From Dehalococcoidia bacterium (GTDB lineage: Bacteria; Chloroflexota; Dehalococcoidia; GIF9; AB-539-J10), in the NCBI GenBank assembly GCA_030605665.1, contig JAUWHW010000026.1, positions 1-40,242 on the forward strand: a stretch of 40,242 bases of DNA, read 5' to 3'. Under the pieces are notes generated by a model. That model was not told the origin of the DNA. It searched no databases and worked only from the letters and a program-made list of their open reading frames with translations. Made by a program: the position numbers and the translations under genes. Positions 1 to 40,242 of the stretch are shown here, in pieces (positions within the stretch are counted from its first letter, which is position 1; every line of letters begins with the position of its first letter).

Positions 1-2
1 AT

Positions 3-1172
3 CATCTTGACAAGCTACGTGAAAAGGTGGCGCTAGCGGTAGATGAGGCAAGGTTGGCCAGTGGGGAGGACTTTGGATTTCCTGCGGCGGAGCCTGTGGT
101 AGATACAGTAACCCAAGAATTTGAGAGAAGCTTGCCCGATATTCCATTAGCGGCTAAGAAGCGGCTTCTTGATGAATATAATAGTATTATACTAGGCAGC
201 TCAAAAATTCAAAGCTCCAGGATTGATTATCGTGATGTTAAACGTAAGGCCATTTTTGTTAATTCTGAAGGTAGTTATATTGAGCAAAGTAAACCGGATA
301 TTGCCTTGCAGCTGACAGCTATAGCGTGTCAGGGTAATGAGGTTCAGCAAGCTGGGTTGAGTTTGGGAAGTAATGGCGATTTCTCAGCTGTAGAGGGTTT
401 GCATGACCAGGTGCGGGAGATAGCCAAGCGTGCTGCGGCTCTCCTTTCCGCTCCTCATGTAAAAGGAGGTGAATATACCGTAATTTTAGACCCTGTTTTA
501 GCCGGAGTCTTTGCTCACGAAGCTTTTGGACATTTATCAGAGTCAGATTTTGTTTACCAGAATGAGCGGTTACATAACATCATGGCTTTAGGGCGAAGAT
601 TTGGTGGTAAGCACCTCAACATTGTTGATGATGCCACTATTCCCGATTTGAGGGGGAGCTACAAATATGATGATGAGGGAATGCCAGCATCAAAGACCTA
701 TCTTATTAGGGAGGGCATTTTGGTAGGCAGGCTCCATTCTCGAGAGACAGCGGCCAAAATGGGAGAGAGGCCTACGGGGAATGCACGTGCTATTAATTAT
801 CTCTTTCCTCCTATAGTGCGGATGACCAACACCTTTATTGAGCCTGGCACAGCGTCTTTTGCGGAGATGCTCAGCGAAATCAAAGAGGGTGTTTATGTAA
901 AGGACTGGTATGGTGGAATGACTAGTTTGGAGATGTTCACCTTTTCCGCTGGAGAAGGCTATATGATCCGAGATGGGAAGTTGGCAGAGCTGTTACGCCC
1001 GGTGGTGCTAAGCGGCAATGTTTTCGTTACCCTGGGCAACATAGATGCTATTGGCAATGACTTAAAGTTGAATCAAGGTGGAGGCTGTGGCAAAGCAGGG
1101 CAATCTCCACTACCCGTTTCTAACGGCAGCCCACACATCAGAGTTCGTAATTGCCTAGTTGGAGGCAAATAA
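3..1172 (+). CDS. tldD: TldD-family metallopeptidase, 5' end outside window
   Basis: TldD is the catalytic partner of the TldD/TldE zinc protease, which trims small peptides and modified peptides in the cytoplasm. The frame is open to the left edge, so the N-terminus is missing, perhaps 70-80 residues judged against a usual length near 460. The zinc motif HEAFGH (HExxxH type) is at 516-533. The C-terminal half carries the family signatures DDEGMPASKT and GNARAINYLFPP. It is followed by tldE after an AT-rich gap of 182 bp, the expected partner order. The internal GTG at 27 is only an in-frame codon; codons upstream of it also read through. Identification is firm; the true start cannot be seen. 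Confidence 0.93.
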   Translation, partial: HLDKLREKVALAVDEARLASGEDFGFPAAEPVVDTVTQEFERSLPDIPLAAKKRLLDEYNSIILGSSKIQSSRIDYRDVKRKAIFVNSEGSYIEQSKPDIALQLTAIACQGNEVQQAGLSLGSNGDFSAVEGLHDQVREIAKRAAALLSAPHVKGGEYTVILDPVLAGVFAHEAFGHLSESDFVYQNERLHNIMALGRRFGGKHLNIVDDATIPDLRGSYKYDDEGMPASKTYLIREGILVGRLHSRETAAKMGERPTGNARAINYLFPPIVRMTNTFIEPGTASFAEMLSEIKEGVYVKDWYGGMTSLEMFTFSAGEGYMIRDGKLAELLRPVVLSGNVFVTLGNIDAIGNDLKLNQGGGCGKAGQSPLPVSNGSPHIRVRNCLVGGK

Positions 1173-1354
1173 AAATTAAAGAGCAAAAGTAAAAAGGCAA
1201 AGGGACAGGGCAAAATTTAAAAATGAATTTAAGGGCCGCGTCTACAAATTTGCATTGGATGGGATAGTATCCATGGAGGAGAATAAAGTTTTTGCATTTT
1301 GAATTGTATTTTTGATTTTTTATCTTTGACTTTTGATATTGTTTATAATTTAAG
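1173..1354. other. AT-rich spacer between tldD and tldE
   Basis: The first part of this 182 bp gap is purine-rich (AAAGNNCAAAAG style words) and the last part is rich in TTTTGA and TTTTGCATTTT words, so the two halves are roughly complementary and could fold back. The same words recur between ftsK and apgM at 8080-8168. A TATAAT-like hexamer lies at 1344-1349, but it is only 5 bp from the tldE start and has no good -35, so I do not call a promoter. Confidence 0.4.
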
Positions 1355-2698
1355 ATGGAACATCTTTTGGAGATTTTTCGCTGCGCTCTGAAAGTGGCTG
1401 AACAAGCTGAGGTTTTCTGGGTTTCCTCTCGGGAGACTCCAGTTCATTTCGAAGCTAATAAGCTAAAGCAAGTTCAGACTAAGGAAAACACCAGTGTTGC
1501 CCTGCGAATTTTCAAGGAAGGCAAGGTTGGCCTTTCAGCGGCTAGCGGCCCTCACCCATCCCTCTCCCTCCAGGGAGAGGGTAGGAATGAGGTGGAAACC
1601 TTGCTTGATATGGCTATGGAAACATCTCAATTTGGGAATTCAGCCAATTTCACATTTCCTCCCTTAAAGAGTTACCCCGAAGTCAGCGTTTTTGACCCTA
1701 AAGTGGAAAGGATAACCATGGAGCAGATGATTGAGTATGGTAATCAGCTTATAGCCAGGGTCAGGGAATATGCTCCTGATATCCTCTGCGATATTGAAGT
1801 GACTAAGGGAATAAGCTCAGTGCACATAATCAATTCTCAAGGTGGGGAAGCAAGTTATGCCAAGAGTTTCTTTGGCCTTGGTTTGGAAGGTGTTCTTATC
1901 CAGAATACAGACATGCTCTTTGTTGGCGAGAGTGAAAGCTCATGTTGTTTGTCTGATAAGTTTGAAGTTATGGCCGATAGGGTGATCAAGCAATTGGAGC
2001 TAGCTAAGGGAAAGGCTACTGTGTCTACTAAACCACTGCCAGTGATTTTTACCCCTCGCGGAGTAGCCAGCACTTTTTTAACTCCCATAGAGGTGGCTTT
2101 TAATGGTAAGACGATTTTGGAAGGAGTCTCGCCATTGAAAGATAAGTCAGGAGAGCAAGTTTTTGACAGTAAGCTTAGTTTATGGGATGATGCTACATTA
2201 GCTTACCGTGTGGAGAGTTCTCCTTGTGATGATGAGGGGATGCCTAGTCAACGCACCCCGCTTATCAAGGGGGGAGTAGTGGCGAATTTCTTATACGATT
2301 TACAAACGGCAGCTTTGGCTGGCACTGGAAGCACTGGCAATTGCAGGCGAAGTGGGGGTGGTTCTCCTAAACCAACCATAAGTTCCCTCGTCATAGATGA
2401 AGGAGGTATTTCCTTTGAAGCTATGGTGGAGGATATGACAGAAGGCTTAGTAGTGGAGCAACTTATAGGAGCTGATCAGGGTAATCTCCTGGGAGGTGAT
2501 TTTGGTGGCAATGTTTTGTTAGGATACAAGGTAGAGAATGGCAAAATAGTAGGCCGTGTAAAGGATACCATGATTTCTGGGAACATCTATCAAGTTTTGA
2601 AACAGCCTCTTGGTATAGGGAATGAGGCAAGATGGGTTGACGGGATTTTGCAAACTCCAGCGCTATATTGTCCTTGTTTATCAGTAGCGGCGAAATAA
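1355..2698 (+). CDS. tldE: TldE/PmbA-family protein
   Basis: This is the non-catalytic subunit that pairs with TldD to form the modular peptidase. The 447-residue protein has the family features DDEGMPSQRT and a glycine-rich run near GTGSTGNCRRSGGG, and lacks HExxxH as expected for TldE. Length is normal for the family. Residues about 65-79 (PHPSLSLQGEGRN and flanks) are unlike any TldE segment and are encoded by a palindromic repeat at 1549-1592 that stays in frame; the helix that normally follows the 'VGLSA' strand resumes at EVETLLDMA. The ATG at 1355 has only a weak ribosome site. The gene overlaps nothing and ends 12 bp before the PAC2 gene, so the two are probably cotranscribed. Confidence 0.92.
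   Translation: MEHLLEIFRCALKVAEQAEVFWVSSRETPVHFEANKLKQVQTKENTSVALRIFKEGKVGLSAASGPHPSLSLQGEGRNEVETLLDMAMETSQFGNSANFTFPPLKSYPEVSVFDPKVERITMEQMIEYGNQLIARVREYAPDILCDIEVTKGISSVHIINSQGGEASYAKSFFGLGLEGVLIQNTDMLFVGESESSCCLSDKFEVMADRVIKQLELAKGKATVSTKPLPVIFTPRGVASTFLTPIEVAFNGKTILEGVSPLKDKSGEQVFDSKLSLWDDATLAYRVESSPCDDEGMPSQRTPLIKGGVVANFLYDLQTAALAGTGSTGNCRRSGGGSPKPTISSLVIDEGGISFEAMVEDMTEGLVVEQLIGADQGNLLGGDFGGNVLLGYKVENGKIVGRVKDTMISGNIYQVLKQPLGIGNEARWVDGILQTPALYCPCLSVAAK
1549..1592. repeat. palindromic repeat inside tldE (CCCTCTCCC family)
   Basis: A perfect 10-bp stem, CCCTCTCCCT at 1560-1569 and AGGGAGAGGG at 1572-1581, is separated by two bases. Outer arms CCCTCACCC (1549-1557) and a weaker GGAATGAGG (1584-1592) extend it. 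Relatives occur at 9763-9800 and 10950-11009 in intergenic DNA. The copy here lies wholly inside the tldE reading frame. Confidence 0.85.
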
Positions 2699-2710
2699 AA
2701 AAGAGAGGTA

Positions 2711-3520
2711 GTGCTAAAAGAAATGAAAGAGACAATGAAAGGTGCAATAAGGCTCTACAGGCGGCCGCGTCCTAAGAGCTGTTCTATGGTTGCTTCTTGG
2801 CCGGGCATCGGCGATGTTTCTTTAATAGCGGCAAAGTACTTAAAAGAGAAGCTAAACGCTGTAGAAATAGGGGAAATTGATCCTATCAACTTTTTTGAGC
2901 CAGTGGGTGTTATGGTAGAAGATAATGTGGTTGAAAGTCCTCGTTTTCCCGAGAGCAAGTTTTACTATTGGCAGGATAGTAAAACTGGCAAAGGCTTAGT
3001 GTTATTTATTGGTGAGGAGCAACCTAGTTCCAAGGGATATGAGCTGATTAATTGCGTTTTGGATGTAGCCCAGAAGCTTAAAGTAGGAAGGGTATATAGT
3101 TGTGCTGCTGCTGTAACCAGGATTCATCATAGCGAGGAACCAAAAGTCTGGGGAGTAGCCACAAAACAAGAGTTAATTGGTGAGGTAAATAAATACAATG
3201 TCATTCTTAGAGGTGATCTTCGCATTGCAGGGTTAAATGGGTTGATATTGGGGATAGCTAAGGAACGAGATATTGAAGGCATTTGCTTGCTAGGTGAAGT
3301 GCCGACATACAGTACTCAAGTAGCAAATCCTAAAGCCTCCCTGGCTGTGCTTGAAGTGCTAACCAAAATGTTGGGAATTGAGATTGACTTGACTGAACTC
3401 GGCAATCTGGCTGAGCAGGCAGATAAGGAGATGGAGAGGATGGCTAAGCGAGCTACAGCTGAATTTATTGACCGCTTCACTGAACCTATTTGGGAGCAGG
3501 ATGAAGATGAGGAGGAGTAA
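2711..3520 (+). CDS. PAC2-family protein (proteasome-assembly-chaperone fold)
   Basis: The 269-residue product looks like the bacterial/archaeal PAC2 family: MVASWPGIGDVSLIAAKYL near residue 25, LVLFIGEEQP near 95, and LLGEVPTYSTQVANPKAS near 195. The family is related to eukaryotic 20S proteasome assembly chaperones, but its bacterial role is unknown. The C-terminus is strongly acidic (EQDEDEEE). Start choice is uncertain: the GTG at 2711 is crowded against GAGAGG (2703-2708), so ATG at 2723 or 2735 is possible. It follows tldE by 12 bp. The family call is good; function is not known. Confidence 0.8.
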   Translation: MLKEMKETMKGAIRLYRRPRPKSCSMVASWPGIGDVSLIAAKYLKEKLNAVEIGEIDPINFFEPVGVMVEDNVVESPRFPESKFYYWQDSKTGKGLVLFIGEEQPSSKGYELINCVLDVAQKLKVGRVYSCAAAVTRIHHSEEPKVWGVATKQELIGEVNKYNVILRGDLRIAGLNGLILGIAKERDIEGICLLGEVPTYSTQVANPKASLAVLEVLTKMLGIEIDLTELGNLAEQADKEMERMAKRATAEFIDRFTEPIWEQDEDEEE

Positions 3521-3531
3521 TATAGTGCAAA

Positions 3532-3560
3532 TTGACCTCCAAAGCTAAGCGTGTTATTAT
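3532..3560 (+). promoter_or_regulatory. sigma-70 type promoter for the uracil-DNA glycosylase gene
   Basis: TTGACC at 3532-3537 and TATTAT at 3555-3560 are spaced by 17 bp. The predicted transcript start, about 7 bases downstream, falls at 3567, one or two bases before the ATG at 3569. No Shine-Dalgarno sequence precedes that ATG, so the mRNA would be leaderless. Confidence 0.55.
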
Positions 3561-3568
3561 CAGATTAG

Positions 3569-4171
3569 ATGTCAGCTTTGATTGAGCTTTACAAGGAGAT
3601 AGCAAGTTGCCAAGATTGTGAGTTAGCCAAGTGTCGCATCAAGGTGGTGCCTGGTGAAGGTCCTGAGGACGCCGAATTACTTTTTATTGGTGAAGCGCCA
3701 GGATGGCATGAAGACCAACAGGGGCGTCCTTTTGTAGGACCAGCGGGAGCATTTCTGGACCAGTTATTGGCTTCAATTGGCTTATCACGGAAGCAAGTTT
3801 ATATTGCTAATGTGATTAAATGTCGCCCCCCGGGGAATCGTGACCCTTTACCGGTTGAAATACAAGCTTGCCGCAAGTGGCTCGACCATCAGATAAAAAT
3901 AATCCACCCCAGGATGATTGTTACTTTAGGTCGTTATTCGCTAGCAAGGTATTTTCCTAACCAAAGTATAAGCAAGATTCACGGAAAGGCACGAAAAGAA
4001 GGCGATATTATTTACTATCCCATGTATCATCCAGCCGCTGCTCTTCATCAAGGCAGCCTGCACCAGATTATTGAAGCTGATATGCTCAGGATTCCGGAAA
4101 TATTGGCCCAAGCTGGAAAGATAGCTGAAACCCCTGTCAAAGCTCAGCAATTAAGTTTAACTTTAGACTAA
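3569..4171 (+). CDS. udg: type-4 uracil-DNA glycosylase (Fe-S)
   Basis: Removes uracil from DNA to start base excision repair. The 200-residue product matches family 4: motif GEAPGWHED near residue 42 and the catalytic-loop motif HPAAALHQG near 153. Four cysteines fit the [4Fe-4S] ligands: the pair in CQDC at about 14-17, then the one in IKCRPPGNRDP and another 17 residues on in ACRKWL. Length is typical. It starts beside a promoter that gives almost no 5' leader. It ends 4 bp before the RNase J gene, so the two are very likely one transcript. Confidence 0.93.
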   Translation: MSALIELYKEIASCQDCELAKCRIKVVPGEGPEDAELLFIGEAPGWHEDQQGRPFVGPAGAFLDQLLASIGLSRKQVYIANVIKCRPPGNRDPLPVEIQACRKWLDHQIKIIHPRMIVTLGRYSLARYFPNQSISKIHGKARKEGDIIYYPMYHPAAALHQGSLHQIIEADMLRIPEILAQAGKIAETPVKAQQLSLTLD

Positions 4172-4175
4172 AGCT

Positions 4176-5885
4176 ATGTCAACACAAAAACTGAGAATAA
4201 TCCCTCTGGGTGGGCTAGGTGAAATCGGCAAGAACATGCTGGCCTTGGAGTATGCTAATGACATTATTGTCATTGATGCTGGGCTCATGTTCCCTAGTGA
4301 AGAAATGCTAGGGGTTGATTTACTTATCCCGGACATCAGCTATCTTTTACAAAGACAGCAAAATCTAAGAGGCATCGTCATTACTCATGGGCATGAGGAC
4401 CATATTGGTGCTTTGCCTTACATTCTACCTCAGCTTGCTCTTCCTATTTATGCTACTAAGCTCACTGGAAGATTAATTCTTGCTGAGCTTAAACAACGTG
4501 GGGTGAAAAGTAGTGCAAAGATAAATGTAGTTCACGCTGGCAGTAAGGTTACACTGGGCAATTTTACCATAGAGTTTTTCCCTGTTTGCCATAGTATCCC
4601 TGATACTATGGGGCTAATCATTCATACCCCGATAGGCATTGTAGTTCATAGTGGTGACTTTAAGCTTGATTATACCCCTGTGATTGGTGAACCGGCTGAC
4701 CTTAGCCGATTAGCTCGGCTAGGTACAAAGGGGGTTTTACTCCTCTTTTCTGACTCCACTTATATTGAGCTTCCTGGATATACTCCTTCTGAGCAGGTGG
4801 TCAGTGAAGCTCTAGACCATATTATGATGGGAGCTTCAGGGAGGGTAATCATAACTACATTTTCCTCTCTTATCTCTCGCATTCAGCAAGTGATTGATGT
4901 TGCTGCCAAACATAATCGTCGTGTATTTATCACCGGCCGCAGCATGGAAGAGATAGTACCCTTGGCGGTGGAAACGGGTTATCTTGCTATTCCTTCTGGC
5001 ATCCTTTGCTGTTTTGATGAACTTAAACATTTGCCTCATAATCAAGTAGTTATTTTGACTACGGGAAGTCAAGGTGAACCCACCTCTGCCTTAGTACGCA
5101 TGGCTAATCGGAGCCATAGCCAGGTCCAAATTGTTCCTGGTGACACGGTGGTAATGTCAGCCACTCCTGTTCCTGGCAATGAGGCGCTAGTTAATAAAAC
5201 TATAGATAGCCTCTTTCGACAAGGTGCTAACGTAATTTATGCGAAATTGTCTCAAGTTCATGTTCATGGACATGGCAGCCAGGAAGAGTTAAAGCTTTTA
5301 CTTAATTTGGTTAAGCCTAAATTCCTTGTGCCCATTCATGGAGAGTATCGCCATTTGAGCTTGCATGCCAAGTTAGCCCAGAGCCTGGGTATGCCTGGGG
5401 ATAATACTTTTGTTCTTGAGGATGGAGATATACTTGAGCTGGGGCAAGAAAGTGGAAAAGTCTCTGGTAAAGTTCCCATAGGCAATGTCTATGTAAATGG
5501 TTTGGTAACCGGTGAAATAGATAGTGCGGTGCTTCGTGATCGCAAGTTGCTTTCACGAGATGGGGTTGTAATGGTAATTCTGGTTGTTGATGCCCAAAAA
5601 GGCGAGCTGATAGGAAGGCCTCGCATTATAACACGGGGTTTTATCGATACTTGGGAGGGTGGGGCTTTAATAGAGAAGAGCCAGGATGTGGTGATAGCTG
5701 CTCTGAATCACGATAGGAAGAACTTACTCGGGCAAGGAACATCAGCTACGAGGGAGCGAAGCAACCTTCTTGAGGCCAAGGTAAGGGATTCTTTGAAGGG
5801 ATTCCTTTATAAGGAGACTCATCGTCGTCCTATTATCATTCCTGTAATTCTGGGAGTGAGGAAGCCCTCGATGGAGAAACACTAA
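4176..5885 (+). CDS. rnj: ribonuclease J
   Basis: Metallo-beta-lactamase/beta-CASP ribonuclease with 5'-3' exonuclease and endonuclease activity, used for mRNA turnover and RNA maturation. The 569-residue protein begins with the family signature RIIPLGGLGEIGKNM, carries the metal motif HGHEDH at residues 71-76, and has the beta-CASP elements IPGDTVVMSATPVPGNE and SQVHVHGHGSQEELKLLLNLV further on. Length and C-terminal domain are normal. It sits 4 bp after the glycosylase gene and 46 bp before ftsK. Confidence 0.96.
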   Translation: MSTQKLRIIPLGGLGEIGKNMLALEYANDIIVIDAGLMFPSEEMLGVDLLIPDISYLLQRQQNLRGIVITHGHEDHIGALPYILPQLALPIYATKLTGRLILAELKQRGVKSSAKINVVHAGSKVTLGNFTIEFFPVCHSIPDTMGLIIHTPIGIVVHSGDFKLDYTPVIGEPADLSRLARLGTKGVLLLFSDSTYIELPGYTPSEQVVSEALDHIMMGASGRVIITTFSSLISRIQQVIDVAAKHNRRVFITGRSMEEIVPLAVETGYLAIPSGILCCFDELKHLPHNQVVILTTGSQGEPTSALVRMANRSHSQVQIVPGDTVVMSATPVPGNEALVNKTIDSLFRQGANVIYAKLSQVHVHGHGSQEELKLLLNLVKPKFLVPIHGEYRHLSLHAKLAQSLGMPGDNTFVLEDGDILELGQESGKVSGKVPIGNVYVNGLVTGEIDSAVLRDRKLLSRDGVVMVILVVDAQKGELIGRPRIITRGFIDTWEGGALIEKSQDVVIAALNHDRKNLLGQGTSATRERSNLLEAKVRDSLKGFLYKETHRRPIIIPVILGVRKPSMEKH

Positions 5886-5886
5886 G

Positions 5887-5929
5887 CAGTAAATACGAAA
5901 CTCTAAACAAATTTGTTTAGGATTTACTG
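5887..5929 (+). promoter_or_regulatory. nested inverted repeat in the ftsK leader
   Basis: A perfect 18-bp palindrome (CTAAACAAA / TTTGTTTAG, 5903-5920) lies inside a second 8-bp pair, CAGTAAAT (5887-5894) and ATTTACTG (5922-5929). The only candidate ribosome site for ftsK, AGGA at 5918-5921, is inside the structure. It could be an operator or an RNA hairpin that hides the ribosome site; the sequence alone does not decide. Confidence 0.55.
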
Positions 5930-5931
5930 AT

Positions 5932-8079
5932 ATGTCTAAGGCAAAACAAAAAACCGTATCTAGGCCAAAGCGAAAGAGGACGACAAGGCAGCCTGGGTGG
6001 AACACCTTTTTACGAAGGGCTGCATTAATTATTGTCATAATAGGGTTGCTGTATTTATTTGCACCAAGTTTACGTACTTGGGGCATTAACATGTTCACCT
6101 TATTTGGTTTTGGCCTCGCCATAATAGCTATCGCTCTAGGTGTGATAATCTGGGTGGTATGGGGAGGGCACTTCTCTGCCTCAGTAAGGCGGTGGAATTG
6201 GTTTGTGGGAGGGGCTATCTTGGCTTTAGCTATATGGGGGGTGCTTTCCTTTTTCTCCCCTGAAGAGGGAATTTTAAGACTAGCTACATTTGGGGGAAGA
6301 TTTGGTCAGAGAATAATAGGGATTCCTGATATAGTGGGGGGTCTCCGTCTAGCCGGGCTTGTTCTTCTTGGTATTATTTTTATAGCTCCGCGCAAGTTCT
6401 GGGGTGGACTGACAAATGCTTTTAGAAGTAGCTGGCGATTCTTTACTAGAATTCCTCAACCGCGCCCTAAAGTTGCTGCCCCTCAGATCCCCCGCCAGAT
6501 AGAGGGTGAGAAGGAGCAAGCATTACCTATACCTCCTGAAGTTGTCTCTCCTGAGATAGCGGCAAAGCCTGTTGCAACTTCTCCTTCCCCCGTTAGCTAT
6601 GAGCAGGCAGCGTGGCAATCTCGCCGTGAGCCGATTGTCACTCCCAGTGGATGGCGGCTTCCGCCTATTGATATCTTAGATAAACCTAGTGAGGTGGAGC
6701 TGAACAGAGATGATATTAACAAACGAGCTCGCTTAATTGAGGAAGCTTTGACTAGCTATGGTGTGGAAACTAAAGTGGTGCAAATAAACATGGGTCCTAC
6801 TGTGACACAGTTTGGTGTCGAGCCTGGTTGGGATAGGAAATACAAGGAAATCAAGGAGAAAGGTCAAACGAGATTGGAAGAGATATCGAGAACCAGGGTT
6901 AGAGTAGACCGCATTACTTCTTTAGCTAATGATTTAGCTTTAGCTTTAGCTGCTCCTAGCATTAGAATCGAGGCTCCTGTGCCGGGAAAGTCAATGGTGG
7001 GCATCGAGGTTCCTAACATAGTGTTCGGCTCAGTTTCCCTTCGCAGTGTAGTAGAGACTGCTGCCTTCCAGAAGATTAAGGCCAGGTCAAAGCTAGCTGT
7101 TGCCATGGGCAAGGGAGCTGGTGGTGAGGCGGCGGCAGCGGACCTAGCCAGGATGCCCCACTTGCTTATTGCTGGAGCTACTGGCAGCGGCAAAACTGTT
7201 TGTCTTGGTTCTATTATCTGTTGCTTGCTTTTGCACAACAGCCCTGACGATGTACGATTCATCTTAGTTGACCCCAAGAGGGTAGAGTTGGTGGTCTTTA
7301 ACGGAGTACCTCATTTAGTTGTCCCGGTAGTTGTGGATACTGACAAAGCTATAAAGGCGCTGAGGTGGCTTAATCAGGAAATGGACAATAGATATCGCCT
7401 CTTTGCTCAGGCAGGAGTACGCAATATCGAGGGTTATAACAAAGACCGCCCACCTGGCGAGGGATTACCATACTTGGTGTTGGCTATTGATGAACTAGCC
7501 GACTTGATGATGGCAGCCTTTGACGAGGTAGAGCATGCTCTTTGTCGTTTAGCTCAGTTAGCTCGAGCTACTGGTATTCATCTTGTTGTAGCTACTCAAC
7601 GTCCTTCAGTAGATGTGGTTACAGGGCTTATTAAAGCTAACTTTCCTACTCGCGTTAGCTTTGTAGTCACCTCTCAGGTAGATTCGCGTACTATTCTAGA
7701 TATGGTTGGTGCTGAGAAGTTGCTGGGTAGGGGTGACATGCTCTTCATGCCTAGTGAAGCCAGCAGGCCAAAGCGCCTCCAGGGAAGCTTTATTTCCGAT
7801 GCTGAAATTGAGAGATTGGTATATTTCTGGGGGAACCAGCGTGAGCCAAAGGTAAGTTATGTTAACTTTGATGAGGTAGCTGCGCCTATCACCTTAAGTC
7901 AGAAAATAGCTTCAGCTCCTGACCCTCTGTTGGAGGAGGCAAAGCATTTAGCACGGGAGCATAAGCATGTATCTACCTCTTTCTTGCAACGGCGACTTCG
8001 TGTTGGCTATCCCCGGGCTGCTCGCCTTATGGAAACCTTAGAACAGGAAGGCTTGGTAGAAATCAAATCTCAAAGATAG
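5932..8079 (+). CDS. ftsK: FtsK/SpoIIIE-type DNA translocase
   Basis: Membrane-anchored hexameric motor that moves chromosome ends through the division septum. The 715-residue protein has a basic N-terminus, about four membrane segments between residues 28 and 155, a short proline-rich linker, the alpha/beta motor with Walker A GATGSGKT near residue 415 and Walker B-like LVLAIDELADLM near 520, and a C-terminal winged-helix gamma domain (about 645-715) that would read polar DNA motifs. The linker is short, as in SpoIIIE. It lies 46 bp after RNase J and converges on apgM. Confidence 0.96.
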   Translation: MSKAKQKTVSRPKRKRTTRQPGWNTFLRRAALIIVIIGLLYLFAPSLRTWGINMFTLFGFGLAIIAIALGVIIWVVWGGHFSASVRRWNWFVGGAILALAIWGVLSFFSPEEGILRLATFGGRFGQRIIGIPDIVGGLRLAGLVLLGIIFIAPRKFWGGLTNAFRSSWRFFTRIPQPRPKVAAPQIPRQIEGEKEQALPIPPEVVSPEIAAKPVATSPSPVSYEQAAWQSRREPIVTPSGWRLPPIDILDKPSEVELNRDDINKRARLIEEALTSYGVETKVVQINMGPTVTQFGVEPGWDRKYKEIKEKGQTRLEEISRTRVRVDRITSLANDLALALAAPSIRIEAPVPGKSMVGIEVPNIVFGSVSLRSVVETAAFQKIKARSKLAVAMGKGAGGEAAAADLARMPHLLIAGATGSGKTVCLGSIICCLLLHNSPDDVRFILVDPKRVELVVFNGVPHLVVPVVVDTDKAIKALRWLNQEMDNRYRLFAQAGVRNIEGYNKDRPPGEGLPYLVLAIDELADLMMAAFDEVEHALCRLAQLARATGIHLVVATQRPSVDVVTGLIKANFPTRVSFVVTSQVDSRTILDMVGAEKLLGRGDMLFMPSEASRPKRLQGSFISDAEIERLVYFWGNQREPKVSYVNFDEVAAPITLSQKIASAPDPLLEEAKHLAREHKHVSTSFLQRRLRVGYPRAARLMETLEQEGLVEIKSQR

Positions 8080-8168
8080 AAAATCAAAATTACAGGTCAA
8101 AACTTAAAAACTTTTGACTTTTGCTTTGCATCTTTGCCTTTTGCATTTTAATCTTTTATTTAGCTTTG
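8080..8168. other. AT-rich gap between convergent ftsK and apgM
   Basis: This 89 bp gap is rich in words of the type CTTTTGACTTTTG and CTTTGCCTTTTGC, resembling the tldD-tldE gap in composition and word content. It probably holds terminators for both genes, but no GC-rich hairpin with a T run is visible. Confidence 0.35.
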
Positions 8169-9506
8169 CTAGGCGCCAAACTTATCCAGCTTTAAAGCGT
8201 TAGCCATAGCTAGAGGCATAATTTCCACAGCGGGAAAGCGTCCCAAACCGCCTTCAAGACAAGCTCGTTCTGAAAACTCGCTTGCTCTATCAGGAAAACA
8301 CCATTTGGACCTCAGCATGAAAGGGACCGGATGCCAGCTATGCATGGCTAAGGTTGCTGGAGTGGAATGGTCTCCAGTGATAATGAGGACATCAGGATTT
8401 AAGTTGAGCAAGTTAGGAAGAGCATTATCTACTTCTTCAATAGCTTGAACTTTAGCCTCGAAGTCGCCATCCTCTCCTCTGGAGTCTGTTGCCTTGAAGT
8501 GGATAAAGAAGAAATCATAATCTTTATAGTAGCGATGCAAGCTTTCTAGCTGGTCTGTTATATTGTTGCCTGCTGGCAGTATTTGCATTCCTATTAGTTT
8601 AGCCAAGCCGCGATACATAGGATATATAGCGATAGCAGCAGGTTTTAGCTTGTAAATCTTAGCCATAGAGGGAATGTCGGGTAAGTGGGAAAAGCCGCGC
8701 ATAAGCACCATGTTGGCAGAAGGAATGTCATTGCGGGCCCTTCGCCCCTTGTCATTCTGAGCCCTTCGCCTCTTGTCATTCTGAGGGAGAGAAGCGACCG
8801 AAGAATCTCGCTCAGGGTAAACTCCGCGAAGAATCTCCTGGTGCTCAGGATAAGCTCCGCGAAGCAATCTCCTCGCTTGTGAGATAAATTCGTTGGCTAT
8901 CTCTGCTGTTCTCTGGGCCTGTGGTAGTAGAGCCTCTATTTTTTTGGGAGCCAGGCCCACTTGCTGAGGGTCAGAATCTGTTAGTTCGGGTGATAAACCT
9001 TCACCTCGAAGGATGAGCACGCATCTGTGTTCCTTAACCTGTGTAACCAGTATTTCGACTCCATTGATGGCAATCTTTTCATTCAGCAGCCGACATAGCG
9101 CGGCATTTTTCTCTGTAGTAATACGCCCTGCCCTTCTATCAGTGATGATTCCCTTGTTATCAATGGTGCAGAAATTGCCGCGAGCTGCAATATCTCCTGA
9201 CTTTAGTTCCAAATCTATCCCCAGAGCCTCAATGATTCCACGTCCAACATTGTATTTGACGGGGTCATAACCAAAAATTGCTAGATGTCCTGGCGCACTT
9301 CCTGGAGTAATTCCTGGGCTTATAGGGTCAATAAGTCCACAAACTGATTCCCTGGCTATCTGGTCTAGATTCGGTTTCTCCGTTGACTCTAGCTCTGTCT
9401 GGCCAGTTTCTGGGTGAGGCAATCCACCTACGCCATCAATTATCACAAGCACTATCTTGGATGGCGTGGTGTGAGAGAGTTTCTTCATTTGCTCCAGTCC
9501 GATCAT
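8169..9506 (-). CDS. apgM: 2,3-bisphosphoglycerate-independent phosphoglycerate mutase, archaeal type
   Basis: Interconverts 3- and 2-phosphoglycerate in glycolysis and gluconeogenesis. The alkaline-phosphatase-superfamily fold is shown by VLVIIDGVGG near residue 20, the segment GSAPGHLAIFGYDP, FIHFKATDSRGEDGD, and ITGDHSTPATLAMHSWHPVPF near the C-terminus. The sequence is of the ApgM kind found in archaea and some bacteria, not the GpmI kind. Residues about 209-257 are foreign to the family: they are a low-complexity arginine-rich insert encoded by dispersed repeats at 8735-8880, and the family sequence resumes at SANMVLMRG. A promoter 9 bp upstream supports the ATG at 9506 (nearly leaderless); an in-frame ATG at 9488 behind GGAG is the alternative. 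Confidence 0.92.
   Translation of the reverse strand: MIGLEQMKKLSHTTPSKIVLVIIDGVGGLPHPETGQTELESTEKPNLDQIARESVCGLIDPISPGITPGSAPGHLAIFGYDPVKYNVGRGIIEALGIDLELKSGDIAARGNFCTIDNKGIITDRRAGRITTEKNAALCRLLNEKIAINGVEILVTQVKEHRCVLILRGEGLSPELTDSDPQQVGLAPKKIEALLPQAQRTAEIANEFISQARRLLRGAYPEHQEILRGVYPERDSSVASLPQNDKRRRAQNDKGRRARNDIPSANMVLMRGFSHLPDIPSMAKIYKLKPAAIAIYPMYRGLAKLIGMQILPAGNNITDQLESLHRYYKDYDFFFIHFKATDSRGEDGDFEAKVQAIEEVDNALPNLLNLNPDVLIITGDHSTPATLAMHSWHPVPFMLRSKWCFPDRASEFSERACLEGGLGRFPAVEIMPLAMANALKLDKFGA
8735..8880. repeat. repeat cluster inserted in frame in apgM
   Basis: Two copies of TTGTCATTCTGAG-type units occur with GAAGAATCTC and CTCCGCGAAG words. The unit at 8775-8816 (GTCATTCTGAGGGAG to CTCGCTCAGG) is repeated in the intergenic cluster at 9637-9702, where it is interrupted by a short insert. 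The whole block is a multiple of three and leaves apgM open. Confidence 0.8.
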
Positions 9507-9515
9507 TGTACTGAC

Positions 9516-9544
9516 ATTTTATCTGCTTGCTCCCTTATTGACAA
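9516..9544 (-). promoter_or_regulatory. sigma-70 type promoter of apgM
   Basis: On the minus strand TTGTCA (9544-9539) and TAAAAT (9521-9516) are separated by 17 bp. The expected start site lies 2-3 bases upstream of the apgM ATG at 9506, so the mRNA would be close to leaderless. Confidence 0.6.
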
Positions 9545-9953
9545 GCCACTGTATTCGTTTCATATGATTAGTATCATGTCGCTTCCCTCCTCGTCATTGC
9601 CCCCTTTCCTTGTCATTGCGAGCTCCTTCGCAGTGTGTCATTCTGAGGGAGCACTTCGGCTTCGCTCAGTGTAAACTCCGCGACCGAAGAATCTCGCTCA
9701 GGACAGGCTCCGGCGTGGCAATCTCGATGGCGGGGTATTTCTGGAGATTGCTTAGATAGTCCACCCTCACCTTAGTCCTCTCCCGTCAAGGGAGAGGAAA
9801 TTCAGCTCCTCGCAATGACTTAAAGAACTACAGGGGTCTTTGTTCCAACCATAAAGTGGAAGATACCCTTATACTTTGAGATGTTACCCAGCTAGCTGAA
9901 TGAGACCACACCGTTTGACAAGCCACGTTGTTGACACGTAGCATAAGGATGCA
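9545..9953. repeat. gene-free gap filled with dispersed repeats
   Basis: No gene is visible here. From about 9590 to 9820 it is a mosaic: GTCATTGCGAG units (9611-9621 and inverted near 9808-9817), a GTCATTCTGAG...GAATCTCGCTCAGG unit (9637-9702), and a CCCTCACC...CCTCTCCC/GGGAGAGG hairpin (stem 9777-9784 with 9790-9797). The final part (9915-9944) holds a possible promoter for the ROK kinase: TTGACA at 9915-9920 and TAGCAT at 9939-9944 with an 18-bp spacer. Confidence 0.75.
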
Positions 9954-10940
9954 TTGGTAATGCCAGGAAATAAAGTGGGGAAGCTTATCTTAGGAGTAGA
10001 CCTTGGTGGCACAAAAATTGCCACTGCTCTTGTTACCGCTCAGGGGGAGATCGTGGTGCGAAGGCGTAGCCCTACACCTGCTCAAGCTGGGCCTGACGCC
10101 GTGATAAATAGCATTTGTACCACTATTGATAAAACCCTATCTGCTAAAAAATCGTCGCCATCTCAGCTTTTAGGCATAGGCATTGCTGCTGCCGGCATTA
10201 TAGATAGTGATAAGGGCAAAGTTATTTTCTCTCCTAATCTTCCTGGCTGGCATGAAGTACAGTTAAGAGATGCTATTGAGCAACGGTTTGGCATTCCTAC
10301 CTACCTGGGTAATGATGCCACTCTGGCTGCTTTGGGGGAGTGGCATTTTGGATTGAAAAGGAAGGTCGCCAATCTGGTTTATATTACCGTAAGTACTGGA
10401 ATTGGAGGAGGCATTATCGCTGAGGGCAAATTGTATACCGGAGCCTGTGGCGCTGCTGGTGAAATTGGGCACATGACCATAGATGTAAACGGGCCAAGGT
10501 GCAATTGTGGCAATGTTGGCTGCTGGGAAACTCTAGCCTCAGGCACCGCTTTAGCTAGAGAAGCAGCGAAGCAAATCAGGGCAGGTGCCGATACATCTAT
10601 TGCTGAACTTGTAGATGGCGATATAAGCAGGATTGATGCTGAGATTGTTTTCTTGGCAGCTAAGCGAGGAGATAGATTGGCTAAGGAGCTTATCTCTCGT
10701 CTGGGCTATTTCTTCGGTATAGGCTTGGTTAATTTGGTCAATATTTTCAACCCGGAGCTGATATTGGTGGGTGGTGGTGTGGCCAAGATGGGTGACTTAT
10801 TGCTTCAGCCAGCAATAAAGGTAGTCAAGGAAAGGGCCTTCAGTACATTGGCTAATGCTGTTGAAATCAAGCCAGCTATATTAGGAGATGATTCTGGGGT
10901 GCTAGGCGCGGTAGCCTTTGTTCTAGAACACTCTGGATAA
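9954..10940 (+). CDS. ROK-family sugar kinase (glucokinase-like)
   Basis: ATP-dependent sugar kinase of the ROK family; glucose is the most likely substrate, but N-acetylated hexoses cannot be excluded. The 328-residue protein has the phosphate loop GVDLGGTKIATALV near residue 10, a catalytic-region LGNDATLAALGEW near 118, GTGIGGGII near 145, and the ROK zinc motif GPRCNCGNVGCWE near 180. There is no N-terminal DNA-binding domain, so it is an enzyme and not a ROK repressor. The listed start is TTG; ATG at 9960 is equally possible. It stands alone between repeat-rich gaps. Confidence 0.9.
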   Translation: MVMPGNKVGKLILGVDLGGTKIATALVTAQGEIVVRRRSPTPAQAGPDAVINSICTTIDKTLSAKKSSPSQLLGIGIAAAGIIDSDKGKVIFSPNLPGWHEVQLRDAIEQRFGIPTYLGNDATLAALGEWHFGLKRKVANLVYITVSTGIGGGIIAEGKLYTGACGAAGEIGHMTIDVNGPRCNCGNVGCWETLASGTALAREAAKQIRAGADTSIAELVDGDISRIDAEIVFLAAKRGDRLAKELISRLGYFFGIGLVNLVNIFNPELILVGGGVAKMGDLLLQPAIKVVKERAFSTLANAVEIKPAILGDDSGVLGAVAFVLEHSG

Positions 10941-10949
10941 TAAGGCATT

Positions 10950-11009
10950 CCCTCGCCTATTCCCCTCCCTTCCCTACTTCAAGGGAGAGGTTAGGTGATG
11001 GTGAGAGGA
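10950..11009. repeat. CCCTCTCCC-family repeat after the ROK kinase gene
   Basis: A degenerate palindrome in which CCCTCGCC and CCCCTCCC words on the left face GGGAGAGGTTAGGTGA and GGTGAGAGG on the right. It belongs to the same family as the copies at 1549 and 9763. It may act as the terminator of the kinase gene. Its right end supplies part of the ribosome site of the next small gene. Confidence 0.65.
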
Positions 11010-11019
11010 GGTGATAGTT

Positions 11020-11178
11020 ATGCTTATTGTACATGGTGGTGTAGGGCTGGTCATAGGAATAGCTAGTCTAGTTTTCGGTATTATAGTGATGATCTTTCCC
11101 AAGATCCTCAACTACTTAGTGGGCATTTATCTCATCGTGGTAGGAATAATAGCGATTGTTGCTTACGTCATATCTTAG
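11020..11178 (+). CDS. small two-helix membrane protein (DUF3096-like)
   Basis: A 52-residue protein, MLIVHGGVGLVIGIASLVFG at its start, then a short polar turn FPKILNY and a second hydrophobic helix ending VIS. This is the layout and wording of the DUF3096 family of tiny membrane proteins of unknown role. A strong ribosome site (GAGGAGGTGATAG) precedes the ATG. It lies alone, with about 315 bp of non-coding DNA downstream. Confidence 0.75.
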   Translation: MLIVHGGVGLVIGIASLVFGIIVMIFPKILNYLVGIYLIVVGIIAIVAYVIS

Positions 11179-11493
11179 GCCTACAAGATAAGTTTATTGC
11201 GTCCGTTTCAATGTAATGTTCATTAAAGCTTTCCCATTCCTAACGTGTTTTTTCGGGAAAAACCTGAAGAAGTTATCTCCTATTGTTTTCACGTTCTTTA
11301 GAATTGCGCTGCTTGAAGTTTCTGATAATGCGGCTGGATATATTGGCTAGCTTTACAATAGATTTGTAATATTCGTTTCCATTCTGCATAATGCAGTGTC
11401 ATACCTTCTCACCGCATCGTATAAATTAACAGAATACAGTTAAGAAAATCAGCCGATGAAGTTCTGCAATGAAATTAAAAGGGGGAAACAAAA
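11179..11493. other. intergenic stretch without recognised features
   Basis: No gene, RNA or repeat is recognised in this 315 bp. It is AT-rich and probably carries the promoter of the lipoprotein gene that follows. Confidence 0.3.
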
Positions 11494-11937
11494 ATGAGAG
11501 CAAAGTTAATTTTAATGTGTGCTATGGTTGCCATCTCGCTCTGTCTCTTTGCTTGTTCCCCGGCCGCGAAGCAAGTATCTGTAGAAGCTTCCTGTGATGA
11601 CTTCATCAAGCTGCCCCCTGAGGAGCGTGTTATTAGCAAGGAAGTGGAAGTCGCTGTTGACGGCTCATTGAGAGTAACCTTGTGCTCTAACCCGTCGACG
11701 GGCTTTCAATGGGAGTCAGTAAAGATTACTGACCAAAGCGTGTTGGAACAAGTAGACCATAAATTTGTGTCTCCTGAAAGTGAGTCTCCACCTCCTCCTG
11801 GGACTCCTGGTCAAGAAATATGGACTTTCAAGGCTCTCAAGAAAGGCACCAGCACTATATCTATAGACTATAGTCGGTCTTGGGAGGGCGGTGAGAAGGC
11901 AGCCTGGAAATTTGCCTTGACCGTGGTTGTTAAATAG
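11494..11937 (+). CDS. chagasin-like cysteine-protease inhibitor lipoprotein (I42 family)
   Basis: The 147-residue product has a lipoprotein signal: basic MRAK, a hydrophobic core, then LFAC with cysteine near residue 21 as the lipidation site. The mature part has the three chagasin loops: NPSTGFQWE (about 68-76, equivalent to NPTTG), a central glycine/proline loop PPPGTPGQEIWTF, and YSRSWE (RPW position). Chagasin-like proteins block papain-family proteases. A GGGGG ribosome site (11480-11484) precedes the ATG. A strong terminator follows at 12011, so the gene is a single-gene unit. The target protease is unknown; none is visible in this window. Confidence 0.85.
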   Translation: MRAKLILMCAMVAISLCLFACSPAAKQVSVEASCDDFIKLPPEERVISKEVEVAVDGSLRVTLCSNPSTGFQWESVKITDQSVLEQVDHKFVSPESESPPPPGTPGQEIWTFKALKKGTSTISIDYSRSWEGGEKAAWKFALTVVVK

Positions 11938-12010
11938 AGCACACAGAGATAACAAAATATATTGCCTACCTACAAGGTAACAGGAGCTTGATTTCTTACA
12001 TGAGAGATAA

Positions 12011-12042
12011 GGAGTCGAGGATTTATCCTCGGCTCCCTTTTT
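12011..12042 (+). terminator. intrinsic terminator after the inhibitor gene
   Basis: An 11-bp stem, GGAGTCGAGGA with TCCTCGGCTCC (one G-U pair), closes a TTTA loop and is followed by CTTTTT-like bases. It is the clearest rho-independent terminator in the window. Confidence 0.88.
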
Positions 12043-12216
12043 ATCCCTAAGTGAAGTCGATAGCGAAATGTTTGTGTAAAGTAACAGAGAAAGCCCGGGG
12101 TACAACTCAGGTAATGCAACTACCGAATCAGCAAACGGGAATAGGAAGGAGTGGAATATTGGATAAGTAGAGTAACTAACTGGCTACTAGCCAATTTGGG
12201 GTAATACTATTTCCCA
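12043..12216. other. gene-free stretch before the island
   Basis: No gene or recognised element is visible between the terminator and the first tRNA-like fragment. Together with the fragment and the 12284-12467 spacer it makes a gap of over 400 bp without a protein gene. Confidence 0.3.
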
Positions 12217-12283
12217 TGGTGGGCAGTAGAGGACTTGAACCTCTGACCTCCTGTGTGTAAGACAGGCTCAAACCTGGAGCTGT
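12217..12283 (-). pseudogene. tRNA-Val(UAC) 3' fragment, left copy
   Basis: Read on the minus strand the 3' half is intact: anticodon arm CCTGT-CTTACAC-ACAGG with anticodon UAC, T arm AGAGG-TTCAAGT-CCTCT, acceptor ACTGCCC, then ACCA. The D arm is garbled and no 5' acceptor strand can pair, so it is not a working tRNA. Confidence 0.8.
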
Positions 12284-12467
12284 TCGCTGAACGATTAACG
12301 GAATAATTTCTACAATGATTGACGCTAGGGAAGTAAATCAATGCACCTTACTCCGCATACTAATGATATCTATGCAATTCCTTTGACTTACTTTTTGTAG
12401 CTTTTGCTTTAGCCGAAATTATGCAATTGGTGAACCGCAGGACAGAAATATATTTCAAATAAATAAT

Positions 12468-13421
12468 TTAAGTCTCCTTCAAAGGGGCTAACCTGAGGAA
12501 TTTCATACCATCCAATTCTTTTCCCTCTTCAAATATATAAGCCACAGAATACTTTAAATCTGGGTGCATCTCTAGTGGAGTAATTCTAAACGGAATCTTT
12601 CTCTTAATACCTTTCTGAAGGTCAGTCAGATATGATGAGAACTCCAAATATATATCTTTGTAATATTCACTTATGAAAGGCATCAATACTATCTCACCTG
12701 CTATTATCACTCCAAGACAACTTGTATCTATATCCTTCCAAATTAGCGCAATTTCAACCCCGCGGTCTCGAGGGTCTAGAAACAATTTAGGTATTAATAA
12801 CCTATGTGCGATGCCTTCTTTCAACGAGTAATCATTAATCTTTCTTCTTATCGGATCAAGAAACGGCTGCATTACGTACGGATATCCTAATAAGCTAAAT
12901 AATGCTAAATATGCAGAATGCAAATAAGCTGCATCTACAATCTCTTTTGAAGCCGGTATCTGCAAAGAAATGATGGCCTTTTTCCCTACGTATTTTTTAG
13001 CATTTTCAGGCCACATATCTGGTGGCAACTGAGTTTTCACGCTAACTCCAGCCCAATTGCCTTCCCCTTTATTCTCTGTAATGCGTGTATGAATTGTGCG
13101 CCCATTAATTTCTACTTTAGCTGGAATTGGTCTTAGCACTCTGCCCGCCAATAAATCTTTTATCCTAGCATGATTACTCATGTGAGACTGAAGCTTGGCA
13201 CCTATATCATTGTTGCATTTTGTGCATGTTATCGTTTTTATTGAGCTTCCTATTGCCTGTGGTGGAATGTGTTCTATACTAATAGCTTTATTATTTATGG
13301 ATTCACTGTAAAATGGGCGCATACATATTGGGCATAAAAACATATCCTTTAATTTGGGATCTCTTACATTTAAACTTTTAGCATATTCATCAAATAACGA
13401 TTCAACTAATTTCTTTCTCAT
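12468..13421 (-). CDS. HNH-type endonuclease-like protein
   Basis: A 317-residue protein with an N-terminal HNH-like zinc module: CPICMRPF near residue 30, ISIEHIPPQAIG (the H-x-x-P element) near 48, and TCTKCNNDIG near 63. The remaining 240 residues are not recognised and contain no membrane segment. HNH modules of this kind occur in mobile-element and defence nucleases; the specific role here is unknown. The gene lies between two tRNA-Val fragments and looks more AT-rich than its neighbours, both fitting recent transfer. Its ATG at 13421 follows AGGA at a usual distance. Confidence 0.72.
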   Translation of the reverse strand: MRKKLVESLFDEYAKSLNVRDPKLKDMFLCPICMRPFYSESINNKAISIEHIPPQAIGSSIKTITCTKCNNDIGAKLQSHMSNHARIKDLLAGRVLRPIPAKVEINGRTIHTRITENKGEGNWAGVSVKTQLPPDMWPENAKKYVGKKAIISLQIPASKEIVDAAYLHSAYLALFSLLGYPYVMQPFLDPIRRKINDYSLKEGIAHRLLIPKLFLDPRDRGVEIALIWKDIDTSCLGVIIAGEIVLMPFISEYYKDIYLEFSSYLTDLQKGIKRKIPFRITPLEMHPDLKYSVAYIFEEGKELDGMKFLRLAPLKET

Positions 13422-13448
13422 AGGATTTTCCTATTATTCTTTTTTTGT

Positions 13449-13471
13449 TGGCGTACCCGGGGGATTCAACT
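13449..13471 (-). pseudogene. possible second-type tRNA 3' fragment
   Basis: On the minus strand this reads GTTGAATCCCCCGGGTACGC followed by CA, which resembles a T-loop, T-stem, acceptor and CCA with one base lost from the usual GTTCGAATC. It differs from the tRNA-Val copies. The match is short and may be chance. Confidence 0.3.
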
Positions 13472-13593
13472 GCAGTGATGCCTAGCATCGAGGAAAATTC
13501 ACCTTCAACTCCAGTCCTATAGTTTGGGTGTCGCAAATCTACAACAGACCATAGCCACTTGCCAGTTTACAACCTAACAAACAGCAATATGAG

Positions 13594-13616
13594 TAGTGGG
13601 CGGTAGAAGACTTGAA
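13594..13616 (-). pseudogene. tRNA-Val 3' fragment, middle copy
   Basis: On the minus strand the bases GTTCAAGTCTTCTACCGCCC then ACTA match the T arm and 3' acceptor of the other two copies. CCA has become CTA and the T stem no longer pairs well. Nothing upstream resembles an anticodon arm. Confidence 0.7.
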
Positions 13617-13661
13617 CCCCCTGGCTAAGTTTCATGCCTTTACAGTTCTATTTTAGTTGGT

Positions 13662-13868
13662 CTAGGGTATCTGGCGAATGTCTTTCTCATGCTGAGGGGT
13701 TAAAACTGTCATCATTAATTTGCCCACAATCGCAGCCGCAAGGCAAGCAAGGCCATAGGCAGCCAATTTTTCAAAGTACTTTTCATCTGGTTGGGGAGGG
13801 CTAAATTGAATAGGCTGTCTTGATAGCACCGGGTTTTCTAGTTTGTTGGGACTGAATTGTATCGCCAT
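13662..13868 (-). CDS. small single-helix membrane protein of the toxin-antitoxin operon
   Basis: A 68-residue protein of no recognised family. A polar, proline-containing N-terminal half (two similar QFSP segments) is followed by one hydrophobic helix, LAAYGLACLAAAIVGKLMM, at about 36-55 and a short polar tail. It starts 18 bp after the antitoxin gene stops and on the same strand, so it is probably the third gene of that operon. Whether it takes part in toxin function or is simply co-transcribed cannot be told. Confidence 0.55.
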   Translation of the reverse strand: MAIQFSPNKLENPVLSRQPIQFSPPQPDEKYFEKLAAYGLACLAAAIVGKLMMTVLTPQHEKDIRQIP

Positions 13869-13886
13869 TAGTAATCTACCTCTCTT

Positions 13887-14432
13887 CTACTGGCATGACC
13901 GCACAAGAGTTTTTATTTCTTTATATTTAGCCTGCTCTTGGGTGATGACTTGGACATCATACATTGCAAGCAACGTACAAATAGCCTGCAAACCAAGTTC
14001 TCCCCATTCGCCTATTTGAGACTTATCAAGAAGGAGAATAGTCGGATTATCAGGATTTCCTCCTATAGTTGCACTTTTAACAAGGGAATTAGCTCGCTCT
14101 TTTATTGATCGTGGCAAATTTGCCTCTAGCATATCCTTGAGTTCACCTAAAGTTATGTTTTTTGGCAGCTTACCTCCTTGCTCAATCACTGACATAAGGA
14201 TAAGTCGAGTAAAGGTAGAAGGGCCAAGCCCTCGCTCAGCAGCTAATCTATCGAGTTTCGAGCGACTTTCGCTATCAAGGCGAACTGTTATTGGCCTGTC
14301 TTTAACGCCTCTCACGCGCACCTTTTGAGCTTTGGGTTCAGCAGCAAGGTCAAGAGGACTATGCGAGTCCCAATACTCCGCTTCTTGCTCCTCTGTCTCA
14401 AACTGAGGCATAAGTTCTTTCTCCACTTTCAT
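13887..14432 (-). CDS. CopG/BrnA-like antitoxin with a C-terminal extension
   Basis: The 181-residue product starts with an acidic region (MPQFETEEQEAEYWDSHSP) typical of BrnA/CopG antitoxins, then a ribbon-helix-helix motif PITVRLDSESRSKLDRLA and GLGPSTFTRLILM at about 46-80. Such proteins bind the toxin and repress their own promoter. Residues about 95-181 are an extra domain, with a strand-like PTILLLDK and a helix LQAICTLLAMYDVQV, that I do not recognise; usual family members end near 90-100 residues. It follows the toxin gene on the same strand. Confidence 0.75.
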   Translation of the reverse strand: MKVEKELMPQFETEEQEAEYWDSHSPLDLAAEPKAQKVRVRGVKDRPITVRLDSESRSKLDRLAAERGLGPSTFTRLILMSVIEQGGKLPKNITLGELKDMLEANLPRSIKERANSLVKSATIGGNPDNPTILLLDKSQIGEWGELGLQAICTLLAMYDVQVITQEQAKYKEIKTLVRSCQ

Positions 14433-14466
14433 TTTTCCTCCTTTCTCATTTCTACTTTGTTATCGC

Positions 14467-14751
14467 CTAATTTAGATGCTTGCGATAATATCGCTTTTCT
14501 CTATTTTGCATGTCTCGGGCAGTGATAACTTTATATTGTGCTCTTCTGCCTCTCCTTCCCAAAACTATGAGTAGATAGCGCCCAGATATAGCTTGCCCAT
14601 ATACACAATATGAATTTGTTGTACCTTTGTGGCAAATCGGCTTATCATCATAAATTGCCTCCTCGACTTCCTCAGGAGTAACATGGTGTTTCTGCCAAAT
14701 CTTATCAACCACCGCTTGAGACCAAATTAGTGGATATGTTATAAAAATCAA
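14467..14751 (-). CDS. BrnT-like toxin (RelE-fold ribonuclease family)
   Basis: The family match runs through VVDKIWQKHHVTPEEVEEAI, then ISGRYLLIVLGRRG and YKVITARDMQNREKRYY, the standard BrnT layout with toxin gene first and antitoxin second. BrnT toxins cleave RNA and arrest growth. I place the start at the TTG at 14751 (94 residues): it has AAAGAGG five bases upstream. The longer in-frame TTG at 14772 lies inside the promoter palindrome and upstream of the expected transcript start. Adjacent to the antitoxin gene at 14432. Confidence 0.75.
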   Translation of the reverse strand: MIFITYPLIWSQAVVDKIWQKHHVTPEEVEEAIYDDKPICHKGTTNSYCVYGQAISGRYLLIVLGRRGRRAQYKVITARDMQNREKRYYRKHLN

Positions 14752-14760
14752 CCTTGCCTC

Positions 14761-14784
14761 TTTGTAATACAATTGTATTACAAA
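14761..14784 (-). promoter_or_regulatory. 24-bp perfect palindrome, operator of the toxin-antitoxin operon
   Basis: The half site TTTGTAATACAA is followed directly by its exact reverse complement. It covers the -10 region and the expected start point of the toxin promoter, which is where ribbon-helix-helix antitoxins bind to repress themselves. Confidence 0.85.
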
Positions 14785-14801
14785 TACTTAAGGAATGTCA
14801 A
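14772..14801 (-). promoter_or_regulatory. sigma-70 type promoter of the toxin-antitoxin operon
   Basis: On the minus strand TTGACA (14801-14796) and TACAAT (14777-14772) are 18 bp apart. The -10 hexamer is inside the 24-bp palindrome. Confidence 0.7.
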
Positions 14802-14862
14802 GTTTTTTCGGCTACCTGCGGATTGCTAAGCAATCAGGCCTGATGGCCTCAGTTTATATTTA

Positions 14863-14930
14863 TGGTGGGCGGTAGGGATTTGAACCTTCGGTCTCCTGTA
14901 TGTAAAAACAGGCGCTCTAGCTGCTGAGCA
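14863..14930 (-). pseudogene. tRNA-Val(UAC) pseudogene, right copy
   Basis: On the minus strand it keeps a D stem (GCTC/GAGC), a UAC anticodon arm, a T loop TTCAAAT, acceptor 3' strand ACCGCCC and ACCA. It cannot function: the 5' acceptor strand does not pair, the D loop lacks the GG pair, the anticodon loop has eight bases (one extra T), and the T stem has mismatches. It abuts the stop codon of the UPF0216 gene. Confidence 0.8.
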
Positions 14931-14934
14931 TAGC

Positions 14935-15372
14935 TTATTCGAGGATTTTTGGAGAAAATACATATTGTGTGGTTGTTTTTAGCATTTTCCTTAGCAGGGC
15001 TAATTGTGGTTTATATATCGTAATCCTTCCTTGCTTGGGTGTAGTGGGCATATTAAGAATTTTTGATATAACTTTCTCCTCTACATCCGTTTGACATATT
15101 ATGGCTGCCTCGGCCTCATTTGCTCCCAGCTCTATAAGCACAGGCAATAATAATGCTTCCTGCTCATCAATGTTTATAAAGCTTGCAATATACTCGAGTT
15201 CGCTCCTCTTAAATAAGTGAGTGCTGCCATCACTGCACAGCACATGCGGGTATTCTTCGCGTAGCAGAGCAGATAGCGTTTTTTGATTTCGTGGTAGCCC
15301 AGCATTTACTACTCTGAGCTCACCTTTCAAGCATTCTTGGAGCATCCTTTCATAAGGCAAGCTATTAGACAT
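14935..15372 (-). CDS. UPF0216 (DUF61) family protein, archaeal type
   Basis: A 145-residue protein matching the archaeal UPF0216 family: NAGLPRNQKTLSALLREEYP, then SDGSTHLFKRSELEYIASFI, LLPVLIELG and EEKVISKILNM. Its function is unknown. I use ATG 15372, which follows GAGGG by about eight bases; an ATG at 15390 would overlap ntpD. It is the last gene of the V-ATPase operon, 4 bp after ntpD, and its stop touches the tRNA-Val remnant, so its C-terminus could have been altered by that junction. The family is typical of Euryarchaeota, which supports archaeal origin of the operon. Confidence 0.8.
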   Translation of the reverse strand: MSNSLPYERMLQECLKGELRVVNAGLPRNQKTLSALLREEYPHVLCSDGSTHLFKRSELEYIASFINIDEQEALLLPVLIELGANEAEAAIICQTDVEEKVISKILNMPTTPKQGRITIYKPQLALLRKMLKTTTQYVFSPKILE

Positions 15373-15376
15373 CCTT

Positions 15377-16009
15377 CTACCCTCGTGCAACTAGCACCTT
15401 CACACGTTTTAATCGTGTTTTCTCTTCCCTATCCCTTTCCTCAAACTTCATATTCAAGTACTTTATCGTCAACTGTAACGCGGGGATTATCATATACTCT
15501 AAAGCGTTGGTTATCCTTTTTGTCCTGTTTATCTCCATTCCCAATAATTCGAGACTCCTTTGGAGTTCAGCTAATTCTACAGTAGCCTTGAGGCATTTCT
15601 CATATAGTTGGGCTGCGTGGTCTAACCACGAAGAGGTATCAACTAAATTATATCCTCTCATTGGCTTTCCATTTTCTCTTAGCTCAAAAGAAGGGATTCT
15701 CACACCTGCTATGTTTCTTGAGCCGGCAGCGACTTTAGGATCAGCTTCGGTGGCTATTAGTTCCTTCTCCAGCGCTATATATCCGTGATATCCAGTGGCA
15801 ATTGATAATGCCTTATAAGCCTCGGAAAAAGCATCAACTAGCTTTTTTTTAGCCTCTACCGTCTCTCTTGCTGTCTGCAAAAATTCCATGGTTAATATTG
15901 AAAGCCTATCCTTTACTATTTTTTGTACTCTTTGGGCTAATGTAAGCCTACGCTTCAGCTTTACCAGCTCCATTTTTGTGGGTCTAACCTTGATTAATTG
16001 CTGTGGCAT
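15377..16009 (-). CDS. ntpD: V-ATPase subunit D (central stalk)
   Basis: Rotor shaft of the V/A-type ATPase. The 210-residue protein shows the family's long antiparallel coiled coil: N-terminal VRPTKMELVKLKRRLTLAQ and KLVDAFSEAYKALSIA, C-terminal INRTKRITNALEYMIIPALQ followed by a charged helix. Its ATG at 16009 directly follows the ntpB stop (16010-16012 on this strand), so the two are translationally linked. UPF0216 follows 4 bp later. Confidence 0.95.
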   Translation of the reverse strand: MPQQLIKVRPTKMELVKLKRRLTLAQRVQKIVKDRLSILTMEFLQTARETVEAKKKLVDAFSEAYKALSIATGYHGYIALEKELIATEADPKVAAGSRNIAGVRIPSFELRENGKPMRGYNLVDTSSWLDHAAQLYEKCLKATVELAELQRSLELLGMEINRTKRITNALEYMIIPALQLTIKYLNMKFEERDREEKTRLKRVKVLVARG

Positions 16010-17437
16010 TTATAGAGATTGCTTCGCTTTGCTCGCAATGACTTTGGAGTATTTTGGGAGATACTTTTTGATGAATTTCTCACTAATTAGCTTTAGGTTT
16101 TCTTCAGGCAGTGCCGAAAATAGTTTCCAGGCTATGTCTAAGGTATCTTCTACCTTTCTTTTTTCCACCTCACCCTGAGATATAAATTTCCTCTCAAACT
16201 CATCTGCATTCGTTAAATATATTTTATCCCTCGCACTTAATGCCTCAGCACCTATAATGGTGGATATCTCCCTGAGGTAACATCCTTCAGCGTAAGCGGC
16301 GTACGACTGCATGAAGACATTGTTGTGGTCTTCCCTGGTTTTACCCGGCCCAATACCCTCTTTCATCATCCGTGAAAGAGACAAGAATACGTCTATTGGT
16401 GGATATATTCCCTTTCTTTCCAGATCTCGGGAAAGCACAATCTGCCCTTCGGTTATATAGCCAGTAAGGTCGGGTATGGGATGGGTTATATCATCGTCAG
16501 GCATGGTCAGAATGGGCATTATGGTTACTGAACCTTCCTTCCCCAAAATTCTACCTGCTCTCTCGTACATTGTAGCCAGGTCGGTGTACATATATCCTGG
16601 ATATCCTCTCCTCGAGGGTATCTCCTCACGCATAGCAGAAAGTTCACGAAGAGCTTCACAATAATTAGTCATGTCAGTAAGTATGGTCAACACATGCATA
16701 TTCTGCTGCCATGCCAGGTACGTGGCTGCGGTTAAAGCTAACCTTGGTGTTGATATCCGCTCTATAACAGGGTCTGACGCGGTATTGATGAAAGCCACTG
16801 TTCTTTCCAGTGCTCCTGTTCTCTCAAGGTTTCTCATGAAGAAGGAGGCATCGTCGTAACTAATGCCAACGGCGCCAAAGACCAGGGCGAATTTTTCCTC
16901 TTTGCCTTTTACTGTGGCTTGTCTGATTATTTGAGCCGCGATCCGGTTGTGTGGTAGACCTGCCCCGCTAAATATGGGCAACTTCTGCCCCCTAACTAAA
17001 GCATTTAGGCCATCTATTGCTGAGATACCTGTTTCGATAAACTCTGCTGGTGGCTGGCGAGACGCAGGGTTTATAGGCTCGCCATTAATATCCAGGTAAC
17101 TTTCTGGGATTATGGGGGCACCTCCGTCTATAGGTTCTCCCATTCCATTGAAAATCCTTCCCAAGATGTCAATAGATACTGGTAGCTTTAAAGTCTCACC
17201 TTTGCATCTTAATTTGCTCCCAATAAGGTCTACTTCACTGACTCCACCAAATACCTGAACTATAGTTGCTTTCTCACTGATGTCTATCGCCTGACCACTT
17301 TTTATCTCACCATTGCTGAGTTGAACATCAACTATCTCATTAAATTTAATACCAGGAATGCTTTCAGCTACGAGCAAAGACCCTTTAGCCCTGCTAATTG
17401 CCCTCGTTTCCTTGACATAAAGTGAAGAGAAATTCAT
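16010..17437 (-). CDS. ntpB: V-ATPase subunit B
   Basis: Non-catalytic nucleotide-site subunit of the V1 head. The 475-residue product has [23 protein letters not shown] wording near residue 80, [20 protein letters not shown] (no Walker A, as expected) and [24 protein letters not shown] near 300. I start it at the ATG at 17437, which overlaps the ntpA stop as ATGA and follows AAGGGGGG; a longer frame begins inside a repeat and lacks family similarity. The last ten residues, [10 protein letters not shown], are the translation of a 28-bp dispersed repeat (16015-16042), so the natural C-terminus near YLPKY has been extended or replaced. Confidence 0.95.
16015..16042. repeat. 28-bp dispersed repeat at the ntpB 3' end
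   Basis: The unit begins GAGATTGCTTCGC and ends TTTGCTCGCAATGAC. It is identical over 28 bp to the copy at 19276-19303 and differs at three positions from the copy at 17452-17479. It lies inside the ntpB reading frame. Confidence 0.88.
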
Positions 17438-19206
17438 AAAATTCCCCCCTTGAGATTGCCTCGCTTCGCGCGCAATGACAACCCTTTTTCCATTTCCAGC
17501 CATAATTCCCTGACTTTTTGTTCAAAGTCCTCGTTGGGTATATCCTTCATCCTGGATATCCTGTAGACTATGGGGGAAGAACGGATCTCCTCAATAGCTA
17601 CCCCCGAATTTAACATCTCCTGGGATAATTCGTAGAACTTTATTATAGTCTTAAGCATGAGGCCAGCTTTTGCCGGCGTGCAATAGGTATCAACTTCATG
17701 GTAGGCGCTTTGCTGGAGAAAGTCCTCACGTATCATCCTGGCGATGAGCAACAATAGTTTGTCTCCCTCGGGCAAGGCTTCGGGGCCTACGAGTCTCACA
17801 ATTTCCTCCAGTTCAGCCTCCTGCTGCAGTATCTTCAAAGCGGTAGCTCTAGTATTCTCCCACCCTGGATCAGCCTTATCCCACCAATCTTTAACTGCAT
17901 CTATATACAGGCTATAGCTAGTGAGCCAGCTTATGGCTGGAAAATGTCTCCTGTTCGCCAGGGAAACGTCTAAAGCGTATAAAGCGTCTACTATTCTAAG
18001 CGTATTCTGGGTTACTGGTTCACTGAAGTCAGCTCCGGGAGGACTGACGGCACCGATTACTGTTACTGAGCCTCTCCTTTCAGGACTGCCCAAGCATTCA
18101 ACCATTCCTGCTCTTTCATAAAAAGAGGAAAGCCGCGAGCCCATATATGAAGGGAAGCCTTCCTCCCCTGGCATTTCCTCAAGTCTTCCACCCATTTCTC
18201 TCATAGCTTCAGCCCATCTGGAAGTTGAATCTGCAACCAGCAAAATATCGTATCCCATGTCCCTGAAGTACTCAGCCATAGTAATGCCGACAAAAATGCT
18301 TGCTTCACGAGCCACAACAGGCATGTTGGAAGTGTTAGCTATAAATATTTCTTTCTCCTGTAATAATCTCCCTGTGTTAGGGTCCTTAAGTTTCCTAAAG
18401 CTATAAAGCACATCAGACATCTCGTTACCCCTCTCACCGCAACCAACGTAAAGGTTCAGATGTGTCTGTGCCCATCTGGCTAGCTGCTGCAAAGCAACGG
18501 TCTTTCCGGTGCCAAAGCCTCCCGGTATCGAAGCTTTGCCACCAAGGGCCAAAGGGAACATATAATCCATAATCCGCATGCCAGTAGTGAGCAAGCCTGA
18601 AGGGTCGAACCTCTGCTTATAAGGTCTTGGCTTCCTTACTGGCCATTCTTGCATCATTGTGAGCTCTTTTACCTCGCCATTATGCTCCACCCAAGCAATA
18701 GGCTCCTCAACGGTATAGTCGCCTTTGCGTATCTCTTTTATTATTCCTTTGATTCCTACAGGTACCATTATTTTGTGTTCTATGAGGCTTGTCTCAGGGA
18801 CTGTGCCTATTATGTCTCCTTCGCTGACTGTATCTCCAACCTTGATTTTGGGGGTGAACTGCCATTTCTTATCCCGGGGAAGTGCAGATGCTTTGGCACC
18901 TCGTTTTATGAACGAGCCAGTATCCTTAACCAGAGTAAGCAAAGATTTTTGCAGCCCATCATAAATGGACCCTACTAACCCTGGGCCTAATTCGGCGCTC
19001 AAGATCCTTCCTGTTCCCCTCACCACTTCGCCAGTTTTTAATCCTACGGTATCCTCATGTGCTTGAATTATGGCTTTGTCTTCTTCCAGCCCTATTATCT
19101 CTCCTACGAGCCCTTCCTCTCCTATCTCAACAACTTCATAAACCTGGGAACCTTTCATATCATCAGCTATAATTAAAGGACCTGAAACTCGCCATATTTT
19201 GCCCAT
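17434..19206 (-). CDS. ntpA: V-ATPase subunit A (catalytic)
   Basis: Catalytic subunit of the V1 head, 590 residues. Walker [19 protein letters not shown] is near residue 230 (GPFG is the more usual wording), with [28 protein letters not shown] and [31 protein letters not shown] after it in normal family order (quoted in parts: [27 protein letters not shown]). The ATG at 19206 follows AGGAGGTTA. The C-terminal [15 protein letters not shown] after EMEKG is encoded by a dispersed repeat at 17452-17479, yet the ATGA overlap with ntpB is kept. A 111-bp gap holding two facing repeats separates it from ntpF. Confidence 0.96.
17452..17479. repeat. 28-bp dispersed repeat at the ntpA/ntpB junction
   Basis: Same family and orientation as the copies at 16015-16042 and 19276-19303. 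It encodes most of the last fifteen residues of ntpA and lies just upstream of the ntpB ribosome site. Confidence 0.85.
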
Positions 19207-19229
19207 ACTTTTAACCTCCTAGGCTTGTT

Positions 19230-19303
19230 GTCATTGCGAGGAGTGTAGTGACGAAGCAATCCCAAGAATAGTCACGAGATTGCTTCGCTTTGCTCGCAAT
19301 GAC
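19230..19303. repeat. paired inverted repeat between ntpF and ntpA
   Basis: GTCATTGCGAG at 19230-19240 faces CTCGCAATGAC at 19293-19303, and GAAGCAATC at 19253-19261 faces GATTGCTTC at 19278-19286, giving a BIME-like hairpin. The right arm (19276-19303) is a full copy of the 28-bp unit seen at the ends of ntpA and ntpB. Confidence 0.88.
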
Positions 19304-19317
19304 AAAGAATCACCATT

Positions 19318-19677
19318 TTAAATTTCTATATCAAACCCTATAGACTCTCTAATAAATTTCTTGTAATGTCCGACAACATCCTTATACTTTGTGCCGAACT
19401 TTGGTGGAACTTCTATGATTACAGGAATCATTCTTCGCCCCTCTCTAACCTGGACTAGTAGATCCTTAACATATTCTACATAGTCTTCCAGTATCACTAT
19501 TATGCCAATACTGGGTTCATCTATTAACTCACCTAGAGCTTTCCTCACATCTTCACAGGCATTGTGGTCACCCTTTATCACACAATATTTACTCAATCCA
19601 GCCAGCCTCAGTCCACTGACTAGGTCTTCATCTCCAATGGCGGCTATGTTTAGGTGTTTAGCGGGTATCGCACTCAC
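19318..19677 (-). CDS. ntpF: V-ATPase subunit F
   Basis: Small rotor-associated regulatory subunit. The 119-residue protein has the expected layout: IAAIGDEDLVSGLRLAGL, then IGIIVILEDYVEYV and IPVIIEVPPKFGT. These are the alternating strands and helices of the subunit F Rossmann-like fold. Its start overlaps the ntpC stop by 4 bp (ATGA), showing coupled translation. Names differ between species (ntpG in Enterococcus). Confidence 0.9.
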   Translation of the reverse strand: MSAIPAKHLNIAAIGDEDLVSGLRLAGLSKYCVIKGDHNACEDVRKALGELIDEPSIGIIVILEDYVEYVKDLLVQVREGRRMIPVIIEVPPKFGTKYKDVVGHYKKFIRESIGFDIEI

Positions 19678-20708
19678 AATACCAAATACTCCTTTATTTT
19701 CTCTGTGGCAGCGCCATCGGCTATTGCCTTTAGAATTAACCTCAGGTTTCGTATTTCAACCTCTTTCAGGATCAGATACCAAGCCATCACTAAGGGAGAT
19801 AGTACCCTTGGTGATAATATTTCCTTAAGCAGCCTAAACTTATGCTTATCAATGATTTCTTCCACAGATGTGATGCTTTTAGTGTTCTCGTAGCTACTCA
19901 ATACCTCCTCAGCCACATGCCGATATTGAGGATTCTCTAGCCTCTGTGGCATGTCGGCAAGTTTGAAGGATAATAGGTCCCTGATAGCTTTATCTGTAAT
20001 CATGTATCCGCCAGGAATGGTACATTCAGCGGCATCTGGTCCTATGTCCTCGATTATAGCTCTAGAGGCAATTTGTAAGTTTGTTAGGTCTATGATGAGG
20101 CCAAGGGCTTTTGAAAGCACAGAGCCATCTTTTATACGCCTCGCCATGCTTAACATGCTTTTGTAATATTCGCTGTCTAGTCTGGATTCGGCCAGGAGTT
20201 TCGATTTTGCTCCTCCCTCTACTTTGTATCCCTCTAGTGCTGACACATAATTTCCCAGTTTGCATTTAATGAGCAGCTCAATAATGTCACCTGCATTTTC
20301 AGCGCTGGGGAGTTCATCTAGCAATCCATTATTGTGGATAATCCCTACCGGTAGCATACGGATTTTTTTGCCCGTTGAAATGCTTTGTAAAGCAGCTTTG
20401 ATGTTCAAGACGTCGTACTTTACTATATATGTCCTTAATAGCTTCTGTATATCTTTTGGCAAGAGCTTAAATGATTCTACATAACTAATGCGCTGTGCGA
20501 AATATCTCCACAGGTATTCATCCAAGTCATCAAAGGTTTTAACGGTTAGTTCTTCAAGATAGTTTCCTACATCGGTCTCTCTAATGATTTCCAGTGCCTC
20601 TTGAATATTGGATGACTTCAACATCCTATCTATATGGTCGGAGGTCACAACCTTGGGCTCTTCACCTTTTAGATAGGCCGATAGAAATGCATATTTTGCG
20701 TAGAGCAA
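19674..20708 (-). CDS. ntpC: V-ATPase subunit C (d-type adaptor)
   Basis: Funnel-shaped subunit that joins the rotor shaft to the membrane c-ring. The 344-residue, helix-rich protein has the usual family marks: KYDVLNIKAALQS near 118, ESRLDSEYYKSML near 173 and VEIRNLRLILKAIADG near the C-terminus. It starts 9 bp after ntpE ends and overlaps ntpF by 4 bp. Confidence 0.92.
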   Translation of the reverse strand: MLYAKYAFLSAYLKGEEPKVVTSDHIDRMLKSSNIQEALEIIRETDVGNYLEELTVKTFDDLDEYLWRYFAQRISYVESFKLLPKDIQKLLRTYIVKYDVLNIKAALQSISTGKKIRMLPVGIIHNNGLLDELPSAENAGDIIELLIKCKLGNYVSALEGYKVEGGAKSKLLAESRLDSEYYKSMLSMARRIKDGSVLSKALGLIIDLTNLQIASRAIIEDIGPDAAECTIPGGYMITDKAIRDLLSFKLADMPQRLENPQYRHVAEEVLSSYENTKSITSVEEIIDKHKFRLLKEILSPRVLSPLVMAWYLILKEVEIRNLRLILKAIADGAATEKIKEYLVL

Positions 20709-20717
20709 AAAGTCCTC

Positions 20718-21299
20718 CTATGTCCTTTCGAAAAGCACCTTGCTTATTTCAGGCAATAATTTTGGCAGCAACATCTCAAGCCTAGTCTCATAAGTGTTAT
20801 CTATGCGGAGTTTTCCATCAATGTTCTCGGCTATAACACCTCCTAGAAAGTTATCCACCTTGATCTCCATTATCTTACTGGCTAATTCTTTATCCTCTTG
20901 GAGCAACTTTTTTACAGTGCTTACATCTTCTGGAGAAAGGTAAATCCTACTTTTATCCCTGCCAAGTCCATTTATAGCCTCTCTAATCAAGTTCAGGACA
21001 TAGCCTTCATTGCTTGAAAATTCAGACAGCTCTTGCTTTACTCTGCTGATTATTTTGGTGATTGTGTCAGTTTTCGCACTTGATAGCTGCTGGCGCGCCT
21101 TTATAGAAGCTTGAGATACGATTCTAGCAGCTTCTCCTTTAGCTTCCTCCAGCATTTTATGTTTCTCTTCTTGGAACTTCTGTTCCCGCTGCTTTCTGGC
21201 CTTTTCTCTCTCCTCGTTTGCCTTTTCTTCGGCCTCCTTTATTATATTCTGGGCTTCCATTCTTACTTTGCTTATAACAGCTTGGCTTATTTTCTCCAT
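20718..21299 (-). CDS. ntpE: V-ATPase subunit E (peripheral stalk)
   Basis: Stator subunit that pairs with the H/G-type coiled-coil protein. The 193-residue protein has a long charged N-terminal helix (about 5-75, rich in E, K and A), then a globular C-terminal half with RIYLSPEDVSTVKKLL and GGVIAENIDGKLRIDNTYETR, the conserved region that contacts the head. Operon position between K and C is the standard one. Confidence 0.92.
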   Translation of the reverse strand: MEKISQAVISKVRMEAQNIIKEAEEKANEEREKARKQREQKFQEEKHKMLEEAKGEAARIVSQASIKARQQLSSAKTDTITKIISRVKQELSEFSSNEGYVLNLIREAINGLGRDKSRIYLSPEDVSTVKKLLQEDKELASKIMEIKVDNFLGGVIAENIDGKLRIDNTYETRLEMLLPKLLPEISKVLFERT

Positions 21300-21312
21300 T
21301 TTTAAGACACCT

Positions 21313-21792
21313 TTAGAAAAGTCCCAACATGCTTAACGCCATTATAGTGAAAACTAGCCCTAGCACACCTATCAGTTCGACAAACACGGCTAACATCATG
21401 GCGTTAGTTAGTATCCGTCCCTTTGTCATGGGCAGAAGCGAAATGCCTGAAGCGCATACAACGCCTTGGTATGCTGCTGAGAACGATTCAGCACAGGCAG
21501 CTATAACACCACAGGCGAGTACAGCAAAGCCACTGCCGCCAGCATCGGGCATGGCGGCGAGGTTAGGGACTACCCTTGTTAGAATAAGAATCAATATTAT
21601 GAGCCCGTAGAAAGTTTGTGTCATTGGCAGGGATACCAGCACTATGACATTCTTGAGTTGTCCGGGCTGCTCACCCAGTGTGGCGGCTCCAGCAGAGCCG
21701 GCGATACCCATGCCTATTGAAGACCCTAGCAATCCACCACCTAACGCTATCGCACCTCCCAGGGTTGCCAGTGATGTGGGATCAATTATCAT
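21313..21792 (-). CDS. ntpK: V-ATPase subunit K (membrane rotor c subunit), Na+-type residues
   Basis: Ring-forming proteolipid, 159 residues with four membrane helices (two hairpins). Aligned by eye with Enterococcus hirae NtpK, the residues that bind Na+ there (Leu61, Thr64, Gln65, Gln110, Glu139) are present as Leu55, Thr58, Gln59 (in SLPMTQTFYG), Gln109 (AAYQGVVCASG) and Glu139 (AVFVELIGVLG). This suggests Na+ coupling, though direct tests are needed to separate Na+ from H+. Only the second hairpin carries the carboxylate, as in NtpK. It lies 15 bp after ntpI with a good AGGAGG site. Confidence 0.93.
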   Translation of the reverse strand: MIIDPTSLATLGGAIALGGGLLGSSIGMGIAGSAGAATLGEQPGQLKNVIVLVSLPMTQTFYGLIILILILTRVVPNLAAMPDAGGSGFAVLACGVIAACAESFSAAYQGVVCASGISLLPMTKGRILTNAMMLAVFVELIGVLGLVFTIMALSMLGLF

Positions 21793-21807
21793 TTTTATCC
21801 TCCTTTC

Positions 21808-23802
21808 TTAAGCTTTTCCCTTGACCGACACCAGTGCTCGTTTCCTCAGTCTAAATGGACTATATTCCCTGCCACCACCTTCGTAGAACTTGAATAAGAA
21901 CTCTACAAAGCATAGCCTGAGGGAGTGTACGAAACAGGAGATAGTGCTGAGTAGCAAGTTAAGTACATGCCCGAAAAGCAGAATCACTATTGCTATTAAG
22001 GTACCAAGGATGAATCTTATCATGCCGGCAGGTATCATTTCGGTTACCATCCCCGACATCATATTAAAGACCATAGCAAGGTAATATGTAGCCAGGCCTA
22101 CACCTGCCAGCCTGCAATATGACATAACATCTCCCAAGAGTCCGGTTATATCAAACAGCCAAAGAATGCTACCTAGGAAAGCGCCCTGCTGTATGATAGA
22201 AGAGACGACAATCAACACTATGCCCAGAAGCATAATGTATACCAAGATAGGATATATTTGTGCACTTAGTAGCGGGATATCCGTACCAAGGAAATGTATG
22301 ATCCATGGTATCCCAGCAATTTGAAGTATAAATAGACCAATTTTACCTACTATTACTGCTTTATTCCTTTCCTTTATCCCTTTAATGAGTGCTATCACAT
22401 GGGCCATGTTTACGTGGATGAGACCTATTACTAAGGCGAATACTATGAAGGACATAGCATCTCCAAGTAGCTCCTTAATCCCTTCTGCAAGTGCTAAGCT
22501 CTCGATTCCAAAAAACTGATAAAAATTCCCTAGGTAAGCTCCAGTGAGCAGACCAATAACTAGAGCAACACCCGCACTTGTATAAAGCAGTCTCTGAAAT
22601 AGCTTAAAGCCTTCGGATTCTGGGTCATCAACAAAGCGCCGTAAGGCAAATTTTGCAAGCAGCATGATGCCTATAGCATAGATCACGTCACCTAGCATAA
22701 GGCCAAAGAAAAAAGCAAATGAGTAAGCTATTATTGGTGTGGGGTCCCATTCTCTATACTTTGGGATGCCAAACAGATTTACGACAGTTTGGAATGGCTT
22801 AAGTGCAGTTAAGTTCCTCATCTTGGTAGGGGGTTCCTCCGCTTGTTCTGGATTCCTAGTGTCAATAAACACGTAGCCTATGTTCTCTTTAAGTTCGGAA
22901 ATTGTATCCTCAACGTTGTTCTCTGGGACCCATCCTTCGATTAGTGTTACATATTTCGCTTCACAAGCCTTCTCTAAAACTGACAATCTTTCGTTTTCTG
23001 CGGACAATGCCTCCCTGAGAAGGAGAAGTTTCTCCAGATTCTCTCGCGTTTTACTTTCAATCTCCCTGTAAAGTTTTGTCAAATTCTCTTCAAGGCTATG
23101 GATTTTACCCTCGGCTACTCCCACAAATTCCCTCAGGGTTAGATCCTCAGTTGGTATCGGCAAAATTTTGCCCCCAGTATCTTTGACTGTGGACTCTATA
23201 ATTTCTTGGTCTTCAACCTTGGCAACTACATGGAAAATGGTTTCGTTTTCTATTGTGGACACTGTGCTTCCAAATAGGTAATTTCTAAGCTTACTATGCG
23301 AAGTTTCGTATCTCTCACTTGGGAGCACGAAAAGCCTAGAAAAGAGGTAACTTCCGGAAAAATTTAAATCTCTTAATCTAATGTCAGCTTGTTGCCCCAG
23401 GGTCTCGAGATATTTCTTTAGTTCTTTTAGCTCCTCAGCCTCCTCGCTGAGTTTAGCAATTCTCTGGTGCATGTTGTTGAGCTTGGTACATAGTCGCCTG
23501 ATTTCGCTGTCAGTTTCGCTAAAGGGTCTAGTGTATATAACCTCAATATCCTCCCTCAGGGGTATCCTCGCTCCTTTGGGTATATAAACCAATACATTAC
23601 CAATGCCTGTTAATAACTCGCTGACCTCCCCCCTTTCATGGTCAATGGCTTCTCTGTCTATAGGCTTTAATTCTTCACTTTCTTCAACATGAAGCACACC
23701 AGCTCTATGTAAAATTTTGAGGGCTTTATTGGAGTAATCCTTAGCAGTCATTACCCTCACTTTTACCATGGGGTCAGGTGTATTGAGGAATAAAGGTATC
23801 AT
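21808..23802 (-). CDS. ntpI: V-ATPase subunit I (a-type ion channel subunit)
   Basis: Stator membrane subunit forming the ion half-channels next to the c-ring. The 664-residue protein has a large cytoplasmic N-terminal part (about 1-350) with coiled-coil segments, then about seven or eight membrane helices. The essential arginine is in GDVMSYCRLAGVGLATYYLA, and the C-terminal HSLRLCFVEFLFKFYEGGG is the family end signature. It begins in an ATGA overlap with the H-type gene. Confidence 0.95.
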   Translation of the reverse strand: MIPLFLNTPDPMVKVRVMTAKDYSNKALKILHRAGVLHVEESEELKPIDREAIDHERGEVSELLTGIGNVLVYIPKGARIPLREDIEVIYTRPFSETDSEIRRLCTKLNNMHQRIAKLSEEAEELKELKKYLETLGQQADIRLRDLNFSGSYLFSRLFVLPSERYETSHSKLRNYLFGSTVSTIENETIFHVVAKVEDQEIIESTVKDTGGKILPIPTEDLTLREFVGVAEGKIHSLEENLTKLYREIESKTRENLEKLLLLREALSAENERLSVLEKACEAKYVTLIEGWVPENNVEDTISELKENIGYVFIDTRNPEQAEEPPTKMRNLTALKPFQTVVNLFGIPKYREWDPTPIIAYSFAFFFGLMLGDVIYAIGIMLLAKFALRRFVDDPESEGFKLFQRLLYTSAGVALVIGLLTGAYLGNFYQFFGIESLALAEGIKELLGDAMSFIVFALVIGLIHVNMAHVIALIKGIKERNKAVIVGKIGLFILQIAGIPWIIHFLGTDIPLLSAQIYPILVYIMLLGIVLIVVSSIIQQGAFLGSILWLFDITGLLGDVMSYCRLAGVGLATYYLAMVFNMMSGMVTEMIPAGMIRFILGTLIAIVILLFGHVLNLLLSTISCFVHSLRLCFVEFLFKFYEGGGREYSPFRLRKRALVSVKGKA

Positions 23803-24119
23803 GTCAACTTCACTCCTGTGATAATATTCACTATGCGTTCCACAACTTCCTCTATTTTCTTATCAGCATTGGTTCTAATTTCAGAAGCTTTGTTCGTAGC
23901 ATCCTTACTTTTCTCATCAGCCTCTATCTTAGCCTTACGTATAATCTCCTGGCACTCTGTTTCCACTTCATCCATGGGCAACTGAGAAGAGAGAATTTCT
24001 TTAGCCTCCTCTTTAACTGTGAGGAGGATTTCATTAGCTTTAGTCCTAGCTTCCTCAAGTATCTTTTCAGCTTCGCTCTCGATATCCTCTACACTCTTGG
24101 AAATTTCTCTCATCGGCAT
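23799..24119 (-). CDS. V-ATPase subunit H/G-type (AhaH-like peripheral stalk)
   Basis: A 106-residue, almost entirely helical and charged protein (KILEEARTKANEIL, IIRKAKIEADEKSKDATNKA) with the hendecad-like pattern of peripheral stalk coiled coils. As first gene of the operon it matches AhaH of archaeal A-ATPases. It overlaps ntpI by 4 bp. Identification rests on position and coiled-coil character more than on a unique motif. Confidence 0.85.
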   Translation of the reverse strand: MPMREISKSVEDIESEAEKILEEARTKANEILLTVKEEAKEILSSQLPMDEVETECQEIIRKAKIEADEKSKDATNKASEIRTNADKKIEEVVERIVNIITGVKLT

Positions 24120-24228
24120 AACACACCTCTTCGATGATTCACTTGACTATTATTGGGTAGTGTGTGAGAAATGAGTTCTTTTTGCGAATAAGTATTCCAG
24201 CTATCAAAAGTCATCAGTTGGATTAGCA

Positions 24229-24257
24229 ATTATGGTAGAATAGCTTGCCTTTGTCAA
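24229..24257 (-). promoter_or_regulatory. sigma-70 type promoter of the V-ATPase operon
   Basis: On the minus strand TTGACA (24257-24252) and CATAAT (24234-24229) are spaced by 17 bp. The start point near 24222 would leave a leader of about 100 bases before the first gene. It lies in the 210-bp gap between the divergent V-ATPase operon and trmD. Confidence 0.6.
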
Positions 24258-24329
24258 TGTAGCAACTTTTTTAACCGCCTTCTATATGATAAGATAAGTA
24301 ACCAAGCGAGTTGTTATCCAAAGGGTCCG

Positions 24330-25070
24330 ATGCGGATTGATATACTGTGCCTTTTCCCTGAGATGTTTGCATCGCCGTTTGCCCAAAGCATTATTAAGCG
24401 AGCTAAGGAGCGAGGGTTAATTGATATCATGATACATAATATTCGTGACTATACTCATGACAAACATCGCACGGTAGATGACTACTCTTATGGGGGTGGG
24501 CCTGGCATGGTGCTCAAGCCTGAGCCCGTCTTTGAGGCAGTGAAGGCAGTGAAGCAACAACTTAACATCAGCGAAATTCCTATTATTCTACTCACCCCTC
24601 AGGGCAGGCTTTTTAACCAACAAGTTGCCCGGGAGCTAGCTCTCTATCCCCAGCTCATGTTGATATGCGGTCATTACGAGGGCATAGATGAGAGAGTACA
24701 TAGGCATTTAGCTACCGATGAAATTAGCATTGGCGATTATGTGCTTAGTAGTGGTGAATTAGCTGCTATGGTGGTGGTAGATGCCATAGTCAGGCTTATA
24801 CCAGGGGTGCTCGGTTCATCCACGTCAGCAAGTAACGATTCCTATAGTGACGGACTCCTGGAATATCCCCAATACACCAGGCCCCGAGTATATCGAGGTT
24901 GGTCAGTGCCTTCAGTTTTACTTTCGGGAAATCACAGTGAAATTGCTTGCTGGCGGCGCCGCCAGGCTATTTTACGAACAGCCAAACAGCGTCCCGACCT
25001 TATGAAAAAGGCAACTCTCTCAGACAAGGAGAAGGAATGGATATCAGAGAACTTGTTGAACCCAAAATGA
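24330..25070 (+). CDS. trmD: tRNA (guanine-37-N1) methyltransferase
   Basis: Methylates G37 next to the anticodon to prevent frameshifting. The 246-residue SPOUT enzyme has [14 protein letters not shown] at the start, [20 protein letters not shown] near 52, [13 protein letters not shown] near 111 and [20 protein letters not shown] near 133, the knot that binds S-adenosylmethionine. The 3' end overlaps rplS by 34 bp, the classical trmD-rplS neighbourhood. Confidence 0.96.
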
Positions 25071-25426
25071 ATCCTAACATCCTTCAAATTTCCCCTGGCG
25101 ACACAGTCAAGGTTAGCTTGAAGATTATTGAGGGGGGTAAGGAGCGTCTTCAACACTTTCAAGGGGTGGTGATCAGGATCAGGAAAGGTGTTGATGGTGG
25201 AAGTTTTACTGTGAGGCGAGTGACTTATGGTATCGGTGTAGAACGAACTTTTCCTGCGCAATCTCCTTTAATCCAAGGTGTAGAGGTGCTTAGACACGGC
25301 AAAGTGCGCCGAGCTAAACTTTATTATATGCGTGGACTTAGTGCTAAGCAGGCTAGACTTAAAGAAAGGCGAGAGAAGGTAATTGAACAGGCCACATACC
25401 AAGAGGAAGAAACAGAATCCTCTTAG
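25037..25426 (+). CDS. rplS: 50S ribosomal protein L19
   Basis: Ribosomal protein at the subunit interface. The 129-residue product has the family core [51 protein letters not shown] and [20 protein letters not shown] start it at ATG 25037, which follows AAGGAGAAGGA; the frame is open further upstream but that part lacks similarity and runs inside trmD. The C-terminus has about ten extra acidic residues. Confidence 0.95.
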
Positions 25427-25435
25427 CTATCTTAA

Positions 25436-27856
25436 ATGAAGTATGCCGAAGTAGCGGTTAACCTTCCTGGAAGCCGTTCTACCTTCTGTTATGCTATTCC
25501 ACCACAGTTAAACATTGATGTCGGGCAAGCAGTATGGGTTCCTTTCGGTTCTAGAATCACTCCAGGCATCGTTGTGGAGCTATCTGACCAACCATCAGTT
25601 GAGGCGACCAAAGAAATAGTTAAACTCATTACTGATTACTCCCCCTTCTCCTCTATGCAAATAGGGCTTGCTCGATGGATAAGCAGGCATTATCTTTCCC
25701 CTATGTTTGATGCTGTGGCTTTGATGTTGTCTCCCGGCTTTGGGAGGCAGACTATTACCTATTTTCAGCTGGCAAAGCCTGAGGGAGATTTGCCAGCACT
25801 CACTCCAGAGCAAACAAAAACTCTTCATTTTATAAGAGAAAAGGGGAAGGTAAGCTTAAGGGAACTGGAGAGGAAATTCGGCATGAAGGAGGCTAGGCGA
25901 ATAGGTGAGCAACTTCTCTATTCTCACCTTGTAGTGAAGAGCCAAGAGCTGGAAAAGGCTAGGGTGAAGCCAAAAGTGGTTCCTTATGTCAAGTTGATAG
26001 CTAGCAAGAATGAGGTTAAGGATGAAATGGTTCGGCTGAACAAAGCCAGAGCCTATAAGCAAGCGGCAGTTCTAGAATTTTTAAGCAGACAAACTCAACC
26101 TACCGCTGTTAGCCAGATAAGAAAAAGGCTTAATTGCTCTCTTGAGGCCATCAAGGCGTTAGAAAATCATCGCTTGCTTTCCATAGGGCTAGTTACCATC
26201 AGGCGTGACCCATTATCTTATCTTAAGCTCAAGCCTACTTCGCCGCCAGGTCTCACTCCATCACAAGAAGCCGCCTGGAAATCGATCCAGGGTAACTGGA
26301 ACCATGGCTCGCCACCTGTTTTTCTCCTCTTTGGTGTTACTGGGAGTGGTAAAACTGAGATTTACTTGCGAGCTTTAGACAAAGTTATTGCCATGGGTAA
26401 GCGGGGTATCTGTCTTGTCCCCGAAATTGCCCTCACACCACAAACAGTAGAGAGGTTTGCCAATCGCTTTCCTGGACGTGTAGGAATACTTCATAGTGGC
26501 CTTTCCCTGGGTGAGCAGTTCGATGAATGGCAACGCATAAAGGAGAGGGAATGCGATGTAGTTATCGGACCAAGAAGCGCCTTATTTGCTCCCCAACCCA
26601 ACCTGGGACTTATCATAATTGATGAAGAACATGAGTGGACATATAAACAAGAGGATAAATCTCCTCGCTACCATGCTCGGGATGTAGCTCTCAAGTTAGC
26701 TGAACTCATTGGCGCTGTTGTTATCTTAGGTAGTGCTACACCTGATATCGAAAGCTTTTATAAAGCACAAATGGGTGTTTATCACCTGGTGCAGCTAAAG
26801 GAAAGGATTACCCCCCGCGGTTATTCACCCCTTCCTAAAGTAAATATAGTAGACATGAAGGAGGAACTCAAAGCTGGGAATACCAGCTTATTTAGTCGCT
26901 CTTTGTTAACTGCCATGAAGGAAAGCTTAGCCCAAGGTGAACAAATAATCCTTTTTCTCAATCGTCGTGGCACAGCCACTTTTATCCAATGTCCTAATTG
27001 TGCTTTTGTCTTCCGTTGCCCACGCTGCTCCGTAGCCCTTACCTACCATTCGGTAGAGAAAAATTTAACCTGCCATCGTTGCCACTATGCTATTCCAGTG
27101 CCTCAGACTTGCCCTCAATGTTTCAACCGGCGGCTTAAATTTCTAGGCATTGGCACTCAGCGGGTAGCCGATGAAGTGAGGCAGTTCTTACCAAAAGTAA
27201 GGCTGCTCAGGTGGGATAGCGATGTAATTACCAAGAGATATGCTCACGAGGAATTGCTGAATAGCTTTCGTGACCATAGAGCAGACATACTTATTGGTAC
27301 TCAGATGATAGCCAAGGGGTTAGATTTACCTCAGGTGACCTTAGCTGGGATAATCAACGCTGATACTGGCCTTAACTTGCCTGATTTTCGAGCTGGCGAG
27401 CGCACCTTCCAGCTTTCTTGCCAAGTAGCTGGCAGAGCTGGGCGTGGGCTCAAAGCAGGGAAAGTTATCATCCAGACATATTCGCCCGAGAATTATGCCA
27501 TTCAAGCTGCTGCCAAACATGATTATGTAAGCTTTTATAACCAGGAAATAGACTATCGTCGCCAATATAATTATCCTCCTTTTAGCCACTTCATCCGCTT
27601 GGCATATAGCCATACCAATAATGATTTATGCCGCCGAGAGGCAGAAAAAATGAGCCATACCATTCTGGATGAACGAGAAAAGAAAGGCATAACTGGCTTG
27701 AACTTAATTGGTCCTGTGCCTGCTTTTGCTGCCAGGGTAAGAGGAAGATATCGTTGGCAGCTTATCCTTCGGAGCTCTGACCCTGCTCAGGTTTTATCAG
27801 AGATAACTCTATCCCAAGGCTGGACTATAGATGTTGACCCGGTGGGGATAATCTAG
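25436..27856 (+). CDS. priA: primosomal replication helicase PriA
   Basis: Restarts stalled forks by loading the replisome. The 806-residue protein has the N-terminal 3' DNA-binding domain (about 1-100), a winged helix, the helicase with Walker A GVTGSGKTEIYL near residue 300, DEEH near 397, and GSATP, then eight cysteines of the zinc pair (CPNC, CPRC, CHRC, CPQC at about 520-565). The C-terminal domain is complete. The ATG is 9 bp after rplS and has no clear ribosome site, so coupling is likely. Confidence 0.96.
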   Translation: MKYAEVAVNLPGSRSTFCYAIPPQLNIDVGQAVWVPFGSRITPGIVVELSDQPSVEATKEIVKLITDYSPFSSMQIGLARWISRHYLSPMFDAVALMLSPGFGRQTITYFQLAKPEGDLPALTPEQTKTLHFIREKGKVSLRELERKFGMKEARRIGEQLLYSHLVVKSQELEKARVKPKVVPYVKLIASKNEVKDEMVRLNKARAYKQAAVLEFLSRQTQPTAVSQIRKRLNCSLEAIKALENHRLLSIGLVTIRRDPLSYLKLKPTSPPGLTPSQEAAWKSIQGNWNHGSPPVFLLFGVTGSGKTEIYLRALDKVIAMGKRGICLVPEIALTPQTVERFANRFPGRVGILHSGLSLGEQFDEWQRIKERECDVVIGPRSALFAPQPNLGLIIIDEEHEWTYKQEDKSPRYHARDVALKLAELIGAVVILGSATPDIESFYKAQMGVYHLVQLKERITPRGYSPLPKVNIVDMKEELKAGNTSLFSRSLLTAMKESLAQGEQIILFLNRRGTATFIQCPNCAFVFRCPRCSVALTYHSVEKNLTCHRCHYAIPVPQTCPQCFNRRLKFLGIGTQRVADEVRQFLPKVRLLRWDSDVITKRYAHEELLNSFRDHRADILIGTQMIAKGLDLPQVTLAGIINADTGLNLPDFRAGERTFQLSCQVAGRAGRGLKAGKVIIQTYSPENYAIQAAAKHDYVSFYNQEIDYRRQYNYPPFSHFIRLAYSHTNNDLCRREAEKMSHTILDEREKKGITGLNLIGPVPAFAARVRGRYRWQLILRSSDPAQVLSEITLSQGWTIDVDPVGII

Positions 27857-27900
27857 CGCTAAACATAAAAATGAAACCTATTGAGCTAAGGCAGCGCAAC

Positions 27901-28482
27901 ATGAAGGTATTAGGTATCATGGGTAGTCCCAGGAGGCAAAGTAACACCGAGATCCTTCTTGATAGGGTATTGGCAGGCGTCAAGGAGACGGGAGCGGAAG
28001 TGGAAAAGGTGGTAGTTTCGGGACTTAAAGTCCATCCGTGTATGGAAATATACGCCTGTCTTAAAGACGGCAAATGCGCAATCAAGGATGATATGCAGTG
28101 GCTCTACGGGAAACTTCTGGAAGCTGACCACATAGTATTCGCCTCACCTATATTCTTCTATGGTCTTACCAGCCAAGCGAAGGCAATAGTGGATAGATGT
28201 CAGGCACTTTGGGTTAGAAAATATGTATTGGGTATAGGGAAGGTGGATAACCGGCTACGGAGAGGAGTGTTCATTTCGGTTGGTGCTACTCGGGGGGAAA
28301 GACTCTTTGATGGCGCAGTGCTTACGGTAAAATATTTCTTCGATGCCATCGGTGTGAAATATGTGGGAGACTTATTAATCAAGGGAATTGAGGGTGAAGC
28401 TCAGATTAGGGAGCACGCTACGGCTTTGGAAGATGCCTTCCGCCTTGGCCAGCAGCTTGTGTCTCCAGATACCACGCAGTGA
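27901..28482 (+). CDS. flavodoxin-fold NAD(P)H-dependent FMN reductase-like protein
   Basis: The 193-residue protein has the FMN phosphate loop GIMGSPRRQSNTEILLD at the start and SPIFFYGLTSQAKAIVDR near 85, typical of the NADPH-dependent FMN reductase/iron-sulfur flavoprotein group. The usual four-cysteine motif CX2CX2CX5C is present with only three: in HPCMEIYACLKDGKC the second cysteine is isoleucine. A [4Fe-4S] cluster is therefore doubtful. ATG 27901 is preferred over 27871 because AAGG precedes it. It opens the redox array after priA. Confidence 0.82.
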   Translation: MKVLGIMGSPRRQSNTEILLDRVLAGVKETGAEVEKVVVSGLKVHPCMEIYACLKDGKCAIKDDMQWLYGKLLEADHIVFASPIFFYGLTSQAKAIVDRCQALWVRKYVLGIGKVDNRLRRGVFISVGATRGERLFDGAVLTVKYFFDAIGVKYVGDLLIKGIEGEAQIREHATALEDAFRLGQQLVSPDTTQ

Positions 28483-28576
28483 TTCGGTGGCTTGCATCCG
28501 CGAGGCGGTAGACGTTATGGACATATCAGCATAAAAGTTCAAAGTAAATGATGGGAAAGGGCAAGCCTACAATAAT

Positions 28577-28604
28577 TTGACAATACTTTTTTGAAGAGTA
28601 AAAT
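28577..28604 (+). promoter_or_regulatory. sigma-70 type promoter upstream of the Hsp20 gene
   Basis: TTGACA at 28577-28582 and TAAAAT at 28599-28604 are 16 bp apart. The -10 overlaps the left arm of a 10-bp inverted repeat, AAGAGTAAAA (28594-28603) with TTTTACTCTT (28615-28624), a possible operator for a stress regulator or, read as RNA, a weak hairpin. Confidence 0.6.
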
Positions 28605-28707
28605 TAATAGTTGGTTTTACTCTTTTGTCTAACTCTCGTTTAGAAGGGGGTGGTAAGAGTGGTTAGAGCTGAAAAAAAGGGCAAAGTATCCGCAAGATAA
28701 GCGCGTA

Positions 28708-28749
28708 AAACAGAGCTGCTAATCTTTTTATGGGTTAGCAGCTCTGTTT
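28708..28749 (+). terminator. strong hairpin terminator or attenuator
   Basis: A perfect 15-bp stem, AAACAGAGCTGCTAA (28708-28722) with TTAGCAGCTCTGTTT (28735-28749), closes a 12-base loop. The right arm ends in TTT and is followed by AATTAA. It lies between the promoter and the Hsp20 start, so it should stop or gate transcription. Confidence 0.75.
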
Positions 28750-28818
28750 AATTAAGATGGAAGTAGCAGGGGCTGGGCATTGCCTATTAGAAATTACGGA
28801 AAAAGGAGGTGAGCAGAT

Positions 28819-29233
28819 ATGGCGATTGAGCGATGGCGTCCCTGGGATGAGTTCAGGGAAATGGAAAGAACGATCTTGGTGGCGTGTACCTACCGAAGAA
28901 ATGGTCTGGACGCCGGCTGTGGAGATGTACGAAAAGGATGATAAGTTCGTAGTTCGAGCTGAGCTTCCAGGGATGAAAAAAGAGGAATTCGATATCTCAG
29001 TTCTGGGTGACACCCTGCCCATCAAGGGGGAGCGGAAGGCTAAATCCGAGGTCAAGGACGAAGATTACTACCGCTGCGAGCTATGCTATGGCAAGTTTTC
29101 TCGCTCTGTTGCCTTGCCAGCAGCGGTAGATGCTAAAAAAGTGGAAGCCAGCTATGAGAATGGCATCCTAGAAATCACTCTGCCCAAAGTAGAAGAGGCC
29201 AAACCAAAGAAGGTTGAGGTTAAAGTTAAATAA
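28819..29233 (+). pseudogene. hsp20: Hsp20 small heat-shock protein gene with frameshift
   Basis: The alpha-crystallin domain is clear in one frame: EMVWTPAVEMYEKDDKFVV, AELPGMKKEEFDISVLGD, SYENGILEITLPKVEE. The natural start is in a different frame: a perfect AAAGGAGGTGA at 28803-28813 precedes ATG 28819, which reads MAIERWRPWDEFREMERTI, the usual Hsp20 N-terminus, but this frame ends at 28941. The two frames meet near 28870-28885, and the roughly 15-20 residues normally found between (FDDVFGRP-like) are missing, so a deletion not divisible by three is likely. The longer open frame from 28757 has no ribosome site and an unrelated N-terminus. A sequence error is the alternative. Confidence 0.75.
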
Positions 29234-29276
29234 TTTTAACCTGCCCTGCCCTCTGCTCGAAAACATAGGAGGGAAA

Positions 29277-29513
29277 ATGGCACGAGAGATTAAGGTTTAC
29301 ACCACTCCCACATGTCCCTATTGCAGGATAGCTAAAAAGTTTCTGGATGATAATAGCATCAAGTACCAGGAGTTCAATATAGTTGAAAATAAAGCAGCCC
29401 GCGAAGAAATGATGAGTAAATGTCATTCATTAGCAGTTCCCACAATTTGCATCGATGATGAGGTATTGGTGGGGTTCAACGAGGCGCAGCTTAGAGAGAA
29501 ATTAGGTCTTTAG
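29277..29513 (+). CDS. glutaredoxin-like protein (CPYC)
   Basis: A 78-residue thioredoxin-fold protein with the active site TTPTCPYCRIAKKFL at about 9-23 and the cis-proline in LAVPTICIDDEVLVGF. It resembles the short glutaredoxin-like/NrdH-type redoxins of anaerobes. ATG 29277 follows TAGGAGGG; an in-frame ATG further up lacks a site. It lies 16 bp before an AhpF-like reductase gene, which is its probable electron donor. Confidence 0.88.
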   Translation: MAREIKVYTTPTCPYCRIAKKFLDDNSIKYQEFNIVENKAAREEMMSKCHSLAVPTICIDDEVLVGFNEAQLREKLGL

Positions 29514-29529
29514 CTCGTTAGAGGAAGTC

Positions 29530-30447
29530 ATGTATGAACTGATCATCATTGGGGCTGGTCCCGCCGGGATGACAGCAGCAGTCTATGCAGCGAGGAAGAG
29601 ACTAAAAACGTTGCTTGTCAGCGATAACCTAGGAGGGCAGCCTCTCATCACTGCTGGCGTAGAAAACTATATGGGCTATCAATTCATTGAAGGTTCTGAG
29701 TTGATGCGGAAATTCGAAGAGCAAGTAAAGCAGTTCCCCTTGGATGTGGAAATCAAAATCGGTCACAAGGGTGCAAGCCTGTCTAGAATAGACAGTGGCT
29801 TCGAGGTCAGGACAGACAGAGGCGAAACCTACCAAGCTAAGGCAGCTATAGTTGCCACAGGCAAGCGGCCTCGCCAACTAAACGTTTCTGGGGAGAGGAA
29901 ATTGCTCGGCAAAGGGGTTACCTACTGCGCTATCTGTGATGGCCCGCTCTTTGCTGGTGAAAAGGTCGCCATAATCGGCGGAGGCAACTCAGCTCTGGAG
30001 GCTGCCGATGACATGATTAAAATAGCCGAACAGGTTTATCTAGTATCGCTAACTCCTCTTACCGGTGACCAGATACTAATTGATAAGGTAACTGGCGCCA
30101 GTAACTTGACCATTTTCCTGGAGCATGAGGTTCTGGAGATAGAGGGAGAGAGCCGTGTTGAGGGGATAAAAATAAGGGACTTGAAAAGTAAACAAGAAAT
30201 GGAGCTTGACATTGCTGGTATCTTTATTGAGATCGGACTTAGCCCCAACTCAGAGGCAATGAAGGGGATAACCACTCTAAACCGCCTGGGGGAGGTTGAG
30301 GTTAACTGTGCCAATGAAACTGATGTACCAGGGCTCTTCGCTGCTGGAGACGTTACCAATGTTCCTGAAAAACAGATAGTGGTAGCTGCTGGGGAAGGAG
30401 CTAAATCTGCCCTTCAGGCCCATCGTTATCTTCAGAGATTAAAGTAA
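29530..30447 (+). CDS. trxB: thioredoxin-reductase family flavoprotein, AhpF-like
   Basis: A 305-residue FAD enzyme: GAGPAGMTAAVYAARK at the start, redox centre CAIC at 133-136, second Rossmann motif GGGNSALEAA near 153, and FAD loop GLFAAGDVTNVP near 270. The HRRxxxR motif that lets thioredoxin reductase bind NADPH is absent: the sequence there is YLVSLTPLTGDQILIDKV, which matches the C-terminal module of NADH-using AhpF (ADQVLQDKL). AhpF carries its own thioredoxin-fold domain; here that part seems to be the separate upstream glutaredoxin. NADH preference is inference. Confidence 0.88.
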   Translation: MYELIIIGAGPAGMTAAVYAARKRLKTLLVSDNLGGQPLITAGVENYMGYQFIEGSELMRKFEEQVKQFPLDVEIKIGHKGASLSRIDSGFEVRTDRGETYQAKAAIVATGKRPRQLNVSGERKLLGKGVTYCAICDGPLFAGEKVAIIGGGNSALEAADDMIKIAEQVYLVSLTPLTGDQILIDKVTGASNLTIFLEHEVLEIEGESRVEGIKIRDLKSKQEMELDIAGIFIEIGLSPNSEAMKGITTLNRLGEVEVNCANETDVPGLFAAGDVTNVPEKQIVVAAGEGAKSALQAHRYLQRLK

Positions 30448-30470
30448 TATAAATGAGGAGGATTTGAATT

Positions 30471-30962
30471 ATGGGGATATTGTTTTCTGGTAGTGAGATG
30501 GTTAACATCGCTCTAGGTATAGAGAGGAACGGGATTGCCTACTACGAGTCACTTGCTAAATCCACCACGGATACTTCGCTGAAAGACACTTATAACTATC
30601 TGGCTAATATGGAACGAAAACACATGGAAACCTTCCAAAAAATGCTGGACTCCGTAGGCAAGTATCAACCAACATATGCTGGTGAAATTGAGGAGGAATA
30701 TGAACTTTACCTCAGGGCGCTAATTGATAGCGTTGTTTTCCCTGACGATAAAGTAGCTAAAGAAATGGCGAACAGAGCCTCAAGTGAAACTGAAGCCCTG
30801 CACATAGGAATCATTGCTGAGAAAGATTCTATCCTCTTTTACTCAGAGATGCGGAACCTGGTTAGAGAATTGGACTGCCACATCATTGATGCCATAGTTG
30901 GTGAAGAAAAAGCTCACCTAAGACAACTTTCCCAGCTCAAGGCAAAATTACAAAAGGCTTGA
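30471..30962 (+). CDS. rubrerythrin-type ferritin-like diiron protein
   Basis: The 163-residue four-helix-bundle protein has all diiron ligands of the rubrerythrin fold: the glutamate in ALGIERNGIAYYESL, ExxH in NMERKHMETF, the glutamate in IIAEKDSILFYSEM, and ExxH in GEEKAHLRQL. There is no rubredoxin domain. It may reduce peroxide with electrons from the 41-residue desulforedoxin encoded next. A strong AGGAGG site precedes the ATG. Confidence 0.85.
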   Translation: MGILFSGSEMVNIALGIERNGIAYYESLAKSTTDTSLKDTYNYLANMERKHMETFQKMLDSVGKYQPTYAGEIEEEYELYLRALIDSVVFPDDKVAKEMANRASSETEALHIGIIAEKDSILFYSEMRNLVRELDCHIIDAIVGEEKAHLRQLSQLKAKLQKA

Positions 30963-30989
30963 ATTAAAAACCAAATTAAGGAGGTGAAA

Positions 30990-31115
30990 ATGGGGGTTAA
31001 AAAAGTTGGCGAAAAATATCGCTGTAATGTCTGTGGTAACGAAGTGACGGTGACCAAAGTTGGTGGCGGTACCTTAGTCTGTTGTGGCCAGGATATGGAA
31101 CTAATTAGCTCGTAG
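30990..31115 (+). CDS. desulforedoxin (FeS4, 41 residues)
   Basis: A tiny iron protein, [20 protein letters not shown] then [12 protein letters not shown], with the four-cysteine pattern CxxC and CC of desulforedoxin and of the N-terminal domain of desulfoferrodoxin. It binds a single Fe in a tetrahedral cysteine site and carries electrons. A consensus AAGGAGGTG precedes the ATG. The matching superoxide reductase without this domain is encoded 6.7 kb downstream, so the two halves of a 2Fe desulfoferrodoxin exist here as separate genes. Confidence 0.88.
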
Positions 31116-31208
31116 CCTGCGCCAAAGCTTGCAAACTGGAGTTAGACCAGTCACCGGGGAAATTCTTTTAGAAATAGACGCAACTAAATTACAAAGGAGA
31201 TAATTTAA

Positions 31209-31631
31209 ATGGCGATTGACAAACAAAAGCTTATCGAGCTATTGAACAAGGATTTAGGCTTGGAGTATACAGCTATGGTGCAGTATGTACAACACAGTGG
31301 CATCATGACTGGGGCTGCCTATGGAGATATCATCAAGGAATTGAAAATCCATGCCAATGAAGAGCTACAGCATGCCCTCATGCTAGCTGATCAAATAGAC
31401 TTCCTTGATGGCATCCCTACTGTTGAAATGCCACCAGCGAAGGTATCTGCCGATAATCAGAAGATGTTGGAGCAGGATCTTGAAGGCGAGGAAGATGCTA
31501 TATCTCGATATAAGGCACGCATTTCCCAAGCTGAAGAGCTCCAGGAGTTGGCTTTAGCCCAGAAGCTAAGGGAGATTTTGGCTGTAGAGCAGGAGCATGC
31601 TATGGACTTGAAGCAGGCCCTCGGGAAATAA
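31209..31631 (+). CDS. bacterioferritin-like ferritin
   Basis: A 140-residue ferritin-fold protein: LGLEYTAMVQYVQHSGIM, ExxH in ANEELQHALML, the glutamate in EGEEDAISRYKARI and ExxH in AVEQEHAMDL. It is shorter than classical bacterioferritin (about 155) and resembles the Dps/bacterioferritin-like proteins of anaerobes. Role: iron oxidation and storage or peroxide removal. A clear AAAGGAG site precedes the ATG. Confidence 0.85.
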   Translation: MAIDKQKLIELLNKDLGLEYTAMVQYVQHSGIMTGAAYGDIIKELKIHANEELQHALMLADQIDFLDGIPTVEMPPAKVSADNQKMLEQDLEGEEDAISRYKARISQAEELQELALAQKLREILAVEQEHAMDLKQALGK

Positions 31632-31660
31632 AATAGAAAAAAAGCTATAGTAGGTACAAT

Positions 31661-31741
31661 ATGAAGCTTGGGGGCAAGGTAGCTGGGATAACCGGTGCTG
31701 GCTCCAGAAGTTTTGGAAGGAGGTTAATGAATGGGGAATGA
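31661..31741 (+). pseudogene. remnant of a short-chain dehydrogenase 5' end
   Basis: The 26-codon frame reads MKLGGKVAGITGAGSRSFGR and then four residues and a stop. This resembles the N-terminal Rossmann strand and glycine loop of short-chain dehydrogenases (KVAxITGAGSGIGR). No further dehydrogenase sequence follows, because the next real gene begins within it at 31731. Probably the scar of a deletion; chance similarity over so few residues is possible. Confidence 0.45.
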
Positions 31742-32258
31742 ACAGGCTAAAACCATAGAGGCGCTGCAGCTTGCTATTCAGATGGAGGTGGAAGGTAAAG
31801 AGTTCTACCAGCAGGCGAGCCAGAAAAGCAGTAACAAGCTAGCTAAGGAGCTATTTCAAAATTTGGCTAATGAAGAAGATATTCACCGTAAGAAATTTGA
31901 GGAAGTATACGAAGCGGTTAGGAAAGGTCAGGATTGGCCTGATGTGGAACCACCATCTGAGAAGGCGAAAAGTCTTAAGTCTATATTTGCCGAAGCCACT
32001 AAAGAGCTAGGTAGTAGAATTAAAGTGGCCGAGTCTGAACTTGAAGCTGTTAAGACAGCCATGGATATGGAGATCAAGACTTACGATTTGTACCACTCCC
32101 GAAGCGAGCAAAGCACACTTCCTCGGGAAAAGCGGTTCTATCAAACCCTGGCTGCCGAGGAGCGAGGGCACCACCTTGCCTTGCTCGACTCCTATGAATA
32201 CTTAACTGACCCGGCAGGATGGTTTGTTATGAAAGAGCACCGTCTGGACGGAATCTAA
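31731..32258 (+). CDS. rubrerythrin-like ferritin-fold protein
   Basis: The 175-residue protein has two diiron half-sites: MEVEGKEFYQQAS with ExxH in ANEEDIHRKKF, and MDMEIKTYDLYHSRSE with ExxH in AAEERGHHLALL. The two halves are separated by a 50-residue linker with a helical stretch. No rubredoxin domain is present. It belongs to the COG1633-like rubrerythrins and is the third diiron protein in a row. The site GGAAGGAGG precedes the ATG. Confidence 0.82.
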   Translation: MGNEQAKTIEALQLAIQMEVEGKEFYQQASQKSSNKLAKELFQNLANEEDIHRKKFEEVYEAVRKGQDWPDVEPPSEKAKSLKSIFAEATKELGSRIKVAESELEAVKTAMDMEIKTYDLYHSRSEQSTLPREKRFYQTLAAEERGHHLALLDSYEYLTDPAGWFVMKEHRLDGI

Positions 32259-32437
32259 ACAAGCAACAAGAACATTGGAGGCAAGAAATATGCTAGAGAT
32301 TAAGCAGTTAAGCGTAGCGGTAGAGGGTTGCGGGAAGCATGTTGAAGCGGCATGGCTTCCAATATCTCTGCAATGTATCTGGGGTATGACGGCGTGGAGT
32401 AACGCAGACTACGAGGTGACGATTTAAGAGGAAGGAA
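32259..32437 (+). pseudogene. gap with a sufC-like remnant (32291-32428)
   Basis: A frame with a good ribosome site (TTGGAGG) starts MLEIKQLSVAVEG, the N-terminus of the Fe-S assembly ATPase SufC, and ends with NADYEVTI, which resembles the HPxYEVT segment just after the SufC Walker A. The middle, including Walker A, is replaced by unrelated residues. It looks like an internally deleted and decayed sufC, set directly before the Fe-S genes nifS and iscU. The similarity is short, so this stays tentative. Confidence 0.42.
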
Positions 32438-33625
32438 ATGAGGAAGGTTTATCTGGACAACGCTGCTACCACTCTAATATTGCCCGAAGTGCTGGAGGCT
32501 ATGCTGCCTTATCTCAAGGATGCTTATGGCAACCCCCAGTCTCTGCACGACTGGGGAGATGAGGCCAGGGAAGCCATAGAGGAAGCCCGCGGTAAGGTAG
32601 CAGCCCTCATCGGCACTCAGCCGGAGGAGATCATCTTCACCTCCAGTGGCACTGAGTCGAACAACTTCGCTATTAAGGGGTTGGCGACAGCCCAGCAAGC
32701 TAAGGGTAAGCATATTGTCGTTTCAGCTATTGAGCACTTCTCGGTATTGCATTCCGCCAGAACCCTGCAGAAATGGGGTTTCGAGATAACCCAGGTTCCG
32801 GTGGACAGGCACGGGCTGGTGGACCCCAATGAAGTAGCTCGAAGCCTCAGGAAGGACACGGTTCTTGTCTCCGTCATGCATGCCAATAGCGAGGTGGGTA
32901 CCATCCAGCCTATTAGGGAGATAGCAGGGTTGGTAAAGGAAGTTGGGGCTGTCTTCCACACCGACGCTGTAGCAGCCGCTGGCACTATTCCAGTGGATGT
33001 CAGGGAACTGGGGCTGGACGCGCTGAGCTTGGCTGGTAACCAGTTTTATGGGCCCAAAGGGGTTGGCGCTCTCTGGCTCAAGAGGGGGGTGCGCATTATC
33101 CCCTTCCTCGACGGTGGGGTGCAAGAGGGAGGGCGGAGGGCCGGGACAGAGAATGTGCCTGCAATTGTGGGTCTAGGAAAGGCTGCTGAACTGGCCAAAG
33201 CGGAGATGGAGTCCAGGATGGACCACCTCTTAGCCCTGCGCGACAGGTTGATCGGGGGCCTGCTGTCCCGAATCGAGCATGTGGTCCTCACCGGACATCC
33301 CACCCAGCGTCTCCCCGGCAATGCCAGCTTCTGCGTCGAGTTCATTGAAGGGGAGGCGATGCTCATGCTATTAAATCAGCGGGGAATAGCAGTATCCAGC
33401 GGCTCAGCCTGCACCTCCAGGGCTCTCAAAGCCTCACATGTGCTTACCGCTATGGGGATTCCTCCCGAAGTAGCTCAGGGGTCGCTTCTCTTCAGCTTTG
33501 GTTGGGAAAATACCGAGGAGGATGTTGACTACGTATTAGAGGCACTGCCGCCCATTGTGGACAGGCTGCGGCAGATGTCACCACTATATGCCAAATTCTT
33601 AAGAAAACATAAGGGAGGGAAATAG
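32438..33625 (+). CDS. nifS: NifS/IscS-family cysteine desulfurase homologue lacking the PLP lysine
   Basis: The 395-residue fold-type I protein has the usual landmarks: YLDNAATT at the start, SSGTESNNFAIKG near 68, AIEHFSVL near 98, HANSEVGTIQPI near 148, HTDAV at 174-178 and the substrate cysteine in SGSACTSRALKASH (Cys325). The cofactor lysine is missing: where IscS has S-x-H-K-x-YGPKG, this protein has AGNQFYGPKG, so His and Lys are Asn201 and Gln202. The glutamine that contacts PLP (IscS Gln183) is Ala179. It is therefore unlikely to be a standard PLP desulfurase, but it keeps the mobile-loop cysteine. It is followed by iscU one base later. Confidence 0.9.
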   Translation: MRKVYLDNAATTLILPEVLEAMLPYLKDAYGNPQSLHDWGDEAREAIEEARGKVAALIGTQPEEIIFTSSGTESNNFAIKGLATAQQAKGKHIVVSAIEHFSVLHSARTLQKWGFEITQVPVDRHGLVDPNEVARSLRKDTVLVSVMHANSEVGTIQPIREIAGLVKEVGAVFHTDAVAAAGTIPVDVRELGLDALSLAGNQFYGPKGVGALWLKRGVRIIPFLDGGVQEGGRRAGTENVPAIVGLGKAAELAKAEMESRMDHLLALRDRLIGGLLSRIEHVVLTGHPTQRLPGNASFCVEFIEGEAMLMLLNQRGIAVSSGSACTSRALKASHVLTAMGIPPEVAQGSLLFSFGWENTEEDVDYVLEALPPIVDRLRQMSPLYAKFLRKHKGGK

Positions 33626-33626
33626 A

Positions 33627-34043
33627 ATGCCCATTTATAGTGAAAAGGTGATGGAGCACTTCATGAACCCCCGCAATGTGGGGGAAATAGAAGACGCTGA
33701 TGGTATCGGTGAGGTAGGCAATCCCGTATGTGGAGACATGATGACCTTCTATATCAAGGTAGATGATAACCATCTCAGCGACGTCAAGTTCAAGACCTTC
33801 GGCTGCGGGGCTGCCATTGCCGTTTCCAGTATCGTGAGTGAGATGGCTAAGGGGAAGACTCTGGAGGAGGCGAGGAAGATCACGCCGGCGTTGGTGGCTG
33901 AGGGGTTGGAGGGGCTGCCCAAGAACAAGTATCACTGCTCCAACCTCGGCGCTCAAGCCCTGAATAAGGCTATCGATGACTACCTGAAGAAGCAGGGCAA
34001 GAAGATGAAAAGCAAAAAGAGGAGGAAGGATGAAAAGGAGTGA
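33627..34043 (+). CDS. iscU: IscU/NifU-type Fe-S scaffold protein
   Basis: Scaffold on which [2Fe-2S] clusters are built. The 138-residue protein keeps the three cluster cysteines, in GNPVCGDMM, KTFGCGAAIAVSS and YHCSNLG, and the aspartate next to the first. The C-terminal tail is long and very basic (KKQGKKMKSKKRRKDEKE). It starts just after the nifS homologue and overlaps the zinc-ribbon gene by 14 bp, so the three are one translational unit. Confidence 0.92.
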   Translation: MPIYSEKVMEHFMNPRNVGEIEDADGIGEVGNPVCGDMMTFYIKVDDNHLSDVKFKTFGCGAAIAVSSIVSEMAKGKTLEEARKITPALVAEGLEGLPKNKYHCSNLGAQALNKAIDDYLKKQGKKMKSKKRRKDEKE

Positions 34044-34227
34044 AGAGCCAAAGAAAAAGGGGACGAGGTGTTTTTGCCCCTATTGTGAAGAGGAGCTGGT
34101 CATATCCGCTCTACCTTACTGCCAACCTTGTGGCGTGACCTTGCGCTACTGCGTCAGGTGCCAGATAGCGGTGGTGAGGGCGGCTAGGGTCTGTCCCCAG
34201 TGCGGGGGCGAGCTAGAATGGAAGTAA
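34030..34227 (+). CDS. double zinc-ribbon small protein
   Basis: A 65-residue protein with four CxxC knuckles (CPYC, CQPC, CVRC, CPQC), enough for two zinc or iron sites, and a basic N-terminus. It has no known function. Position between iscU and a DsrE-like gene with overlaps on both sides suggests a part in the same sulfur or metal pathway, perhaps as an adaptor. Confidence 0.75.
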   Translation: MKRSEEPKKKGTRCFCPYCEEELVISALPYCQPCGVTLRYCVRCQIAVVRAARVCPQCGGELEWK

Positions 34228-34715
34228 AGAGAGCAGCCATGCCAGAAAAGGTTACCTTGGTGATATTCAGCGGGGAGATGGACAAGGCCCTGGCTGCCTT
34301 CAATATAGCTATAGGAGCTGCCTCTATGGGGATGGAGGTGAGCATGTTCTTCACCTTCTGGGGTCTAAACATCGTCAAGAAGAACCAGGGGCCGATCAAA
34401 AGTCGGGGAATAATGAGGAAGATGCTTAATTTCATGAACCGGGGTGGCTCTGAGAGATTGCCTTTATCCAAATTTCACATGCTTGGCCTAGGCAAGTGGA
34501 TGATGGGGAAGTTAATGCGGGATGCCAAGTTTCCGTCTCTCGATGAGTTGATAGCTATAGCCCGGGAGGCAGGGGTTAAATTTATAGTCTGCACTACCTC
34601 TATGGGGATTATGGGAATCTCCGAGGAGGCTTTCATCCCTGAGGTGGACAGGTTTGCCGGGGTGGCTACCTATCTGGCTGAGGCTAAAGACGGGAAGGTC
34701 AATCTATTTATTTAA
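34218..34715 (+). CDS. DsrE2-like sulfur-relay protein
   Basis: A 165-residue protein of the DsrE/DsrF/TusD superfamily: KVTLVIFSGEMDKALAAFNI, a glycine-rich region with AASMGMEVSMFFTFWGLNIV, and the conserved cysteine in KFIVCTTSMGIMGISEE that would carry the persulfide. This wording is of the DsrE2 subgroup. ATG 34218 overlaps the zinc-ribbon stop; ATG 34239 is the alternative. Next is tusA, the classic partner to which DsrE proteins pass sulfur. Confidence 0.85.
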   Translation: MEVKRAAMPEKVTLVIFSGEMDKALAAFNIAIGAASMGMEVSMFFTFWGLNIVKKNQGPIKSRGIMRKMLNFMNRGGSERLPLSKFHMLGLGKWMMGKLMRDAKFPSLDELIAIAREAGVKFIVCTTSMGIMGISEEAFIPEVDRFAGVATYLAEAKDGKVNLFI

Positions 34716-34727
34716 GGAAGCAGGGCT

Positions 34728-34958
34728 ATGAAAGCAGATGTCACTCTAGACTGCATCGGATTATACTGTCCCATGCCCATTTTTCATACTGCCAACAAGC
34801 TCAAAGAGCTGGGGGCAGGGCAGGTGCTGGAGGTTTTGGCCGATGACAAGGGGATAAAAGTAGATATGCCTGCCTGGTGCCGCGCCACGGGAAATGAGCT
34901 GTTAGATATTGAGGAGGAGGCTGGAGGATACAAGGTTTATATCAGGAAATCCAAGTAA
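34728..34958 (+). CDS. tusA: TusA-family sulfur carrier
   Basis: A 76-residue sulfur carrier with the persulfide cysteine in the CPMP motif (LDCIGLYCPMPIFHTANKLK). Second half: VLADDKGIKVDMPAWCRATGNELL, again standard. TusA receives sulfur from a desulfurase or from DsrE-type proteins and delivers it to cofactor synthesis or sulfur metabolism. The AAGGAAG site precedes the ATG. Confidence 0.92.
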   Translation: MKADVTLDCIGLYCPMPIFHTANKLKELGAGQVLEVLADDKGIKVDMPAWCRATGNELLDIEEEAGGYKVYIRKSK

Positions 34959-34972
34959 GAAAGGAGGGACCA

Positions 34973-35506
34973 ATGGAACTCAAAGGAAGCAGGACCGAGA
35001 AGAACCTGGAGGCTGCCTTCGGCGGGGAGTCACAGGCCCGCAATAAGTATACCTACTTTGCTGCTGTAGCTAAAGAGGAAGGTTTTGAGCAAATCGCCGC
35101 GACATTCCTAGAGACGGCTGAGAACGAAAAGGAGCACGCTAAGAAGGAGTTTGACTTTCTCAAGGGGATTGGAGATACCAAGGCAAACCTGAAAGCGGCG
35201 GCGGAAGGCGAGCACTACGAATGGACTGAGATGTACCCCGAGTTTGAGCGGGTGTCTCGCGAAGAAGGATTCACTGAGATTGCCGATTTCTTCAAAGAAG
35301 TCGCTGAGGTTGAGGAGCAGCACGAAAAGAGATACCTCGCCTTGCTCAAGAATATACAGGAGGGGAAGGTCTTCAAGAAGGATAGGGTGGTCAGGTGGAA
35401 ATGCCGCAATTGTGGCTATGTTCACGAGGGGACAGAAGCTCCCAAGAAATGCCCAGCCTGCGGCTTCCCCCAGAGCTACTACGAGCTACTGGCTGACAAC
35501 TATTAG
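34973..35506 (+). CDS. rbr: rubrerythrin with C-terminal rubredoxin domain
   Basis: NAD(P)H-linked peroxidase of anaerobes. The 177-residue protein has the diiron bundle (AAFGGESQARNKYTYFAAVA, ENEKEHAKKEF, EVEEQHEKRYL) and then a rubredoxin-like end WKCRNCGYVHEGTEAPKKCP with ACGFPQSYYELL. Length is slightly below the classical 190. It lies 14 bp after tusA and 38 bp before the Hrb gene, which could reduce it. Confidence 0.94.
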   Translation: MELKGSRTEKNLEAAFGGESQARNKYTYFAAVAKEEGFEQIAATFLETAENEKEHAKKEFDFLKGIGDTKANLKAAAEGEHYEWTEMYPEFERVSREEGFTEIADFFKEVAEVEEQHEKRYLALLKNIQEGKVFKKDRVVRWKCRNCGYVHEGTEAPKKCPACGFPQSYYELLADNY

Positions 35507-35544
35507 AGAGAAAGGTTCAAATAGTTTAATAAGGAGGGCATAAG

Positions 35545-36234
35545 ATGAATCTCAAAGCTCTATACTTGATAAGCTATGGCCTGTATGTAATAGGTTCCAG
35601 AAAGGGAGACAGGCTCAATGGTCAGACTGCCAACACAGTAATTCAAGTCTCCTCCCAGCCGCCGACTATTTCTGTGTGCATCAATAAGGAAAACCTCACC
35701 CATGAGTTCATTAGGGATAGTGGAGTCTTTACGGTGTCAGTTCTCTCCCAGGACACCCCCTTGAGTCTTATCGGCCGTTTTGGCTTCAAATCGGGAAGAG
35801 ATATAGACAAATTTGATGGTGTCAACTACAGAGTAGGTGAGACCCAATCGCCAATAGTCTTGGACCACACCTTGGCTTACATGGAAGCTAAGGTAACTCA
35901 AGAAATAGATGCGGGAACCCATACCATTTTTATAGGAAAACTCGTAGGGGCGGATGTTATGAAAGAAGGCGAGCCTATGACTTATGCTTATTACCATCAG
36001 GTCAAAAGAGGCACTACTCCTAAGACAGCTCCCAGCTATATTGAGGAGAGAAAGGAGGTAGCACCAAGAATGGCAAAATACAAGTGTACCGTCTGTGGCT
36101 ATATCTATGACCCTGAAAAAGGTGACTCTGATGGCGGAATAAAGCCCGGGACTCCTTTTGAACAGATACCCGATGATTGGGTATGCCCGGTGTGCGGTGC
36201 TGCCAAGAGCGAGTTTGAAAAAATAGATAAGTGA
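35545..36234 (+). CDS. hrb: flavin reductase-rubredoxin fusion (Hrb type)
   Basis: The 229-residue protein joins an FMN-binding flavin reductase domain (about 1-155; [40 protein letters not shown]) to a full rubredoxin (about 175-229; [14 protein letters not shown] and [12 protein letters not shown]). This is the layout of the high-molecular-weight rubredoxin of Moorella, which passes NADH electrons to the flavodiiron protein FprA, encoded two genes on. A consensus AAGGAGG site precedes the ATG. Confidence 0.92.
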
Positions 36235-36247
36235 GAGTGGTGCGGCA

Positions 36248-36637
36248 ATGATAGAAAACCTGAGCAAAGAACAGTTAGAAGGAATATTGGAAGCAATACC
36301 GGTAGAAATTTCTTTCGTAGATGAGAATGAGTTGGTTAAATTCTGGAATAAACACGAAACGAGGATTTTTAAACGGCCGCTTTCTGTGATTGGGAGATCA
36401 GTTCAAAATTGTCACCCAGAACATAGTGTGGGTAAAGTAAACCAAATATTGTCCGATTTTAAGAGTGGTAAAAAAGACGCAGCGGAATTTTGGATAAATC
36501 TCGGGGAGAAAAAGGTATATATTAGATATTTTGCTGTGCGGGATAAAACAGGCAGGTACTTGGGCACATTGGAAGCTACCCAGGATATCACGAAGATAAA
36601 AGAGATTGAAGGAGAAAAAAGACTTTTAGAATATTGA
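36248..36637 (+). CDS. stand-alone PAS-domain protein (DUF438-associated type)
   Basis: The 129-residue protein is a single PAS domain: LEAIPVEISFVDENELVKFW, then GRSVQNCHPEHSVGKVNQIL, EFWINLGEKKVYIRYFAVRD and YLGTLEATQDITKIKEIEGE. This wording is that of the PAS module found at the end of DUF438/hemerythrin-like proteins, but those other domains are absent. It has no output domain, so it may sense a ligand and act on a partner. It sits between Hrb and the flavodiiron gene, suggesting an O2/NO or redox link. Confidence 0.78.
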   Translation: MIENLSKEQLEGILEAIPVEISFVDENELVKFWNKHETRIFKRPLSVIGRSVQNCHPEHSVGKVNQILSDFKSGKKDAAEFWINLGEKKVYIRYFAVRDKTGRYLGTLEATQDITKIKEIEGEKRLLEY

Positions 36638-36648
36638 AGGAGGGGTAA

Positions 36649-37833
36649 ATGAAAGCAAGAGAGATAAGGGCTGGAGTATATTGGGTTGGAGCAGTTGACT
36701 GGGACAGGCGGTTATTTGATGCTCTGATACCCCTTCCCGACGGCACAAGCTATAACTCATATCTAATTAGGGGTAGCGAGAAGACCGCACTTATTGATAC
36801 GGTAGATCCCACTATGGAGGGTGTGTTGCTAAATCACCTGAGGCAACTTGGGGTTGAGAATGTAGACTATGTCATTGCCAACCATGCAGAGCAAGACCAT
36901 TCTGGTGTTATCCCTCAAGTTCTGCGCAAGTATTCCGATGCCAAAGTAGTCACCACATCCAAAGGCAAGGATATGCTCATGGGCCTTTTACTTACCCCCG
37001 AGGATAGGTTCATTACTGTAAGCGATGGTGAAACTTTATCCCTCGGGGATAAAACGCTGGAATTTATCCATGCTCCCTGGGTGCACTGGCCTGAGACCAT
37101 GCTTACATATCTTCAGGAGGACAAGATACTCTTTCCTTGTGACCTTTTCGGCTCTCACTTGGCTACCACGGACTTATACGTAACTGATGAAGGACAGGTA
37201 TACGAATCAGCCAAGAGGTATTACGCTGAAATCATGATGCCTTTCTACACGAGTATCCAGAAACACCTGGAGAAATTAAAAAGTTATGAGATTGACATAA
37301 TCGCCCCCAGCCACGGCCCTATGTATGACAAACCTTCGTTCATCTTGGAGGCGTATCGAAGCTGGGTATTCGACCCGCCCCGAAATATTGTGGTCTTGCC
37401 TTACATCTCCATGCATGGCAGCACGCGTAAGATGGTGGAGCATCTCGTTGGAGCTTTAGCTGATAGAGGCGTGACGGTGAAACAATTCGATCTCGCAGCA
37501 ACTGATATCGGAAAGCTGGCCATGGCACTGGTGGATGCAGCTACTATGGTCATTGGCACCCCAACTGTTCTTGTTGGTCCACATCCCAATGTTGCTTACG
37601 CTGCATTTCTAGCCAATGCCATAAGACCCAGACTTCAGTTTGTCTCTATTATCGGCTCCTATGGCTGGGGCAGCAAAGCTGTGGAACAGCTCAGGGGAAT
37701 GATTCCTAAGCTTAACGTGGAAGTGCTAGAGCCTGTGATTAGCAAAGGATTTCCAAAGGAAGCGGATTTCCAGGCTCTGGACAGCCTGGCTGAAACCATT
37801 GCCCAAAAGCACAAAGACCATGGCTTTGTTTAG
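36649..37833 (+). CDS. fprA: flavodiiron protein (O2/NO reductase)
   Basis: Cytoplasmic oxidase or NO reductase fed by rubredoxin. The 394-residue protein has the beta-lactamase-fold diiron domain with ligands in NHAEQDHSG (about 79-86), HAPWVHWPETM, CDLFGSH and PSHGPMYD, followed from about 250 by a flavodoxin domain with FMN loop YISMHGSTRKM. All ligands are kept. The gene follows the PAS protein by 11 bp with GAAGGAGG before the ATG, and Hrb, the likely donor, is two genes upstream. Confidence 0.95.
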   Translation: MKAREIRAGVYWVGAVDWDRRLFDALIPLPDGTSYNSYLIRGSEKTALIDTVDPTMEGVLLNHLRQLGVENVDYVIANHAEQDHSGVIPQVLRKYSDAKVVTTSKGKDMLMGLLLTPEDRFITVSDGETLSLGDKTLEFIHAPWVHWPETMLTYLQEDKILFPCDLFGSHLATTDLYVTDEGQVYESAKRYYAEIMMPFYTSIQKHLEKLKSYEIDIIAPSHGPMYDKPSFILEAYRSWVFDPPRNIVVLPYISMHGSTRKMVEHLVGALADRGVTVKQFDLAATDIGKLAMALVDAATMVIGTPTVLVGPHPNVAYAAFLANAIRPRLQFVSIIGSYGWGSKAVEQLRGMIPKLNVEVLEPVISKGFPKEADFQALDSLAETIAQKHKDHGFV

Positions 37834-37857
37834 CAGTATTAAAAAAGGAGTGAGAAA

Positions 37858-38205
37858 ATGAAATTCGAGGATATTGTAAAAAACAAGGAGGCTGAAGGGA
37901 AGGAAAAACATATCCCGGTAATCGAGGTTGGCAAGGGGAGGGGTGAGACAGGCGCAGATATTGTGCGTGTGGTGGTAGGCAAAGAGATTCCCCACCCTAA
38001 CACCGTAGAACATCACATTGCTTGGATAGAGCTTTATGGAGTGAAAAAGGACGGGCAGGTAATTGACCTTGGTCGAGCTGATTTTGCACCTTCCTATACC
38101 AACCCCAATGTCAGGCTCCAGATGCCAGTAGAACAATTTAGATCCTTCTGCGCTCTCACATACTGCAACATACATGGCTTATGGGAAAACTGCATAGAAA
38201 TTTAA
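37858..38205 (+). CDS. sor: superoxide reductase (1Fe, neelaredoxin type)
   Basis: Reduces superoxide to peroxide without releasing O2. The 115-residue protein has the catalytic Fe ligands: KEKHIPVIE (Lys and His), HPNTVEHHIAWIEL (two His) and CNIHGLWEN (Cys103, His106). The N-terminal desulforedoxin domain of 2Fe enzymes is absent. It lies 24 bp after fprA, and the peroxide it makes can be removed by the rubrerythrins upstream. AAAGGAGTG precedes the ATG. Confidence 0.94.
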   Translation: MKFEDIVKNKEAEGKEKHIPVIEVGKGRGETGADIVRVVVGKEIPHPNTVEHHIAWIELYGVKKDGQVIDLGRADFAPSYTNPNVRLQMPVEQFRSFCALTYCNIHGLWENCIEI

Positions 38206-38374
38206 GGAGGTGCTAATGTAGAGAGGGAGGTGGCAAAATAGGAGGATATGGCATGCATTAGCCCTGACGGAAAACTTGCCGAGCCAAGCAAAAAGATGAT
38301 AGCTATGAGTTATCACCCAAAGGGATTGAACTTCTAGGTACCCTATCTGCTTAGTGGGTAAAAGGAGGTATTAC

Positions 38375-38659
38375 ATGAGGAAGGCAGCAAGAAACTATCT
38401 TGTAGCCCTTATTATGTTTCTGCTAGCCTTGTTTGAAGTTGTATCTGGCTTTGTCCTGTGGCTTGTTTTGCCTAGAGGTAGAGGCTATAGGGGAGGCGGA
38501 GGATCAATTACAGAAGCTACTTTTCTGTGGTCCAGAGACACCTGGATTGACCTCCATAATTGGGTGGCCGTTGCCCTTCTGGTTATAGTGGCACTACATC
38601 TGATTCTGCACTGGAGGTGGATAGTCCATATGACTAAAACAGTCTGGGGGCGAAGCTAA
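38375..38659 (+). CDS. small cytochrome b-like membrane protein (DUF4405-like)
   Basis: A 94-residue protein with two membrane helices: LVALIMFLLALFEVVSGFVL near residue 8 and WVAVALLVIVALHLILHWRW near 60, with a glycine-rich loop between. Histidines in DLHNW, ALHLI and LHWRW could bind heme, as in DUF4405 proteins. ATG 38375 follows AAAGGAGG; a GTG 21 bases upstream is less likely. It closes the redox array; electron partner unknown. Confidence 0.75.
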   Translation: MRKAARNYLVALIMFLLALFEVVSGFVLWLVLPRGRGYRGGGGSITEATFLWSRDTWIDLHNWVAVALLVIVALHLILHWRWIVHMTKTVWGRS

Positions 38660-38855
38660 ACTTAAGAGCCTTCTTAGCCACATAAGGGACCAGGAGCTAT
38701 ACCATGCTGAGGTATTCAGTGATCTCCTAAGAGAAGAGCGTGGTTCAAGCTGATATTGGTAGATGCAATCTTGACCCATATGGCTTCACCAGCAACTCTG
38801 TGCTAGAATGAGGGTAGCGTAAGGCATCTAACTGTATTTTCAAGGTTAAGTAAGT
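38660..38855. other. gap with a possible ferritin-like tail remnant
   Basis: A plus-strand frame at about 38658-38756 reads SLLSHIRDQELYHAEVFSDL and ends a few residues later. This looks like the last helix of a ferritin-like diiron protein but has no start and no preceding domain. The rest of the gap is unremarkable. Confidence 0.3.
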
Positions 38856-39332
38856 ATGGCAGTCCTGAAGATTCGCACTTTGCCTGACCCGGTATTAAGA
38901 CAAAAAGCCAAAAAAGTAACTAGAATTGATGGCTCTATTCAGAAGTTAATCGATGATATGATTGACACCATACACGCTGCTTCGGGTGTTGGTTTGGCTG
39001 CTCCACAGGTAGGAGTATCGCTGCGGGTAGCAATCATTGAACTACCAGAGCAGGAACTTATCACCCTGATTAACCCTGAAATGGTAAAGAGGCAAGGTGA
39101 GAGAATGGTCCAGGAGGCATGTTTATCCGTGCCGGGCTATCAGGGGGAGACTAAGCGGGCAGTAACGGTTAAGGTTAAGGCACAAGACCGGCAGGGTAAA
39201 GAATTTCGCCTCAAGGGCGAAGAGCTTCTAGCCCAGGTCTTAGAGCATGAAATAGACCACCTTAACGGCACTCTGTATGTTGACCACATAGAAAGCCCTG
39301 ATAAGCTGTGGAAACTGTCTGCGCAGCTATAA
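38856..39332 (+). CDS. def: peptide deformylase
   Basis: Removes the formyl group from new proteins. The 158-residue enzyme has the three family motifs: GVGLAAPQVG near 46, QEACLSVPG near 88 (Cys metal ligand) and VLEHEIDHLNG near 128 (HExxH). Length is normal. The ATG has only a weak ribosome site (AAGTAAGT). It converges on a minus-strand gene, with AGGACT at the def end facing AGTCCT 18 bases on, a weak hairpin that may serve as terminator. Confidence 0.96.
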   Translation: MAVLKIRTLPDPVLRQKAKKVTRIDGSIQKLIDDMIDTIHAASGVGLAAPQVGVSLRVAIIELPEQELITLINPEMVKRQGERMVQEACLSVPGYQGETKRAVTVKVKAQDRQGKEFRLKGEELLAQVLEHEIDHLNGTLYVDHIESPDKLWKLSAQL

Positions 39333-39349
39333 GGACTTTAGACTTTAAG

Positions 39350-39727
39350 TTATTTAGTCCTAATCTTACGTCTAAAATAATAAATGCCACAGCCTAGAAG
39401 CAGCAGAACAATAATCCCCACAATTAACCCTACATGAGAGCCAGTTTCTACTCCTTCACCTGTTGATACTAGAAGGCGGATATAGTAATTTACTACCAAA
39501 AGGTCTTTATCTTCAGGCATGACGCTCAGCCATATCTCCCAATCCTTACCTGCCCACTTTTGCTGTGATGGAATGGCTACTTTTACCCTTACCTCAGCTT
39601 CAGCATTGGCTTGTACCTTGATTTTTTCAGGGAAGCTGACCCAGCTCCTGTCAGGAAACTCAGCTCTTCCTCGCCTTCTTTCCGATTCCTCAGGATTATA
39701 AGTAGTTAGCATAAAAGTATGGCTCAT
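39350..39727 (-). CDS. membrane-anchored extracellular-type protein, probably 5'-truncated
   Basis: The 125-residue product has a beta-rich N-terminal part (FMLTTYNPEE, SFPEKIKVQANAEAEVRVKV) like the end of an Ig-like or NEW3-type domain, then one membrane helix VGLIVGIIVLLLLGCGIYYF and a short basic tail. A protein of this plan should have a signal peptide, which is absent, and the sequence starts mid-domain. The start ATG has AAGGA upstream by chance or design. I think it is the tail of a larger surface protein whose front is lost. Confidence 0.5.
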   Translation of the reverse strand: MSHTFMLTTYNPEESERRRGRAEFPDRSWVSFPEKIKVQANAEAEVRVKVAIPSQQKWAGKDWEIWLSVMPEDKDLLVVNYYIRLLVSTGEGVETGSHVGLIVGIIVLLLLGCGIYYFRRKIRTK

Positions 39728-39855
39728 ATTGTCCTTATTAGAGGAAAGGGCGTCCCTGTATATTGGGGTAAACGATTTTGATAGAACGGAGGCAATTATC
39801 TAGAATTAGCTTTGAGAAGAGTTTCACACATCCCACAGTTAATAGAGTAACCCTC

Positions 39856-39884
39856 TTGACAAAGGTTACCTTAGGCACTATAAT
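39856..39884 (+). promoter_or_regulatory. consensus sigma-70 promoter
   Basis: TTGACA at 39856-39861 and TATAAT at 39879-39884, both exact, are separated by 17 bp. It is the best promoter in the window and drives the small ribbon-helix-helix gene. Confidence 0.85.
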
Positions 39885-39886
39885 GT

Positions 39887-39913
39887 GGTGATACACATAA
39901 ATAAGGTGATACA
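39887..39913 (+). promoter_or_regulatory. direct repeat, possible operator
   Basis: GGTGATACA occurs at 39887-39895 and 39905-39913, 18 bp apart, spanning the transcript start just after the consensus promoter. Two sites about two DNA turns apart suit a dimeric ribbon-helix-helix repressor, probably the gene's own product. Confidence 0.5.
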
Positions 39914-39914
39914 A

Positions 39915-40058
39915 GTGGGTAACGTGCGTTTTTCTCTCCCTGAGGAACTTCACCAAGATTTGAAGCACCAAGCTATTGACCAACGCATAGCTTTGAAGGA
40001 CTTGATTGTTAAGATGCTTCAGGAGTATATTGACCACTGTAAGGAGCGGAAGACCTAG
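39915..40058 (+). CDS. small ribbon-helix-helix (CopG/Arc-like) protein
   Basis: A 47-residue protein starting VGNVRFSLPEELHQDLKHQA (first V read as M), then helix RIALKDLIVKMLQEYIDHCK: a beta strand and two helices as in ribbon-helix-helix repressors and plasmid-type antitoxins. GTG 39915 follows AAGG by 8 bases; GTG 39906 is an alternative. A consensus promoter and a direct repeat lie upstream, suggesting self-repression. No toxin partner is seen within the window, but a new gene starts 93 bp downstream and is cut by the edge. Confidence 0.65.
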   Translation: MGNVRFSLPEELHQDLKHQAIDQRIALKDLIVKMLQEYIDHCKERKT

Positions 40059-40151
40059 AAGGATAACGAGGATTTTAAAGAGTAATGGATTGAATTTGTT
40101 AGCATTCGGTTGTATTATACTATGTAACCAAATACATAAAAGGAGAGTTCC

Positions 40152-40242
40152 ATGCACACAATAAGGGTGAGCAAAATATCAGCCAGAAAGCTAACTATAC
40201 TCCTGCTGTTGTCAGCAGAAAATGCAAGCGGGAGACTAAAGC
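40152..40242 (+). CDS. unidentified gene, cut by the window end
   Basis: An open frame begins with ATG 40152 after a good AAAAGGAGAG site and reads MHTIRVSKISARKLTILLLL then SAENASGRLK to the edge. A possible promoter is TTGAAT (40090-40095) and TATTAT (40113-40118), 17 bp apart. Thirty residues are too few to name a family. Confidence 0.5.
   Translation, partial: MHTIRVSKISARKLTILLLLSAENASGRLK

What the first reader, a model, noticed from the sequence alone, without database searches (positions are those of the whole stretch)
32438..33625. NifS/IscS homologue that has lost the PLP lysine but kept the sulfur-carrying cysteine
Seen: at the cofactor site the sequence is AGNQFYGPKG, so the invariant His-Lys pair is Asn201-Gln202, and the PLP-contacting Gln (E. 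coli IscS Gln183) is Ala179. The spacing of 23 residues between these positions is unchanged, so the alignment is secure. The active cysteine loop SGSACTS is intact, and the gene is full length with an intact IscU partner one base downstream. Known: fold-type I desulfurases need this lysine; from memory, the IscS of Archaeoglobus fulgidus also lacks it and was reported inactive as a desulfurase while still giving a cysteine ligand to an IscU-bound cluster. Inference: here sulfur is supplied by another route, perhaps DsrE/TusA or free sulfide in a sulfidic habitat.
Basis: partly seen in the sequence, partly recalled or inferred. Interest (0 to 1): 0.78.

Follow-up and report, generated by a model that had tools for sequence, protein, structure and literature searches.

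The report
Cofactor-less IscS paired with TusA
This gene looks like an enzyme that strips sulfur from cysteine to build iron-sulfur clusters, but it belongs to an old, widespread branch that has lost the enzyme's working parts and keeps only the sulfur-carrying cysteine, and in bacteria it often sits beside a sulfur-carrier gene that could feed it instead.

Summary
Confirmed and extended. Cys325 and the IscU partner are intact. It is neither error nor decay: the 120 best of 8000 homologues all have Gln202, Leu351 and Cys325, and pN/pS is 0.16-0.24. Such proteins form one bacterial clade (SH-aLRT 99) in records of about seven phylum-level groups. The proteins around Archaeoglobus fulgidus IscS2, reported inactive, lie next to it; one shared loss is favoured, not shown. 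New here: tusA lies within 3 kb of 65 of 93 lysine-less bacterial genes and of 0 of 106 canonical ones, in several gene orders. Six genomes show no other desulfurase (gaps in assemblies are a caveat); most hold one. Best reading: a PLP-free IscS that serves IscU as docking partner and cysteine donor or ligand, with sulfur arriving from TusA (and the DrsE_2 protein) or sulfide, not from cysteine. Sulfur flow is inferred; nothing was measured. New variant of a known kind.

The parts
32438..33625 (+). Lysine-less IscS/NifS-like protein, 395 aa (S151, A179, A199, N201, Q202, L351; C325 kept)
   Evidence: NCBIfam TIGR03402 535.7 bits (cut-off 530.75)
32888..32890 (+). codon AGC, Ser151, at the place of IscS Asn155
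32972..32974 (+). codon GCA, Ala179, at the place of IscS Gln183
33032..33043 (+). codons for Ala199-Gly-Asn201-Gln202 at the place of Ser203-x-His205-Lys206
33410..33412 (+). codon TGC, Cys325, loop cysteine kept
33488..33490 (+). codon CTC, Leu351, at the place of substrate-carboxylate Arg354
   Evidence: role of Arg354 from PMC9978102
33627..34043 (+). IscU/NifU_N scaffold, 138 aa, C35, D37, C60, C104 intact; motif LPKNK where LPPxK is usual
34030..34227 (+). small double zinc ribbon protein, 65 aa (PF12773, 27.8 bits, cut-off 27.3)
   Evidence: within 3 kb of 29 of 45 lysine-less and 1 of 77 canonical genes
34200..34715 (+). DrsE_2-family protein (PF13686, 172 bits; below the NCBIfam DsrE2 cut-off, 64.6 of 210); longest ORF, probable start ATG 34239; C117 (numbered from the residue after that Met) is the only Cys
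34728..34958 (+). TusA sulfur carrier, 76 aa (PF01206, 87 bits), CPxP cysteine C14

Best explanation
A dedicated PLP-free branch of IscS. Shown by sequence: the residues that hold PLP in E. coli IscS (Lys206, Gln183; Ser203 and His205 by recall) and the one that holds the cysteine substrate (Arg354) are replaced, while the loop cysteine, the family membership and the IscU partner are kept, under purifying selection, in a clade that spans many phyla. Shown by gene order: in bacteria it is often beside tusA (and, in Dehalococcoidia, a DrsE_2 protein and a zinc ribbon), hardly ever beside mnmA. Inferred: it no longer takes sulfur from cysteine. It serves as the docking partner of IscU and offers Cys325 as sulfur acceptor or temporary cluster ligand, and sulfane sulfur comes in on the CPxP cysteine of TusA, the reverse of the E. 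coli flow from IscS to TusA. What loads TusA (the DrsE_2 protein, low-molecular-weight persulfides, or a canonical IscS elsewhere in the genome) is not known.
For: (1) Rows were sorted by whether 202 is Lys. In the 78 canonical rows 179, 201 and 351 are Q, H and R without exception; in the 50 lysine-less bacterial rows 351 is never R, 179 is Q in 2 and 201 is H in 6. (2) In E. coli IscS the tested His104, Asp180, Gln183, Lys206 and Cys328 variants lost activity, and Arg354 holds the substrate carboxylate (PMC9978102 passages). (3) Cys325 is kept in at least 95% of each of the three sets. (4) One bacterial clade, SH-aLRT 99, with active-site columns left out. (5) tusA within 3 kb on the same strand: 32 of 45 lysine-less, 0 of 77 canonical. 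The 17 Dehalococcoidia loci fetched, after the idea was formed, gave 14 of 17; the class of a Thermodesulfovibrio genome 29 of 30; an Acidobacteriota class 6 of 21; further canonical genes 0 of 29. Pooled, three duplicates removed: 65 of 93 against 0 of 106. (6) mnmA, whose product uses IscS-derived sulfur, is near 1 of 45 lysine-less and 28 of 77 canonical genes. (7) The TusA CPxP Cys is present in 32 of 32. (8) The place of E. coli IscS Glu49, whose change to Ala stops TusA binding (PMC2854127 Table 3), is Glu or Asp in 34 of 44 lysine-less and 9 of 77 canonical proteins. (9) In Dehalococcoidia iscU is within 3 kb of 26 of 28 lysine-less and 7 of 25 canonical genes.
Against: 28 of 93 lysine-less loci show no tusA nearby: some stop at contig ends, but 15 of 21 in the Acidobacteriota sample lack it too. 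The place of TusA-binding Trp45 is Asp here. The acid at 45 does not track tusA inside the clade (24 of 31 with tusA, 10 of 13 without) and may simply be inherited; most archaeal-type rows lack it. 16 of 20 lysine-less Dehalococcoidia genomes hold another IscS- or SufS-like match, so a normal sulfur source usually exists. His100 and Asp176, which touch PLP in IscS, stay conserved, and this is unexplained. E. coli R354K kept full activity and K206A a very low rate, so single losses need not be absolute. No structure could be predicted and no activity was measured.
Confidence: 0.5

Rival explanations
1. A. fulgidus-type partner fed by free sulfide: the protein only holds IscU and lends Cys325 as a cluster ligand, iron and sulfide come from the sulfidic habitat, and tusA is a neighbour with another task.
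For: A. fulgidus IscS has Asp for Lys, no desulfurase activity and gives a Cys ligand (PMC7585200; original papers not read). Sulfide can feed IscU in E. coli without IscS under anoxia (PMC13015791 abstract and outline) and feeds the SMS system (PMC12192291 passages). 28 of 93 loci have no tusA nearby.
Against: Does not explain why tusA sits near 65 of 93 lysine-less and 0 of 106 canonical genes in several orders.
Confidence: 0.3
2. A working enzyme by another chemistry: PLP or another ligand bound non-covalently, with His100 as base, giving slow desulfuration or a different reaction.
For: His100 and Asp176 stay conserved in all three sets. E. coli K206A is described as keeping a very low rate and R354K full activity (PMC9978102 passages).
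Against: The place of Arg354 is Leu, Val, Ile or His in 50 of 50 bacterial and Leu or Val in 119 of 119 archaeal-type rows, so no Lys stands in; Gln183, Asn155 and His205 mostly go too; no other lysine is fixed across both sets. The residue at 202 varies (Q, P, E, R, L; D in the archaeal type), which argues against one defined new chemistry.
Confidence: 0.1
3. Half of a mixed pair: the lysine-less protein forms a heterodimer with a canonical IscS and supplies only the IscU-binding half.
For: Both kinds lie within 2 kb of each other in G031, G005 and G101 and about 8 kb apart in G007. In Dehalococcoidia most canonical genes have no iscU within 3 kb (7 of 25 have).
Against: Six genomes (G002, G003, G009, G015, G087, G104) show no lysine-bearing desulfurase among PF00266 matches at E <= 1e-15.
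Confidence: 0.07
4. Sequencing error or a decaying gene.
For: None beyond the loss of several active-site residues.
Against: 120 of 120 listed homologues have Gln202, pN/pS 0.16-0.24, full length, Cys loop intact.
Confidence: 0.01

Closest known systems
Archaeoglobus fulgidus IscS2 (PDB 4eb5, 4eb7, 4hvk; Asp-to-Lys variant 4r5f)
   Same: No PLP lysine, Ala for Gln183, Asn for His205, Leu for Arg354, Cys loop kept; reported with IscU and as inactive (PMC7585200)
   Different: 49% identical to the window protein; Asp instead of Gln at the lysine place, Ser203 kept; most rows of its type lack the acid at position 45; link to tusA not examined (no archaeal locus was fetched)
Methanosarcina acetivorans IscS1 (MA0808)
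   Same: Reported to lack the catalytic lysine, beside iscU1 (PMC7585200, section 5 and passages)
   Different: Recombinant protein went to inclusion bodies (same paper); its sequence was not compared here
Canonical group I cysteine desulfurase (E. coli IscS, NifS)
   Same: Same family (PF00266; NCBIfam NifS 535.7 bits), same Cys loop, same IscU partner
   Different: Lys206, Gln183, Ser203, His205, Arg354 and Asn155 all replaced; neighbour tusA and not mnmA
MIS, the Minimal ISC System
   Same: A bare desulfurase-like protein with its scaffold
   Different: MIS is described as having a cysteine desulfurase (PMC12192291 passages); here that activity is predicted absent
tusA-dsrE2 sulfur-trafficking modules of sulfur oxidisers and the YTD cluster of disproportionators
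   Same: A DsrE-family gene and tusA side by side with the carrier cysteines kept (PMC4175335 and PMC12998232, passages read)
   Different: Here next to iscS-iscU, not Hdr, Dsr or yedE genes; IscS is counted 0 times in the main text of both papers

Membership tests
Group I cysteine desulfurase (IscS/NifS) | Sequence family | tested here: met
   PF00266 287 bits; TIGR03402 535.7 against cut-off 530.75; six other lysine-less proteins tested score 472.7-524.6, below that cut-off
Group I cysteine desulfurase (IscS/NifS) | PLP Schiff-base lysine | tested here: not met
   Gln202, codon CAG at 33041-33043
Group I cysteine desulfurase (IscS/NifS) | Gln183 and Arg354 (PLP and substrate contacts) | tested here: not met
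   Ala179 and Leu351
Group I cysteine desulfurase (IscS/NifS) | Loop cysteine SSGSACTS | tested here: met
   Cys325
Group I cysteine desulfurase (IscS/NifS) | Desulfurase activity with PLP | not testable with these tools
   needs protein
A. fulgidus-type lysine-less IscS | Lysine replaced, Cys loop kept, IscU partner gene in the window | tested here: met
A. fulgidus-type lysine-less IscS | Common ancestor after the loss | tested here: inconclusive
   Together in both trees, SH-aLRT 92 and 33 with SufS outgroup
A. fulgidus-type lysine-less IscS | Cys ligand to an IscU-bound cluster | not testable with these tools
   needs a complex
MIS minimal ISC system | Desulfurase and scaffold, the desulfurase active | tested here: not met
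   pair present; desulfurase residues absent; activity itself not measured
TusA-IscS sulfur relay | TusA CPxP cysteine present | tested here: met
   C14 in the window, 32 of 32 in the set
TusA-IscS sulfur relay | E. coli IscS docking residues Trp45, Glu49, Asp52 | tested here: inconclusive
   Asp41, Glu45, Glu48: acids kept, Trp not
TusA-IscS sulfur relay | Persulfide transfer between the two | not testable with these tools
   needs protein
DndA/SspA of DNA phosphorothioation systems | Model match plus dnd or ssp partner genes | not tested
   PADLOC models DndA 478 and SspA 475 bits match P0001; partner genes were not searched for

The most novel reading that the evidence does not exclude
Across many bacterial phyla there is an ISC-type iron-sulfur machinery that never touches cysteine: a PLP-free IscS receives sulfane sulfur from TusA (loaded by a DrsE_2 protein or by persulfides) on its loop cysteine and hands it to IscU, so that sulfur runs from TusA to IscS, against the textbook direction.
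Probability: 0.38. Interest if true: 0.85.

Novelty: new variant of a known kind. Interest (0 to 1): 0.63.

Why it matters
The window protein passes NCBI's cut-off for the name cysteine desulfurase NifS, and every source name shown for its homologues is a desulfurase name, so the sulfur source drawn for such genomes is probably wrong at that step. If the TusA relay is real, it says where sulfur for Fe-S clusters comes from when the IscS beside IscU cannot work on cysteine, and gives a bacterial system for a question that in the papers seen here rests on archaeal proteins. In the Thermodesulfovibrio class it is a compact rrf2-tusA-iscS-iscU block (28 of 30 loci read), which makes it testable.

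Tried and rejected
Sequencing error and pseudogene: contradicted by 120 homologues (the first motif read had caught only 115 of the 120) and by pN/pS. A replacement lysine: none; the Lys of YGPKG is itself lost in 10 of 50 bacterial rows, and the Lys nearly fixed in the bacterial clade (K331, 49 of 50) is absent from the archaeal type. One genome first taken as having no other desulfurase (G001) was dropped: it holds a second partial copy that cannot be read in full, and it has no full mnmA and no SufBD match. Link to tRNA-dependent cysteine synthesis (SepCysS), suggested by one genome: 3 of 89 Dehalococcoidia genomes have it, one of them (G100) with a lysine-less gene, so dropped. Single loss for bacteria and archaea together: kept as favoured only, since support was 92 in one tree and 33 in the tree with SufS outgroups. 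Acid at position 45 as a mark of tusA dependence inside the clade: no correlation. DndA/SspA (PADLOC matches): same wider family, not pursued. RNA elements in the window: 0 Rfam matches at gathering scores, 0 tRNA.

'Lysine-less' and 'canonical' are sorted by residue 202 itself. Neighbour HMMs were seeded from the window (mnmA and rrf2 from the loci) and one round of hits. Flanks differ: up to 10 kb in the first set, about 1.5 kb in the class samples, about 4 kb in the samples, less at contig ends. In the 45-row set 33 lysine-less loci have at least 1.5 kb on both sides: 25 with tusA, against 0 of 65 canonical. In the Dehalococcoidia split, one canonical gene titled Dehalococcoidia (L051) was counted outside. 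Completeness 90 was asked for, but no completeness values were printed. The archaeal-type rows (P0122-P0241) are called so after those that bear names; most have none. Paper listings show 10-20 of up to 319 hits. Names given without a family call (SerC-like, Ser-glyoxylate aminotransferase, SepCysS, SepRS, thioredoxin reductase, glutaredoxin, desulfoferrodoxin) are from recall, as is the phosphate-binding role of Ser203 and His205.

Full report
Observation. The window encodes a 395-aa IscS/NifS-like protein at 32438-33625 that NCBIfam names cysteine desulfurase NifS (535.7 bits, cut-off 530.75). At the cofactor site it reads SLAGNQFYGPKG and at the preceding strand HTDAVAAAG. In E. coli IscS numbers (roles from passages of PMC9978102 and PMC2854127; Ser203 and His205 as phosphate contacts are recalled) the changes are Lys206 to Gln202, His205 to Asn201, Ser203 to Ala199 and Gln183 to Ala179. 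Two more were found by comparing conservation in three sets sorted by residue 202 (50 lysine-less bacterial rows, 119 rows of the A. fulgidus type, 78 canonical rows). Arg354, which holds the alpha-carboxylate of the cysteine substrate, is Arg in 78 of 78 canonical rows, is Leu351 here, and is never Arg in the other two sets; in E. coli R354K kept full activity, but no Lys stands here either. Asn155 is Asn in 78 of 78 canonical rows and Ser151 here. Cys325, His100, Asp176 and Glu152 are conserved (95% or more) in all three sets. The iscU gene begins one base after the iscS stop and keeps its ligands.

Not an error. A search gave 8000 homologues, of which the best 120 (82-96% identical) are listed and were read: 120 of 120 have Gln202, Leu351 and Cys325; 118 have Asn201 and 2 Ser; 117 have Ala179 and 3 Val. 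Against five relatives pN/pS is 0.16-0.24 over 395 codons.

A clade, not a single loss. A scan of genome contigs gave 80 loci with 82 IscS ORFs. 28 loci carry a lysine-less gene, from records titled Dehalococcoidia or Chloroflexi, Anaerolineales, Deltaproteobacteria, Geothermincola (Actinomycetota), Acidobacteria, Scalindua (Planctomycetota) and another Planctomycetota, Nitrospirae, Aminicenantes and one unnamed bacterium: about seven phylum-level groups, Deltaproteobacteria being an old class name. In a tree of 92 rows with columns 179 and 199-202 left out, the 41 bacterial lysine-less rows are one clade (SH-aLRT 99), the 12 rows of the A. fulgidus type another (100), and the two lie together (92) against 39 canonical rows. 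With SufS outgroups, other rows (86 in all) and columns 151, 179, 199, 201, 202 and 351 left out, the bacterial clade keeps 99 and the archaeal type 100, but their union has only 33. One loss before the split is thus favoured, not shown. The residue at the lysine place varies in the bacterial rows (43 Gln, 3 Pro, 2 Glu, the rest Arg or Leu). The A. fulgidus IscS2 sequence was checked against PDB 4eb5. Of its 120 listed homologues, itself included, 119 show Asn-Asp there, and the one with Lys is letter-identical to the PDB variant 4r5f.

How common. Of 89 Dehalococcoidia genomes (class of G001) 20 hold a lysine-less gene: 19 with hits of 61% identity or more and one with a partial hit. One such gene of each of the 20 was read and lacks the lysine; the loci of 58% identity and less that were read have HK. 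In the class of a genome from a Thermodesulfovibrio record (61 genomes) the 30 best loci are all lysine-less; in an Acidobacteriota class sample (60 genomes) 21 of the 30 loci read are. Loci beyond the best 30 were not read for this count.

Neighbours. In the window the order is iscS, iscU, a zinc ribbon, a DrsE_2 protein and tusA. ORFs around 122 IscS genes were searched with models seeded from the window or the loci. Within 3 kb on the same strand, tusA is near 32 of 45 lysine-less genes and 0 of 77 canonical ones; DrsE_2 near 24 and 1; mnmA near 1 and 28; an Rrf2-type regulator near 8 and 44; iscU near 38 and 56. In the Dehalococcoidia part tusA is near 21 of 28 versus 0 of 25; elsewhere 11 of 17 versus 0 of 52. 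Samples read after the idea was formed repeat it: 14 of the 17 Dehalococcoidia loci; 29 of 30 loci of the Thermodesulfovibrio class, with tusA upstream and, in 28 of them, iscU detected downstream; 6 of 21 Acidobacteriota loci, with tusA downstream; and 0 of 29 further canonical genes, of which 16 come from genomes with a verified lysine-less gene. Pooled, after removing three duplicates found by identity: 65 of 93 against 0 of 106. tusA lies downstream after iscU, upstream of iscS, or directly after iscS, so this is not one fixed operon. Fisher values in the calls ignore kinship and are not quoted as probabilities.

Is there another desulfurase? In 16 of the 20 Dehalococcoidia genomes there is another IscS- or SufS-like match. 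In G002, G003, G009, G015, G087 and G104 the PF00266 matches at E <= 1e-15 are the lysine-less gene and, in five of the six, one further aminotransferase-type protein without an SGSAC loop. G002 is a single contig of 1.12 Mb with full mnmA and SufBD matches. G003, G009, G087 and G104 also have full mnmA matches; G015 does not. Gaps in assemblies remain possible. In Dehalococcoidia iscU is within 3 kb of 26 of 28 lysine-less and 7 of 25 canonical genes, so there the usual neighbour of iscU is the lysine-less gene. In the Thermodesulfovibrio class this is not so: 14 of 20 canonical genes read have an iscU-like gene beside them too.

Mechanism. E. coli TusA binds IscS at helix 2; W45R, E49A and D52 changes stop it (PMC2854127 passages and Table 3). 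In the lysine-less set the place of Glu49 is acidic in 34 of 44, in canonical proteins in 9 of 77; the place of Asp52 is acidic in most of both; Trp45 is Asp here. Inside the clade the acid does not follow tusA presence. The most economical reading is a PLP-free IscS that keeps IscU docking and the sulfur-carrying cysteine and takes sulfur from TusA. The main rival is the A. fulgidus model with free sulfide; sulfide does feed IscU in E. coli without IscS (PMC13015791, abstract and outline) and feeds SMS (PMC12192291, passages). Why His100 and Asp176 remain conserved is unexplained; they may shape the pocket or hold another ligand.

Known and new. Known: the archaeal precedent and M. acetivorans IscS1 (PMC7585200, passages and section 5). 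The original A. fulgidus papers were seen only as citations. Ten library searches, among them IscS with TusA, DsrE2 and IscU (0 papers) and Dehalococcoidia with IscS (1 paper, listing only), listed no paper whose title or abstract start describes a bacterial lysine-less IscS clade or its link to tusA; listings were capped and papers outside that library were not searched. New here, as far as those searches go: the extent of the bacterial clade, the loss of Arg354 and Asn155 in it, and the tusA association.

Changes on checking. The statement on 120 homologues was first based on a motif that read 115; now covers all 120. The gene order in the Thermodesulfovibrio class was corrected to 28 of 30 with iscU detected, the distances between adjacent copies were recounted, and the identity of the Lys-bearing A. 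fulgidus sequence was verified.

Noticed in passing
29272-38205: The isc genes lie in an oxygen-defence and iron island: rubrerythrin-family proteins (30471, 31731, 34973), a ferritin-like protein (31209), flavin reductase-rubredoxin (35545) and an ODP-family protein (36649) by Pfam; glutaredoxin-, thioredoxin reductase- and desulfoferrodoxin-like ORFs by recall. G+C of 32001-36000 is 0.516 against 0.41-0.46 elsewhere.
   Followed up: partly
36248-36637 and L013:8430-9467: A PAS_10 domain protein stands near the lysine-less iscS in the window and, fused to hemerythrin, upstream of it in an Acidobacteria locus.
   Followed up: partly
L007, L009, L185, L193: Canonical and lysine-less iscS genes lie close together in four genomes, with gaps of about 0.7, 1.1, 1.9 and 8.3 kb.
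   Followed up: partly
33627-34043 and iscU genes of lysine-less loci: The motif LPPxK reads LPKNK or LPKQK in 27 of the 38 iscU-like ORFs that the pattern caught at lysine-less loci; LPPxK prevails among those caught at canonical ones.
   Followed up: no
class of G001: Seven of 89 Dehalococcoidia genomes (1.0-1.5 Mb) show no match to the window IscS at E <= 1e-20, so no IscS, NifS or SufS-like gene at that level; their sulfur source is an open question.
   Followed up: no
L202:634-2599: SepCysS-like and SepRS-like ORFs side by side in a MAG (names from recall). The SepCysS family NF006810 is in 3 of 89 genomes of the Dehalococcoidia class, each match listed with one TAG inside.
   Followed up: partly
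L002: Contig titled Deltaproteobacteria whose IscS is 81% identical to the window's and branches among Dehalococcoidia rows: probably a mislabelled bin.
   Followed up: no
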